From Trypanosoma brucei gambiense DAL972 (lineage: Eukaryota > Euglenozoa > Kinetoplastea > Trypanosomatida > Trypanosomatidae), in NCBI RefSeq assembly GCF_000210295.1, contig NC_026742.1:1240001-1304000 (forward strand): a DNA stretch of 64,000 nucleotides, read 5' to 3'. Both the position numbers and the translations under genes were made by a program. The notes beneath the pieces were generated by a model that was not told the DNA's origin, made no database searches, and worked only from the letters and a program-made list of their open reading frames with translations. The number at the start of each line of letters is the position of its first letter. The first letter of the stretch is position 1. Shown in pieces: positions 1-64,000 of this stretch.

Positions 1-920
1 ATTGCTCGCGCCCGGATGCATTCTTTCAGCGTCATAAGTGAGGTGTTGATGAACTTTGCTTCCATTTGTCTTTCCTTATCATGTGTAGCGCTGTCCGCTG
101 TGTTCTCACTTCCGGCAAGATCCACAATAAATAACTCCCCTGGTTTAACCCACGTGCTGTTCTTACAAATTATTTGTATGCAGGTAACCATGTGACTGCG
201 GGAAGAGACTTCATTTCTCCCTGTTGCCTTTGTCATCCTCTGGGATGCCGCCTCTTGGAACACAGCTAATAACATTTCATCATTAGAACATTCAAAACCA
301 TCTGTTCCACGGATCTTCAACTCACCAGATATATCCTCAACTACCTGAACCTCTGAACCGGTCAGGAGATCAATATTTTTGTTTGCTTGTATCTCAATAA
401 CTGTAATGAAAATGTTATGTGAAGCAAAGTAAGGAGCCAGATCCCTTGACATAAGGCCAACAATACCCAATGTCGTATGCGTCTTACCACTCCCTGTTTG
501 TCCATAGCACAAAACACAGGTCGAGGCACCCTCAACCGACAAGTGAACGAGAGGTGCACATGACTCCATGTATACGCGTTCGGTGTCATCCCCTCCGCAA
601 AAAACTCCGTCGAGGGTTACGCTGTGTGGCTCGATTGTGCACTGTCCAGCTAGTGAAATTTTGGGGGACATTACAACAGGATCGCGATACCCGTCCACTT
701 TACGAATGATACTTTTGCTATTCATGTCTTCTTGGTCGAAAGGTATAATTGGACGACATCGGACAAATATTCTAGAGTCCTGAGAAGTGAAAAGTTCTTT
801 AGGGTCCATAGACGGGCGGAGTTTCTTCTTGACAACCTCAGGCACCTCGGAGGTGTTGAGCAACCGTTGAAACTCGGCACATTTGGTACCAAGTTCAGCC
901 ACTAACGGTATGTTGGGCAT
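1..920 (-). CDS. kinesin motor protein, partial (N-terminal 306 residues)
   Basis: An open frame starts at the ATG at 918-920 and runs off the left edge, so only the motor domain start is visible. It carries the kinesin nucleotide-binding signatures: the P-loop GQTGSGKTHT at residues 140-149, switch I NEVSSRSH at 236-243 and switch II VDLAGSE at 266-272. These are followed by INTSLMTLKECIRA at 291-304. The first motor strand reads IFVRCRP (51-57). The family is an ATP-driven microtubule motor. The LKECIRA stretch after switch II resembles kinesin-13 (depolymerase) motors most, and trypanosomes have many such paralogues, so the class is inference. The motor begins about 50 residues into the protein, giving a short N-terminal extension. 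A pyrimidine-rich stretch and AG lie 10-60 bases upstream of the ATG. Confidence 0.93.
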   Translation of the reverse strand, partial: MPNIPLVAELGTKCAEFQRLLNTSEVPEVVKKKLRPSMDPKELFTSQDSRIFVRCRPIIPFDQEDMNSKSIIRKVDGYRDPVVMSPKISLAGQCTIEPHSVTLDGVFCGGDDTERVYMESCAPLVHLSVEGASTCVLCYGQTGSGKTHTTLGIVGLMSRDLAPYFASHNIFITVIEIQANKNIDLLTGSEVQVVEDISGELKIRGTDGFECSNDEMLLAVFQEAASQRMTKATGRNEVSSRSHMVTCIQIICKNSTWVKPGELFIVDLAGSENTADSATHDKERQMEAKFINTSLMTLKECIRARA

Positions 921-1799
921 TTTACTTGCTACACAACCTTTAGACCAAAAAAACCTGCGGTAAGAGTTGCGGGATCCCTACTTATCTGCTATAGAACCTA
1001 ACGGTGGAACATGAAGAAAGCGAGCATTTATTCGCGCAGTCAAGCTATGTCACAAGTGGTTTCAGAAGCAAAAAACCTCCGCCACAAGAATGATGATATC
1101 AAACCGTGCGGCCGCAAAGTCACTGCAACAACAACCTAGTTTTTTAAAAAAAAAAAGACAAACTAAGTCAATAAACGAATCACGCAGCTCTCTTTCTCTC
1201 TGTCGGCTCAGCCAAAGAGTTACGAAAAAATGCTTTAAGATTTGCACAAAGTAAAATTGTTTAACTACGACCTGAGAAAAACAAAGTTCCACACGAAGGC
1301 ATAAGTTGAGAAATACGTGAGAAACAGAGTAAGCATAAGACCAACAAACCGTCGTCAGGGGAAATTAAAGATAAAAACGGAAGGTGGGAACAGTTCTTTG
1401 TATACATTACCAACCAACTTTAATTGACGAAAAGATTTACAAACATATGCCTTGTTTCCAAAGGGAAGGGTGACAAAAAACAGTGAGCTCACACTCCACC
1501 ATCAAAAAAAAAAAGATAAAACAAACTCCAACGCACAGCAACCCCCGATCCCTTCAAGTCTGGCCACCTCTCCGAAGCCAATCTAAAATGTACAAGATTC
1601 GTTAAGCACCTCCTTCCCTCTGTGACGAGCTCAACCACACACGAAGAGCATCTAAACTAGGAAATCATGCAAAAATAATAAATTCACGATGAGTAGGTAA
1701 AAGCGGAGAAACCATCAATATTAACCGAACAAGCGGTGTCATAGGGGCTAAAGGCCGCACGGTTTGGCAACCACAAGTTGCGCAGGCCATCAGCGGCAA

Positions 1800-2300
1800 C
1801 CACCACTCAAGAAGGTATACCCCGAGGGCCCGTCACGTGGAGTCATCACCGTCACTGGCGTATGAACCTTTAATTGTTGCGAAGGTGGCGGCCAGCCGCC
1901 CCCATGCACCCCGGGCCCCGAGCATCAGAGCAGCCGGATGGCCGCCCAGCATCGGAGAGAAGGCCGGTGGCAACACCACCCACCGCCCCTGGCGACGGGG
2001 GACGCCATTTTCGGATCCTCTCGGCCCCCTGCGCGTCCTCTCGGGTATCGACAGCATCCTTTATTGCGATATGGGGACGGGGGAGGGACAATGAACGAAA
2101 TACCCATTCAACACTTTCCTCAACGCGTGCGGAGCGGTGACGGGACCAAATGCAAAAAAAAAAAAGAAAAAAAGAAGAGCGCACACTAACCACATGATGC
2201 GGGCGCACGGCGTCGGCGGAACCGCCTGCACGGGGTGGGGGCATAGCGGCAGGGAATGGCGTAGGCGTCGCGAAAGATCTAAGGGCAATAAGATGTGTTG
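1800..2300. repeat. GC-rich patch with an internal A-rich run, possible retroposon remnant
   Basis: Base composition rises sharply relative to the surrounding AT-rich sequence, with many CCGCC and GGGGG blocks. An A-rich run at 2153-2177 interrupts it. A minus-strand open frame of 283 codons (1870-2721) crosses this run as a homopolymer-encoded Phe stretch and has no recognised domain, so I do not treat it as a gene. GC-rich sequence plus an A-rich tract fits an old RIME/ingi-type insertion, but I cannot align it from memory and no target-site duplication was found. Confidence 0.2.
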
Positions 2301-3959
2301 AAGTCAAATCTGCCGAACGCCTGTTCAACCGCGAAGGCCAGACAACATTCGTGTCAACATATTTCCACAAATCAACTATCTTTAACCAATAACGGCTGAG
2401 GACGTTGAATTCGACGGAGGGCCGCTCATTGTGGGTGTGGACATGAATTCCCGCAGCCGACCGTGGAACCGAGCCACCGCTTCTGGAAAAGCAGTCGAAT
2501 GCGCGGTTCGATGGCGCCCGAGAGGGGAAAAGAAGATCACCGGAGTGCAGCTCTTCCCTCGCATTACTTAGACACTGTATGAAGTAGGAGGGGCTGTGGT
2601 GGAGGCGGAAGAAAGGTACCAGCAGCGGATTCACCGGCAACACACACAGGGCAAACGTCAGCGGAGGCCGCGACGGGCCCATTCTGGTCACAACCTCCAG
2701 CGCATCATTCACACGTAGCAAGACTGACCCGAACAGCTTGGCAATAAAGCGGCGTGCAAGAATTGCAGAAAAGATACGGGTGGTTCCTAAGGCGGAGCGG
2801 GTGGGAGAAGCTAAACCATTTTATAATCCACACTAAGAATCAAGGGACAAAAAAAAGCATCTCCCGTGGGGGAAGAGCGTGTTGACGACATTTTCCTGGA
2901 CAAAGGGGCCCAACCTTATCGACCCAACAGCAGAAAAACTTTCTAGCACCTCGAAGAAGCAACAACGGTGGGCAAGGTGAACCCAGCGGTGAAAGAAACG
3001 ACCCCAAGGCAACACGAATACAAAACAGAAAAACTGGAAGAGGCCGAGGCAGGAATGTGAGACCTGGCTGCTGCGGCAATTGCACCACGGACGTTGAGCA
3101 CATTAGTTGTAGGCGTCAAAGAGCAGTAGCCAACAAAACGGCGGTAAGCAGATGCTGTTGCGGAAATGTACTAAAAGAGGCTCAGAAAGATACGGCGAGC
3201 TCCGAGGGTGGAATTATCAGGGGTAACAAACTATAAGTCTAAGTTGTTTTATTACGGAGGAGCGGAGGTTGACACAGAGTGACGTATACGCTGGAACTGC
3301 ACCTAGAGAAGATTGCACACACGGAAAGAAATTGTGGAACCTTGTTTGGAAAGAGAGGAAATGCTTCGTGAGGTTTTATAATCACCGCGTGGAACACGGC
3401 GGAATACCCGGGCGATGGTGAGAAGGGCGGTAAAACATCACTCTCGGGAGACAGAAAAAGCTTGCAAAAGAGGCGGCGGCAGTCCGAGAGGCGGCCCTTA
3501 GAAGTGTTTTCTCCAGGTCGATGAGGGGTTGATTGGCAGTACACTGAAAGGCCACTTTGATCGGTTGCTTACATCAAAGAAACCGCCGTTTATGCCAAAG
3601 CACCAAGCAGTAGACACCAAGTTTTTGACGTTTGGTGAAACAAGGTGGAGAAATGGGGAGACAGCAACTGCTTTCATGGATCGTGCAAGAGCGACCGGCT
3701 CAATGGATCGTCAGGGGATCACTCACTGTGGTTTTAAATCGCTGCGATGCGCATCTCCGCTTAGCGAGACGGATAGGACAGTTGCCGCATAATCGAAAAT
3801 CCAAAATGAAGATGAGCAACGTGTAGCCAGGAGATTTCCTCGACCTTAGGGGTGTGGCGGGAATTTGTCCTCGAACCACTTCTGGTCGCTGTGATAATGG
3901 AAGCATAATAAGAGGCACTGATCGGAGCACAGGGATTAAGCATACCTTCCTTGCAAACG

Positions 3960-4420
3960 GTCCAATCGTCATACGCGCCGGCAGAGGTCTAAAAAAATTT
4001 TGAGCAAACGCCACGGAGGGGGCCTCGGTTGTGTGCCAATGAACGGTCGAAAAGACCTTTCGTGGAAATTTCGGCCGAAGAGGAATGCACATGCTTTGGG
4101 ATCATTCACGGCAACGCCTAGAAGTCCCATACAAATAATAGCTGAAAGAAGAGCCCCAAAATTTCTGGACTTAATACCTAGTAGGGTTAGGGGGGGGGCA
4201 CGGAGGGGCCGCGGGGGATTCACGAAAGAAGCTACGAAAGCTAAGGGTCATCTCCTGAATGGCGGTTGGGTTGGGAATCGCTACGGTAAACTTAGGTTGT
4301 TCTTATGTCTTACAGGGGGGAATTGTGGCATGGCATAACCTTCCGGCTGTATTCGTCATCGACTTCACAAAAGTGTTCGAGGAGGCGTGCTGGCAGAGGT
4401 TTTAGACACAGTAAGTGGAA
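3960..4420 (+). pseudogene. possible degenerate ingi-related reverse transcriptase fragment
   Basis: In one plus-strand frame, 4347-4403 reads AVFVIDFTKVFEEACWQRF followed by a stop. This resembles the first catalytic motif of LINE reverse transcriptases (VFVDFTKAFD), with an extra Ile and with the final Asp changed to Glu. About 35-40 codons upstream, in another frame, is an Arg/Gly-rich GGARRGRGGF stretch, near where the QxGFR motif of these enzymes normally falls. Stops and frame changes separate the parts. Degenerate ingi-related elements (DIREs) are known in T. brucei. The similarity is short and the call is tentative. Confidence 0.28.
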
Positions 4421-7021
4421 CGCCTAAGTTAGCAGATGGGGAAAACATAGTGAAAGAGGCCAGTCTCATGCCAATAGTGGGCGCTAAAAACTAAAGAAAG
4501 GGCACTGGGCTCCATTATGCCACTCCAGATGAAAGGAAATACCTTTTGAGTAGACCCAAGAAGCGGGCTTACACGGGATAACGGTGCCTGTTGGAGCATA
4601 TTCAGGTGTGTGGGTGGGGGGCAGAGAAGTGTCGTGGTATGTTCCGTCGATGGGAGGAACTGCTTGAGAGTAAGCGTCTCATGTTGATGGAGAGGTCCCT
4701 CTTCGGTTGGATGACGCACGAGGGACTAAAAGTGAACGCCTTTGAAAATGGAAAACACACGGAAACAGTGAAGACCGCGATAAGCCTTAGGGAAGGTGGC
4801 TGCTAGCATTGCCGGGACCCTCTTTCAGCGGTTGTTAGTATTAACAGTTAAAATGGTCTGGGTTTGGAAGTTGAGTCTTGTGTTAGGATTAACGGTCATG
4901 CGGCTATATATATACATATATATTTTTACACGCATTAAACATTCCTCAACACCACTCCCCCAAAGGTTCCACGTGCCCTTTAGACTCGGCCTCCCCCCCC
5001 CAAAAAAAAGCATTCCCCAAAACAGCTTTTCACCTTTATTTGTTTGACACATGCACCACGACGATTTTCCTCTTCTCTCCTCATCTCCGACGCGCTTCGA
5101 TCAGTTTGTCCATTACCCTACAAATCTCGTCTCAACAGTTATTTGGTGATTCGCATTAATATCCGAAACCACGTTAATGCAAACTCACCCCCTAAGAAAT
5201 GAATTAAAAAAAAACTCGCTGCATATTACCTCCCCCCTAGCTCACGTGAACTCCTCAAAAGGATTTGATGCCCATGCGGAACTTGTGGCGGTCAGTTCTT
5301 CCTTTAGTCTTCGTAGTGTTACCGGCTGTCGTACCGCCGTCCCGCTAAAAGCAAATATTTTAACCAGCAACACCTCCTTCTCTACCCATCGTCACATTTG
5401 CTCCACCTGCCTCACGCACAGTAGCGGTTTGGGCCGCCTTTTCGAGAGGGTGTCGACGCTGCTGAACAAATGGGTTTCACCACTTGTGCGATAATTCCCA
5501 TAGCGAGCAGCATTTTGAGTGTTGCTTATTTTTCATTTCCCAACCCGCTAGCGTCCGCACAACTTTTGATAGTGCTTTTCGAATCTTGCTCGAGAAACAG
5601 ATCTGTCGTCACCCTGTTCGGAGCCCTCGTGCACGCGGGCTCCGATGCGGACACTAAGAAATGTGCGGATGCATCTCGACGCGTTGATAATTGCAACTTG
5701 TTTCCTTTTGGGTTTGCTGCCGCAAGCTGGGGAGCTGCTGCACTACCTAACGAATTCTGTGGATCCCTGTTTGGAAGTCATCTTAACAGCGGGTTTAAGC
5801 GTCAAACATCTCACTACATTGCATGCGCCGTTAAGCCCCCAATCTCGAGGAAAAACTGCGGCGACAACTAAAACTGCCTTTTCACGAGGTGTGTGTATGA
5901 ACAACGCTTTTTGGTGGAGGCGTTAGGTGTGGAGGCCCGGGAGTGCTTTATAGAAGCCACTTCCCATACGCCTCCCCACACGTACAATGCCGGATCCTTC
6001 AGGTTATCACAAGAGCAAACCACTATGATGCTACCCGGCACGGTCATACACGCTGACGGCCACCACAAAAAGGTCGAGAAAAAAACTTCTTTTTCTCTTG
6101 TTGTGACAGTTTCTTTATTGCTCTCCACTCCCACCCTCCGAAGGAACTCGCATTGCCGTTAGGTCATCACTTCCAATCTGGTTCCTAACTTAGCAGCGCC
6201 ACCCATATCATTCGTTGCTGAACTCCGGGAAAGTTGGAACAAGCACCTAAGCAAACAAAATGTAGAGGGCATACGGTAACTACCTTCACTACTTGCTTCA
6301 GAGGGGTTCTAAGAGAAATGGAAAGAGGGAAGTGGATTTGTCGTGTATTCATCTGCAAGGCGTTTGTGTTGAAAAGGCCATTTAACACTGGTTGTGGGAA
6401 AACAAAGACATGCCATCTAATGGTACGCAATCATGTATCAACCGTGGCGAAACAGAGCCATCAGAATACTCGATGGCCACACACAAGGATGCAGTTGTGT
6501 GAAAAAAAACGGAGGGATCTAATGTGAGAGAAGCGAAATAACGGTAGAATGGCATTTGTTTATGCATCCACGCAAAGGCATGTTCGGTTCTTCGGAATCT
6601 GCAGCCTTCATTTTTCTGCTGTGAGAAGCTGGAGGAATCATGTCTCATTCTTTATTCCTTTCCCCCCTTTATTTCCTTTTTCCTTTCGGTATAGCGTGGC
6701 TTCAGACTGCCTAACTCTTTGCTTCATCATTTGCTTCTCCATGTTTCACATTTTGCGCAGGCTAAACAACAGCCGCTTCCCATTTATCTAAGTTCAACGA
6801 AAATACATGTGCGCCAACAACGAACATTACATTACATTAGGGATGGAAACAGACCCCTCCTTCCTTTCTCCTCCCCTCCACAATACATACATTGGACATT
6901 ACGACTAGAATTGAAAGGATAATATATATATATATACTTTTCTGTGCACCTCTTTCTCTCCTTGTCTACTTTTATACACTCCTTGCTTTATCAGCTTAAC
7001 AGCAACGGAACGACGAGACTA

Positions 7022-7960
7022 TCACATGAGGCATGACTCATATGTCGGGACCATGTATTTAATGTTGATGTACGCGTCCTCCCCACCGTATTGTTCGAGC
7101 AAGTGAAGTGTCTCATTTACCAAATCACTAATGTTTTGCCTCTTGGTTTGGGAATAGTCAATTCGGTCGCCTATGTTCTTGTTTCGGTTCTTGTAGAGAT
7201 TGAACACCGGAAGGATCTGCCTGTAATACGGCACGAGTGCCTGACCAACGAAGTCGGCGCTCTCCACAAGTTTCTGAAGAACCTTGAGGACGTTAATGAT
7301 AACAGTTGGGTGTCGTGTATTGAGCGCTGTTTTGATAGGCACAATGAGTTGAGGGATGGTGGGAAGAATTTTATCTCCTCCCCTCTCAAGTAAGTCATAG
7401 CAGCCCTGCAGGGCAACAAATATGAATGGTTCCTCAAGTTCTCTAAGTCCATCGAAAAAAATAGGAAGGAAATGATGATAATCTAGCGAGGACACATTCA
7501 GCCGCCACGAAAGCGTGCGTGAGGCGCCTTGCTGGATTGTCAGCGGCAAGTCTCCCCTCACATAATAATTTCTGAACTCAGTAGGCGGGATGACACGCTT
7601 TCTATACGCACCAGCCTTCTCCGGTCCCTTTGGGTCGCCGAAGCAACCAATTTTCAATGACTGACGGAAACCGTTGTTTTTAAATGTGCTGAATGTCATA
7701 CCTCCCGTGCCTGTGTGTCCTACCAGGATTTGCTTAGGGCGCTGATCGCTCTCCGTATCTTGTTTGCCCCGTTTCTGCACATCGGCTGACGCCGGCTTCG
7801 TCGCCGGATCCCCTCGCACCACACAGCCCTTTTTTGTGACTGTTATGTCATTCTTGATGCCATAACCCGGCGGGAAGGGGCCAAAGGGACTTTCTGCGAG
7901 TTGCGGGACGAGGTCCCTGTCGCGCAGTAGTTGCTTCCGCTCCTTTCGTGAGAACGCCAT
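7022..7960 (-). CDS. PACRG: PACRG (parkin co-regulated gene) protein
   Basis: A 312-residue protein starting at the ATG at 7958-7960. Residues 1-120 are a variable, basic N-terminal region. Residues 125-305 match the PACRG helical-repeat domain, including the entry FRNYYVRGDLPL (129-140), HHFLPIFFDGLRELEEPFIFVALQG, and the C-terminal run RQILPVFNLYKNRNKNIGDRI followed by NISDLVNETL. PACRG is an axonemal protein that binds tubulin at the inner junction, between the A and B tubules of doublet microtubules. Trypanosomes have more than one PACRG paralogue and are known to need them for flagellar motility. A possible trans-splice AG lies at 8012-8013. The downstream side is unusually long (6 kb) before the next gene. 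Confidence 0.95.
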   Translation of the reverse strand: MAFSRKERKQLLRDRDLVPQLAESPFGPFPPGYGIKNDITVTKKGCVVRGDPATKPASADVQKRGKQDTESDQRPKQILVGHTGTGGMTFSTFKNNGFRQSLKIGCFGDPKGPEKAGAYRKRVIPPTEFRNYYVRGDLPLTIQQGASRTLSWRLNVSSLDYHHFLPIFFDGLRELEEPFIFVALQGCYDLLERGGDKILPTIPQLIVPIKTALNTRHPTVIINVLKVLQKLVESADFVGQALVPYYRQILPVFNLYKNRNKNIGDRIDYSQTKRQNISDLVNETLHLLEQYGGEDAYINIKYMVPTYESCLM

Positions 7961-8463
7961 TGCAATTATGTTTCAACTGCTTTGCTTAAGTTAATCCTAT
8001 CACCGTGCTAACTACGAAAACGGATGAAATCAGGCAGTTGAACACTAATGACAGTGGTTGCCGTTCCCCCCCCCCCAACTCCATGCATGGAAATGGGGGG
8101 AGGGGAGGGGCAAAGAGCAAAACTGTGTGACAACACCGCCAGGCGGGTGTGATGTCTCATTTGTCAATGTTTCAGAGGAAAAAGAAGGGGAAGTTCTACC
8201 AGATGGGGGGGGGGGGGAAATGGGGCGTTTCTGGACCGCGCCAGTTCACCGCACTTCGGGTCCTCAGCTCAGATCCTTCCCCTCCCTTGTGCCCCATTTA
8301 CCCGAGAAAAGCGAGTCAGTTACCAACTAGGAAAATTTGCGAGGAAATAGGAACCATGTCTTTGATTCCCATGCAGCAATGTTACTGGTAGCAGCAGCAA
8401 GAAAAAAAAAAAAATAACTGCGTAACGACACAGACCAAAGAAACGGAACAAAACTAAGTGAAT
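7961..8463. other. intergenic region
   Basis: No gene seen. It contains a C run at 8066-8076, a G run of 13 at 8205-8217 and an A run near 8402-8413. It serves as the 5' flank of PACRG and the 3' flank of the coiled-coil gene. Confidence 0.7.
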
Positions 8464-9933
8464 TTACACACAACCAAAGTCACTTTTGTTTTTCCCTCGT
8501 TTACCCGAACGAAGCGTCTGATGCTCCGTAGTCTCCTGCTGATTTTGAATAAACTGCGACATTTCACCGAGTTGCTTGTGCTGTTTTGTAAACAAGCGAA
8601 GTATTTTTTCATCGCGTCTGAGTTGAGTGGAGCCGCGGACCCAAGAAAGCCACAAGTGGAAGATATTAGACCTCATGTTTTTCCGCGTGTCTTGCTGAAG
8701 CAGCTGTGCAAGCGCCTTCCAAACAGACCTGGAACCAGTCCTGTCCGGGAGCACAGCGCTGGCGGAAGAAAATTGTGGCACCGATCTCCTATCCTCATCC
8801 TTAATACTCTGTCGTAGCACGTTAGAGTAACTGCGGATGTCTTGACTCATTTGCTTTACTTGGTCCCCAACCTTGTTTACAGTGTTGGTGAGAACTCGCT
8901 GCTCGCCATCGAGTTCCGCCAGTTTGGACGCATGGCAGTCGAGTTCAGCATCATGCCGGTGCCAGTCTGTTCGCAGGACATTTATCGTCTCTTCAATCAC
9001 AGCAATTTCCCTACGAATGATTCCCAGCTCTTCCTCACCAGAAGTTTGCGCCGCTGCGGGATCATCCCACTTGCATTGTGTCCCTTCGCGGTGTTGGGAG
9101 AGAGTGACTGCGTCTGCGGCGTACCGCTCCGTAGGCGTATCGCCAACGCTCGCCATCTCTCGTAGCTTCCGGCCATTGTGGAGTACGGTGGCCTTTAGGT
9201 TCTGCAGTTCCTCGGAAAGCACTGACTCACGTTCTGATAGATACCTTATCTTCTCGACTGCACACTCCATGAGCGCGAACCACTGCCCTCGTTCCATTTC
9301 ATGTGTCTCTCTTTCCAAGCTCAAACCCTCGGAGAGTTGGGTTAACGCTTTCAGGACCTCCCGTGCTAAATTAGTTGCGCCCTCACCTCCTGCTGAACGC
9401 CCTCGGCACCCTCCCGTCAAAGTTTCTAAGGTGTCCTCGACATTCAAAATCCGATCCTGCAATTGCCTTGCATACCGCTTTACTTCACGGCGACTTGTTG
9501 ACTCTCTTAGAACAGACTCCGCCAGTAGTGCTTCCAGTCTGGCGGCCTGTTCCTCTTGTCGGCGCCAGAGCAACCCAATGTAGGAAGAATCACTATCCAG
9601 CACTGGCTGTGACGGTAACCCGGCACCGGCGTTACGAATTTCTTCCCTCACCTTCCCAATGATGTAGCGCTCAAACTCCATGAGGTGATTCTGGAGGGAA
9701 GTGACGTCCATTGCGGCGTCCGTGGTTAAGCTATCTCCCTGCCGCGTCAGTTCTTCTGAGCGAACAAACTCCGCGACGTCTTTCTGTATCCTTTCGCAGA
9801 AACTGCTGGACTGCCGTGCCTCGATACGAACTTCATCCAACGATTCCCGGAGCGACCTAAGTTCTTTGTACATATCCAAATTTACGAGATCCCAAACATT
9901 ATCCAGCTGGGTGGAACCGGAGACTTCCTCCAT
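8464..9933 (-). CDS. hypothetical coiled-coil protein
   Basis: A 489-residue protein with an ATG at 9931-9933; I do not recognise a family. It is rich in Glu, Arg, Leu, Gln and Ser and has long heptad-like stretches, roughly residues 20-60, 115-180, 200-265 and 300-375, which suggest a coiled-coil rod. Near the C-terminus, about residues 420-435, the segment NIFHLWLSWVRG followed by a basic helix resembles the short aromatic helices (F/L...W) of centrin-binding Sfi1-type repeats, but there is only one. It lies between PACRG and katanin p80, both flagellar or microtubule genes. In a polycistronic unit this neighbourhood is only weak evidence for a cytoskeletal role. There are no membrane segments or signal peptide. 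Confidence 0.8.
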   Translation of the reverse strand: MEEVSGSTQLDNVWDLVNLDMYKELRSLRESLDEVRIEARQSSSFCERIQKDVAEFVRSEELTRQGDSLTTDAAMDVTSLQNHLMEFERYIIGKVREEIRNAGAGLPSQPVLDSDSSYIGLLWRRQEEQAARLEALLAESVLRESTSRREVKRYARQLQDRILNVEDTLETLTGGCRGRSAGGEGATNLAREVLKALTQLSEGLSLERETHEMERGQWFALMECAVEKIRYLSERESVLSEELQNLKATVLHNGRKLREMASVGDTPTERYAADAVTLSQHREGTQCKWDDPAAAQTSGEEELGIIRREIAVIEETINVLRTDWHRHDAELDCHASKLAELDGEQRVLTNTVNKVGDQVKQMSQDIRSYSNVLRQSIKDEDRRSVPQFSSASAVLPDRTGSRSVWKALAQLLQQDTRKNMRSNIFHLWLSWVRGSTQLRRDEKILRLFTKQHKQLGEMSQFIQNQQETTEHQTLRSGKRGKNKSDFGCV

Positions 9934-10688
9934 TACTGTTCCTCCTCCTTTCTCCTTTTCTGGTCATTGAATGCAGAAGCTCGAGTTATATAAGTGTTTG
10001 TGTATTTTGTGCTCATTTCGGATGTAAGACACGTAACGACAACGTGTTTTTTTTTTGTTCGTTCCCGATAATCAGTTGCGCCGACAGTGCGCAAAGGGAT
10101 TAGAAGAGAAAACGACAATCCGTTACGCCGCACGCACAGGGTGAAAATTGCGGTAAAAGGTGTGGGAGAGTAGAAGAGAAGAGGTGACATATTGCGAAGA
10201 GTGGATGTATTAAACGGTTTGTATGGGAAAAGATAGAAAGTAAATGCAGTTTGTGTTTTCTGTCGCAGTAGGAGTGTTCCTATTAGATAAAAATATTTCG
10301 ACGGCGGAAGGTGAGTATTTACAAACACCAGCTCACGTTCCCTTCACTAATTCTCTCCTTCCCTTCCTCCTCTCTTTCTCCTCCTTCTCCCCGGAAAGAG
10401 GAAAACGAGTGGAAAAAGAGAGGAGGAAAGAAGTGACGAAAAAAAAAACAAAGGATACAAATATATACGTATATGGGGATTATGCACAAAATAGGAAGAA
10501 CACTCACCGCCACTACGGGCAGACCGTCAGAGGGAAACGCAACCAAAAAAAAAAGTGGAGGGAGATGTATCCCTTCCCCCCCACTCCCATGTGGACACAC
10601 ACGGCTACAGCATTCTTTCTCCACAAACTCACTGTACAAGAAAAAGAAAAAAGAACGAGGACAAAATCAATAAAATCATCTATATGTC
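9934..10688. other. intergenic region
   Basis: No gene seen. There are purine-rich plus-strand stretches (pyrimidine-rich on the transcribed strand) near 10100-10200 and 10395-10455. They are suitable as trans-splicing signals for the coiled-coil gene and as polyadenylation cues for katanin p80. Small ORFs here are low complexity. Confidence 0.65.
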
Positions 10689-12305
10689 TCACGAAGAAAG
10701 TGGTATTTCATTTAATACTTCACGCACCTCTTCACCGACGGGGCCCTTCCTCTTCCCCAGTTTTTGTACTACCGAGGCAACGGCGTCAAACTTGGCACTG
10801 AGTTCGTAATACTGCTCCATTGTCAGGCTCGTTGAATTTTTTTCTCCATTGCGAAATGATGGGGCTTGACGACGTGCCTCATCTAACTTGGGGCGGAATT
10901 TACTGCTCATACTTTTGAGTACTTTGAGGGCCGCCAGCAACTGATTCTCTCGTTCACCGGCCAGTGCATACATTACAACATCAAGCAAATCAGGAAGATT
11001 ACTTAAAGTAATGCGCTCTTTCATCCGCAAATGTTGCATGGCACCGAGGAAGTCCGCAGTAACTCCGTAGTCTGAATTCGTGGTGTATAACTCCTTAAGA
11101 TACACCAGTGCTTGCTGATTATCTTGTACCCAAAGCGCACGAAGGACCCGCAGATGTGTAAGTCGCTGCTGCAGCACAGACACTGTCGTAACGCTTGAAG
11201 CCAATAAATCATCCATTTGTAGTTCGCCCGACTCACCGGTGTGGGATGCCGCGGCCACTTGTGAAGGCGAGCGGTGCAGCCGTTGATGTGCGGCGCGAAG
11301 AACAGGTACAGACATTTTAGTATTCTCTTCCCCCCTATTAAAGGAAGGAGGATCCCTCTGTTGCGATTTTACCGTCTTCTCTATTGGGGGGATGGTGAGT
11401 CCGCCGTCAGCGAGAGGTACACGGCCCATGACCGCTGTTTGTCCACTAAACTCCACAAACAGTGCCTCATCCGTATTCGAAGAATAGTTCAGGTCACCGA
11501 TTATGTTCCACTGCGATTCAATTATTGGGGCGAAGCTATCACTCATCATGTCGAAGTCATACACTCGAAGAATGTGAGACGCCGCGACAAGCATCCTCTT
11601 TCCTGACAGATACACCGCATCAACAGGCGTGTCAAGGCACTTGCTTTGGAATATTTTAGTGAAACCTTCTAACTCCCAGAAAGAGACTGAACCATCACTG
11701 CTTCCCACGGCTAAATAGTATCTCTTTGGGTGAAAACAAATTGATGTAACGGGTCCAGAATGCGCACGGAACTCGTGCATCTCCTTTCCTGACTGCAGAT
11801 CGTACAGGCGAACCACACCGTCAGCACAACCACTAACGCACCAGCGACCACTTGGGGAGAACTCAGTGGCACAGAGAGGCGCTTTTGCCTCCATATGCGA
11901 CCGAACACAACTCTTTTTTCGTGTGTCCCAAACGCGAAGAACGGAATCTCGCGAGCAGGTGGCGATGACATCCGTGTGCGGGTGAAAATCCACTCCCGTT
12001 ACCGTCGACTTGTGACCGTCACCGAACGTACGCACAACCCCTTCAGTAGTCATATCCCACAAGTGCAAGCTGCCCTCATCGGTCCCACCTACCAGGCGCC
12101 TTTGCTGAGGATCGAAGGCAATAGATGTTGAAGGTGAGCAGCCTGCACTCAAAAGTACCGTTCGGGAATAGTCCTCAAAAGGATACACATGCACCCCACC
12201 GTCCCTGCAGCCCAGTCCCACCAGCCGGTTCGCGCTGTCAGGGCTAAAACGCGAGTGGTACACCTGACATGGAAGTTGGAGTGTCATCGAATCGATAACT
12301 GGCAT
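10689..12305 (-). CDS. KATNB1: katanin p80 subunit (WD40 plus con80 domain)
   Basis: A 538-residue protein with an ATG at 12303-12305. Residues 15-260 form WD40 repeats with repeated WD-type ends (GSLHLWDM, SVLRVWDTR, GVVRLYDLQ, GSVSFWELE). Residues about 270-380 are a low-conservation linker. The C-terminal 150 residues, from LRVLRALWVQDNQQALVYL through LLDVVMYALAGERENQLLAALKVLKSMSSKF, match the con80 domain that binds the katanin p60 ATPase. Katanin severs microtubules and p80 targets and regulates p60; in ciliated protists it acts in flagellum assembly and division. The length is somewhat shorter than animal p80 (about 655), mainly in the linker. An excellent pyrimidine tract lies upstream at 12338-12420. 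Confidence 0.9.
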   Translation of the reverse strand: MPVIDSMTLQLPCQVYHSRFSPDSANRLVGLGCRDGGVHVYPFEDYSRTVLLSAGCSPSTSIAFDPQQRRLVGGTDEGSLHLWDMTTEGVVRTFGDGHKSTVTGVDFHPHTDVIATCSRDSVLRVWDTRKKSCVRSHMEAKAPLCATEFSPSGRWCVSGCADGVVRLYDLQSGKEMHEFRAHSGPVTSICFHPKRYYLAVGSSDGSVSFWELEGFTKIFQSKCLDTPVDAVYLSGKRMLVAASHILRVYDFDMMSDSFAPIIESQWNIIGDLNYSSNTDEALFVEFSGQTAVMGRVPLADGGLTIPPIEKTVKSQQRDPPSFNRGEENTKMSVPVLRAAHQRLHRSPSQVAAASHTGESGELQMDDLLASSVTTVSVLQQRLTHLRVLRALWVQDNQQALVYLKELYTTNSDYGVTADFLGAMQHLRMKERITLSNLPDLLDVVMYALAGERENQLLAALKVLKSMSSKFRPKLDEARRQAPSFRNGEKNSTSLTMEQYYELSAKFDAVASVVQKLGKRKGPVGEEVREVLNEIPLSS

Positions 12306-12918
12306 ATTTTCGGTCTGTTCCTACTTTGGTTAGTAATGACAGAGAAACGAGACAAACACAATAGGGAAGAAGGAGCGGGGGTAGAGGGAAGGGGGGAGAA
12401 AAAAGAAAAAAAAAAGAAGCGACGGGCGCTACATTTAGGGGATTCAACAGTACAGGACGAGGTTGGAAATGGTGCAACTCCCCCACAGTGCGGGGAACAC
12501 CGAGTCCACAAGGCGAGTGTACCTGTTTGCATGTGCCAACCGTCTACATAAAGAAGTATATGCCCTGCGATCGCACAACCTCTGAAGAGGGAACACGCGG
12601 GGAATGAGCGCTAACGAGGTCAACCGCGGCATTTTATTGTTGATGGTTGAAGCAAATAAAGCTACCACAGATGCCAATTTCGCCAGTGATCCAGGAAATA
12701 TAAAGAGGGTAAATAACAATAATTACACTGTGTGCGTCTTCCTGAGCGTATAAATGTGTGGCACCCACCCCAAGTTATTCCCCACACTTCGTGGCCCCAC
12801 CCGTCTGTGCAATGAGGAGCGGGGGTTGAAGCAATGCAAACGATTTGGATTGCTGGTTATATGATGTAGACTCAAAAAACAGCAGTGCCATCGTCGCCTC
12901 TCCCCCCTCCCGAAGAAG
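12306..12918. other. intergenic region
   Basis: Apart from the katanin p80 splice signal nothing gene-like is seen. The remainder is the 3' flank of the SNAP50-like gene. Confidence 0.65.
12321..12420 (-). promoter_or_regulatory. spliced-leader acceptor region of katanin p80
   Basis: On the transcribed strand a strong C/T tract (complement of 12338-12420) is followed by AG dinucleotides at 12324-12325 and 12321-12322. These lie 16-20 bases upstream of the katanin p80 ATG. No ATG intervenes, which supports the chosen start. Confidence 0.6.
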
Positions 12919-14265
12919 TTAAGCAGTGTAGTACTTTCCTTGAGGGAGCCTAATTGCAAAAAACTTACCTTCCTCGACTTCTCCCTCATCTGTTGCGTGT
13001 AGTAATTCGAAACATGGAACGCAATAGGGACAGGGGCTCTCAGGTGAAATTTCATCATTGTAACACACAACTGTTGCTGGATGACTCCTACACAGGCGAC
13101 ATCGCACTACACGGGTCGGAGTCTTCATCACACGCTGTGGGTACGCTGCCCTCGTGTGGTCATCTCGATCAAAACCACGTAAGCTAGTGACTGAACTAAG
13201 GTAAAAGTAATGGTTGCACCATCCGAGGTGTCGCATGACGCCATACTCACCCAACCGCAAGTTAAGATCTCCAAAGGTAGTCTGTGAAACGTATTTGACG
13301 GGGCAGTTTCCAAACGCGATGTTTTTCTGCCTTGTTTCACCCTCCGTACTCGCGCCTTCTCCACAGGGATCGAAGTGCCGGATGGGTGCCGTCAAATCTT
13401 CATAGTCCTCCCCACCCTCTCCTGCGTGGCGATTGTCAACGTAGAAGGTACCTCCAATAAAGAAAAATGCATTCTTTGAAATGTTCACTGGGATACAATT
13501 ACGGCAGACAAAAGTGTCAAGCAGGGTGCCTAAGCTCTGGCACGACAGTACAGCCCATGTTTCCTGAGGCTCTGTAGTGGACCCAGGTGTGAAGAAAGTA
13601 AACTCCCAACGGTGTGAGTGTTCGGTCAAACAAAAATCTTCCGAGGTGTCGATAACGTTATGACGTAAGCTCGCTGCGATGCCCTTGTTTGGGTAGCGCG
13701 GCTCCGCATGGCGGAAAAGCTCGCTATTTCCCTCATCCATTACCTTTAGACGAAGCTTTCGTCCGTCGTACTCTTCGTCAAGTTGCTCTCGTAGCCTCTT
13801 CACCGGTTCTAAGTCCACGAGAAACTGCAAAAGAGCAGGTCGCCGCTCGCACTCACTGTACTCTTCCCTAACACGGGCCAGTTGGCGCTCGCCTTCTTCT
13901 TTTACTTGGGTTACAATCCTCTCCATTTTGGACAACACTCTGCGGGTGGGGAGCTCCGGTAGGTTTGGCCCTTCCTCTTCCAGGAGCCTATCTAACCTTG
14001 CCTCCAGTTTACGCATCGCATCCTCTGCCTCACCAATTGTAAAGAAGCAACCATAAGGGTTCCCCCGCTCGCTCAGGGTCTGTGGCAGATGGACAATAGT
14101 GCCTGCAGGCAGTTTGTCACTAATTTTGTAGACATCAAGTTGTGGGTTCCGCCGGCGTATGTCTGTGAGAGTAACAGCTGTGTGCGCAGCGACATCGGCA
14201 AGTGTCGTTTCCTTCTTATTACCTACTTGAAGGGAAAAAGGGTCCACCAATTGTTTAGGAGGCAT
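12919..14265 (-). CDS. SNAP50: SNAP50/SNAPC3-like snRNA-activating complex subunit with N-terminal LysM-like domain
   Basis: The protein has 448 residues from the ATG at 14263-14265; the open frame extends ten codons further upstream but only to a GTG. Residues 9-61 resemble a LysM fold (TLADVAAHTAVTLTDIRRRN, then LPAGTIVHLP). Residues 80-170 are charged and probably coiled coil. Residues 255-440 match the SNAP50 (SNAPC3) zinc domain: FFFIGGTFYVDNR (267-279), then IRHFDP (295-300), then FGDLNLRLGEYGVMRHLGWCNHYF (split here: 331-340 and 341-354). A Cys cluster follows at 389, 392, 401, 412, 415 and 418. SNAP50 belongs to the complex that drives snRNA promoters; in trypanosomes tSNAPc also acts at the spliced-leader RNA promoter. 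The LysM-like N-terminus is not part of the family as I know it. Confidence 0.85.
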   Translation of the reverse strand: MPPKQLVDPFSLQVGNKKETTLADVAAHTAVTLTDIRRRNPQLDVYKISDKLPAGTIVHLPQTLSERGNPYGCFFTIGEAEDAMRKLEARLDRLLEEEGPNLPELPTRRVLSKMERIVTQVKEEGERQLARVREEYSECERRPALLQFLVDLEPVKRLREQLDEEYDGRKLRLKVMDEGNSELFRHAEPRYPNKGIAASLRHNVIDTSEDFCLTEHSHRWEFTFFTPGSTTEPQETWAVLSCQSLGTLLDTFVCRNCIPVNISKNAFFFIGGTFYVDNRHAGEGGEDYEDLTAPIRHFDPCGEGASTEGETRQKNIAFGNCPVKYVSQTTFGDLNLRLGEYGVMRHLGWCNHYFYLSSVTSLRGFDRDDHTRAAYPQRVMKTPTRVVRCRLCRSHPATVVCYNDEISPESPCPYCVPCFELLHATDEGEVEEGKFFAIRLPQGKYYTA

Positions 14266-15400
14266 TTTTTTTTTTTTGGCACCTCCCCACTCCACCTCCC
14301 CGCTATCCCTTCTAACACCTTTACGCTACGCCACTCACTCGCGTAGGTCCTATTGCTACTGTTGGTATTCCGCGGAGGTGGTAAAATCAAGAGAAAGAGG
14401 AAGCAAAGACGGGTTTTAGGTACGGAGAGAAATTGTGTATAAACAGGGTGATGCATGTACTAAACTCATCTGTCGCCTCGTGTTCAGGAACACATATTCG
14501 GCCCTATAGCCCCAATTGAACCCACGGCCCATGACTTTCATCAGGTCTGCGCCGTCACACACACAAAAAAACGAAATAAATCAGGTGGGTGCTCTAATGC
14601 GAGTACGTCACGGAAAACACATATAGTACAAAAGAGGAGAATAGGCCAGAAGAAGGATTGGAGGCGAGGTGAAAAGAGCAGAGTTTGCGGCAAGACCATC
14701 AATCTTTTTTTTCTATGCGTTCCCTTCCCTTATGTGGATCACCGTCTTCATTCCCCATGGCCACCGGCTATGTTCGCCGCCGTCGCCGCCCCCACCCCCT
14801 CCACAACTCAGCGGTCACTTTTTTTTTTTCGTCGCACCTGTGCAACCAGGGACAAGTGCAGCCGACTATCGGTTCTAACGGTGTTAACAAACACCCCCAA
14901 AACAAATAAACAAACAAGCGAAAGGCAGCGGGACATTTGGCTGACTTTAATTTATCTTTTCCCTCAAGTTGCTCTCGTCCTTCCGTCTCGTTTCTCTCTG
15001 TTTCCCAACGTACCGCTTCCCCTCCTTTCCAACTCCCACTTCATTTCTTCTTCACTTCTAAATGCTATCAGGCACCTTCCGCAGGTTCTTCTTCATTTCC
15101 AGTGTGATAGCGAGAGTTCAAACCGATCATTGCTAAAGGAAGCGTTTCCGTCACAAATCCCCCCCCCCACACTTACAGAGGGTTAACGACAGAACCCTCG
15201 TGGTTCAGCTGCGTGCCTCTTTTTTTTTTCTTTATCGTTGAAAACCGCTGCGTGACGAAACAAATCCGAAGGAAAATTTCTTTCGGGGAGATAGCGACGT
15301 ATATTTGCTGCTGAAACAATCTGAAAAACCACCGAGTAAATCAAACCGAGAATGTACAGGTGTTTCTTTTTTTTTTTCTTTCCTTCCTTCGGACCAAACC
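14266..15400. other. intergenic region
   Basis: No gene seen. A T run (14266-14278) lies just upstream of the SNAP50-like ATG. A pyrimidine tract on the transcribed strand (complement of about 14388-14408) precedes a likely acceptor AG near 14365. Other T runs occur at 14819-14829, 15219-15229 and 15367-15379. Confidence 0.65.
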
Positions 15401-16207
15401 TCAAGCGCGTAAATTGTTAAGATAAAAGTCTACGAGCTGATGCCGAAAAGACACATTTTTGAGGATGTTTACTCTCCCCCTCGACCGAAACAACTGCACA
15501 CAGCTGATTGGTCCCATGTGATAATACTGCATTAAATAGGCAATGCAAAGTGTGACGCTGCGGTTGACGCCTGCGACACAATGAACGTATACTCGGTGAC
15601 CGTTTCGCAGTGCGTCGGTAACAATCTCTGCAAATCGATCATAACAATGAAAAATAATCAAATAATCGCTACAGTCCTCTGCGTAGAAATCATGTACTAC
15701 AAATCCCGTGGGTAAAACGACACGCGTGTCAAGTTCTCTCGCACAGCAGTTGACGATGACATCAATGCCCTCCCGTTTCAAGATCTCTAATATTTCCTCA
15801 TCTGGGAAGCCACCAACATAAAGACCATCCATAAGGGGCGTCACATCAGGCGTTATGTGCCTGAAAGGGTCCATTTTCATTATTGAGAGCTCGGTGTCAA
15901 GGGCGGCGCGGAGCTGCAATTCCTCCTTCATAACTTGTGGAGTGCTGAGTGCAGCCTGCAACTGAGTCGAACCCACTCGTGACGCTTTAGGGGTCAAAAG
16001 CTGAGTTGGACGGGCCTCCGCCGCCATTGCATTCCACTCTGGCTGCACCCAACAATCCAGCGGCGTGTGGCCATGACATGATGGTCGAGGCGTTGGAGGT
16101 GAGCAGCTCACCTCCGTTGGGTAGTCAAACAGCCTGTGGTAACAAATAAATGGCGTGCCACCGGGGGAGGTGCTGTCGCGTGAAGGCGAGGCGGAGGGAG
16201 TGGCCAT
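15401..16207 (-). CDS. atypical dual-specificity protein phosphatase
   Basis: A 268-residue protein with an ATG at 16205-16207. Residues 1-115 are Ser/Pro/Thr-rich and probably disordered. The phosphatase domain spans about 125-268. It opens with GLYVGGFPDEEIL (128-140) and continues with IDVIVNCCAREL. It has the catalytic loop H209-C210-VAGVN-R216-S217 (the HCx5R signature) and ends with FRHQLVDFYLNNL. Asp178 in YAEDCSDY is the likely general acid. The family hydrolyses phosphotyrosine and phosphoserine/threonine, or sometimes other phosphates. All catalytic residues are present, so it should be active. The short single domain without a docking region fits the atypical DUSP class. Its substrate cannot be told from the sequence. 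Confidence 0.9.
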   Translation of the reverse strand: MATPSASPSRDSTSPGGTPFICYHRLFDYPTEVSCSPPTPRPSCHGHTPLDCWVQPEWNAMAAEARPTQLLTPKASRVGSTQLQAALSTPQVMKEELQLRAALDTELSIMKMDPFRHITPDVTPLMDGLYVGGFPDEEILEILKREGIDVIVNCCARELDTRVVLPTGFVVHDFYAEDCSDYLIIFHCYDRFAEIVTDALRNGHRVYVHCVAGVNRSVTLCIAYLMQYYHMGPISCVQLFRSRGRVNILKNVSFRHQLVDFYLNNLRA

Positions 16208-16780
16208 GTTTCGCCACAGGCCCTGTGTACGGGAACAGCTCCTCTGTTAATTATATTTATGTATCTTCTTTGTTGTATGATAATATTAGTAATCTATTTA
16301 AAGTTACTTGCTCTGTTCCTTTCCTGCGACAGTTTGTGGTTGCTTGGGTGACCCGTCCAACAGAGGCACAAAACCTTCTGCCAACTTTGCACACCGGCTA
16401 GTAAGGACAAACCAGAAGGAGAAAATACTGTTGAGTCCCCCCTCCTCTACTACTTTAAAAGTAAGTTGAATGGTTCACATAAAATCGTGAAGCAAAGATG
16501 AGGGCTCGCAGTTCCAAGGGGAAAACAGTGAGGCGTGACAATCAAGCGGGTAAAAACACATCAACATGGGCCGGTGAAGGAGGCTTGCGTAGCGGCGCAT
16601 AGGTTTCTTGGGAGGTGTAGTGATATTTTGCTTGTCGGATGATTTCGTGCCAACAACGCGCCATAGTAACACGAGACCTTATTGCTTTTAAACGAACGAG
16701 GGTGCTTTGGATGGAAATGTAGGAAGCTGAGGGCGCTGGTCAAGAACGGTAGATCGATGAACCTACAAAACCACTTCCTA
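16208..16780. other. intergenic region
   Basis: No gene or repeat recognised. It is the DUSP 5' flank and Cgr1-like 3' flank. Confidence 0.6.
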
Positions 16781-17116
16781 TTACAGTTCGTGCATCATGT
16801 ATATCCGTGCCTTTTTCCGGTGCTTTGGACTCAGTTTCCGTATGGCTTTATCGTTTTTGATCTTCTGAACCACCATGTTTTTCTTCTCGTTTTCTGCTTT
16901 CCGGTCCAAGTTCGCCTTACGGGACTCGCGTGCCCGCTTCTCTTCGTTGTTTATCTCGTCACGAAGCTTAGTTGACAGCTCACGCACCCGCTGAAGACGC
17001 TCCTTCTTTCTTTGTTGTATCTTGAAGGCGCGTTCCGCTTCTTTCGGGTTCCTAGCTCTGGAACGCTGCGGCTTCCTCGGAGTCTTCCCAAGTTTGCGCT
17101 GCTCTAACTTCGACAT
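16781..17116 (-). CDS. Cgr1/CCDC86-type small nucleolar protein
   Basis: A 111-residue, very basic protein starting MSKLEQRKLGKTPRKP, with the ATG at 17114-17116. The frame is open for 52 codons further upstream, but a pyrimidine tract and an AG at 17183-17184 fall between the upstream ATGs and this one, so this is the likely start. The middle is a Lys/Arg/Glu helix (residues 25-80). The end, MVVQKIKNDKAIRKLSPKHR, matches the conserved C-terminus of Cgr1/CCDC86 proteins. The yeast member acts in processing of pre-rRNA for the large ribosomal subunit in the nucleolus. The length is typical of the short fungal forms. Confidence 0.8.
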   Translation of the reverse strand: MSKLEQRKLGKTPRKPQRSRARNPKEAERAFKIQQRKKERLQRVRELSTKLRDEINNEEKRARESRKANLDRKAENEKKNMVVQKIKNDKAIRKLSPKHRKKARIYMMHEL

Positions 17117-17840
17117 GCTTTCCCCCCTTTTTTCGAGACGCTGATGCGATTCGCTTCGGTACGAATGAAGGAACGCGCAACACTGATGAGGGTGTGCCAC
17201 CGCCATGGGAGATACAAACAGGAAGAAGAGGGAGCGTACAACGACAACAACAACAAACACATGTATACACATACTTCAATAAATAAATGAAACAGGCTTG
17301 ACGCCATGAGTGTTACGAGGCGTAAGGTACTTCCAGAAGTGTCAGCAAGCCAAGGCGCCATCAAGCGGTCTCGCTGACAACAAGAACAGTAAATTAGACG
17401 GCCCTGTGGAAGGCCGTACGGTTTTTTCTTTGATTCTTCACAATGTCTTAACCGTAATACACGCGGTGCATTACGACCTTACCTGTTCGGCAGTTGTAAG
17501 GTGTTATACCCTGGAGGAGGGGGGAAGGGCCAAAAAAAAAGATTTAATAAAAATCTATTCACCACTGACAAGCACCTCCAAGAGAAATGGTGCTCCCTTA
17601 TTCCCAATTTACTCTTCCTACCGCATTGCTTCCCCTCGTCAAAGGGGTTTCTGCTCCCTTTTTGGCCGTCCATTCCCCAGTCTGTATTATCGCGTTCTTT
17701 CCACCCGGACGCTTCCCATTGAACAGCAGGCGATTCTGGGGAAACCTTTTCGCACGTAAGTGTCGTGCGCCAGCCAAGTGAGAGAGCAGTAGCCGACGCA
17801 GGAACAATATTATCAATTCCCCCAACATCACTACACTTCC
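17117..17840. other. intergenic region
   Basis: Apart from the Cgr1-like splice signal no gene is seen. The small ORFs overlapping 17310-17831 on both strands have no recognisable domain. Confidence 0.6.
17183..17245 (-). promoter_or_regulatory. spliced-leader acceptor deciding the Cgr1-like start
   Basis: On the transcribed strand a C/T-rich tract (complement of about 17210-17240) precedes CATCAG, whose AG is at 17183-17184. This lies 67 bases upstream of the chosen ATG and downstream of two in-frame upstream ATGs. Confidence 0.5.
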
Positions 17841-19313
17841 CTAGAGCCGGCGCAGGCTGGCTTTCAGAAGTCGCTTTTCATTCTTGGACCCAACCTGCAT
17901 TTGCAGGTAATTCTTATACATTTTCTTATATACCGCTTCGATCTCGGGTCCCATGGCATCCACGATATCGTTGGCCCGCTGTGGTACTGTTGTGAGTTTC
18001 TGAATGTGGTTCTTCACCTGCTTATTGTCTCCCTCAAAAACCAAGTGCAGCAGGTCGCGCACCTCCTCATGGAGGTTCATAAGTTTGCGTGCGCTGGGAA
18101 CGCCACTCCCGACCTTCTCCAGTAATTCCTCTAGTGCCTTGTCGATCTCTTCGATATGAAGAAAGAGGAAGTACGAAATGACTTTGTACTCCGTGGGGGA
18201 CGCTAGCTGTAACGTGCCTTCACCTTGGTGGTGCCCCAAATGGGCTGCGTCATACTCGTCCAGCAGCCGGACACCGTTTTTTACCAAATATTCATGGAGA
18301 ACTTCGATGTCGCTGTCGTCGAAGAAGTTTCTTAGGAAGGTAATGTTCTTATCAATCTCCACACAACGTGTAATGAAGTCTGGGTATGATGGAAGGTTCA
18401 GCGAGGCGTTTTCGTCTGTGTTTGGTGGCAGCATACCCAGAGAAACCAGTAACCTGACAAGGTAACGACGTGAATCACGCCGTTCAACATACTTTTGATC
18501 CTCCGGAATTCCCAAGTGCTTCAGAAAACTTTCTAAACGCTCCCTTCCTCGTTGAATGTGCCGCAGTTGTTGTGAAATACCTCCTTGATCCCTGAAATTG
18601 TACCATATGGCTACGGGAACGGCGACAAGAATGCCAAGGAGACCAAATAGGACAAGCCCATCGTGTTCTCGGGAAGTGAGAAAACGCGGCAGAGCAACCC
18701 CGACAGTGAACTCGTGAGTGTTTTTTGCCTCTTCCTCCTCGAATGCTTCCCTGTCCACGAGAGCCTTGTATGCTCGACGGACTTGCACATAAATCAAACG
18801 CGCCTCCTCAGTTTTATTGTGATCGGGGTGATACCGCCTCGAGAGCATTCGATAAGCCTTTTTGATTTCTCCTGTTGAGGCGGTCGTCGACACTCCAAGA
18901 ATGGCATGGGCATCGAAGGTCAATGTGATGTACATTGCGGAAGAAAATAGAACAACCCAAAGCCAGAGGATAAAAATCTTCGGCCGGATGATGAAACGGA
19001 GGAAGCGAGGGAGTAAAGAAGTGAAGAAAAAATGCTTCTCCTTGATGCAGATACGGGCACCCACAGGTAGCATCGAGGGTTCTGTTAGTATCTTCGCTGC
19101 GACAAGAGGCACGTATATGATAGATTTCCACATATCTTCCAGTGGGTTGTTCATCATCCTTTGCCTTTTACTCGGTGTTGTATAATATTCAATGATACTC
19201 CGCACGTGTCTGATCACCCAAGGGATGTACACGATGGTTACGATAACCGACACAATGGCGAAGCAGAATGAAATGAAGCTTTCATCACTTCCACCAATTC
19301 CACTTTCCACCAT
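17841..19313 (-). CDS. Sec63-like membrane J protein
   Basis: A 490-residue protein with an ATG at 19311-19313. It has a membrane segment at about 13-35, a second at 112-132 and then a J domain at 134-192 that includes the YHPDHN motif (HPD at 162-164). A third membrane segment lies at 219-238, with a long C-terminal region (240-490). The arrangement TM-TM-J-TM followed by a large soluble tail is that of Sec63, whose lumenal J domain recruits the ER Hsp70 BiP to the Sec translocon. The tail lacks an acidic C-terminus and I cannot confirm a Brl fold, so another ER J protein is possible. The tail ends in a basic stretch (KNEKRLLKASLRRL). Confidence 0.78.
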   Translation of the reverse strand: MVESGIGGSDESFISFCFAIVSVIVTIVYIPWVIRHVRSIIEYYTTPSKRQRMMNNPLEDMWKSIIYVPLVAAKILTEPSMLPVGARICIKEKHFFFTSLLPRFLRFIIRPKIFILWLWVVLFSSAMYITLTFDAHAILGVSTTASTGEIKKAYRMLSRRYHPDHNKTEEARLIYVQVRRAYKALVDREAFEEEEAKNTHEFTVGVALPRFLTSREHDGLVLFGLLGILVAVPVAIWYNFRDQGGISQQLRHIQRGRERLESFLKHLGIPEDQKYVERRDSRRYLVRLLVSLGMLPPNTDENASLNLPSYPDFITRCVEIDKNITFLRNFFDDSDIEVLHEYLVKNGVRLLDEYDAAHLGHHQGEGTLQLASPTEYKVISYFLFLHIEEIDKALEELLEKVGSGVPSARKLMNLHEEVRDLLHLVFEGDNKQVKNHIQKLTTVPQRANDIVDAMGPEIEAVYKKMYKNYLQMQVGSKNEKRLLKASLRRL

Positions 19314-19981
19314 TGTTTCTCGTTACGTTGTCGTGGCAATATAATTCTTTTTCTTATCCTTAGGTAACTTATTTCCTCCTGCTTATATCTTTTGGTTAAT
19401 CCTACCCTTTGGAAATCTTTTATCCCTTGTATTTACTGAATCTTCGTGTAGCCTTTAAGGGTTCAGCCACCTTTCCTTTAAAAATCGCAAACCAAAATAT
19501 ATTATGACCGCAAATCCCACTAATATATAAGGCAAATGAGGGCAGAAATGCACAGCTGCAGTGTCAAACGGTTCTCCGTCGCGCGATTGCGAACTTCCGC
19601 ACCCGCACACACACACACACACACAGAACAGAATTGATGACGAGGTTGATTACGCAGAAGGCGCTCACCCAACACGGCCGGAGACAGAAAGTGTATTGGG
19701 CACGATTCGGAGCGGCAAACCCGTCCATATTAATTCAGTCCTTCCAAACCATGTCACTTGCCAACGCCGGCATGTCATGGGGAAGAATGAATGGAATACG
19801 AAAACCTCATGAAGTGTGCGGCGCTTTCTCGAGACTTCCCCGCCAGCGGTGCCGCCTTCTCTGGTGGTTGAGATAATCTCCTCTTTAAAGTGGTTGAAGG
19901 AAGCACACCATACGATATCACACCAACCCGCAATAGTAAAGTAAGTAGTGGCATTGGGCGACATTGAAATAACCAAGGGCA
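19314..19981. other. intergenic region holding repeat copy 1
   Basis: About half is the 348-bp dispersed element described separately; the rest is AT-rich 5' flank of the Sec63-like gene. No gene seen. Confidence 0.7.
19605..19975. repeat. dispersed 348-bp element, copy 1, with a (CA)n end
   Basis: The segment 19628-19975 is repeated at 55531-55878 in the same orientation and the same length. I see one mismatch: a G inside the GGTGCC motif here is an A in the other copy. The similarity also reaches back into a CA microsatellite (19605-19625 here). It ends 6 bases from the stop codon of the pseudokinase gene, so on the transcribed strand it occupies the start of that gene's 3' UTR. All six frames are equally conserved, so coding conservation cannot be inferred. 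Confidence 0.95.
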
Positions 19982-20785
19982 CTACGGTTCCTCATCGGCT
20001 TCCTCACTCTCCTCCGTCTCTTCCTCCTCTTCTGCAGCATCATTCTCTTTTTTCTCCTCTTCTGGTTCACTTTCTTCCTCATCCTCTTCTTCCTCCGTGC
20101 AACTCTTGTCAAGTCCGTCCCTGTTAGTAAGTAACGGATGCATTATGAGTTCCGCTATTGTCGGTCGAGCGTGTGCGTCTTCCTGCAGACACTGCATGAC
20201 AAAGCTCACAACGGAAGAGCTCAACGACGACACCTCCGGTGAGATGATGTCCAACTCTACCAGGTCCTCTGTTTCATACACTTTCCCTGCCGGTGCAACA
20301 AGTTGCAGCAAAACAGCCCCCAGACCCCATATGTCGGCGCTGTAATCAAACGGCGATGCCCGCATTATTTCCGGTGCACAGCAGCGCCACACTTCTTGCC
20401 CTGCATCACTGGAAGGATCAAACAAGTCTATGGTGAGAACTTGCTGTAGCAGAACGATCCGCCCAGATGCACTATGCCGGCGCAACACTTCAGGGCGGAG
20501 GTGCCCATGGACTAATTTACGCATGTGCAGGGCGTGCAGCGCCCGCAGCAGTCCCATTATGACCATACACGCATCTTCCTCCCCCATCGGAAGTTCAAGG
20601 GGCTCTAGAATACCGTCAGTGGGCTCCTCTGCGGTAACAAGTAGATAACGTGGTGAGAGCCGCGCTTCCTTGTACCTAACCATCGAGTCGACTGAAGGCC
20701 ACTGGTTTAGTTGTTCGATTCTCCGCTGCACTACCTTCACCTTCTCAACAAAAATGTCATACTTTTCTATCTTGATGTCCAGCAT
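19982..20785 (-). CDS. protein kinase-like protein, probable pseudokinase with acidic tail
   Basis: A 267-residue protein with an ATG at 20783-20785. Residues about 70-225 follow a kinase C-lobe: an LHALHMRKLVHGHLRPEV helix and loop (84-100), APEIM (137-141), DIWGLGAVLLQL (151-162) and ARPTIAELIMHPLL (206-219). The catalytic loop HRDxxxxN is replaced by HGHLRPEV, so the catalytic Asp is His95 and the metal-binding Asn is Val100. The DFG motif reads DLF (120-122). The 70 residues before this hold no glycine-rich loop or VAIK lysine. Residues 230-267 are almost all Glu and Asp. It is probably catalytically dead and acts as a scaffold; its closest kinase group is unclear. Confidence 0.85.
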   Translation of the reverse strand: MLDIKIEKYDIFVEKVKVVQRRIEQLNQWPSVDSMVRYKEARLSPRYLLVTAEEPTDGILEPLELPMGEEDACMVIMGLLRALHALHMRKLVHGHLRPEVLRRHSASGRIVLLQQVLTIDLFDPSSDAGQEVWRCCAPEIMRASPFDYSADIWGLGAVLLQLVAPAGKVYETEDLVELDIISPEVSSLSSSVVSFVMQCLQEDAHARPTIAELIMHPLLTNRDGLDKSCTEEEEDEEESEPEEEKKENDAAEEEEETEESEEADEEP

Positions 20786-21118
20786 AGGCAGCTACACAAG
20801 TCCTAAACATTCACGTACGTTACTCAAGGACAAGTGTCCACAGGAAGCACCGAGAAAGGGGAAGCATTGACGTGGTCACTTCTCTCACTGTTGAAGCATC
20901 AGAACATTTAAGTTATACGTCGCATTCCGAGTGTCTAATTCGGGTGTGTGTAGCTCACTACGCTTCGATACAGGCTAAAAGGACACGTGTTGTGTCCGCC
21001 TCTGCGCTTACCGGCCCTCTTTTAATAACAATCAAAACACTATAGGAGAATCATCCTCTCGAAAAGGCGTTTAGTCTGGTTATCACTCGTACCCCGTACC
21101 GCACAAAACACTGATTCC
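20786..21118. other. intergenic region
   Basis: A short spacer between the pseudokinase 5' end and the 3' end of the Oxa1-like gene. No feature seen. Confidence 0.6.
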
Positions 21119-22393
21119 TCACGAGCGGACCCTTGTTCCCCCTGCATCCTTCAGTGCACCATCCTTTCCGCTCTTACAACTTTTATCACCAAAGCAGCTG
21201 TTGTCCGGAATGAGATCCTCCTCTCTAAATTCAGCACGATGGTCCTTCCATCCCGGTGCTGCAAAGTTTAGCCCCTTTCCAAATGCCACCCTTTTCTCCG
21301 AGGCCACTGAAGCGGGGGAAGAAATCCTTTTTTTACCGTATCCCATGGCACTTTGTGCACTCCCAAACCACACTGGAGCGACTGGTGGCTGCGGCGGCCG
21401 AGATATGTTTTCCTCCGCCACACTGTCAAAAAGATGACTTACGTAGGGGAACTGGACGGACATGCGGGTGTAAAAACCATCGTCAGTGTAGGAGAACTTG
21501 TTAGTGTCTGCCTTCCCTTCAGTTGGGAAGTTGAAGAAGCTGCGGAATTTGTTTGAACGGAGAAGGATTGGCTGAAGCAATCCAACAAAGCCCATACCTA
21601 GAAAATATAGGCAAACTCCAGAGCGGAACTGTAACGCAACCGGGAGAACACAAAGACACCCAAGTCGGGCACCCCATACAACGTTTGACATCCACCCCGT
21701 CTTCAGTTCTTTACTAATCGATAACTCAAAGTTGGCCAAAGTTAAACCGCAGAATGCCAGCGGTAAAATACCATACGGATCAGGCATTGTCAGCGAGGTG
21801 CACCACAGAAAAGGTGAGGTACCGAACTCCAGGTACGGATTCTCGCAGAGCGACTTCGCTTGAAACATACCAAATAATACAATTGGGGAACCGAGTATTG
21901 ACGACAGACACTGCGCATTTGACGTCTTTTCCTCCGCAAACACACGGCGTCGCTCACCTTTCAGTGCGGTTGCTGCCAACTGGATATCAAGGGATGTGGC
22001 CCCTTCACTGTGGTACACGCGTTGGTACGCCTCATGAGGGGTCTTCAACTTGCAAATTGCTTTTCGCATCCGCTCCGACGCGCGCTCACCATAGAGCGAA
22101 AAGCCCAATGTAGCGACACGGCAAAGGACACCAAGAAGAAGGATGGCCTCCGGGGCCCCTAAATTCAACCCTTCCTGGAAACTGACGAACATGTTTGTGA
22201 TGAATGCAGGTTCTTGTGAAGGTGCGATGCCCACATCTGACACCCCGAACCAGTGGCAGTTCCATATGCGATCCAAATAGTCAAAGTATGTTACCCGTTC
22301 ATTGGACGATACAGTGCACCTGCTGGTGAGGATTGGAGTGCAGAACACCGGCATCGCCCTTTGCACTGTGGAGCTTCGAACCAATTTCCGCAT
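21119..22393 (-). CDS. Oxa1/Cox18/YidC-type mitochondrial inner-membrane insertase
   Basis: The protein has 424 residues from the ATG at 22391-22393; the frame opens four codons earlier at a TTG. The N-terminus (MRKLVRSSTVQRAMPVF) is basic and lacks acidic residues, fitting a mitochondrial presequence. The insertase domain spans about 65-290. It has a first membrane helix at 80-100 (APEAILLLGVLCRVATLGFS), a charged helical hairpin at 105-160, a second helix at 165-180, then the family signature FLWCTSLTMPDPYGILPLAF (195-214), with helices at about 205-225, 240-257 and 260-278. Oxa1/Cox18 proteins insert mitochondrially made and some imported proteins into the inner membrane. The C-terminal 140 residues are hydrophilic. 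Whether it is Oxa1- or Cox18-like is undecided. Confidence 0.85.
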   Translation of the reverse strand: MRKLVRSSTVQRAMPVFCTPILTSRCTVSSNERVTYFDYLDRIWNCHWFGVSDVGIAPSQEPAFITNMFVSFQEGLNLGAPEAILLLGVLCRVATLGFSLYGERASERMRKAICKLKTPHEAYQRVYHSEGATSLDIQLAATALKGERRRVFAEEKTSNAQCLSSILGSPIVLFGMFQAKSLCENPYLEFGTSPFLWCTSLTMPDPYGILPLAFCGLTLANFELSISKELKTGWMSNVVWGARLGCLCVLPVALQFRSGVCLYFLGMGFVGLLQPILLRSNKFRSFFNFPTEGKADTNKFSYTDDGFYTRMSVQFPYVSHLFDSVAEENISRPPQPPVAPVWFGSAQSAMGYGKKRISSPASVASEKRVAFGKGLNFAAPGWKDHRAEFREEDLIPDNSCFGDKSCKSGKDGALKDAGGTRVRS

Positions 22394-22775
22394 GACGGCT
22401 GACAACGCAAGAGCATTGGTGTTTGTTCACGTGGTATATTTACCAGTACATGGCAACCAGTCACGCAACCAATTATGGTGGAACGCATACACGAGGAGAT
22501 AAAAGAAAGACAAATGAAGTATTATGCGCGTGTTTGTTTGTGCATATGTATGTATAAGAGTGACAGTAGATCAGTACCCAGTTGCACCACGGAAAGGCAA
22601 ACCATCTCCCCTCTACAATGCTCATCCTTTGCCACTAATATGTACGTTCGCTTTTATCACATCTCGCTTCTCTTCCTGACGACCCATCCCGTTTTCCATC
22701 CCCCTGGTCTTCATGTCACATCCCTCAAGACACCGTTGAACAATGGTGAAAAAAGGGAAGATGAATAATCGTTGC
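22394..22775. other. intergenic region
   Basis: No gene seen; this is the 5' flank of the Oxa1-like gene and 3' flank of the LAMTOR2-like gene. Confidence 0.6.
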
Positions 22776-23192
22776 TCACTTGTATGCTACGAGTGCTGGG
22801 CGCAAGTGCACATCCAGCCTCCGCTGCACCGCCGCCGTTTTCAATTTGAGGAGACCCATTTCCACTTGATAGCCTACCAGGCACAGAATAGCTTTTCCAC
22901 CCACCGACATGGCACAGAGTTTCTTACTACCGAAATCGATCAAGACTTGCTCCAAAGCTTCAGGTTCCAATTCATTTGTTATCTTGCTCTTTGCCAAATC
23001 ATTTTGGGCGCTTGCACGCCATACGTTTCCTATGGCAGCAATGATCATGGTTCGTTCCCTTGAGTATGAGTATTCTTCGCTGCTTGATGCAGAGGACAAC
23101 AGGACACCTTCTTCATCGAGAAGAAGTGCCGCCAAAATACCACTCCCCACGGCGCCATGCAGACACTCATTAACTACTGCCGCTTCAAGCAT
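22776..23192 (-). CDS. roadblock/LC7-domain protein resembling LAMTOR2 (Ragulator p14)
   Basis: The protein has 138 residues from the ATG at 23190-23192; the frame runs 18 codons further up to a TTG only. The roadblock fold spans almost the whole protein: GSGILAALLLDEEGVLLSSAS (split: 16-25 and 26-36), an IIAAIGNVWRAS helix, then LEQVLIDFGSKKLCAMSVGGKAILCLVG and MGLLKLKTAAVQ with a C-terminal LDVHLRPALV. The order, the LLLDEEG start and the NVW helix match LAMTOR2 better than dynein light chain roadblock. LAMTOR2 sits in the Ragulator complex on late endosomes/lysosomes, where it anchors Rag GTPases and MAPK scaffolds. The sequence alone does not prove that a Ragulator exists here. Confidence 0.72.
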   Translation of the reverse strand: MLEAAVVNECLHGAVGSGILAALLLDEEGVLLSSASSSEEYSYSRERTMIIAAIGNVWRASAQNDLAKSKITNELEPEALEQVLIDFGSKKLCAMSVGGKAILCLVGYQVEMGLLKLKTAAVQRRLDVHLRPALVAYK

Positions 23193-24406
23193 AGCTGTTT
23201 CTCCGGCTTTCCGAGATATTGATAATGAATTGCAGCCCACAAGCAACTATATGCGTTGTACGCTTTCGTGTATCCTTTGGTGTATGTGTGTGCCCACGAT
23301 AATTGTGTTCGACTCCTTGCACGGCCCTCTGGAATTAAAATTAAGGAGAGGGGAAAGACAGCTGAGCCTCCTGTCTCAAAAAATAAATTGACCGACAGTG
23401 TGTGTGTGTGCGTGTGAGAAACAGCAAATGTCGCGTGCAGGTCAAGTTAGTGGTGCCAAAACCGTATAAGAAGTAATACGCTATACGCAAACGAACGAAT
23501 GAACGAACTGAGCTACAAAGAATAGGGAGGGAGCGATGGCAATGCCACCGAGCTTACTCTTCTCTTTCGTCCCCCTGGTCCTACGCGCGTGTATTACTTA
23601 TGTTTTCCTTTTCGTCCCGCCAGTCGCCCCCTCACAAAATAAAAATCCTTCGGGACCATCACCCGGTAACAAATAACCTGTGCCCCTCCTGCAATATTGA
23701 GTGCAGCTCTCACACGGACCCCACATGTCTTAACCACACGCCCACAGATATCTTCTTAACCGACCAAACGCTGCACTAATGGTGCGAAGTTGCGAAGAAA
23801 ACAAAGAGAAAAGGGAAAACAAATGCCATCCAACACGTGACCAATGATCTCAATGGGTTTTACTTGTTTCCAATAGGGAAGCTACCTCCAACCCTCTCCT
23901 TGAAGACAATGGTCTAGGCAATCAAAAGGAAGACACAAGCAACGCAATCAGATGTGTAGAAGCACCCTGTATAAATGCAGCTGCGGGTCTAGCTCATTTT
24001 CAGAGCCTATCCGTACTGTCACGAATAACTGTTGTCGAGTTTCTCTTTTCCCCTCATTGCCGTACATACACACTGAGGCCTTTGTTTTTTGTTTGCCCTT
24101 ATGTGCACCACTCGATGGCTACATCAATACGGTTTTAGCCAAGAGTCGAATAGTTTATTCACAACAACCTGAATGAATAAAATAATAATAATAATGAGCC
24201 TACTGTATTGTATTTGGGGTGGCACCACATCCCGCTTGCATACTGCGTTCCTTTAGTTGCTTGGTCGTCCTGTTCTGTTCCTCATGCTAGTCGATCTTGC
24301 GGCTGTTTTATCTCTGCACGCCTTGTCGTCACACCAAGTCATGTAGCCAGACTGAAGCGCTCCATGACTGAACCAAACTGAGGATGGGATGTGACACTCA
24401 CATCCT
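23193..24406. other. intergenic region
   Basis: It contains the LAMTOR2-like splice signal, a (GT)n microsatellite at 23398-23412 and an (AAT)n run at 24179-24195. The small plus-strand ORF at 23952-24176 has no recognised domain and lies antisense to transcription. No gene seen. Confidence 0.65.
23329..23375 (-). promoter_or_regulatory. spliced-leader acceptor of the LAMTOR2-like gene
   Basis: On the transcribed strand a C/T-rich tract (complement of about 23334-23362) ends in ATTCCAG, with its AG at 23329-23330. This gives a 5' UTR of about 136 bases. Confidence 0.55.
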
Positions 24407-25273
24407 TCAGTTCTTGAAAAATACAACTGGTTCTTCTAAAGCTGCCACGCACTTGAACGGCAAGTCGTGGGCAAAGTCTTGAGGCACATAGCGGGACGGC
24501 GGCGGCATGCTTCTGTCGAGCAAATCGAAAGTCGCGAGGAATGAAGCGACCAATGACCCGTTGAACAAACGGAACGTTTTATCAGGTTCGACGAAGGTAG
24601 CCAAATGCTGCTTCATCACCTCCATCTCCTTCAGTTTTTCCTTTTGCCCATTTATGGCGGAGTTTGACGCACCGCTTTTAATCATCTGGTAGATCTTACA
24701 CCTCTGGCGGCACATATCCACCACACATTCATAGTGTTTGTGCTCCCGATTGTACCGCATACTTGCCGAGAACAAATACCACGGATGGGGTTCGAGTTTC
24801 TGAACCTCCTCCGCGAAGACAGATGCAACCGCTGCATTGGGCTTGCGTCCAGCATCCGCATCGGCTACAACGAGCCTCCTAAGCGCAATACCACGCGGCA
24901 TTCGATCTTTGATAAACTCTTCCAAGCTCAACACATGAGCTCCCGTGAAATCACTGAAGAAAACATGGGGGACTCCCTCCTTTACCCAAATGACCCCAAC
25001 ATCATCCCACGAAGACTTCAGCAGAACCTTCGACAGAACACTGTACAGTTTGTGACCCCAAGTAGGCAGCGTGTACCACCGATTACAGATTGCGATAACA
25101 TCACCTGTTCGGAACGCACCCGGTGGTAGCTCTGTCACTTCCCACGTCGCACGATAGTACATGTCCCTTCCCTCAGCAACAATTAATATTGATATGGGAA
25201 GCGCCTGCAACACCGCCTTGAGATGGACATGTAGTTTCTGCCGCCGCGATAACTTTGGGCCAATGCTCGCCAT
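24407..25273 (-). CDS. permuted NlpC/P60-like protein, probably catalytically inactive
   Basis: The protein has 288 residues from the ATG at 25271-25273. The frame is open for 27 more codons to an ATG at 25352-25354. However, a pyrimidine tract and TTTGTAG lie between the two, so the inner start is preferred. Residues 56-66 (TGDVIAICNRW) and 87-96 (SSWDDVGVIW) resemble the GDIV...SHVGI strands of circularly permuted NlpC/P60 (YiiX-type) proteins. Residues 238-268, from NGSLVASFLATFDLL to YVPQDFA, resemble the CSELVA...L...TPGDLA segment that carries the catalytic Cys. The expected His is Asp (DDVG) and the expected Cys is Gly239. The middle (150-230) is helical. The fold call is motif-level; an active site is not supported and the function is unknown. 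Confidence 0.6.
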   Translation of the reverse strand: MASIGPKLSRRQKLHVHLKAVLQALPISILIVAEGRDMYYRATWEVTELPPGAFRTGDVIAICNRWYTLPTWGHKLYSVLSKVLLKSSWDDVGVIWVKEGVPHVFFSDFTGAHVLSLEEFIKDRMPRGIALRRLVVADADAGRKPNAAVASVFAEEVQKLEPHPWYLFSASMRYNREHKHYECVVDMCRQRCKIYQMIKSGASNSAINGQKEKLKEMEVMKQHLATFVEPDKTFRLFNGSLVASFLATFDLLDRSMPPPSRYVPQDFAHDLPFKCVAALEEPVVFFKN

Positions 25274-25301
25274 AAGAGTAGCGCGGCGAACGCACAGGGC
25301 C

Positions 25302-25352
25302 CTACAAATGTTGGGGATAGGGACAGAAGTAAAGCAAGAGAGAAAGATAAGC
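25302..25352 (-). promoter_or_regulatory. spliced-leader acceptor deciding the P60-like start
   Basis: On the transcribed strand a long C/T tract (complement of about 25308-25350) is followed by TTTGTAG, whose AG is at 25302-25303. The inner ATG lies 28 bases further down and the outer ATG lies upstream of the tract. Confidence 0.6.
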
Positions 25353-25496
25353 ATTTCTTTGAGTGAAAAGGCAAGAGTACCAGACAGATTAATGGCGATG
25401 TTGCTCCTGATTCCAGTCCATCAGCTTTCGATGAATAAAAAATTTAAAGAATGGTAAGAGTACGGCAAAGTGTAGACGTGCATTTGTGCATACTGC

Positions 25497-26567
25497 CTAC
25501 TTGCCACTCTCCGACAACCCGTATGTGACCAACGCCTCGCCCGCCTTAACGATATCCCCTGGTTTAACCGCTACTGACGCAGTTTTTGGAATGTCCAAAA
25601 CCAGCACGACGGAGGAACCCCAGTAAAAGGTAGAGAGGAGGTCCCCTTTTTTTGATGTGGCCGCCCTGCTATAACACCTGTGTACAGCGTATTCCGGGGG
25701 AGCTAAAAAATTTGTTTTGATGCGTTGATCCAAATGCAGTACGATACGCCCAGTTAGTGTACCGCCCACAAGGGCCAACCCCATGTTCCCACTGGCACTG
25801 TGCTCGTCAGTCCAACTTCCAAGGAGAACCACCCGCTCGTTTAATGGAAGGACAGAGGGAATCCAGTGATATCCCGCCGGTGTGTGCGGTAGTAAAGCAC
25901 CGGGTATATACACGACTTCCTTACAAGTAAACAAACACGGCGTTACCACATGATGATAATCTTGGGTTCGCAGATGTAAAGCAACAGCAATCCGCCGATT
26001 CCCCTCTGCCACGGTTCCCAGCGGGCTATGGAAAAGCCGTCTTACGCTATATGTTACTCCCTTAACCTGCAGCAACTGATCGTCTACCACATCCTCCTGG
26101 ACTGAGAGCACAACACCATCGGAAGGCATAACAACAGGTGACGTGGCAACTCGTCGCTCGCCATCTTCCCACCTACGAACGAAGAATTCTTGCAGTGTTT
26201 TATATTCCCGTTCTTTTCCCCGCGGCGCATCCATACCGTACCACCAAATGATTGCCGCAATAACTGCACGATGGAAAGAAGACGGCAAACATTCATTCTC
26301 ACTTATCCTTCCGCAGATGTGCGAAATATAGTTGAAGGGGAAAAGCATTAGCATCTCCAACATTCCAACAGAACACAAGCGAGTTCCCCCCTCGGGGTGA
26401 CGTGTTGCCTCCCATGCGGCAAGTTGGTACCGCCCACCGACGTAAACTGCGCCACCAATGATCGCACCACCAAAGAGGTAGTGATACAACCAGCGCCGCA
26501 TCGGGTTTGTGAAGGGTCTCGTTGTGTCATTCTTGTAGAACCGCAGTTGTCGTGTGAGCGAAGCCAT
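25497..26567 (-). CDS. PSD: phosphatidylserine decarboxylase proenzyme, mitochondrial
   Basis: A 356-residue protein with an ATG at 26565-26567. It converts phosphatidylserine to phosphatidylethanolamine, normally in the inner mitochondrial membrane. A basic N-terminus (1-28) precedes a membrane segment at about 30-50. The decarboxylase domain runs from about 75 (LFPFNYISHICGR) to the end, including VMPSDGVVLSV, VKGVTYSVRRL, HLRTQDYHHVVTP and LALVGGTLTGRI. The self-cleavage motif, LGST in many members, reads W316-G317-S318-S319. Cleavage after Gly317 would turn Ser318 into the pyruvoyl cofactor and leave a 39-residue alpha chain. GSS variants of this motif are known in active enzymes, so activity is expected. 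Confidence 0.95.
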   Translation of the reverse strand: MASLTRQLRFYKNDTTRPFTNPMRRWLYHYLFGGAIIGGAVYVGGRYQLAAWEATRHPEGGTRLCSVGMLEMLMLFPFNYISHICGRISENECLPSSFHRAVIAAIIWWYGMDAPRGKEREYKTLQEFFVRRWEDGERRVATSPVVMPSDGVVLSVQEDVVDDQLLQVKGVTYSVRRLFHSPLGTVAEGNRRIAVALHLRTQDYHHVVTPCLFTCKEVVYIPGALLPHTPAGYHWIPSVLPLNERVVLLGSWTDEHSASGNMGLALVGGTLTGRIVLHLDQRIKTNFLAPPEYAVHRCYSRAATSKKGDLLSTFYWGSSVVLVLDIPKTASVAVKPGDIVKAGEALVTYGLSESGK

Positions 26568-27483
26568 GAAAGAATCAGTCCCTTTTTTGTTTTAGTTGCT
26601 TTCTTCCAGCGGGTCCTTTAGTATTTAACAAGGTGTGGGAGATTCCCCTCACTCCTCACCCAAGTTTTCTCGTTAGACCACCGCTGGGTGCTCTACCATC
26701 GGGGGAAAAAAAAAGTTAAAGAAAGAGATACTGGCGGACGCACATTACGTATTTATGTTTAGGCGTATGACAGCTCGTCGGAATATATATGAGAATATGA
26801 AAATATAAGATCAAATGAAAGCAGAAACTTACTCCACCAGGAGTATCTGAAATGTGAAGTCCCTGGTCAGTTGGAGGCGCTGTATCGGCCCAAATTTGCA
26901 AAACAAAAATCAAACAGTAACTTGAAGGTACGCCGAATAGCAAAGGAATAAGATGCACCAACAAATAATTTAAAAAAAGGATTTCACCGATAACCAGCTC
27001 ATTATGTTAGAAAAGGTAAACATAACCATAACACTAAACGAGATAATCATCTCAACAACCCCTTTCTTCGCTTAAGTTTGTCCGTAGATCATTACCCTTT
27101 AACGTGGCTGATTTTGTAGTTAATTACATTTATTTACAATTATTTTTCCTCTTTTTAAAATATTCATTTATGAGTTATATCAATATTTCCCCCGTCCCCT
27201 CCTAACGGTCACCTTCCTCTTTCCTTAACGGGCGTCGCCGTTGCCATCAGGGAAGTGACACCTTAGTTACCGGGGAAATGGGGTTCCATCAGCAGCACAG
27301 CCGTGAGCCAACAGAAGGTCAAATTGAAAAAAGAAAAGCTAAAAACAGAGATATAGCAGCTTGGTAGACAAGCAGGGGATCCCCAAACCCTAAATTAATA
27401 ACGAGACAAACAGAAATGCGTGACTATCAACAGTGCGTGTGAATAACAAAATTGGGAGTAACGGGCACAGGCGAACTCCCGTG
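26568..27483. other. intergenic region
   Basis: AT-rich, no gene seen. An A-rich run lies at 26704-26715 and an AT-rich block spans about 26990-27200. Confidence 0.65.
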
Positions 27484-30400
27484 TTACTCACCGTCACGAG
27501 CGAGCAGCCGCTTGACAACGTAGCTAGTGATTGGCCAGAGTCGCTGCTGGTCTGCCTCACAAAGACTTGAAAAGCCTCGTATTGTCCCCGCGCAATATGA
27601 TGAACCGCACAGGCAAACAAAAGGGCTGTTCATTACCCACTCTGTAGTACAATAGTTGAATGTAACCATTTCCCCTTTCGAAATTTCCCTCAGTGTCACA
27701 AACCGAAGTCTGGCCTTCTGTTCATTTACCTCAACTTGCACATTCGGGTCACAGTGGTGAGCGATGCACTCCGCACCCTCACCAAAGAGAAGGTGCCTAC
27801 TCTCACCCACACAAATGGTGTACATTGTGGGAAACGGGACAACAAATCCAGACACATCAAAAAGGACGACCCCCTTCTTGATGAATGTGCTTGCATAGGC
27901 CGTCTGGCCCATGTCTCCGTTCTGACGGATTTCAATTAGGGGTGATGTTGACTTAACAGTCCAGCCATCGCGCATGGCCTGCGCCCGCACGGGAGGTTCA
28001 CACAAATAAAGGTTTTGTTGCTTAGTGTCCTCTTCCATATGACAGAATCCGAGGCAATGCTGAGAGTACGCTCGAGGAAATAGTGGTTTCATATCATATA
28101 CGAAGTAATTCATATTAACCGTTAATAGTTCACCCGCTTCAATGCTGCGCAGCGCTAGGAAGCGGCCTTCCACCAGCACGGTGTTCCCTTCCTCCTTATG
28201 TTGAATGATGTACCCATTTTCACCAACTGCAACCTGTACTGGTTGAATGTCAATGTTCGTGCACTCCAATAGCACCGTTTTGCGCGCGACAGGGCTCACC
28301 GCGTATAACATTCTTGACTGATTGACATCCAGGACGGGTGGTAGTCTTACAGACGCAGTTAAGCCGGCCAGTCGACGCATTGCAGGCGTAATGTACCTTT
28401 GAAGCATGGACCGCTGCGCGCTTGAAAGGAATTTGAACCCACGAATATTGTGCAAGCAGCTGGAACTATTACACTTACATTGGAACGGGCTGTGCAGCTC
28501 CCATTCTGTCGTCACGAAGTTTGCCGTTACGACCTCCCCGACGGCGATGTCTCTTATGGTTTCAAACTCTATCGCCTCATTTAAAGCATCCACGTGTATA
28601 CAAGTGTTTGGATCGCAACTGTGGGACACGAACTGCGCACCGCCAGAGGGAAGGAGGTGTCTGCGTTCCCCCAGTTGCAACGTGAGAGGCGTTGGGAATG
28701 GCAAAGAACGTCCCTTTGTGGCGAGCAAGCGAGTGCCGGCCGCAACGCGAGTTTTGGCAATAACCTCCAAGCCGGCAGTGCAGCTGCGGAGTCCAATCAG
28801 CTGAGAGTCAGAGCGACTTGTGAAACCATCCCGTATTGCAGCAGCGCGCACGTCGGGCTGCGCGAAAACGATTAGTGCCTCCTTATCTTGCTCATCCAAC
28901 CATTTGAAACCTCGAACCTTGTGCGGCTGAGCAAAGCGGCAACACTTGCACTCGATCTCTTCTGGAAGCGAGTAGCTCAGGCAATTAAGGTTAACGTTTA
29001 GTTCATCACCGGCAGAAACAGTACGTAGTAGTACGACCCTCTTCTCAATGAGCGCCGCGGTTGGAGAGCAGTGGTGCTTGAGGCGAACTCCATCAATGTA
29101 AACGAAGTTGTCTAAAACTTCCACTGCTGAGTATTCGATGACGACTGTCCCTGCCACCATTTCGGTTGCCACATGTACCGTCCCCTCGTCGCATACCATA
29201 AGCCTTTTGGAAGCAATCTGTATCCAGGCACCTTTTGGGTTACTTTGAGTGTCCGCCACAAGGGACTTGATTGCTGTGGATGTCACGTTCCACAGCTTCT
29301 GACGCGCGTCATTGCCAAGGTGTTTAAACCCCCCTATCCATCCGTAACATTTTTGCGATCCGCAGACACACATGAAAGGGTACTGCATATCCCATTCCGT
29401 CGTGAGGTAGTTAAATGATATGACCTCACCTTTCCGAATATCTCGCAATGCAATGCACTCGATTGTCCTCGCAGTGTTGTCTGTAAGAACGCGTGTGTTT
29501 GGGTCGCAGCTGTGCGCAAGACACTGCACTCCGCCACCAAAAAGAAGATGCCGCCTGTTGCTTAGAAGAATGGTATGCATAGTGGGAAAGGGTAAGGTAA
29601 GGCCATTCACGCGAAAGAATCGGGTTCCCTTTTTAATGTCAGACTTTGCGAATGTCGACTGCCCCATTTGCACATCCGCCTTCACTTCCACAAGTGGGGA
29701 AGAACTTTTAACGAGGAAACCATCCAAAACAGCGGCCTCTCGAACATGTGGGCTCGCACAAATCAGCTCAGCATTCTTCATCTCGTCAGTGAGGCCTTTG
29801 AAGCCGCTCACTTCTCCAACGCAGTGTTCTCCTTTGCAGTTGCACTTAAATGGCGTAGTAGTGTAGCAAAGGTGGTTGATGTTGATTGTTACAGCTTCAC
29901 CACGCAGCGAAGCTCGGCGAAGAACAACACTTCGCCCCAGCAAAACAGCGTTGGCAAAGCACGAGTGCTTGACGCGTATATCATCCAGTGCAACCTCATC
30001 ACCAATTACCTGAACGTCTGTGACGTTGAAGAGCTTAACCCCAGACGTCGTGTCACACATTAACCGAAGCTCCCCCGATGTCTCGTGAATAGAGATAAGC
30101 GAGTCATCAAGGGATGCCAACACACCACGGCGTTGGCGCGAAAACATAGACTTCACTCCCCTTGCTGCGTGCGGCCACAAACGTAGTTGGGCCCTTGCGT
30201 CAAGATACCGAAAACCTCTGATAAGGCCATAGCAGTTAGCAGTACCACAGATGCACCTGAAGGAGGATGCTAACTCCCATTCAGTAGTGAGGTAGTCGTA
30301 AGTTAACATCTCGTCCAGTTTAATATCACGCAGCGACAGGCAGTATCCGCTCTTTGTGGACCTGTCCATAACAACACGCAGGTTAGGTTCACAACTATGT

Positions 30401-31833
30401 GCGATGCAGCGTGCCTGATCCGTGAGAAAAAGATGCTCGTCATCTCCAACAAAAATTGTGTGTTTGGTTGCGAAGGGCAGTACCACGCCTCGCAGATCAA
30501 ACACCTGTGTACCCTTGGGGATGAAGTCGCCGGCATAAGTTATTTCACCCATTGTTGGGTGCCTCCGTGTCACTGCCAGAGAATTACTGGAGCTCCAGGG
30601 ACAGCCATTCTGCAGCGCCTCCAGAAACACGGGCTGTTGTGTGAAAGGCAAGAGCTGCTTCTTTTCCTCATCACTGAGCCCACGAAACCCTCGAACGGTA
30701 TTTGAGCATTTCGGGGAACCACATTTGCATTCGAAAGGCGCAGGAAGCTCATATTGAAGTGTGGAGAGGTTGAGAGAGAGTTGGTCCCCAGGTTGAAGCA
30801 TCCGTAGCGACACAAGCCTGCCATCAAGAAGAACTGTATTGGCATCACAGCTGTGCGCAATGGACAAGCTGTCAATGACGACTCGGTGCGGGCGTATATC
30901 AAATCTGTCTACCTGCAACAGTACCGTGCCCGGTGGGACAAACTGCTGGGTGGCGATCTTACCATCAGAGGTCAAAGTAAGCACCGTTGACTTCTGCAGC
31001 CCAGCGAGTGATGCAGTTGGGGGAACCACCGCACTGTGTCTCTCCTTGATGGCGGCACACACACTCGGCAATAGTTGCGCTTGCTGCTCTGATCCAAGGT
31101 GGCGAAATCCACGGATAATACCGTAGCATGAAGTAGTTTTGCAGGCGCAGGAGAATGGATGCGCGATATCCCACTCGGTGCACAGGAAATTGCGTGTGAG
31201 TTGTTCTTCTTTTTCAATAGCTCGCGTAGCAACAGCGGATATGGTTGTTCCACTAATTTCAAGTTGAACGTTTGGTTGGCAAGAATGCCGAACGAATTCC
31301 ACACAACAAGAGGGTCGCAAGTACTTCTTACCGGGTAGTTCAATTGTACCTTGTGCAGGGAACGGCAGAAGAAGCGCTGTACTAGTGAATACGATGCTTC
31401 CTGCTTCGTGACTGCAAGTTGCTAGGGTTGCAAAGCCAGAGTCTGGCTTCCGTACGATTTCCACACTCTTTTGGCAGCAAGTGGCGATGAACCCGTCCGC
31501 AAGTGCCTGTTGGCGTACCTTCTCATCTGCGTAGGGAAATAAACGTTGTTGCTCGTCTTCTCTAGCGTTTTTGAAAGTAGAAACAGCGGAGCCCTGAGGA
31601 AGCTTTGCGCCGTCATATATCACCAAACAAGGGTTGACCACCACAAACTCATCTTTATTTATCTCCTGCGTGGCGATAAGGAAGTTATTAATGATGGTTG
31701 CGTTAAATTCTTCGCCTAGTACTATGCGGCGTTCGTCATCCAGGACAAGTTCGCCGTTCCCAAATGTATAGTTTGTGGGAATAGGGCATATCACCTCACC
31801 GATCTTGAAGCAGAAATTGGCTTTCATTGCCAT
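27484..31833 (-). CDS. giant protein of alternating tandem SET-like modules
   Basis: A 1449-residue protein with an ATG at 31831-31833. Type-A modules carry xHSCxPN at 183, 479, 774, 1071 and 1359 (the last HHCDPN). Each is followed by a GE-rich strand, TTEW or CTEW, a post-SET CxCx4C (C229/231/236, 527/529/534, 822/824/829, 1119/1121/1126, 1407/1409/1414) and an I(R/G)GF signature. Type-B modules, with HSCxAN-type motifs at 327 and 623, HHC at 920 and a degenerate copy at about 1211, alternate with them. The A-to-A period is about 295 residues. The N-terminal 75 residues look like a truncated B module. SET proteins are lysine methyltransferases using S-adenosylmethionine. The SET-type Tyr is kept in A3 (YDY, 512-514), A5 (FNY, 807-809) and A9 (FNY) but lost in A1 and A7. 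Function unknown; some modules may be structural. Confidence 0.88.
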   Translation of the reverse strand: MAMKANFCFKIGEVICPIPTNYTFGNGELVLDDERRIVLGEEFNATIINNFLIATQEINKDEFVVVNPCLVIYDGAKLPQGSAVSTFKNAREDEQQRLFPYADEKVRQQALADGFIATCCQKSVEIVRKPDSGFATLATCSHEAGSIVFTSTALLLPFPAQGTIELPGKKYLRPSCCVEFVRHSCQPNVQLEISGTTISAVATRAIEKEEQLTRNFLCTEWDIAHPFSCACKTTSCYGIIRGFRHLGSEQQAQLLPSVCAAIKERHSAVVPPTASLAGLQKSTVLTLTSDGKIATQQFVPPGTVLLQVDRFDIRPHRVVIDSLSIAHSCDANTVLLDGRLVSLRMLQPGDQLSLNLSTLQYELPAPFECKCGSPKCSNTVRGFRGLSDEEKKQLLPFTQQPVFLEALQNGCPWSSSNSLAVTRRHPTMGEITYAGDFIPKGTQVFDLRGVVLPFATKHTIFVGDDEHLFLTDQARCIAHSCEPNLRVVMDRSTKSGYCLSLRDIKLDEMLTYDYLTTEWELASSFRCICGTANCYGLIRGFRYLDARAQLRLWPHAARGVKSMFSRQRRGVLASLDDSLISIHETSGELRLMCDTTSGVKLFNVTDVQVIGDEVALDDIRVKHSCFANAVLLGRSVVLRRASLRGEAVTININHLCYTTTPFKCNCKGEHCVGEVSGFKGLTDEMKNAELICASPHVREAAVLDGFLVKSSSPLVEVKADVQMGQSTFAKSDIKKGTRFFRVNGLTLPFPTMHTILLSNRRHLLFGGGVQCLAHSCDPNTRVLTDNTARTIECIALRDIRKGEVISFNYLTTEWDMQYPFMCVCGSQKCYGWIGGFKHLGNDARQKLWNVTSTAIKSLVADTQSNPKGAWIQIASKRLMVCDEGTVHVATEMVAGTVVIEYSAVEVLDNFVYIDGVRLKHHCSPTAALIEKRVVLLRTVSAGDELNVNLNCLSYSLPEEIECKCCRFAQPHKVRGFKWLDEQDKEALIVFAQPDVRAAAIRDGFTSRSDSQLIGLRSCTAGLEVIAKTRVAAGTRLLATKGRSLPFPTPLTLQLGERRHLLPSGGAQFVSHSCDPNTCIHVDALNEAIEFETIRDIAVGEVVTANFVTTEWELHSPFQCKCNSSSCLHNIRGFKFLSSAQRSMLQRYITPAMRRLAGLTASVRLPPVLDVNQSRMLYAVSPVARKTVLLECTNIDIQPVQVAVGENGYIIQHKEEGNTVLVEGRFLALRSIEAGELLTVNMNYFVYDMKPLFPRAYSQHCLGFCHMEEDTKQQNLYLCEPPVRAQAMRDGWTVKSTSPLIEIRQNGDMGQTAYASTFIKKGVVLFDVSGFVVPFPTMYTICVGESRHLLFGEGAECIAHHCDPNVQVEVNEQKARLRFVTLREISKGEMVTFNYCTTEWVMNSPFVCLCGSSYCAGTIRGFSSLCEADQQRLWPITSYVVKRLLARDGE

Positions 31834-32660
31834 TTCTCCTCGCTCTTAGTTTATCCGTTACGGCAGCCTAAGCTACCCCGTTTTCAAATGTTTTTAAAGT
31901 AATCAAAATACCGAAAAACAAACAAGAAACAACACTGATAGGACGCAATATTACACCTAGGTTGTACCGCCACGCACCGTGACCTTGTTGCCGTTCGTTT
32001 GCTTTAGCTTCTTAACTTCCTTTTGTTATTTATTATCTTACTCCTTGGAGGGCGCCTCTCCTTCCTCCCTTTTCTGCTCGTCTCTTTCTATCCCTGATTT
32101 TAAATAACAAAACGATCGATACTGTTGCTTCACCGAGTCTAAACCCTATTGCAAAGGAATGAAATGAGTTCAAAGAGATCATGAAAGAAAAATAGAGTGC
32201 CAAGAAACGTCTAAAAGTGCAGATAACGATGTTGAGCAGAAATGACGATATATGGGGTTGGATTCTCGTTCCCATTTTTGTGTTTTCTGCACTACAGATG
32301 TCCCGGCAAACCATTGTTTGACCTAATGGGAAACGTTCTTTTTATTTGTTTACGCGTGGTGTTCAACACGACGCTCCAGCAACAGCAACGAACCACACAC
32401 ATACACACACACAAATATACTTTCCACAACTTTTGTCTACGATGTGTGTGTGTGTGGGTGGGTGGGTGTGGGTGCTCCCATCTTTCGGTATGAACATGGA
32501 GTTCAGCGGCGTAGTGCGCCTACACACACACGTTCTGGAAAAATAGGACCAAGTGAAACTAGACGTACAAACTTTTACAGAGATGTAACTACCACCCGCT
32601 CCTGTTGGAGTCACGTGAAGGAGCTCTGGTGGCACCAGAACGCTGTGGCCGAACACAGCA
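31834..32660. other. intergenic region with CA/GT microsatellites
   Basis: It contains a CA-rich run at about 32395-32412 and a GT/GGGT-rich run at 32442-32474. No gene seen. It is the 3' flank of the CLEC16A-like gene and 5' flank of the SET-module gene, with a U-rich tract (complement of about 31898-31935) suited to trans-splicing of the latter. Confidence 0.65.
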
Positions 32661-35126
32661 CTAATGGGGTGGCTCCGCGTTGAGGGCGCCACAAACAAGC
32701 GCTGCGCCGTGGCATCTACAATAGGCAGAACGTTCATTAGTTGTGTTAATGACTGATTGTGCCACCTTGCTGTGACGAAATGCGACGTGGAGCTGCATGG
32801 GGTTATCGGGATGAAAGTAAGTGAATACTACACTGAATGGCGTCCTAGAAAGGGCCGCCTGTACATAAACAGTCGGCATGGGGAACAGCACGGGCTCATT
32901 GACTATGTCTGCAGCGGAAGTTGACTCCATATCTCTGGGTTCCACGAAAATGATCTCTGTCTCTAAGAGAAGCATGTTCATTGGCTTTCCAATTGGTACT
33001 ACTTTTGAAGCTTTCCCAGGAGGTACAGCTACTTTTACAAGCTCGCAGCGAAACCGCGTTGTGGTACTTGATAGCCTGCCCACGGAGGCACCGACGCGAT
33101 GCTGAACTCCGTACTTCCTTAATCGAAGTATGAAACTGTCTTCTTGTTGCATCGTGTCATACAACATCCGGCGCACGCTTGCCCACATCATAAACTCTCT
33201 ATCCTTCTGTTCTGTTGGACTGTGTGCAGCCCGGTGGTGGTACGAGACGAGGTCCCCAATCACCCCCTGCACATCAGCTAGCCGCTGCGGATGAGAAGTA
33301 AGTTGCCGCTGACAGCACAACCGCTCCGTTGAGGAGTAGCCACCATACGGCAAAAGCGGAAGGAGTAGCGCCACCTCTCGGCCGAGTTTATCAAAGGAGT
33401 ACTCCACGCGGGGCTCTGCCCCATTACATACGCGCTCCATCTCAAGAAAAAGGGTTTCGCAGGCCGACCGAAAGCAGTCTTTATTAGCCATTAATAAGCC
33501 CCGGTTCCCGCTATTTTCATCGCTTCTACAATCCTTGCGACGAATTAAGGTGTCGTAGTACGCCAGTAGCCGGCGCCTTAAAACTCCCTCGCAAAGGGAC
33601 GCCAAAGCGACAGAAACTGTGCGCCGCTCTCGGGATTCTGGCACAAAAGTTTTTAGAAGGTTTAACGATAATTCGAACGCGGACAGTCGTGTCAACAGAC
33701 TACACGTAATAAACCTGTAAAGTGCACCCACCAAACAAATACACCACGGTTCCCGATGCGCGGTGCTTCCCATGCTGCTCTTCACATCCCTCAGGAACGT
33801 TTCATAGGACGGCAAAGCATCCACCGCCGTGCCCATACAACACTCTGCCGGGTCTTTGTCTCCGTCAAGCTGCTTCTTGGAGGGGGAAACCTCCACTTCG
33901 TTGTCGTCTCGGTCGCTGATTCGATCAGCAGTGCCGATTTCATTGCACAATCTCTCATCACTCATGTTTCCCCGCTCGTTGAATGCCCCAACATTCACGA
34001 TCGCTCCAAGCAGGACAACACCAGCAGAGAGACAATGCATACACCCCTTACTAAGGATGCGCCCAAGTAAACACTCAGCGGGGTCTGAACCCTTAGGACC
34101 GAGCAGTCCGTCGAACAGCACTTGGTGGATCCTGTTTTCTTTCCCCAGGAGAAGCCACCGAGTAATCACATAGAGTGCAAGAGCGGGTTGCATAACAGGG
34201 GCGAATGCTGACCTCGTTACGGTTGAAGACTTCATTGGTGCCTCAATCAAGGCCAGAAGAGGGTCAATGATTCCCGTCACCAGCGCAGGTCTGAGTTCCC
34301 TCTCCACAACCGTGGAAGACACCGCGAAGAGGTCGTTCACATAAAGTAAGTCATCCAACACATCCTCCGTCAGGCTTCTTATAGCGTCTACAGTGGGAAG
34401 TGGTGTTGCATCATCAGCATCACCAACGGCGTCGTGGTAGCGGTTCACTGCCTCCGAAAGTATCCCAATCTCAAGCCAAACATGTTTCGATATGATTCGA
34501 AGAATGTCTGGAAGGGCCTTCTCCATAAAAGACGTCAGAAACGTACTCTGAAGCCGCGCAACGCTAATTACCACTTGCCTGGCGGCTCCACGAGCCATAC
34601 GGTCGGACGTGTTGATCAGCTTGGCCGCGTAGTCAAACAAGGGGAACACACCCAGCTGTCGGATGAAAAAGAATTGAACCGTGGTTTCATCACATCGCAG
34701 CGCAAGCGACTTCAAGAAAGATACATATACCGATAAAAGTTCATCGTCATTTTCATTCAGGTCAATGGATATCATCTTGTTAAGGTGATTTTTACTGCAG
34801 ATATAATAAACGTTCTCCTTCATTGTAAGGTTGTGCAGCATCAAGGTAACAAAACGAAGCACCTCCGCTTTCACATTGGACGGTGACTCCACGTTTGTTA
34901 CTATACTTTCCAGCGTGGTTATCATGTCTAGCTCAAGAAAAACATCAAATGACGCATTGTTTTTTTTGTCGCCCCAGATTATCGCCTGTGCAAGCTCGCG
35001 CAAGATTTCAGAAATATTGTTGGTGGTGAAGGCTTGTGACTCATCTGTGGTTTTCAATGCCATACAGAGACGGCTGACATTTTCCTGAGAAAACTTTTCG
35101 TAGCTTTGGTTCTTAGCTTTCTGCAT
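32661..35126 (-). CDS. CLEC16A/Ema-like FPL-domain protein
   Basis: An 821-residue protein with an ATG at 35124-35126. The N-terminal region matches the FPL domain of CLEC16A (human), Ema (fly) and GOP-1 (worm). The matching parts are RFVTLMLHNL (91-100), SVYVSFLKSLALRCDETTVQFFF (split: 132-141 and 142-154), LGVFPLFDYAAKLI (158-171) and ARGAARQVVISVARL (178-192). Helical repeats follow. Residues about 380-420 are acidic and low-conservation, and the C-terminal 120 residues, including PFSVVFTYFHPDNPMQLHVAFRHSK, resemble a lipid- or protein-binding fold that I cannot name. Family members act in endolysosomal maturation, autophagy and mitophagy. Trypanosome homologues have no studied function that I recall. 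A pyrimidine tract and CAG lie 48-66 bases upstream. Confidence 0.78.
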   Translation of the reverse strand: MQKAKNQSYEKFSQENVSRLCMALKTTDESQAFTTNNISEILRELAQAIIWGDKKNNASFDVFLELDMITTLESIVTNVESPSNVKAEVLRFVTLMLHNLTMKENVYYICSKNHLNKMISIDLNENDDELLSVYVSFLKSLALRCDETTVQFFFIRQLGVFPLFDYAAKLINTSDRMARGAARQVVISVARLQSTFLTSFMEKALPDILRIISKHVWLEIGILSEAVNRYHDAVGDADDATPLPTVDAIRSLTEDVLDDLLYVNDLFAVSSTVVERELRPALVTGIIDPLLALIEAPMKSSTVTRSAFAPVMQPALALYVITRWLLLGKENRIHQVLFDGLLGPKGSDPAECLLGRILSKGCMHCLSAGVVLLGAIVNVGAFNERGNMSDERLCNEIGTADRISDRDDNEVEVSPSKKQLDGDKDPAECCMGTAVDALPSYETFLRDVKSSMGSTAHREPWCICLVGALYRFITCSLLTRLSAFELSLNLLKTFVPESRERRTVSVALASLCEGVLRRRLLAYYDTLIRRKDCRSDENSGNRGLLMANKDCFRSACETLFLEMERVCNGAEPRVEYSFDKLGREVALLLPLLPYGGYSSTERLCCQRQLTSHPQRLADVQGVIGDLVSYHHRAAHSPTEQKDREFMMWASVRRMLYDTMQQEDSFILRLRKYGVQHRVGASVGRLSSTTTRFRCELVKVAVPPGKASKVVPIGKPMNMLLLETEIIFVEPRDMESTSAADIVNEPVLFPMPTVYVQAALSRTPFSVVFTYFHPDNPMQLHVAFRHSKVAQSVINTTNERSAYCRCHGAALVCGALNAEPPH

Positions 35127-35531
35127 GTATGGTTCTTGATCGAAGAAGGAATAATGGAGTTATCCACGTAACTCCGCGGAAAGCTGAAAAGAAGTAGGTG
35201 TAGCGGCAGGCCATCCTTCACACCACGGGGGTTATTAAAGAGATGTGAAAACAATAGGCAAATAGCGTATTGTGATCAATAATTTCCATGATGTTCGATA
35301 GTCCCGCAGATGAAGGTGAATCAAACTTCCGACAAAAAGAATTTATACTTTTAGAATTGCTCACCGATAATGTGCAATAACACAAACTGGGCGAGACAGA
35401 TGACAGCAAAGTTAGCACGCACAAACGGAAGCTGGATGCGTTTAGTGCTTAATGCTATGAGCATTCCACCTGGAGCTCGCTAACGGTTCAATTATTTCAG
35501 GTCTTCTCTCCACATGTTGTTTTCAAAAATT
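35127..35531. other. intergenic region
   Basis: Short spacer holding the CLEC16A-like splice signal. No gene seen. Confidence 0.6.
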
Positions 35532-37340
35532 TCAGCACATACTTAGGGTACTATCCGTGGTTGTGGTCCTACCTTCATTTCCGTCCAAAAGATGCAACAA
35601 TAACAGGGCCCTCGCAACGTGCTCCCGTCGCGATCGGCGAGACACAAGGACGTGGTGCACCCCCGCCATAACAACTTCGGCGACACCCGTATTGAAGAAG
35701 TCAACAAACCCAACAAAGAACATTGATTCCGGGGCTCTCAGGCATTTGCCAATACCAAAAGTATCGTCTTGCTCATTCCACACGACAGACGCGATCAACT
35801 GGCCCATTGTACTGACCACAAATTCCACGCGTCCCGGTGACTCAGGGACAACGGCTATGCTAAGCAAACCGCTACTAAGCACATGACCCGGGCCGTACAT
35901 TGCCTTAACTGTGCTGTCCCCACCGGTATCACCACGATCATTAGTTGGCGGGGTGCAAGTACCATCAACATCCTCCCCAGCCAAGGCATACCGCTGCCTG
36001 TGCCGACAAAACACTATTCGACCCGGTGGGAGATCCGAGGAGGATTTGGAGCAATCGGAAAATTGACTTGCACTGCACTCACCCGAACCAAAAGTGATAT
36101 CGTTTCCACTGGCATCTGGTTTGCTTGCGGTATTCAAAATCCCCCATGATAGTGTGATGAACTGCTGCACATCACGAACCATCTGAACGGTGGATGCATC
36201 GCCGTTTACGTGGCGTATGACCATGATGTAACCCAAACTATCCAGAACAACAAGACTCGTTGGTACGAACTTACCGCTTTCATTTCGCGAGGTATATACC
36301 GGGCTGTTGTCCGACAACACCTTCAGCCGCCGTTGCAACTGTTCCACTGCATCGCTACCACATGGCACCACCTGGGCTTGCGCATCGGAGCTTTCCACGA
36401 AGGCGACGTCGGCTATTGGACCTCTACTACGACGAACGACGCTACTTCTGCCGTTGTACATTATAATCACACGACCTCTGGTTGTACCCATTGCTGCAAC
36501 CGCGCAAGGTGCTTCCCCCTGTTGTTTCTGCACTGTTAGAGCAGATACGATACCACCGCACGACGGACTAACTAACCACGGAGCAGTACACGGTGGTGCA
36601 TCGATAAGCCACATTGCCTCTAAGCTGCGTTCCTCCGTCTGTCCGGGACGGAAGTGGACAAATGAGAAACACCCGTTAATGACATTGTGTGGGTCCCCCG
36701 GCGTAAGTACGCGTTGATTGCGCCTTTTGTTGGGCCCGGTACTCGCCTCTTTCCGCTGTTCATCATGGTAGCAGCTGCAAAGCACAACGTATTCTCCGTC
36801 TTTCGCTGATACACTGAACAGTGGATTGTAGAAGAGCCGGACGAGGCGCTGTCGGTTTCTTTCCTTAAAAAAAGTGGTCTCATTCGCCACGACGATGGGA
36901 TTGTCTGGTGCAGAGAGGGTATCCAGCAGCGAGAAAAACAACGTCGTGACGTGGGGTTGCTGCTGATGCTCGTGGCTGCTTTCCCATGCAACAACAACAT
37001 ACGTTGTATCAGGGACAGTGTGCTCATGCTGCTGCGTAGAATCTGGTGTGCCGGGTGCACCATCTTCCCCAGCCCCTGGAAGAAACGCAACGATGGAAGT
37101 AATTCGCACGTGACCTTGTTCAACATTAGGTGACCACAATTTTACAGAGATGATGGTCCCATCGCGTTTTACGATGTCGGGCCCCAGCAGATGCACTTCG
37201 GTGTGTGATGCGATAACGCAACAACTGAAACCACTGAGACTGCTCGTGTCATATGGCACAATCGCAGCGCACCCAACGCATGTGGTGCCGGGAATGTCCA
37301 TGACTTCACCGCACGTTAGCGGCAGCGATGGCGCATCCAT
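35532..37340 (-). CDS. kaptin-like beta-propeller protein (KICSTOR-type)
   Basis: The protein has 602 residues from the ATG at 37338-37340; the frame opens five codons earlier at GTG. It has no membrane segments. It has strand-rich repeats with short insertions of low-complexity sequence (Ser/Thr/Gly), typical of a propeller. Segments match kaptin: CVIASHTEVHLLGPDIV near the start, VAAMGTTRGRVIIMYNG in the middle, and the C-terminal FVDFFNTGVAEVVMAGVHHVL, close to kaptin's [22 protein letters not shown], then an arginine-rich helix. Kaptin is part of the KICSTOR complex, which links GATOR1 to lysosomes in amino-acid sensing in animals, and was first described as an actin-associated protein. 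The match is at the level of motifs and length is larger than human kaptin (436). An unrelated FG-GAP or WD propeller is the alternative. Confidence 0.6.
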   Translation of the reverse strand: MDAPSLPLTCGEVMDIPGTTCVGCAAIVPYDTSSLSGFSCCVIASHTEVHLLGPDIVKRDGTIISVKLWSPNVEQGHVRITSIVAFLPGAGEDGAPGTPDSTQQHEHTVPDTTYVVVAWESSHEHQQQPHVTTLFFSLLDTLSAPDNPIVVANETTFFKERNRQRLVRLFYNPLFSVSAKDGEYVVLCSCYHDEQRKEASTGPNKRRNQRVLTPGDPHNVINGCFSFVHFRPGQTEERSLEAMWLIDAPPCTAPWLVSPSCGGIVSALTVQKQQGEAPCAVAAMGTTRGRVIIMYNGRSSVVRRSRGPIADVAFVESSDAQAQVVPCGSDAVEQLQRRLKVLSDNSPVYTSRNESGKFVPTSLVVLDSLGYIMVIRHVNGDASTVQMVRDVQQFITLSWGILNTASKPDASGNDITFGSGECSASQFSDCSKSSSDLPPGRIVFCRHRQRYALAGEDVDGTCTPPTNDRGDTGGDSTVKAMYGPGHVLSSGLLSIAVVPESPGRVEFVVSTMGQLIASVVWNEQDDTFGIGKCLRAPESMFFVGFVDFFNTGVAEVVMAGVHHVLVSRRSRREHVARALLLLHLLDGNEGRTTTTDSTLSMC

Positions 37341-37713
37341 GCAGTTGTGAGGCACCGCAGCCCGCTAATTGGTCTTGAAGAAGGTTTTATACGTATTTCC
37401 CCCCTTTACTGTCAGCGTTGGTACAGTTTCCAAAAAAAGGGAACTCAGTCGATGCAAAGGGAAAGTGATAAGCGAAATAGACCACAAAATAAACACTTCC
37501 ATCCCGGGAAAAATTAGTATTGACGTCGGCTCAACGAGTAACAACGATATTAGAGGAGTTTATAAACAGCAGACTTTGGTACAAAGGCGCTACACAATGA
37601 CGTCACATGATTCACGCTAAAGCCATGCGACTTTTGCTCATACCTACGGTTACTAACATCACTTTCCCCATCCATTCATCCATCCATAATATAGCACCTC
37701 GATTCACATACGC
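37341..37713. other. intergenic region
   Basis: Spacer of 373 bases; no gene or repeat seen. Confidence 0.6.
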
Positions 37714-38391
37714 TCACCAGATATGGGTCTTTCCACACCGTAACTTTACTAATTCATAACCCTTTTCATCCAGACTTTCCCTGATGTGTGCGAGAGCGGC
37801 GCGTTCTCTCCTTTCCTGTAGGAGAAAAGCCAGTTTATCTCCAGCCTCTTGGATATGAGCCAGACATGTGTTCCACCACAGTTTCATCCGAAAACCAGCT
37901 TCAGCGTGAAGCATGACGGTTTCATCAAGAATCCGCGCTCGCTTGCGGTCCAATTCCAGTTCATGCTGCTGCATCTTCTTTTGTAACTCTGCAAACGAAC
38001 TAGGGGCTGTGAATTCCGGCACGATATTTGGCCGTGGTTGTAATGCCACTCGATTTGACTCTATGATCCGCTGCAAATAGAGGTTTTTATTCCCATCCTC
38101 CAAGCTTGTGCTAATAGACTTACTTAACAAGTAATAAGCTGTTCCTATTGTCGTCGCCCCAACAAACATGGAAGCCACAAAAGCCTTGAGGCGCTTTGTG
38201 CTCACAAATGGCTTGGGCTCTACATACGGGAGCAGTAATTCTGGGGCCTCAGAAGCGGTCGGAGTGTAAACCGCTACTCTCTCACCTGTTCTTTCTGTAC
38301 TTGGTGCATGTGCTCCATCTGATTTTACGGTAGGTGCAGTTGCTTGTTTCTTCACGAGTGCTACGAGGACAGTTCTTGAGGAATGCAACAT
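37714..38391 (-). CDS. hypothetical single-membrane-helix protein, possibly mitochondrial
   Basis: A 225-residue protein with an ATG at 38389-38391; I do not recognise the family. The N-terminus (MLHSSRTVLVALVKKQ) is basic, with no acidic residue for over 20 positions, which fits a mitochondrial presequence. A membrane segment spans about 70-92 (FVASMFVGATTIGTAYYLLSKS). It is followed by a long helical region (100-215) rich in Glu, Arg, Lys, Leu and Ala, with ELQKKMQQHELELDRKRARILDE likely coiled coil. A single membrane helix with a coiled-coil domain on one side is compatible with several mitochondrial or ER tethering proteins, so no function is assigned. It lies directly upstream of the kaptin-like gene. 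Confidence 0.75.
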   Translation of the reverse strand: MLHSSRTVLVALVKKQATAPTVKSDGAHAPSTERTGERVAVYTPTASEAPELLLPYVEPKPFVSTKRLKAFVASMFVGATTIGTAYYLLSKSISTSLEDGNKNLYLQRIIESNRVALQPRPNIVPEFTAPSSFAELQKKMQQHELELDRKRARILDETVMLHAEAGFRMKLWWNTCLAHIQEAGDKLAFLLQERRERAALAHIRESLDEKGYELVKLRCGKTHIW

Positions 38392-38835
38392 TATAGCCGG
38401 TCCCTACGTACGCTTTGTTTTTCTCTTTTAAGTGAGTGCGTGTGCGTACGTGGAGAAAGCAAGAGCGGTGGGTAACACAAGTAGAGAGATTCCAAACGAT
38501 AGTGAGGATTTAAGAAAAACATTAATAAAAATAACGCACATCACAGAAGCAATGAATATACAGCGAACCCCGCCAGCAACGCGTTTCCCCCCTTTTCGCT
38601 TGGGCGTTATGCTCGTGTATGTGACGTCGTGTTCACACACACACACACACACACAGAAAGAGTAGGACTTATGTACAGGTTTGTGGCGCATCTTCCGCTC
38701 ACACGCCACGGTCGACCGGGGGTCACGGTGTTGTGCGTGTGGGTTCCCAGTAGAGGAAGAGTTTTACGCTTGACGAAACGGTGATGATAGGAGCCGGGTG
38801 TCTGCATGCGACGTCTTCCCTCCTCTTCTTTTTGT
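38392..38835. other. intergenic region
   Basis: It contains a CA microsatellite at 38634-38655. No gene seen. Confidence 0.65.
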
Positions 38836-39084
38836 TTAGAATTCCCATGTCTGTCGGCACATGGGGCATTCCGTGTTATCTTGCTCACGCTCAGCCCACC
38901 TTTCAATGCAGTGGATGTGGAAGGTATGAGTACATTTCCCCGTAACAATGGGGCAATCCTCCCCAGGGAAGCGGCACTGTGGGCAGCACGCCTCGAACTG
39001 CTGGCGACAAATGCCGCATGTGTCGTCCCGACAATCCCACACCCAACGGACTACGAAGTGGGCACTCTTCACTTTTATATCCAT
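38836..39084 (-). CDS. APC11: APC11, RING-H2 subunit of the anaphase-promoting complex
   Basis: An 82-residue protein with an ATG at 39082-39084. It begins with a short strand containing Trp14 and Trp16 (VVRWVW), as in APC11 and Rbx1. The RING-H2 ligands are visible in order: Cys23 and Cys26 (CGIC), Cys34 and Cys37, Cys44, Cys51, His53, His56 and His58-Cys59, and Cys73 and Cys76 (CPMC). The PGEDCPIVTGKCTHTFHIHC stretch and the length of about 84 residues fit APC11 rather than Rbx1, which is longer. APC11 is the catalytic E3 subunit that recruits E2 enzymes in ubiquitination of mitotic regulators such as cyclins and securin. A gene this small without a splice-conflicting ATG is well supported. 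Confidence 0.9.
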   Translation of the reverse strand: MDIKVKSAHFVVRWVWDCRDDTCGICRQQFEACCPQCRFPGEDCPIVTGKCTHTFHIHCIERWAEREQDNTECPMCRQTWEF

Positions 39085-39617
39085 CGCCGAAGCTTAACCT
39101 CCCTTTGCTTTTCCTTCACTGTACAGATATATACGTTAATATATATATATATATATATATATATGTACGTTTACGTGCACACGGGATTTGTTCTGTCAAC
39201 CTCAAGTTACTGAGATTAGTTAAAGTGTCGAAACAAAGCACAACGCAACCATAGTTGTTGGTAAATAAGTTAAATAAGCGACGCAGTTGTGAGCGGGAAA
39301 CAAAAGGAAAGCGAGTTCACGTAAATACCTGAGGTTGCTGCCTTTGGAAGTTTTTTTTTTCGCAGCGGCGCCCCCCCCCCCTTTCTCCCATATATGAGAA
39401 GACGGAAAAACGGCCCAGAACAGAACGTCTGCGCGCAAATGCACGCGTGTAAAGGGTTAAAGGCAATGATGATAAATATTCACCACAAAGTATTAGGGGG
39501 GAACTGGTGCCTTCACCACACACAGGGCAAATAAAAACCTCCGTTTCCCGCCAACTTCCACTCTCCGAATGCACATTAAAAAAGTAACAGTGATGATGAC
39601 GAACGCACATGTGAATT

Positions 39618-39659
<42 letters not shown>

Positions 39660-39887
39660 ACACACACAACTACGTTTGCTGCACGAGCTTTGTGTGATCA
39701 AAGAGTGGATTATATGTACTACATTATGTTAGGGAGTTGAATACCCTAGAAAAGTAAAAGAAAAAGAAAAAGTTCAACCGTCTCCGGATAGCACAACTCC
39801 TATCTACCGCCATCCAGTTAGTGACTCCGCAGAAAGAAGGTCATCATTTCCCTTCCGCTTTCACCTCAGTTTGGCCCTTCACTGCGG
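39085..39887. other. intergenic region with TA and CA microsatellites
   Basis: A (TA)n run lies at 39139-39164, a T run at 39350-39360, a C run at 39370-39381 and a long CA tract at 39620-39669. No gene seen. The CA repeat yields low-complexity frames on both strands. Confidence 0.7.
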
Positions 39888-41909
39888 TTAGTCAGCCGCA
39901 TCATACACCATGTAGTGGATCTGTTCCACTTCTCGGTTGTTATGAGACGTGGTTGAGTTATGAGTTGGAACACTTAGCCGTTCTGTTTTCTCTTTGAGGC
40001 TCTGGTCTCGGTTTGCTGCTATCAACTCACCAATGGTGACGTTGCGTGTCAAGAGAATATCTTTCTGACTCGCACGGGTTTTCAGTTGCATGCGAAGGTT
40101 TTTCTTCATGGTGCATCTCATTGTCGCCTTCTCCCGTGAGGTAATGCCGTCTGGGGCATACACGCTGGGGTAAAATGTTCCTGTTTCAGGGATAGCTTTA
40201 ACGCAGCTTTCCACCACCTCTTTACTCGGCATGGGTGGCAGAAATGCTGCTACCAATTCCACGACACAAAGCAGAAAAAGGACAGACGATAGCACAAATT
40301 CCACAGGCCATGGACCAGGGCGCACCACCTCAATAATGTAATTGGGACAGAAGCGCTGCGCCATCATGCAGGAAAGAGCGTCACCATCACCAAAGAAAGA
40401 GCAATCAATTTTGTGTCGAGAGTGGGATAGAATAAAAATGGTGTAAGCTGAGAGCACGGCGGCGGCTGCCGCCAACAAAATTTGCACACACATTACGACC
40501 ATGTGAAAAAGTGGGCGCGATTTTATCGCAAGCGACCGTGCAGTGAAGTAACCCACCAGCAATGTTGCTACTGATGCGAGGAGCATGCAGCACGTCGCTC
40601 CCACAACAAAATGCCCCGGAACGGGCGCGTTTCCAAAAAGGAAAGCGGTATGAACTTGGGCCAGTGCCGTGTTGTTATTGTCATCACAGAACGTCTGTTC
40701 ACAGTACTCATCCGATATGTTATGATCTGCAGAGCCTGAGCAGGTATTTGATGATGCATCACGGCAACACGACCCCATGGCACTACGAAGGTAAACGGTA
40801 AGAATCACACCGAACCCCGCCCCCAGGATAGCTACCGGGAAAGCAACTAACAGGCGGATACGGTTGAGACGAAAACGCGGGTTCAACCCACGAAGAAGAA
40901 TATCAAAAAATTGGATGTCCAAAGGCCTAATGTTCGGGTACCTCATTCCTTCAAAAGGTGACTTTCCTTCGGGCGTGTCACTCCCCTCGTGACTCTCAGT
41001 CACTTCATCCTTATATCCCTTCCAATCGCTTACTCGTTGCGGTTTGTAAACAGTCCGGCTATTTGCTCGGCTGTCAGCAGGCGAGTCGTAGCCAAGTGCA
41101 CCCAATGTCAAACTTGCACCGTGTGTTATCGAAGCATTGCAACCATCGAGTAGTAATGTATCCTCAGGGATAAAAGGTAGTGGACTTGCATTTCCTTCAC
41201 CGTTATCCCCCACTTCCTCCTTCTCCCTCTCGAGCTCAGGTGCAAGTCTAAGGGGACACCATGAACCATCGCCGTGGTCAAACTCTAATGCAAGGAGTGT
41301 GCGGCCACCATCGCCTGGTCTCCTCGTTGCTTCCGCCGCTGACAACTCTGTGCGGGGAGTAAATGAACTTCTTGACCTTACCGCCGAATACACCGCGACC
41401 CTCGTCCTGTCTGGAGATAACACCACAACGTCAACTTGCATCTCATTAAGAAACTTGAAGAAATGTTTTAACTGCAACTTCACTTTTTTGCTCATTCGTC
41501 TCTCATCTGCACCTGGGAGGAATCGCGCCTTTACGGCATCAATGATATCTCCGCAATGATCCACTGTTCCCCACAAACCGAATGATGTGGCCACGATGAC
41601 GTTATTTGACCGTAATGCGCATCTTTGAATGTCGCTGCATTTCAGCGCCTCCACCAGCGGCGGGTTCGTTACCCCACTGCCGACACTCATCCCTCTTTCC
41701 CCATCTTTTTCTTCCTTTGTCAACCTTTTCAGTTGATCGAGGAGCTCGCTTGAGATCGGGTGAAGAAACACAAACTCCGAACTGAAGTCCAACTTCCCCA
41801 GACCCACTCTAAAGCCCTTCATGTGTTTCGTTCCATAGGCATCGGTGGGAATGAGTGGGGTAAAGTCCTGCAAGTGGCTGCGGACGGAAGGGATGACGTC
41901 TCCTTCCAT
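39888..41909 (-). CDS. hypothetical four-helix membrane protein with Cys-rich loop
   Basis: The protein has 673 residues from the ATG at 41907-41909; the upstream 13 codons begin with TTG. Residues 1-345 are soluble with a polar, low-complexity segment (about 230-320). Four membrane helices lie at 352-375, 433-457, 468-495 and 535-557. Between the first and second is a loop with six cysteines (381, 382, 390, 403, 408 and the HNIS glycosylation sequon at 397-399); the loop between helices 3 and 4 has three more (503, 514, 521). The C-terminal 110 residues are basic. There is no signal peptide. The four-helix plus Cys-rich-loop layout recalls tetraspan proteins but no family was recognised. It may be an endomembrane or surface protein. 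Confidence 0.78.
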   Translation of the reverse strand: MEGDVIPSVRSHLQDFTPLIPTDAYGTKHMKGFRVGLGKLDFSSEFVFLHPISSELLDQLKRLTKEEKDGERGMSVGSGVTNPPLVEALKCSDIQRCALRSNNVIVATSFGLWGTVDHCGDIIDAVKARFLPGADERRMSKKVKLQLKHFFKFLNEMQVDVVVLSPDRTRVAVYSAVRSRSSFTPRTELSAAEATRRPGDGGRTLLALEFDHGDGSWCPLRLAPELEREKEEVGDNGEGNASPLPFIPEDTLLLDGCNASITHGASLTLGALGYDSPADSRANSRTVYKPQRVSDWKGYKDEVTESHEGSDTPEGKSPFEGMRYPNIRPLDIQFFDILLRGLNPRFRLNRIRLLVAFPVAILGAGFGVILTVYLRSAMGSCCRDASSNTCSGSADHNISDEYCEQTFCDDNNNTALAQVHTAFLFGNAPVPGHFVVGATCCMLLASVATLLVGYFTARSLAIKSRPLFHMVVMCVQILLAAAAAVLSAYTIFILSHSRHKIDCSFFGDGDALSCMMAQRFCPNYIIEVVRPGPWPVEFVLSSVLFLLCVVELVAAFLPPMPSKEVVESCVKAIPETGTFYPSVYAPDGITSREKATMRCTMKKNLRMQLKTRASQKDILLTRNVTIGELIAANRDQSLKEKTERLSVPTHNSTTSHNNREVEQIHYMVYDAAD

Positions 41910-42191
41910 GTAACACTGTACGATAGAACAAACAAGGTGCAAAACCAATAGAGAAATAAAGCAGATGAAGAAGAAAGATATATATATATATAAAGAAATG
42001 AAAATGGAAAATACAAGGTAACGAAGGTTTCACAAGGATTGGATTTGCTTTCGGTGCACCGTTTATGCTGTACCAACGAAAGGTGAGGAAGAGGAGGAGG
42101 AGGGAAGAGGCAAAAAAGTCGGGTGTTGTCACTGGCAACGCAACATTAACGTGATGGCATCAGTCAATACTCACTCGCGCGACACCACTTT

Positions 42192-42668
42192 TTACGCATC
42201 TTCTTCCTCGTTATCATCCTCCTCAATCGAGCCGGAGACACTCACTGCCTCATCTTCTGATATTTCATCCCCAACTGGGTACGTTGTTAGTGCAACGACG
42301 TCAGCTACCAGCTGTTTGAAGGAATCGAAGTCTAATGCCCCAGCGATATATCCTGTGCAGAGGTATCGGCAAAAATCCTGCGGTTGCTGCCACTCCTTCA
42401 TCACTGCCTCAGCAAGTTGCTCTAATGACACTGCAGAACCTGAAGCTGCCTCTCGCTCACCAAACGTTTCAAGTATGGTATTTACTAGTGCACCGTACCG
42501 TTTGAATAGGGAGAAAAACTCCAGTGCCTCAGAACTGTCGTTGGCTGCCTCCAGCCGCTGGACGATATTATATTCTTCAGAAAAGAAGTTTCCAATGGCG
42601 TCTGTGTTAGCTCCCTCACCAAAGAAGGCATCAAGGCGCTCCAACAATTCATTTCCCTCTCCCTGCAT
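42192..42668 (-). CDS. BART-domain protein, ARL2-binding-protein-like
   Basis: The protein has 158 residues from the ATG at 42666-42668; an upstream in-frame TTG is not used. Residues 5-125 match the BART helical domain (ARL2BP, CFAP36): LLERLDAFFGEGANTDAIGNFFSEEY (split: 9-18 and 19-34), then FFSLFKRYGALVNTILETF and the end helix ALDFDSFKQLVADVVAL. The C-terminus is acidic (EISEDEAVSVSGSIEEDDNEEEDA). BART proteins bind ARL2/ARL3 GTPases, which act in ciliary membrane protein targeting and tubulin folding. The match is to domain pattern, so paralogue identity is open. Confidence 0.7.
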   Translation of the reverse strand: MQGEGNELLERLDAFFGEGANTDAIGNFFSEEYNIVQRLEAANDSSEALEFFSLFKRYGALVNTILETFGEREAASGSAVSLEQLAEAVMKEWQQPQDFCRYLCTGYIAGALDFDSFKQLVADVVALTTYPVGDEISEDEAVSVSGSIEEDDNEEEDA

Positions 42669-43633
42669 TCCTCTTGTCTGTAGTGTTTCACCGCACCACC
42701 GCAACTTGGTATGAAATTGATTATTGTGTTGCTTTCTTATCCAAACTTAGTTCACTACGCGGTTTCTCCTTCTTCTATTTCCACACTGTGCCGCTGATGG
42801 GAAAGGAAATAGGGGAGCAGGGAAGGAGAGGCAAGACAAAATGTACAAAAAGAAACACTCTGGAAGGTATTAATGCCGGGGCGCACCGGCAAAGCGCAGA
42901 GCTGAACTCCTCGCCACAGTTCGGCGTGAGGGACCGACGCCTGTGGCAAAGTGTTTAGAGGGAAATGCCTCTGTCCCCCCCATCCAACTCATGAACAAAA
43001 ATTAAATAAAACGAACAATAGAAGTAATAAATAGGTAATAGTTACGGAAATATATGTGGGTAGATAATTAGAGATGGAGAGATCGAAACGAGGATATCTA
43101 CCCCCGCCCCCAATGTTCATGAGTTTCCGAGAGTTGGGAGTAATATCTCGCACGCGAAGGAAACAAGAGGTTGCTGTAAAACGGAATGAGAGGTAATAAG
43201 GGGGGGGGAAAATAATAAATAAAGGCAGCGCAAACGAGATATAAGAACAACATATTTTGTCTCATCACTCCCACTGCTCAGATCGGCCTTCCGCCTTTCC
43301 CCCATCCGATGCCACACCGGATATTTACCCCATTGTTCTTTCCCATTCCTAATACTTTTGGGCGCCTCTTCTTCCCTTCTCTACCGGTTCTCCCATTGGT
43401 TTCTTTCTTCTCCTATTTTCTTCTGTCATTTGTTTTGTTCCTTGTTTATTTCCCTTTCATTGTTTGTTGTTGCTGTTGTTATAAAGAACGTTTAGTAGTA
43501 GTTCTTGATACGGGCACGTATACCTCTTCGGCTTTCTCCTGTTAATTGTTAGGTGAGGCTGAAGAGGAGACCGCCGAGTCGTTACCTCGTACGTTCCTTT
43601 TACGTTCCCGTGCTGTACGCGCAACTGCGCGTA
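42669..43633. other. intergenic region
   Basis: No gene seen. A G run lies at 43201-43208, and 43330-43470 is pyrimidine-rich on the plus strand. The 5' flank of the BART gene and 3' flank of p23 share it. Confidence 0.65.
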
Positions 43634-44125
43634 TTATTCCTCCAAATCCTTCAAGTCCGCTGGTGCATCCTCCTCCTCATCATCCGAATCGTCATCCATG
43701 GCTCCCATGTCCATACCTCCCATGTTCATCATGTTGGAGAGGTCTCCATAGTCGCCAAATCCGGCGGGCACCTCATCCGCCTCGTCTTCATCCTTCCACA
43801 AATTCCAGTCAACAGAGAGCCAATTCTTTGTGCTGCTCGTTGGTTGGTCCACCAGCTTGTTCCAGTACCCTTCATCCTTTTTCGCCGCGCATACCTGAAT
43901 GGACACGCCTAGCACCTTGAAGCTGGACTTCTCCGGCACAATTTCCTTCAGAAGGGTTATTTCATCCTTCAACTCGTGTGGCTCGCTGGAGCGCTGCGTG
44001 ACGCCCTGACCGCTGATTTTGATCGTCTTGTCGGTGAAGGTGATGTTAACATCCTTCGCTGACGCCACCTGGAGGGTGATGTACAACTTATCATTGCGCT
44101 CTGCCCACTTGGTTGGAATGTGCAT
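43634..44125 (-). CDS. p23-like co-chaperone (CS domain)
   Basis: A 163-residue protein with an ATG at 44123-44125, only 9-10 bases after a CTTCCAG splice acceptor, which fixes the start. The CS domain spans residues 1-105: HIPTKWAERNDKLYITLQV (2-20), VNITFTDKTIKISGQG and VSIQVCAAKKDEGYWNKL. The hallmark Trp residues of p23 in WNKLV and WLSVDWNLWKDEDE are present. The rest is an acidic tail (EDEADE ... MDMGAMDDDSDDEEEDA). p23 binds Hsp90 in its ATP-bound state, slows ATP hydrolysis and stabilises clients. Trypanosomes are known to have two p23 paralogues; this is one of them. Confidence 0.93.
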   Translation of the reverse strand: MHIPTKWAERNDKLYITLQVASAKDVNITFTDKTIKISGQGVTQRSSEPHELKDEITLLKEIVPEKSSFKVLGVSIQVCAAKKDEGYWNKLVDQPTSSTKNWLSVDWNLWKDEDEADEVPAGFGDYGDLSNMMNMGGMDMGAMDDDSDDEEEDAPADLKDLEE

Positions 44126-44996
44126 TTCGTTCCACTGGAAGGAGTAGAAAATGAGTAAGGGTTGTGTAAAATGTAACCTTATTACAATTGGTTAAAAAAC
44201 ACAAAAACACACATACGTACGCACAGTGCCAAAAAAGTGAAACATACGTTCGGCGTGACATGAAGGCATTGTGCGCGTATGCGGAGGAGAAAGCATAGAA
44301 GTTAGAGAATAGAAAGGGGAGAAGTCATAGCGGTTGAGTTAAAACGAAATGTATCAACAGATGCACATGTGCAGAATCATATGTTAATGTTTAAGCCGAC
44401 GTGTCTATATGAATAAATGTTTATTCATATGACGTTACTGTTACACAGATGAACAGTGCTTATTCGTCAAGTCACCAACAAGTGAAGGAATTAAAAGAGA
44501 AGTGGGAAAGGGACACCACCCGGGGCGGTTATTCTCCTCAACCGCCTTATTGAGAAAAACATATTCTCCTCGTTCGGTCACTTGCGTCTTCTTTCTCTCT
44601 CTCTTTCTTTCTCTCCCTCCTGTTTTCTCATCATTTCTTCCTCCATCTTGCCCCCTTTTCACTTCTGAATGCAACAAAAACCGTCAATTCCCTCCCTCAC
44701 CTTCGCACAATTAATTAGTCACAGATGTATAAACTGTTACGAACAGAAGGGGAGAGGTGATGATAAGGAGGATAAGTGCAAGAAATGGAAAGGGAGGGAA
44801 AAAGTCATGGTAGCGCATCCAACTGCGCCGACAAATGCACGCGTCCACTCCCGTATTCAAACCTCCTTCATGCTGTGTCTTTTCACAACTGTGCTTTGAA
44901 AAAGTAAAAAAAAAAAGCTGTGCACGCTCCCAAAGCTTCATTTATCTTTTTCTTTCTTTCTGTTGCGGCTAACGTTGGTCCATATGAGCATCACAT
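44126..44996. other. intergenic region
   Basis: No gene seen. A plus-strand CT-rich block (about 44577-44660) and AT-rich sequence lie between the SmF 3' end and the p23 5' end. Confidence 0.6.
44135..44160 (-). promoter_or_regulatory. spliced-leader acceptor of p23
   Basis: A short C/T tract on the transcribed strand (complement of 44137-44155) ends with CTTCCAG, whose AG is at 44135-44136. The resulting 5' UTR is very short. Confidence 0.55.
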
Positions 44997-45224
44997 CTAT
45001 TCCTTTGGTACTTCCCGAATGTACAACACATTATTGTTACGCAGCAGCATGTCTCCAAGTTCTGTCTCCTGTTTTGCCTTTTCCACTGCATCACGCAGTT
45101 GCAAATTCATGTACGGGTCACAACTGACAAGTGTACCAACATATACGGGGCCCCATTTACTCTTCACATGGACTGTGTTACCCACCAAACTTGCGAGAAA
45201 CGCCGCCGGTACATTTGCATCCAT
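44997..45224 (-). CDS. SmF: SmF core snRNP protein
   Basis: A 75-residue protein with an ATG at 45222-45224. The Sm fold is complete: Sm1 includes [35 protein letters not shown] (residues 9-43; G, N and the DPYMNL core present), and Sm2 is [14 protein letters not shown]. The YMN loop and the RNN motif in Sm2 are RNA-contacting positions. SmF (PAFLASLVG...W) is part of the heptameric ring on spliceosomal U1, U2, U4 and U5 snRNAs, needed for trans-splicing in trypanosomes. The length (about 75) is normal for SmF. The upstream pyrimidine tract is one of the clearest in the window. Confidence 0.92.
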
Positions 45225-45335
45225 TACTTTCTTATTTAATTATTAAATTTGCACCTTCTTACTAATTTCTTTTTGTCTGTCTGTTTGTCCGTATGGTTTG
45301 ATTTCTTTTTCCCCTTCCCTCCGTAGGCACACCGG

Positions 45336-45400
45336 CTGAAAATTACAACGATAATAAAGTGGAGTAAAAAAAAAAAGAAAGAAAGTAAAGTCAGAAATTG
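45336..45400 (-). promoter_or_regulatory. spliced-leader acceptor of SmF
   Basis: On the transcribed strand, CTTTACTTTC-type sequence and a T-rich run (complement of about 45365-45393) lead into ATTTTCAG, with its AG at 45336-45337. This gives a 5' UTR of about 111 bases. Confidence 0.6.
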
Positions 45401-48194
45401 GCCGCAATAATAATAATAACGAACAACAACAACAGCAACAACAAAAAAAATAATTAAACACAAAAACAACATATAAGCATGGAAATTTTGGGACAGATGT
45501 AAAGAAAAGATATTTAAAAAATTAAATTAAAAAGAATAGCTCCACAAGGGAAGAATGCGTATCAGAATAAAAGGTACACAATACCGATTCTCCTAATGGA
45601 CGAAACCACATCAAAAACATTCCTCCCTCTCTCTCTTTCTCTCACATTTTATCCCAACTAACACATAACATAACAATACGTAAAATATTATACGACATTA
45701 CGTAGTTGTGACACCTTTTCATGTTGTTGCGATGCTCGAAAAACTCTTATTATTTTTTTAAAACATTATGCCATGATTTTTCCTTTCCTTTCCTATCCTA
45801 TCCTATTTATTTAATTATTTTTAAGTTGTTGCTTATCATAAGGTGATATTATTCCCTTTCAGGCGCATTCGACTCCTTTAGAAAAAAAAAATGAAAAAGA
45901 AAGAATGTGAGTTCAGCAGCACAGGACGAAAGTAAGAGCACGTAGATAATTGAATTTATTTTTTTTAAAAAAAATAATTGAGAAACTCAACGGTGAGATA
46001 TTTTTTAACAAAAACATTTCAGTTGGAAATAAATTCGAAAGAGTTGTTCGTTCATTTTCTTTATTTTTTTTTCTTTAGAATGACCTTTTTCGTGTTCCCC
46101 ATTTTTAAATTCCTTCCTTCCACTGTTTTTCTTTTTTCCTTTTTCACTTATCTCTCTAATTTTGATCTTCTTTAGGTTTACAACAAGCGGAAAGGAATTC
46201 ACATGGGGAAAACACTCCCCCCCCCCAATACACCACACACACACACAAAAAAAAATGTAAATGTAAATATCACGAGTTGAAAGCGGTTCCGCAATGAAGA
46301 TTGTAAGAGGTGTAATTCCAATAAAACAGAACGAACCAAAAGGAAGTTTGAACGGTGTCCATACGGTGTTATTAATGTTGCTTTTATAGAATTTGAAAGT
46401 TAAATAAATAAATAAAAGACGGAAGAGAAGTCGAAAGAGTTTTCTTTCCTTTTTTTTTTTGTAAAAAAAAGGAAAAAGAAGAAAAAGAACCACACTGGGG
46501 AGGTGAGCGACGGTGTTTTACTTTACTGTACCCCTTCCTGCTATTTATTCCCTTCATTGTTCCTCTCATCACAGTTTGTAATAACAATAACAATAACAAT
46601 ACAAGTAAGCATGATAATGATAAGTGAATCAATATCTCTTCTCAAATAATATTTGTGTACAAATAAAATTGATGAAAGCAAAAAGAAAAAAAAGTAGGGG
46701 AAAAAAGAGGAAGAAAGCACATATACAAGAGCCACCAGGTAGTAAAGCTTCAGTGCATTCATTTTGTTTTTTCTTCTTTTTTCTTTTCTTAAAAAAAAAA
46801 ACGCCGGAAAAAAAATGTTGTTGAGGTGACTTCCACATTTTTCATCGTTTTGTTCCCCCCACCCCCCGTAATAGATAAAAAGAAAACACACACACACACA
46901 CACACGCTTTTCCCCGTCTGTTATATTTATTTATATAACTCCATTTTAGCACTCGTTTATATATTCCAATATCTTCTTTTTTTTTTTTCTCGTTCTCTCT
47001 TCACTCCATATTTTGGTCCTCACACCGCCCCTCACCTTCTTCGTAGCAAAACTAAAAACAAAAAAGAAAAACAAAAAAAACAAAATTTGGTTCGAAAATG
47101 AAAACTTAATTTAATTTAATTTAATTTAATTTACAAAAACAAACAAACAATAAAGAGATAAACCCTTTTGGGCAGCATTATCGATGAGAATAATACTAAT
47201 AATAGTAATAAGTTTTCTCATCAATATATGTAATAGCAGCGGAATATGATATAATGGTACAAAGCGAGTGCTGTATCATTTCAAAAAGTAAATATATATA
47301 TATATATATTTTTATAATGAAAAACAAAAACCGAAGAAAAATTAATGGCAACGTGTGACCTCTTAACCACTTTTCTTCATTTCACTCAAAACTTTCACTC
47401 ATTTCTTCCCCCCTCCTCCAATACATCCACACACAAGTGAAAATTTAAAAAAAAAGAAAAAAAGAGGAAATATATATACATATACATATGCATATACATA
47501 TAACGGATCAAATAAAGCAGCCAAACAGCACCAAAGAAAAGTAAAAAAGAAAAAAAAGAATGTTTTATTTCATTATTTCCTGCTGCCGTATCATCCACCT
47601 CCTCTTATTTTTCTTTTTTACAATTTTCGTACCTCTTACATGAGAGGTTGTTACACCGAAAGTATAAACAAAAAAAAAAAAGGGGGTTTCTCTTTTGTGT
47701 GAAAATATAAATACGGAACGTCAAAAATAAATAATTCGATTGAAGCAAAGTGTTTGAAGGAGAAAAAAAAACGAAAAGTAGAAAAAGCAGCATTCATCCA
47801 ATAATCCAAAAAGCGTTTTTGTATAAAGTCAGAAGAGAACAGAAACTGGGAAAATAACTGTTTGTTTTTTTTCCTTCCTTCTCCTTTTCAATTATATTCT
47901 ATTAAAATGTTGTTATTGTCACAGTTCCCTTTTTTTTTTTAGAAAAAAATTTCCATCAGTACAAATGCAAAATGACAACGGCAACATCACGAACAGACAC
48001 CCAAAGGAGGAAATTTGTGATTGGTTAAAAATGCGATGAAAAATTTTTGAAAAATTCTCCCACTCTGTTTTCTTTACTTTCTTCTTCTCGTCACGCCTTA
48101 AAAAAAAAAAAAGAACTATTGGTGTTTGCTCTTTTCTAATTATTATTATTATTATTATTTTGGTTTATATTCCCCACTACTTCTTTATATTCAT

Positions 48195-48294
48195 NNNNNN
48201 NNNNNNNNNNNNNNNNNNNNNNNNNNNNNNNNNNNNNNNNNNNNNNNNNNNNNNNNNNNNNNNNNNNNNNNNNNNNNNNNNNNNNNNNNNNNNN
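48195..48294. other. 100-base assembly gap (N)
   Basis: One hundred N bases mark unresolved sequence; a fixed-length placeholder is likely, so the true size is unknown. It lies in homopolymer-rich AT sequence. Confidence 0.98.
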
Positions 48295-51219
48295 TTTTCC
48301 TTCTTTTTTTCCCCCTTTTTTTTGTTTCCACCAGCTTGTGTAAGTTCCAGTTCCTTCATGCAATATTTTTCCCAGACATAATATACATATCTCTTTCTTT
48401 TGTCATACATATATATATATATACAAATAAATAAATAAATATATATATATATATACAAATAAATAAAAATATATATATATATATATGTAAATATGTGCTT
48501 GAGCATTTGGATACCGTGTGCAGTGGACAAAACAGCGCCAATGTTACAACTAACGAAAAGTTGGAACGCATTGAGGGAAGGAAAAAAAATTTTTTTTTTT
48601 TTTAAAAAGGAAGAAACCGCAATAAATAAATAGATGAATGGAGATTGTTTTTCCTTTTTCTCCTGCTTTAAAAATCATTCACTTGAAAATTTAAATGCGT
48701 GCTCGTGTGCGCTGAGAAGCAAAAAAAAACAAAAAAAAGAAAAGAAAAGAAAAGAAACAGATTAATTTTTTTGTTTTTGAAAAAAAAAATGAGAACTAGT
48801 GGAAGAAGAGGAGAATAAAAAGGGACGAGGGAGTATAAATTAAACAAAAATAAATTGTTGATTCAAGCTGAAAGACAAAAAAAAAAAGGGAAAAGAGGAC
48901 CGAGCAATACGCGTGTAGAATTTATACACAGCATACATAAATATAAAACCAGTACAAAAATAAACATAATGACAAAAATAACTGTGGCAATAAAAGCAAC
49001 CACCATCATATTCAGTTGTGACTTCAGCAAAATTATTACGTTCTTCTCTTTTTTTTTTCGACTTTTTTTTTGTTTTTCCTCCATTTTATTCGTTGCTTTG
49101 TTTTACATTTCTTTGTTACATTCTTTTTCTTTTCCCTCTCTAACGGTTACCGTGTCCGTTACCTTTAAAAAGAGGAAAAGAAATCAAAAAAAAAAAGTTG
49201 AAAGAAACCGCAAACGAAGTCAAGACATTTATAACCAAAGAAAAAAAAAAAATGAATCTTTTTTTTCTTAAAAAAAAAAGATAGGTACCACTAGCACTGG
49301 AAGTATAGAATAAAAAATATATAAATACGTAGCACTATTCATTTTTCCTTTTTTTTATTTATTCTCACAATAATCAAAAATAAACAATAATTTTCTTCTC
49401 ACTTTGTAAAGAGAAGAAAGAAGAAAAAAAAAACAAAATCGCCCCACAGTTCATCCATAATGGAATAGATGGTAATAAAAGGGGTTGCAATAAAAAGAAA
49501 AGAAAAAGAAAAAGAAAAGAAAAGAAGAAAACAAAACAAAACAAAAAAGCAAATTTAATATAACTTCCCCATGATTCCTTTTTTTTCCCCCCTTTTCTTT
49601 ATTTCTTTATTTGATTTTGTTTTGCCACACGCAATTCCTCATTTTACTTTCCTTCTCCCATTTCCTTCTTTTCACCATTTGTATTCATTAATGAAAGTTT
49701 AATGAATACAAACAGCGTAAAAAAAATAAATAAATAAATAAGAAACAAGAGATTTAAAAAAAAACAAAGAAGGGGAAAGGAAAGGAAAAGAAATGCAACA
49801 AAATAAATAAATTCGTAACAAAGAAATTAAAAAAAAAAGGAAACCACGTACTAAAGGAGACGTCACTAACACCACTGTCAATAAATAAGCACAAAGATAT
49901 AAAAGTATATAGTGAATATATTTATATATATATATATATAGGTATATACAAATATACATATGACCAAAAAGGAGGGGGGAAGAAAAGAAAACAGCAGAAA
50001 AATAATATAAAAGAAAAAAAAATTTTAATGCGTGCACGCGCGAAAACAAAACAGACGAAATGGAAAAAAGAAAAAGGAGCCAAGAGTTCTCTGGGAATAA
50101 AGTTCCAAAATCTTCAGAAGCGAAAAAAAAAGAAGCAGGAATGACGGAAGGAGACCGCCTCAATGCTTCATCTCTACACACTAATAAACGGTGACTTCTT
50201 TTTTTTTAAAAAAATTACTCTTGTGTATTCTTTTCAAATAAGTCTTTGTGTAGGATAAATAAATACGAGCGGAATATATGTTTATTTTGCGTATAATTAT
50301 GCTGCTGAATTTACTCTACCCCCACTTCGCTTCACTCGCTATTTTTCCAGTCTGTATTTTATTTCATAGTACCTTTGCCCCTCCTTTTTTTTTTTAAAAA
50401 AAGGGTCATCTGCTTTTAGCTTTCTCGCGTTTTTTTAAAATTTTATTTCCTCTCAGTTTCTAATTTTTTCCCCTCCTTTCTTCTTCTTCTTCTATACATT
50501 TGTTTTTAATCCTTCCCTATTTGTGGCATTACTGCACATTTTCCTTTATATATTTTTTCCCCTTTAAACTAATCCTGTTTGGTTGTTGTTGTTTTTCTTT
50601 TTTTTTTTACCACCTGGATAGATCATCGTTCGATGGTGAGCCCATTACTTCGCACTATCAAATAAAAATGCCACTAAAAAACCAGCAAGGAAAAAAAAAT
50701 TAACAACAGGGGCACGCCACAGTATTTTAAAATATATTCACATAATTTTCCTTCATTTTTTCCTTTCCCGTTTCTTTTTTTTTTTTAAAAATTCTCTCAA
50801 ACTGCTCGTCTCAGTTCGTCAATTTTTTTTTTCGCTCTTCTTTCCATTTAACTCTTTTTTTTTTTTACTTTTCCTCCTCCCTTTTTTCTTTTTTTATTTC
50901 TAACATGCCACACCTCTCAAACGGCTATGATTATCATTGTGATTCTCTCCTTTTTACTATACCATCTTCATAAATGGAACAAAACAAAACAAAAAAAGTA
51001 AAAATAGTGAAGTAACGAAAAAAAAAGTAAAAAAAAATGAACTGACTTTCACATCATCATATGTACTTGAAGCATGAACCATTTTGCCTTTTTTTTTTTT
51101 GCATTGTCTCTTTCTCTTTCTCTTTCTCTTTGCCAAGGGCCTTCATGTGAAGAAATGTTTTTTTTCCTTCTTCTTCTTCTTCTTTCTTTCTTTTTTTTTT
51201 TACTTTTTTTTTTTCCACA

Positions 51220-51597
51220 TCACTTGGCTACCCACTCATTAGGGTCCTCACCATGAGAGAATCGACAGTTGCGGCGGTTGCAACGACTTCTTAAATGATG
51301 TCTGCAAAGGGAAGACGGAGACACCTTCGAATTCCCTGCTGCCGGTTCCACTGAAGCCTCCTTCGTGTAACCATCACCACTCGTCCCAAGGAGTAGAACA
51401 GTAGTCGACAGATTATTGTTAGGCATCATAAGCGGCCGAACCACCGGCGGGACGGGAACCGCAGCCCACATGTAAACGCATTGAGGAACGACTGGAGATG
51501 TTTGTGGTGGGGTTGGGGGAAGCGGGTTATACATCATGGGTGCCGCAAGAAAGAACGGTTGTGTCGGCTGAGGTTCTGCTGCACTGGGGAAGATCAT
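51220..51597 (-). CDS. small CCCH zinc-finger protein
   Basis: The likely protein has 125 residues from the ATG at 51595-51597. The open frame extends to 51828, but its first part is translated (TA)n microsatellite, so an upstream start is unlikely. The N-terminal half is Pro-rich (NPLPPTPPQTSPVVPQ, 24-39). One CCCH finger lies at the C-terminus: Cys98-x7-Cys106-x4-Cys111-x3-His115 (LCRHHLRSRCNRRNCRFSHG), followed by ten residues. In size and layout it resembles the small trypanosome ZFP proteins, RNA-binding regulators of differentiation. The finger type binds AU-rich or other mRNA elements. Downstream lies about 6 kb without a gene, so the mRNA could have an unusually long 3' UTR. Confidence 0.75.
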   Translation of the reverse strand: MIFPSAAEPQPTQPFFLAAPMMYNPLPPTPPQTSPVVPQCVYMWAAVPVPPVVRPLMMPNNNLSTTVLLLGTSGDGYTKEASVEPAAGNSKVSPSSLCRHHLRSRCNRRNCRFSHGEDPNEWVAK

Positions 51598-51748
51598 GTT
51601 ACTGGGTTTCTGTTTCGCTTTGCTTTGCTTTACTTGTTGTTGATGTTTATGATGCTGTCGGGAGAACTCTCCTTCTTGCCCGTTTGCTCCTTTTGGAAGT
51701 TGCTCTTGATGAAGCGTCTTTTGTAAGTAAACGCCCCAACGAAAGATA

Positions 51749-51782
<34 letters not shown>

Positions 51783-52347
51783 AGTTGATCTCTTTTTTAT
51801 CCCCTCGAATCAGGAATGGCTCGTCCACGTACTACAGAAATGTCCTTCAGTCAAATGTAGTATTGCAGCAATGTCGCGCTCTTTCTTTTCCCCTTGCGGT
51901 TGAACTTCAACGCCGTCGAAAATGAAAGAAATAAGGTAGTGGAATGACATTCCGTAATATAAGAGTACCGAGCATAACACAGATACATATACATAAAGAA
52001 AGTGGATAAAGGAAGCATGGGAATCTCGAGACATTGCATGAAACAACAAACAACCCTTCTCCCCATCACACACACACACACACACAAACACACACACCCC
52101 AACAAACAAATATACAAATGAGGGAAAATAAGAGCATACACCAACTACCCACTCTCTCCATTTTGGGGGGACTTTTGACTACAGTTTCCCCCCCCCCCCA
52201 AAAAAAAGATAAATGGGAGTACCGAAGTGTTTTAGCAGCCTCTCGCGACAAGCCTCCAAAGGGGACCAAAAAAGTTATAGCACTTTGCGGGTGTCGGGTG
52301 GCAGGGAGAACAATGCTTAAAAAAAAAAAAACAGCCAATACGATTGG
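51598..52347. other. intergenic region with TA and CA microsatellites
   Basis: A (TA)n run lies at 51753-51780, within the CCCH gene's 5' flank; a CA run at 52068-52085; and a C run followed by an A run at 52189-52207. No gene seen. A plausible acceptor for the CCCH gene lies near 51908-51940. Confidence 0.6.
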
Positions 52348-52923
52348 TTATGATGACGAAGGCACTTGCATAACAAGAAGCCGCCGCGTTTCCTCAAGTT
52401 GGCGTCGAAGTTGGTTTGACAACATATTCCGCTGGCGCACGTAAAGTAGCGCATCGTGCAAATCTTCATTTATTGCAGCAACCTTCGCTTCCACGGCGCA
52501 ATCCCGGAATGGCAGTCGCGTAGCCGTGCGCCGCACCGTTGCCGCCTCCTCCTGCCGCTTTTGCTGCTGGCGCTGGCGCTGGCGGCTGAGAACTCGGGCA
52601 TGGGCCTCCAACTTCGAGGCGAGGCGGGACGCTAAAACATCCTCATCGACGCGGTTGCGTTGTTGAGAGACGGATGAAAAGCAACTGTCACTGCTTATGC
52701 TACTCCGTCTACTTCTTTCAACCGCTACGCCATCACCACCACATTTCTTTAAAGCTCCCAACATTCGCATGTAGAAGCACTCCGGGAAGTAAGCGTCGTC
52801 ATTGTTGCTATCCGCTGCATCTTCAACCGCGCCACAGGGTTCACGGGTGAAAAGCGCTCGAACCTGCTCACACCACACTGTGTAGCGCTCAGTCTCGCTC
52901 ATCGTAGTGGGGGGTTCCCTCAT
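52348..52923 (-). CDS. hypothetical protein with helical C-terminal half
   Basis: A 191-residue protein; the frame begins at the ATG at 52921-52923, with a second ATG at codon 8 that could also serve. I do not recognise a domain. Residues 1-85 contain a Trp-Cys segment (TVWCEQVRALF, 15-25) and ACIDIC/Ser-rich sequence. Residues 90-190 are Arg/Gln-rich and probably coiled coil (ARVLSRQRQRQQQKRQEEA, then VAAINEDLHDALLYVRQRN and LRRQLEETRRLL). No membrane segments or signal. It lies between the CCCH gene and the phosphate carrier. A (GT)n run upstream (52961-52982) marks its 5' flank. Confidence 0.68.
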   Translation of the reverse strand: MREPPTTMSETERYTVWCEQVRALFTREPCGAVEDAADSNNDDAYFPECFYMRMLGALKKCGGDGVAVERSRRSSISSDSCFSSVSQQRNRVDEDVLASRLASKLEAHARVLSRQRQRQQQKRQEEAATVRRTATRLPFRDCAVEAKVAAINEDLHDALLYVRQRNMLSNQLRRQLEETRRLLVMQVPSSS

Positions 52924-54136
52924 TTTACATTAATTCACTTATCCTTTTTTTTTTTTTCGTGTGTGTGTGTGTGTGTGTGTGTACGTGTATGTCTGTAGAG
53001 ACGCGTTTATGTGTGGTCCCCTTTACGGTGACACAAGTGTGCAAAGTGTTACCTTCGTTCACTTCCTTCTACGACCTTCACCAACTTGGAGGAATGGAAA
53101 CTCAGATAATTAAAAAAAAAAACATCGCATCAACTACACGTGTTGCAGCATTAGTGTTTGTGTCAACACATTTGCCTCGTGGGCAGAAGCGCCACGAGCG
53201 TCCACATTTAAAGTTAAATCAATAATAAACGATTATATATTTATTTATGTTTGAAAGTTTGTTTGTTTGTTTTTGCTTCGCCCACGTCACGCCAGAGTCC
53301 AGCCCGAATAGCGGGTCACAAATCCTAACAATTGGGCCCGAGATCCCTCCACCTCACACTCTACAATGACCCTCTTTTTTCTTATTTTTCTTTTCTCCCT
53401 CTCCTTCTCTCCGATTTGATCTATTACTATTTTAAAACGAACGGAAAGAAACAACAAAATAAAAAGGACCATATCGTCACAATACAACGGGCGATCGTCT
53501 TTCCACCCCCATCTCACATCTTTCCTCAGTGTCTCTAAACGCCGCACGGCGGATGAAGAGAAGAGCGGCTCTTCAGTGAACAAAGGTACACCCCTAAAAA
53601 AAAAAAAGATAAGAAACTAACGAGAACTAATGATAACAATAAATATTATAACACGTAAATGTATATAATAGAAACACACGAACCCGTCACCCGTTCATCC
53701 TCCTTACATGTTATCCTTGGCCTTCTCCTTCCTTTCAGTAATATACTCCTCTATCTAGCAGAAACTCCGACCATCAACAAAATTAAAAAAAAACATACAG
53801 AGACATGAATGCCAAACACAGATAAAGAAAACAAGAAAGGAAAAAAGAAACTGGCATACATCTTGCCGTACGATCAGCTTTGATCTTCTTCCCTTCCCTA
53901 TTTGCCCTCCTTAAATCATTGCCTATTGAGTGGTACCCCTCCCCCTCTTCTTCTTTTTTTTTTTTCAACTTTTCATCCGTACAGGGAGAGGCCTCAAAAC
54001 AAAACAAAAAAGAAAGTGAGGAAACCAAGTGAGCACATGGTCGAGAAATTGAGGGGAGAGGTCGACCGCTGAGAGATAAAGAAGAAAAACGAGTAAAGAA
54101 AAAAGGAGGGCCCTGGAAGGCGCGTCTCAAACAAAA
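52924..54136. other. intergenic region
   Basis: A GT microsatellite lies at 52961-52982. A good pyrimidine tract plus AG (at 53594-53595, transcribed strand) precedes an ORF of only 61 codons from a third ATG, which I do not call a gene. The segment is mainly the 3' flank of the phosphate carrier. Confidence 0.6.
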
Positions 54137-55090
54137 TTACTTCTTTCCGGAACCACCACTTGTGCCAAGACCAAGTGTACTTTTGTATGTGTCGTAAATC
54201 CACCACTGCAAACCTGTCAGCGTGCCGATCATTATAATACGTGCCATCAGCCCTTTCGTGCAGAGGTTTCCATAACCAATTTCATTGGCGATTTGGCCGT
54301 ACGACTTTCCCACATTAGAGGCTTTACCGCGGGCAGACACGAGCATATCGGCCGGATGTGAGACAATGGCACAAACAATACCCGCAATGTAGCCAGAAGC
54401 AAAAGTTATGCTGAGCTGCGTACCCTTGCTGTACTCCTCCTTGGGTTTTGTGAAGACGTTGCTGTAAAAAAACCGCACCACCTTCTCAAAAAAGAAAAAC
54501 TTCGCCATTGTGTAGGGAATCTGACGGGACCACAGGGGCACAAGAGACTTGAAGGGAAACCCAGCAGCTGGGTCCGCCCGCATGGTGGCAACTGCAGCTC
54601 CAAGGGATGTCGGGAAGGTTCCACTTGGGGAAGTTTGCACCTTCACTTTCACCATTTCCATCGGGCATAGCGCCACGTCAGCAAAGAATTCGGCACTTGC
54701 AGAACCTGCCAACCAAATAAGTCCTTCATACTCCTTGGCAGCCTTCTGACCGGCGAGGTTGGCGTAGAAATCTTTGAACACTTCATAGAGACCAAATTTG
54801 CAAGCACCTTGCATTGAGTAACCAATGAGGGTAGGCAACCAACCCTTCCAAATACCTTTAGCACCGAAACCATCCTCCGCGGCCAGCACCTTAAAGCCGC
54901 TTCCAATACCCCTGAACTTCTCCGGGTTCACTTGCATATTACATTTCACAACATCGAGGGGACATACGGCGGTGTGCGTTAGGCCACAGGAGAGGACGCC
55001 CCCACCTATGCATTTCAGATAGTAGCTGTTGTTGTGAGGGATGTCGGGGTTGGCGTAACGTGCGTCCCAAGTTTTGTTCTTTGCGCTCAT
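54137..55090 (-). CDS. MCP11: mitochondrial phosphate carrier
   Basis: A 317-residue protein with an ATG at 55088-55090. It has three repeats of about 100 residues, each with two membrane helices. The first repeat has PLDVVKCNMQVNPEKFRGI (residues 44-62) and the second has PMEMVKVKVQ. The third reads HPADMLVSARGK, lacking the usual basic residue, as in phosphate carriers from other eukaryotes (HPADSVVS). The IGYSMQGACKFGLYEVFK and QIPYTMAKFFFFEK segments also match the family. The protein imports phosphate with protons into the mitochondrial matrix for ATP synthesis. The symbol is my recollection of the T. brucei name. The downstream side is long (about 1.2 kb). Confidence 0.93.
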   Translation of the reverse strand: MSAKNKTWDARYANPDIPHNNSYYLKCIGGGVLSCGLTHTAVCPLDVVKCNMQVNPEKFRGIGSGFKVLAAEDGFGAKGIWKGWLPTLIGYSMQGACKFGLYEVFKDFYANLAGQKAAKEYEGLIWLAGSASAEFFADVALCPMEMVKVKVQTSPSGTFPTSLGAAVATMRADPAAGFPFKSLVPLWSRQIPYTMAKFFFFEKVVRFFYSNVFTKPKEEYSKGTQLSITFASGYIAGIVCAIVSHPADMLVSARGKASNVGKSYGQIANEIGYGNLCTKGLMARIIMIGTLTGLQWWIYDTYKSTLGLGTSGGSGKK

Positions 55091-56284
55091 TATTTACCTT
55101 CCTTCTGTTTTTTTTGCACTTTTTTATATTCCTCAAATCGTGACCCGGTCCGTCTTTTATGATGCAAGCGGTTTCCTATTTCTTTGTTTCTTTATAAACG
55201 TTTTCAAAGGTAGTGATATTGGACTCGTATGTGGCCATATACCGAAGATATGCGAAGGGGTGGAAGCGAAACGTTTAAAGAATAGTGAAGATACCGCAAA
55301 CCTTATTGGCAAAAAAACCTGGCGACGGCGGGGAAGGTGCGCCGGTGCAGCATCATTCTTCTCTACTTGTCTTTACGACTGAATTACGTGCTGAAAAGAT
55401 TTTGGCAACGGGTACCGCCAAATCCGGCAGCTGTGCTTACCACAGCTTAACTTTACGCTAAAACGTACACCACATTCCCTCATGGGTGAAAAAAAAAAAC
55501 AAACGAAAAACAACGGCACACACACACAGGACAGAATTGATGACGAGGTTGATTACGCAGAAGGCGCTCACCCAACACGGCCGGAGACAGAAAGTGTATT
55601 GGGCACGATTCGGAGCGGCAAACCCGTCCATATTAATTCAGTCCTTCCAAACCATGTCACTTGCCAACGCCGGCATGTCATGGGGAAGAATGAATGGAAT
55701 ACGAAAACCTCATGAAGTGTGCGGCGCTTTCTCGAGACTTCCCCGCCAGCGGTACCGCCTTCTCTGGTGGTTGAGATAATCTCCTCTTTAAAGTGGTTGA
55801 AGGAAGCACACCATACGATATCACACCAACCCGCAATAGTAAAGTAAGTAGTGGCATTGGGCGACATTGAAATAACCAGTCCCGCAAATCAAACGCTCAA
55901 AACGGGTACGACGCGAATCATCATCCCGATCAACCAAGTAATTAACGATATTTTGGGTCAAGTCCTTGTTTGGTGTAACGAGTGAAAACACCATGGATGC
56001 GGACGTAATCCATCCGAGTGGCGTGGGTGCCGATGATCCGGTGTCCCTCTGTCGAGTGAGTTCCTCCCGTTTTCATCTGCATCTGCGTTGGTGTCTTTGT
56101 GGACGCTAGAGTTATCTTCTCAAATGCGTACGCATAAAATGAGAACGAGAATGAGACGGGAAATTTCCCACTCTGTGAAGAGTAGTGATGGGTACCTCGG
56201 AATGATGTGAGATATCTCCCTACCCACGGTGTTGGTTCAAGCTGCATTTACAAAAGTGAACATTGTACTGTTTTCAATCCCACC
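55091..56284. other. intergenic region holding repeat copy 2
   Basis: Holds the 348-bp dispersed element (55531-55878) and no gene. The rest is the 5' flank of the phosphate carrier and the 3' flank of the permease. Confidence 0.65.
55518..55878. repeat. dispersed 348-bp element, copy 2, with a CA end
   Basis: The segment 55531-55878 is identical to 19628-19975 apart from one base (the GGTACC site here is GGTGCC there). It lies in the same orientation and is preceded by a short CA repeat (55518-55528). On the transcribed strand it lies 406 bases downstream of the permease stop codon. The left flank before the CA repeat and the right flank after 55878 share nothing with copy 1. Confidence 0.95.
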
Positions 56285-57763
56285 TCATTTGAGAGACTCA
56301 TAAGCTTGCATGTCAGCATCCTCTAGAATCTCCACTATCGAACCTTCGAACCCATCCCGCCGGAAAAAGTGTGTCCAAATGATGGAAACCAAAATCGTTC
56401 CCCAAACTATAATAACGGTAACCAAAGCTATCTTGAGGCTTGCACACATTGATGCCACAATAAGGGTCACACTGAACGCTATGGGAACAATTCCACAAAT
56501 CGCTTCACCCCACAAGCCGCCGGGTACACGGTAAGGTCGCTCCAAGGTGGGTCTTTTGAGACGTAGTTTGAGAAAGGCGAAGAGGATAGAAATCAATCGC
56601 AAGGAGTATAACACCTGGTCAATCTGTACCAACACCGTGAAGGTTAGACAAACCGACAGAATCGAGGTAATCACCGTGTTGGTGACGATAGCGTTGATTG
56701 GAGTCCCCAAATTCCTGTTATACCTTGAAAGCCAGGAAGAAACGAAAGGAAAGGCATTGAGGGTCCCCATTCCTGCTAGTGACCGTGAGGTTGTCGTTAG
56801 TTGCGTTGCCATGAGGCCGAATGTCGAGGCGGCGCCCCCAACCATCATGATTACCGCCATTTTGTAGCCTCCAACAGCATGAGCCACGCGGACCCAAAAA
56901 CCGACGCCCCATTGATCAAATGGTATGTCACGCACTCCCTCTGCACTTGCTCCAACGAGCACTGGTGGTATGTAAGTCGCGAGGGCTGCGAATATCATCA
57001 GAACGAGGGCCCGTGCGAATGTTTTTTGCGGATTGGTAACCTCTTCAATGACGTTGCCGGCGCTCTCGAAGCCAGAGAAGTTCCACGCGACGACGGGAAT
57101 GAACAGAGGCCAATCGATACTTTGCGGCACTGTCCTAATGCGAGTCCAGTCAAAGCCTTCAGGGATCTGGATGAAGAAAATTAACACAAACGGTATAAGT
57201 GTCAATGCCATCACAAGGACGCTCATTTTCCCCACCACGTGCACTCCCAATATGTTGATGAAAGCGCAAAACCAAAGAAACCCTAGTTTGACTAGAGACT
57301 TCGAGAACGCTGAGATGCCAAGCAGCGTAGCGCAATAATCCGCGAGGATTGTCGGATATAAGCTGTTATCAACGAAATTGAGCATAGCCGTCCACAAAAT
57401 AGTTGAGAAGCAGAGCCACGGCTTAAACGTAACGTTCACCCACATAATAGGCCCAGCATTAGAGGGAATTGCGCATGACAGCTCCGCAACACATAGAGAA
57501 ACCGGGATACCCCAGAAGATTGGTATCAGACAAAGAAATATAATGGTCAAAAGGGGACCGCCAGCGCTCACGGACTCCTCCAAGCCATAACCACCACTAA
57601 TGCATGCAGTATACATGACACCCAGAAGTGTAAGCGTCGTTAACGCTGCGCGGGGTTGACTTTCAGTATTTTGGTTGGGGTTCTGGAAACGAACCTCTGG
57701 AAGTAGCTCCCTCCTAAATTCGGTGGCCATCATCCTCTCGTCGGTGACATTAGACATGTGCAT
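56285..57763 (-). CDS. APC-superfamily amino acid/polyamine permease
   Basis: A 492-residue protein with an ATG at 57761-57763; ATGs at codons 3 and 11 are alternative starts. About 12 membrane helices are seen. The first begins near residue 44 (LTLLGVMYTACISGGYGLEESV), with the GYG-E kink characteristic of the superfamily's substrate site. FIPVVAWNFSGFESAGNVIEEV and LVGASAEGVRDIPFD are further hallmarks of the SLC7/LAT-type branch. A mid-protein LLIIF-like helix set and the conserved RLKRPTLERPYRVPGGLWG loop follow. The family imports amino acids or polyamines across the plasma or endosomal membrane. The substrate is not set by sequence. It is close in length to other trypanosomatid polyamine/amino-acid permeases of this branch. 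Confidence 0.88.
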   Translation of the reverse strand: MHMSNVTDERMMATEFRRELLPEVRFQNPNQNTESQPRAALTTLTLLGVMYTACISGGYGLEESVSAGGPLLTIIFLCLIPIFWGIPVSLCVAELSCAIPSNAGPIMWVNVTFKPWLCFSTILWTAMLNFVDNSLYPTILADYCATLLGISAFSKSLVKLGFLWFCAFINILGVHVVGKMSVLVMALTLIPFVLIFFIQIPEGFDWTRIRTVPQSIDWPLFIPVVAWNFSGFESAGNVIEEVTNPQKTFARALVLMIFAALATYIPPVLVGASAEGVRDIPFDQWGVGFWVRVAHAVGGYKMAVIMMVGGAASTFGLMATQLTTTSRSLAGMGTLNAFPFVSSWLSRYNRNLGTPINAIVTNTVITSILSVCLTFTVLVQIDQVLYSLRLISILFAFLKLRLKRPTLERPYRVPGGLWGEAICGIVPIAFSVTLIVASMCASLKIALVTVIIVWGTILVSIIWTHFFRRDGFEGSIVEILEDADMQAYESLK

Positions 57764-59175
57764 CTAATAGACACGCCTCGCTTCCGCACTACTGCCGAAC
57801 ACCAAAAAGGAAAAACAGAAACAGAAAAAGAAGTGGGTTGGACAATGACGATCTAGCAAAAAGCGAAAAGAAGACACCGAGCAAATTAAAAACAAACAAA
57901 GGTAATCAAATATTTAACCCTTTGCTCCTATGACAAGCAACATACTTTCGAGCAAAGGGTTTCGCATATCATGACACCTTCACCCCGCAGCAGCCAGCCG
58001 GTGTGCTACGCTACAAAACCGTCTTCATCAGACATAGCTCAATAAAGGGCGCCAAATCACCTCCTAAACACTCAACAGTGTCAACGAAGCAACCCAGTAG
58101 TGAAATGAACGTCAAACGGGAAAGATACCATAATGAATTCGCTTATTTGTTAAGGCGGTGGGAAACAATCCTTTAAGAAAGGGGGTAAACATACGGGTGT
58201 ATTTCATTCGAAACGGTGATTCCCTTTGCATTATGCTCATTTCCGCATGAGCTGAACCCACTGGATTTTTATGACCCCGTAATCTAGCAATCGCTCACCC
58301 TAATTGAAAAATAAATTAATACATATTTATAGTTAGCGTCGAATCCTGAGTATTTTGCTCAAACAATGGCACAGCCCTAAAGGTTGTACACCTCGCACCC
58401 CATTCTCAAGTAGCTATATCGAAACTAAAAAAAAAAAAGAAGTCCCACTTCGCACACGTAAAAAAGAATTGCTTCAAACACATGAGCGCGCGCACCAGGT
58501 ATACCTACACCAATCAGAATAACCTCGCATATAGGATTGCTTGACTAAAATACAGCAATACCACTACTTCAACCCCACGGAAAGATTGAGCAGGTCCTTC
58601 CCCGCACTTGAACAAACAACGTAAACGAATTCTCCAAAAAAGAAAAACTCATTCCCCCTTTTTTCTCATCCATTATCGTTCCCTTGTTTCCTTTCAGCGC
58701 AAAATGAAGCACCAAGATTGTATAGCGCTGCAGCAAAGCAAAAACAAAGAGTAATTAAAATATGGAAGCAAATGCGGGAGGTGAGCGGGAAAGGAAAATG
58801 ACAGGCCGCGGAGCAAAAATTGAGGCGTAAGTTCAGGCGGTGGATACCCTCATATTCTACGGACCAAAATTTTCCCTTTAAGCATGTAGTTTTTTAAAAT
58901 GGTGAGAAATAACCGCGGTGTGGCCACATAGCTAATAACTGCGCGCAGAGGGGTACGTAGAGAAACATATATCCATTTACTCACATGTACATTGATACGC
59001 GTTTCTAGCAATTGGTGGGCAGCGCGAAAAAACAGATACGCACACACCTTATCACGGCAACTGACAAGGTTAAAGAATCCACAACAACTGACATAACGCA
59101 TCAATGTGCTTGCTCCACTCTCGAATTTGTGAAAAGTTCACAAAAGAACATTATTATGCAAAACAATTTCCCACA
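57764..59175. other. intergenic region
   Basis: AT-rich, 1.4 kb; no gene, repeat or RNA motif recognised. A purine-rich plus-strand block (about 57805-57835) is a candidate permease splice tract. The small minus-strand ORF at 58850-59104 has no support. Confidence 0.65.
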
Positions 59176-59799
59176 TTATTTACCCCTTAACATGTCAAGT
59201 CGTGCACTCAGCTCATCAAGATCCGGTTCAGCTGATTTAGTTGCCTCTGGCGCCACGGGTTGCTGCTGCGGAAGCTTTGCCTTATTGAATAACTCCTCCT
59301 TAACGGCCAGACCTTCCTCTTCAGCCACCTGCAACAGGAGTAAAGATACCTCATCCTCCGGCATGCTGGTAGACGTTGTTTGCCCTATTGCGGTTTCCAT
59401 GTATTCAGATGCAACATCCATTGTTTCAAATTGTTTCTCAAATTTCTCCATGAGTTCTGATATCTTCTCTGGGTTCATGGACTGAACAACCTTGTCCATT
59501 CCATGTACCATCTGACTCATCCCTCTTGTTACTTTGTTCATCTTGATGGCTGTATCGAGGCGCGAGACAACGGCATCCATACGCGAGGCGAGGCGGAGGT
59601 GGCTCAGGGACTCGTTCCTCTTTCGAATGCTGTTTTCAGCAAAAATACGCGCTATATCCATGTTGCCCTTCGCCATTGCCTTTTTACACTTACCCAATTC
59701 AGCCTTCTGTTCCTTCTCACATCGCGTCGAGTTTTTATTGAACTGTTTCACAACATACTTGAGTTGAAAGTGAAGGTCCTGCAGTTGATTAACAGACAT
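59176..59799 (-). CDS. CHMP1: CHMP1/Vps46 ESCRT-III subunit
   Basis: A 207-residue protein with an ATG at 59797-59799. Basic helices 1-2 (residues 1-105: LQDLHFQLKYVVKQFNKNS, KCKKAMAKGNMDIARIFAEN) carry the ESCRT-III core and match CHMP1. The acidic C-terminal half includes the AIM-like hinge region (MPEDEVSLLLLQVAEEEG). The last helix, DLDELSARLDMLRGK (193-207), is an MIM1-type motif that binds MIT domains such as that of Vps4. CHMP1 regulates ESCRT-III membrane scission in multivesicular body formation, cytokinesis and Vps4 recruitment. The length (about 196-207) is normal. Confidence 0.93.
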   Translation of the reverse strand: MSVNQLQDLHFQLKYVVKQFNKNSTRCEKEQKAELGKCKKAMAKGNMDIARIFAENSIRKRNESLSHLRLASRMDAVVSRLDTAIKMNKVTRGMSQMVHGMDKVVQSMNPEKISELMEKFEKQFETMDVASEYMETAIGQTTSTSMPEDEVSLLLLQVAEEEGLAVKEELFNKAKLPQQQPVAPEATKSAEPDLDELSARLDMLRGK

Positions 59800-60547
59800 T
59801 TACACCACTCCTCTGCTTACTACTATATATTCTTTTGTTTCTATGCGGCTGCGTCCTAGAAGAGGGAAAAAAGTCGTAAATCTCCCTTATATTCAAGTTA
59901 AACCTCCGTTGCCGTAGATACTGAATAAAAAGAAATGCGACGTACTCTTTAGTACAAGCGAAGTGAGGGAACCGGTGGAGGGAAGTAGAATCCAAAAATG
60001 AAACAAAGTAAGGCGTGACGAGCACTAAAGCAATGACAGCGGCAAACAGGCATGGAAGAAGAATATTGTAGCTAACAGAAGTCCATGGAAAACAACATAC
60101 CCAACATGCACGCACACCGTGAAGTAGGTAAATAACAAACGACAACACGACTTTCAGTCCGAACGCCCTTTTAACATGTCCCAGTTCTTAAGTAAGTAAT
60201 TTTGTGAGGGTAATAATTGCCGCAACCGGCGAGCTTCATGCCTCTTAACGATTTTCCCCAATGGGAATATCGGCCCAAGAGGATGCCAGTGTTTTTTCTT
60301 TTTTTTGCGATGCGATGCCAACGTGCCTCTCCCCTCGCACACGATATATTGGCACAAGGGGTGCGAAGACTTTACTGTTATCGCTCCCGCTCCAATAAAT
60401 AAGGCTAAGCAAGGTTTTCACTGTGCCCAAAAAGGAGTTTTCAAATCAGACAAAGTAAATTTGGTGTTTCTACTTTCCACAGTTCCACCGAAGGCGTGGA
60501 ACGGCATATGTGCTAATACGAATGAAGGGAAGGAGGAAGAGAAGAGT
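59800..60547. other. intergenic region
   Basis: No gene seen in 748 bases; no notable repeat. Confidence 0.6.
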
Positions 60548-60997
60548 TCACTCACAATTAATATGCTTCTCAACTTCCTGTAGAAGCGCCTTGTCCTCCA
60601 TTGCTGCCGCCAGTCTCTCCTTGTCTGCAACCTGTTTTTCTAATTCACGCTGCCGCACGTGAGAGCCATCCACAAGCGTAATGTCGAACTTTGCATTATT
60701 TGACAGGGAAAACACCTCCCGAAGCCTTACATAAACACATAAACATATAAACTCCATGAGACTACAGTGAGGCACAGTGGGTTGTAAGATAACTTTCACA
60801 ACAACACTTGGTTTTCCGCTATCGTTGCACCCCTGCCCGCGCAACGATTGAAAATCAGCCGAACTTTCAATATATTCGACACGGCAGCGGTTCATTGCTA
60901 CAACGTCAAGATCAGCCAACGTGCAATCCGGCCTTTCTGGATCTCGTATGGTGGAAAGCTCATAGAAGACATCCTCTGCCGTTAAACGGTCCGTCAT
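60548..60997 (-). CDS. CIA2: CIA2/MIP18-family Fe-S cluster targeting protein
   Basis: The protein has 149 residues from the ATG at 60995-60997; three upstream codons begin with GTG. It matches the MIP18/FAM96 (DUF59) family: the N-terminal YELSTIRDPERPDCTLADLDVV (12-33), then the core LQPTVPHCSLMEFICLCVYV (71-90) with the conserved Cys78. The C-terminus LEKQVADKERLAAAMEDKALL also fits. The family acts in the CIA complex that inserts Fe-S clusters into cytosolic and nuclear proteins, including DNA polymerases and helicases. An insertion between residues about 45 and 65 (SADFQSLRGQGCNDSGKPS) is longer than in human CIA2B. Confidence 0.9.
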   Translation of the reverse strand: MTDRLTAEDVFYELSTIRDPERPDCTLADLDVVAMNRCRVEYIESSADFQSLRGQGCNDSGKPSVVVKVILQPTVPHCSLMEFICLCVYVRLREVFSLSNNAKFDITLVDGSHVRQRELEKQVADKERLAAAMEDKALLQEVEKHINCE

Positions 60998-61503
60998 CGC
61001 CAGCACCTCAGTGCTTCAATTGTTGAACCAACCCCTGCCTTCGTATGCTCCTATAGCTCCAATTACGATAAGTGGGAGGAGGTGAGCTTCCCAAAGGCAA
61101 CTACGATTAGTTAATCGAAGTTGGAGAATGGAGAGGGAGGAGAAGGAAAAGGAAAGGGAAAGGAGCAGGGAGAGTGTGCTTCTCATTAGAAAAGCGACAG
61201 CGCGTAGATGCCGCCAGGGGGCGCCGTGGGGGTGATCAAATAAAAATTGCGTCGATGACCAAAATCAATATATTACAAACAAAAATGACAAAGGCGTCTA
61301 CAACATTTTAGGGGAAAAGATGTTGTTCCTCCCCTCCCCCCCTTACTTCTCGTACTTCATCACCACTCGAATCTAATAAACATGCGGTGCACCGCCCCTC
61401 CTTGACACCCACTGGACTTCCCCAGCGTCCAAAGGGTTCGTAGGAACGCTTAAATTGCATGTGGGCATTGCTGTGGCTAGTCGGGTGCGCACAGCAGGAA
61501 ATC
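60998..61503. other. intergenic region
   Basis: No gene seen in 506 bases. A plus-strand purine-rich block (61120-61165) may serve as the CIA2 splice tract. Confidence 0.6.
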
Positions 61504-62595
61504 CTACTGCTCCGCGGCAACACCTCTGAAGGGTATCTCAAACCAAATACACCAGTCCTCGATGTCCTGCACAATTGGATGTCTTTCACCATAAAATTTC
61601 TGTGATGTTGTGCGAGCTGAAAGAAGGTGTTCTGCTGCCTCATCGTTTTTATTCACCCACAAAAGATACAAACCCAGTAAAAATTGCGCTCGTGCTGTCG
61701 TTGGATGTGAGATGGTGAGGCGCTCTTTCTGAATGCTAAAAATACCAAACAACATTTTGGATACATCGGCGAGATTTTCCTTTCCAAATGCCCGTGCTGA
61801 GGCGTGGCCGACCTCATGTGTGACTTCATCATCGTCATAACGCTTAACGAGCTTAGCTGCCATCGTTTCATCAACAATGTCTTTGAGTACTCGACGTAAG
61901 TGTTTCAGCCAGATGTTCTTCACCGTATCGTAAAGTGCCATCGCCGCCTCCATGCACGCCTTGGTGGCAAAAACATTGGCCAAGTCAAAATAAGCAAAGG
62001 TTGTCAGTACATGCTCTGGGCCATTCATTACACTTAGATAATACGTGGCGCAGGTTAGGTGCTTAACAGAAACATCTAGTTTATTGTCCGCGGCATACAG
62101 TAGTCCAAATGTCTGGTGGAGTTCCGCTTTTATGGTCGCATCTGCTTCATCTGGATTCTTAAGGATAATAAAGTGCGCAAGGGATAATATTTCCTCCGCA
62201 TTCCCGTAACGTTTCAAAAACTGGTTCGTTCGAGCAAGATGGAAGTGCGCTGGCACAAGCTTTACGCTTCCCTTTCCATAGAACCTCTCCTTCAAGCGAA
62301 GCGTTTTCACGCCTGCCTCCGCTGCTGCCTCTCCGTTTCCCTCCACAAGCAACCGTCTGCTTTCATCCTGTGCGCGCGTCAGCAGCTGCTCAATGACCGC
62401 ACCCACCTTTTCGCGATGCGCCGACCTGGCCGCAAGAGCGTTGATGCCACTAGATGGCGCATCCATTAACTGCATCAACTCGTCAAACTTTGGCTCCAGT
62501 GTTGACCAGCCAACATTGGTGATGTCGAGTGGGTCCACCAACTCCTTGGCGGCTGCACGCGTGGAGGGGAGCACTTTTAAATTGGCGCCTTGCAT
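61504..62595 (-). CDS. TAX-1: ZMYND12/TAX-1-like axonemal TPR protein
   Basis: A 363-residue protein with an ATG at 62593-62595. The middle and C-terminal part forms tetratricopeptide-like helices (HFHLARTNQFLKRYGNAEEIL, IKAELHQTFGLLYAADNK, LTTFAYFDLANVFATKACMEAAMALYD). The C-terminal block ARAQFLLGLYLLWVNKNDEAAEHLLSA ends in ERHPIVQDIEDWCIWFE. It lacks a MYND zinc finger. From memory it matches the T. brucei homologue of human ZMYND12 (TAX-1), a TPR protein associated with TTC29 and inner-arm dynein in flagellar beating and male fertility. TPR-only homology to other families is the alternative. No membrane segments. Confidence 0.82.
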   Translation of the reverse strand: MQGANLKVLPSTRAAAKELVDPLDITNVGWSTLEPKFDELMQLMDAPSSGINALAARSAHREKVGAVIEQLLTRAQDESRRLLVEGNGEAAAEAGVKTLRLKERFYGKGSVKLVPAHFHLARTNQFLKRYGNAEEILSLAHFIILKNPDEADATIKAELHQTFGLLYAADNKLDVSVKHLTCATYYLSVMNGPEHVLTTFAYFDLANVFATKACMEAAMALYDTVKNIWLKHLRRVLKDIVDETMAAKLVKRYDDDEVTHEVGHASARAFGKENLADVSKMLFGIFSIQKERLTISHPTTARAQFLLGLYLLWVNKNDEAAEHLLSARTTSQKFYGERHPIVQDIEDWCIWFEIPFRGVAAEQ

Positions 62596-63348
62596 ATGAC
62601 TTCAAAAACGAAACCCGATATGCCCAGCACGTGTTAATAAAGTAAAATGTAGAGGAGAGTTGGGGTTAGAAATGGTGCGTCCGAGACAAACTTCAACAAG
62701 AGAAAGGTAGGAATCAAGAGAAGAAGCTGCACTCAGTTGGTGTGCCCAAAGAAGGTACCTTCTTTTTAAAGACGCATTCTACCCCCTAAAAAAGCCCTTA
62801 CAAAATATTTCCTCCCTTACGAAGCACCAACTTCTCTGCTACTCCCATCCCCTACACTAATCAACCAATAGAACAAGATGAAATAGAGACTGATGGTTTG
62901 CTGTACCACATGCGCCGATAAACCTACGGAAACGAACTTGAAGGCTTCCCCAAATTGTCACTGCCGCAAAGGTACCAATTTCGCAACCCATCCTCTCGTT
63001 CAAATTCGATGTGAACATCGTTTACTTACGGCATAACAGCTTCTGTCCACTTCAGCGCATGACTACCTATTAAATTACTTATCCGCCGCTTATCATTTAC
63101 TCATTATTGCCGCTACACATCGAGACATTGCCAAAAATGTGGGTGTAAAAAAGAAAGAGTGTGTAATTATTGCAACAGATCAGAAGGTCCAAAATCCTGA
63201 CAGACAAGCGGTTGAGGAACATATGTAGATCGTGAGGTCGCGTGAGCTGTGTGAGCACTCCCCGGCCGTTCAACACGGAAAAAAACTTCTTTAATACTTA
63301 AAACATACTTCAATTAATTCACAGTTAAGGTGATTGCTCTTTTTCGCT
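62596..63348. other. intergenic region
   Basis: No gene seen in 753 bases. Confidence 0.6.
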
Positions 63349-64000
63349 TTAATCGCTGTCATCGAACCTTGTGGTATTACGGTTATTGTCGAAAGAAGGA
63401 GATGGCCGACCAAAGCCACGGCCTCCACGATCCCCAAAGCCACGGCCTCCACGGTCCCCAAAGCCACGGCCTCCACGGTCCCCAAAGCCACGGCCTCCAC
63501 GATCCCCAAAGCCACGGCCTCCACGGTCCCCAAAGCCACGGCCTCCACGATCCCCAAAGCCACGGCCTCCACGATCCCCAAAACCGCGGCCTCCACGGTC
63601 CCCAAAACCACGGCCTCCACGATCACCAAAACCACGGCCTCCACGATCACCAAAACCGCGGCCTCCACGATCCCCAAAACCACGGCCTCCACGGTCCCCA
63701 AAGCCGCGGCCTCCACGATCACCGAAATCACGGCCTCGGCCGCGACCCCGTCCGTTTCCATTTTCATTTCGAATAAACTTTCGAACAGGCTCGTCTTCCC
63801 CCTCCTCGTCATCACCAATGGATCGCTTACCATTGGCATTCTGCGGCACCTCTTCTCCATCACTGTCAGACTCTGGCATAGGTTTCTTGGGAGCAACCTT
63901 TGGTGACCTCTTAGCTGGTTTACGCACGGGCTCATCATCATCACTGTCAGACTCTGGCATAGGTTTCTTGGGAGCAACCTTTGGTGATGCTTTCACTGGT
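63349..64000 (-). CDS. RGG-repeat, acidic-basic repeat protein, partial C-terminus
   Basis: A frame open across the right edge gives the last 217 codons up to the TAA at 63349-63351; the N-terminus lies outside. The visible start has two copies of a SPKVAPKKPMPESDSD motif with Ser/Asp acidic blocks of the type phosphorylated by CK2 (ESDSDDDE, ESDSDGEE). Then comes an acidic stretch (DDEEGEDE), basic RGRGRGR and 13 copies of the octapeptide FGDRGGRG. It ends with RPSPSFDNNRNTTRFDDSD. Arg-Gly-Gly repeats bind RNA and are often arginine-methylated. The mix of acid-serine blocks and RGG repeats resembles trypanosome nucleolar phosphoproteins such as NOPP44/46. Identity cannot be fixed without the N-terminus. 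Confidence 0.85.
   Translation of the reverse strand, partial: PVKASPKVAPKKPMPESDSDDDEPVRKPAKRSPKVAPKKPMPESDSDGEEVPQNANGKRSIGDDEEGEDEPVRKFIRNENGNGRGRGRGRDFGDRGGRGFGDRGGRGFGDRGGRGFGDRGGRGFGDRGGRGFGDRGGRGFGDRGGRGFGDRGGRGFGDRGGRGFGDRGGRGFGDRGGRGFGDRGGRGFGDRGGRGFGRPSPSFDNNRNTTRFDDSD
63406..63731 (-). repeat. 24-bp coding tandem repeat (FGDRGGRG)
   Basis: Thirteen copies of a 24-bp unit encode FGDRGGRG. Copies differ by synonymous changes only, at a few wobble positions (for example CGATC versus CGGTC). The regularity leaves the antisense strand open in more than one frame. Confidence 0.95.

What the first reader, a model, noticed from the sequence alone, without database searches (positions are those of the whole stretch)
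27484..31833. A 1449-residue protein built from about five SET dimers (ten alternating SET-like modules)
The xHSCxPN motifs at residues 183, 479, 774, 1071 and 1359 recur at spacings of 288-297 residues, each with a post-SET CxCx4C. Between them lie a second type of module with HSCxAN or HHC motifs. Catalytic-type Tyr is kept in only some modules. A chain of SET modules covering an entire protein is not something I know from any family; usual SET proteins hold one. It might methylate several sites at once, act as a scaffold with one or two active modules, or bind several partners.
Basis: partly seen in the sequence, partly recalled or inferred. Interest (0 to 1): 0.85.

Follow-up and report, generated by a model that had tools for sequence, protein, structure and literature searches.

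The report
Ten-module SET protein of kinetoplastids
A trypanosome protein is made of five back-to-back pairs of SET modules, one dead-looking and one enzyme-like in each pair, and its nearest relative of known structure is a bacterial enzyme that methylates the amino acid methionine, not a histone enzyme.

Summary
The ORF (minus strand, window 27484-31833, Trypanosoma brucei) encodes 1449 aa: five tandem B-A pairs. Each A module (HSCxPN, TTEW, CxCx4C) passes the Pfam SET cut-off alone (5 of 5). No B module does (0 of 5), but profile comparison, a PDB profile search and a B2 model place B in the SET fold. Twenty-four of 29 related proteins score as BABABABABA. A and B are separate lineages.

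New here: the nearest solved relative is BurB, a methionine S-methyltransferase, ahead of histone enzymes by sequence and, for A, by structure. The nearest single-module proteins are 150-201-aa 'TTEW' SETs. In 16 of 47 prokaryotic loci such a gene directly precedes an adenylation-carrier synthetase gene (Pls/PosA-like in the three checked); others lie with ATP-grasp ligases or decarboxylases; 20 show none of these. The SET tyrosine is kept in A2, A3 and A5 in 25 of 25 orthologues and never in B.

Best reading: an array of half-dead pseudo-dimers methylating an amino-acid-type substrate. Activity, substrate and cellular role are untested. New variant of a known kind.

The parts
27484..31833 (-). 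ORF, 1449 aa poly-SET protein (five B-A pairs)
31474..31833 (-). B0, residues 1-120: most degenerate B module, no HSC, no Zn cysteines
   Evidence: B profile 34.9 bits at 10-119; alignment; no Pfam hit
30991..31473 (-). A1, residues 121-281: SET; Tyr124-equivalent is F in T. brucei (Y in 24 of 25); position 72 is S, G or T in all 25
30589..30990 (-). B1, residues 282-415: pseudo-SET with complete Zn cysteines
30106..30588 (-). A2, residues 416-576: SET, Tyr kept 25 of 25
29704..30105 (-). B2, residues 577-710: pseudo-SET; modelled alone as a SET fold
29224..29703 (-). A3, residues 711-870: SET, Tyr kept 25 of 25, best Pfam score of the A modules
28810..29223 (-). B3, residues 871-1008: pseudo-SET, Zn quartet incomplete
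28315..28809 (-). A4, residues 1009-1173: SET; F instead of Tyr in T. brucei (Y in 24 of 25)
27949..28314 (-). B4, residues 1174-1295: pseudo-SET without HSC or CxC
27487..27948 (-). A5, residues 1296-1449: SET, Tyr kept 25 of 25; 48 of 154 columns invariant in 25 proteins

Best explanation
It is a kinetoplastid-conserved methyltransferase, one gene in T. brucei, built as a five-fold array of SET pseudo-dimers. Each pair joins a catalytically dead SET module (B) to a catalytic-type SET module (A) of the BurB-like 'TTEW' subfamily. Shown: the ten SET-related modules, the alternation, conservation, absence of the catalytic-type Tyr from the B modules, and closest kinship to TTEW SETs and BurB. 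Inferred: A2, A3 and A5 bind SAM and transfer methyl groups; B holds or gates its A partner, as one subunit of a dimer would; A1 and A4 are weakened in T. brucei; the substrate is an amino acid or amino-acid-type group (free, or on a peptide or protein) rather than a chromatin mark.
Against: No activity, SAM binding or substrate is known. BurB is only 26-29% identical in the structural alignments and a long branch in the tree (1.86). BurB holds Met through main-chain atoms, so sequence cannot test Met binding; its SAM-contact residues Arg133 and His138 are not among the three commonest residues at those positions in any A module. BurB Y124F keeps over 60% activity, so Tyr conservation neither proves nor excludes S-methylation. 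BurB leads ASH1L by only 1.5 in Z, with a larger rmsd; for B2 they are tied. The packing of pairs is poorly fixed (pTM 0.57). 20 of 47 loci show none of the three neighbour types, and bacterial context need not carry over to a eukaryote. In T. brucei A2 drifts like A1 and A4.
Confidence: 0.5

Rival explanations
1. A protein-lysine methyltransferase array: several A modules methylate several lysines of one protein or filament.
For: A modules are SET with a complete zinc post-SET like histone enzymes; MLL1, ASH1L, NSD1 and SETD2 come next by sequence or fold. Most T. brucei SET proteins are reported as cytoplasmic, and SET proteins there are presumed lysine methyltransferases (PMC8559703 and PMC5976210, passages seen).
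Against: BurB beats all listed histone enzymes by sequence and leads by structure for A; contexts of part of the prokaryotic kin point to amino-acid chemistry.
Confidence: 0.3
2. A non-catalytic scaffold or SAM/SAH sensor: the array binds partners or cofactor and hardly methylates.
For: All five B modules and, in T. brucei, A1 and A4 lack the Tyr; B0, B3 and B4 lack the zinc quartet in 25 of 25.
Against: A2, A3 and A5 keep Tyr and zinc cysteines in 25 of 25; in BurB even Y124F keeps most activity.
Confidence: 0.17
3. The SET reading is wrong, or only the A modules are SET.
For: B modules score nothing for SET in Pfam.
Against: hhalign, PDB profile search and the B2 model all give SET.
Confidence: 0.03

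Closest known systems
BurB (Met S-methyltransferase, PDB 9l4t/9l4v)
   Same: Best sequence and structure match of A modules; C-terminal CxCx4C; also best by sequence and tied best by structure for B
   Different: One module of 172 aa, tetramer in solution; 'STED' instead of 'TTEW'; known substrate
150-201-aa TTEW SET proteins (P0033-P0051 and the prokaryotic loci L013-L059)
   Same: FNY-L-TTEWDM...C.CG..C.G.IRGF.HL signature; P0033-P0051 are 30-42% identical to A3 over 56-96% of it
   Different: One TTEW module and no B partner seen; named 'SET domain-containing protein-lysine N-methyltransferase' in 8 of 9 plasmid hits; I found no tested function
Histone SET enzymes (MLL, ASH1L, NSD, SETD2)
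   Same: SET fold with post-SET zinc site
   Different: Single SET with other domains (recalled); weaker match than BurB
P0060 and P0061 (one B-A pair) and P0062 (Perkinsela, A only)
   Same: A module beside or at the edge of the kinetoplastid A clade; a weak B hit (26.9 and 20.7 bits) before A in P0060 and P0061
   Different: No array; source organisms of P0060 and P0061 unnamed, completeness not proven
TTLL12 (SET-like plus TTL domain; PMC3520985, abstract start in a listing only)
   Same: A SET-like domain joined to a ligase-type domain, recalling the bacterial ATP-grasp+SET ORFs
   Different: Not compared by sequence here

Membership tests
SET domain superfamily (PF00856) | A modules score as SET alone | tested here: met
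   5 of 5 over the curated cut-off
SET domain superfamily (PF00856) | B modules score as SET alone in Pfam | tested here: not met
   0 of 5
SET domain superfamily (PF00856) | B modules share the SET fold and descent | tested here: met
   hhalign 99.3; PDB profile; B2 model matched to SET structures. Only B2 was modelled alone
SET domain superfamily (PF00856) | Catalytic-type Tyr and zinc cysteines, A modules | tested here: met
   Zinc quartet 25 of 25 in each A; Tyr 25/25 in A2, A3, A5 and 24/25 in A1, A4, T. brucei itself having F in A1 and A4
SET domain superfamily (PF00856) | Catalytic-type Tyr, B modules | tested here: not met
   0 of 125 cells; depends on the alignment
BurB-like Met S-methyltransferases | Closest kin among solved SET structures | tested here: met
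BurB-like Met S-methyltransferases | Residues contacting SAM in BurB (His72, His93, Arg133, His138) | tested here: inconclusive
   His93 kept in all A (25/25 each); position 72 mostly Tyr in A2, A3, A5; Arg133 and His138 not among the three commonest in any A module, nor in the 17 TTEW rows counted
BurB-like Met S-methyltransferases | Methylates methionine to S-methylmethionine | not testable with these tools
   needs an assay
Protein-lysine (histone) methyltransferases | Lysine channel and lysine methylation | not testable with these tools
Kinetoplastid poly-SET orthologue group | Alternating B-A array | tested here: met
   24 of 29 proteins called BABABABABA, 2 with an extra B call (P0016, P0022), 3 shorter (P0027, P0029, P0030)

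The most novel reading that the evidence does not exclude
A eukaryotic array enzyme of the BurB/TTEW class: five SET pseudo-dimers in one chain, each with a dead module steering a live one, making or using a methylated amino acid (possibly S-methylmethionine, which the S-methyltransferase-family gene on contig 1 might then use) or methylating amino-acid polymers, as the Pls-linked bacterial kin suggest. It would be a non-chromatin SET enzyme with a tandem pseudo-dimer architecture.
Probability: 0.25. Interest if true: 0.8.

Novelty: new variant of a known kind. Interest (0 to 1): 0.6.

Why it matters
SET domains are mostly read as histone or protein-lysine methylators, and trypanosome SET genes are listed as such. 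This gene is a ten-module array, shared by Leishmania and Trypanosoma and beginning the same way in the partial Bodo protein, whose closest characterised kin acts on a free amino acid. It makes a clear test possible: does a trypanosome SET protein work on a metabolite? It also gives a natural series of dead and live-type SET modules in one chain. The bacterial side (SET genes next to Pls/PosA-like or ATP-grasp genes) suggests a wide group of SET enzymes in amino-acid chemistry.

Tried and rejected
Self-BLAST of the whole protein listed only the full self-match, so the repeats were shown by alignment and profiles instead. Pfam on single B modules gave only sub-threshold chance hits to other families, or none. 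I considered that this was the SET-J3C protein of Leishmania (LtaP35.2400): rejected, since that paper describes one N-terminal SET-like region at residues 70-227 and a zinc finger (passages). SET7 and SET29 of L. donovani are also different (one SET each; passages). The T. brucei gene identifier and localisation were not found in the passages seen. Viral-contig scan: 3 pattern stretches, none a relative. NCBIfam gave no family at E<=0.001 for P0001, P0034, P0037, P0061 or P0062. Phrases for tandem or multiple SET domains: 0 papers and 8 papers, none on such an array by title and abstract start; one search likewise (6 listed). S-methylmethionine with Trypanosoma: 6 papers, titles and abstract starts seen, none about trypanosome metabolism. 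SET with ATP-grasp: 2 papers; SET with poly-lysine and nonribosomal peptide synthetase: 0. Origin by transfer from bacteria: not resolved; the rows labelled 'bac' plus BurB form a 94/76 group beside A clades. Single-pair proteins as ancestral states: suggestive only. In the B2 structure list one row (rank 30, a Toxoplasma pre-conoid ring chain) is not named as a SET protein and I did not look into it.

Rows dropped: P0002 (identical to P0001) and P0027-P0031 were left out of the 25-protein alignment; the structure alignment used 21 rows; P0002 and P0031 were left out of the 29-protein count. Seventeen TTEW rows were used for residue counts and 19 rows labelled 'bac' in the tree; most come from unnamed sources and are called prokaryotic by likeness to the 47 genome loci (P0043 and P0070 are named so), and P0063 may be eukaryotic. 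The A and B profiles were trained on modules that include those of T. brucei (B0 excepted), so their recovery there is not independent. Five of nine plasmid hits were opened.
Full report
The ORF. Window 27484-31833 holds an uninterrupted 1449-codon ORF on the minus strand. The genome is Trypanosoma brucei or very near it: an identical protein is named 'SET domain containing protein [Trypanosoma brucei equiperdum]'. It is the only such gene found there; the three other matches of the whole protein are weak single-SET stretches. PF00856 gives 32 matches in the genome, five of them inside this gene. Ten other large minus-strand ORFs of the window were scanned: six have Pfam hits to unrelated families (one below its cut-off, one a TPR match with no stretch passing on its own) and four have none.

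The modules. By alignment I cut the protein into B0-A1-B1-A2-B2-A3-B3-A4-B4-A5. Five of five A modules pass the SET cut-off alone and no B module does. Profiles trained on modules of 25 proteins, T. brucei among them but B0 left out, find all ten in T. brucei, B0 included. Of 29 proteins scored, 24 are BABABABABA, two have one extra B call (P0016, P0022), P0030 has four pairs, and P0027 and P0029 are short. The partial Bodo saltans protein P0056 begins B-A-B-A. No profile hit was found in 500 shuffles.

Which A modules look active. In BurB numbering, position 124 is Tyr in A2, A3 and A5 in 25 of 25, and in A1 and A4 in 24 of 25, the exception in both being T. brucei with Phe. The zinc quartet is complete in A1-A5 (25 of 25 each), B1 (25) and B2 (24), and in 0 of 25 of B0, B3 and B4. 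Position 72 (His in BurB) is Tyr or His in 24 of 25 A2, 25 of 25 A3, 24 of 25 A5, 14 of 25 A4 and 0 of 25 A1. Mean identity to four leishmaniine-side proteins (one of unnamed source) is lower in T. brucei than in T. cruzi for A1 (42 v 54%), A2 (45 v 59) and A4 (43 v 52), less so for A3 (55 v 61) and A5 (62 v 65). T. vivax is low too: A1 45, A2 51, A3 55, A4 46, A5 58. So A3 and A5 are the best candidates for activity, A2 next.

Tree. With 85 rows, B modules (30 rows) and A modules with TTEW SETs and BurB (55 rows) are split by one branch of 100/100 support. A1, A2, A4, A5 and B0, B2, B3, B4 each group by position across Trypanosoma and Leishmania, so the array is older than their split; A3 is not resolved as a group and B1 is split in two. 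P0028, of unnamed source, has near-identical repeats, a sign of recent copying. BurB and P0060_B are long branches, so their places are unsure.

Contexts of prokaryotic kin. One scan with a TTEW-type pattern found 47 loci in genome contigs, so only proteins with that motif were sampled. Neighbours were sought with four query proteins at E 1e-5. In 16 of 47 loci the next ORF downstream on the same strand is an adenylation-carrier protein; three of the 16 were scanned with NCBIfam and match the Pls/PosA family model at E 1.9e-93 to 6.3e-110, below its strict cut-off. Ten of the 16 are Planctomycetota, so they are not 16 independent cases. Seven of 47 loci hold an ORF with both ATP-grasp and SET, an eighth (L052) an ATP-grasp-like ORF on the other strand; Pfam confirmed the three ATP-grasp+SET ORFs scanned. 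Two of 47 have an ornithine/diaminopimelate-type decarboxylase beside the SET. L038 has only a weak adenylation hit 3.3 kb away, and 20 of 47 loci have no hit to any of the four queries. On plasmids (five of nine hits opened), Sphingomonas has SET beside a diaminopimelate decarboxylase, Tabrizicola has SET, GHMP kinase, a PLP enzyme, a transporter and an alanine racemase in a row, and Eleftheria has SET within a PKS, dioxygenase, aminotransferase, aldehyde dehydrogenase cluster that recalls the bur pathway (that likeness is partly from recall). In Streptomyces and Deinococcus no such gene lies directly beside the SET.

Reading. The pairs most simply arose by duplication of a TTEW-type SET into B and A, then tandem copying. 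P0060 and P0061 (one A with a weak B hit before it) and the single-A Perkinsela protein fit that order, but their completeness is not proven. My best mechanism is an array of pseudo-dimers in which A2, A3 and A5 transfer methyl groups and B modules support them. The substrate class (amino-acid type) is inferred from kin, not shown. T. brucei has one S-methyl_trans gene (PF02574), weakly homocysteine-methyltransferase-like (below NCBIfam's cut-off), a possible user of S-methylmethionine; this is only a lead.

Prior work. T. brucei is reported to have 29 SET proteins, eight with some nuclear signal (PMC8559703, passages), or 33 (PMC5976210, passages). I did not learn which number this gene bears. 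I found no paper on a multi-SET array in searches (listings only, apart from the passages named); subscription papers and supplements were not searched.

Noticed in passing
L029, L032, L036, L037, L039-L045, L048, L051, L056, L057, L059: A TTEW SET gene sits directly upstream of an adenylation-carrier gene in 16 of 47 sampled loci, Pls/PosA-like in the three scanned; possibly an unstudied methylated poly- or oligo-amino-acid pathway.
   Followed up: partly
L019, L021, L022, L023, L025, L027, L035; protein P0031: ORFs that join a D-Ala-D-Ala-ligase-like ATP-grasp to a SET domain, most of them in loci with a second TTEW SET ORF; P0031 has three SET matches plus an ATP-grasp by precomputed Pfam.
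   Followed up: partly
L034 5794-7200: A 468-aa ORF joining a SET to a Rossmann-type SAM methyltransferase.
   Followed up: no
P0028: Poly-SET protein of unnamed source with near-identical B-A repeats, a sign of recent unit copying.
   Followed up: partly
window 44001-52000: AT-rich stretch, GC 0.35 and 0.315 against about 0.47-0.49 on either side, with AT-rich tandem repeats at 48405-48494.
   Followed up: no
window 63410-63737: 24-base tandem repeat, 13.7 copies, inside long ORFs on both strands.
   Followed up: no
window 25497-26567: Phosphatidylserine decarboxylase-type ORF next to the SET gene on the same strand.
   Followed up: no
P0062 and P0065: Perkinsela and a close unnamed relative have a single A-type SET interrupted by an insert of about 50 residues.
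   Followed up: no
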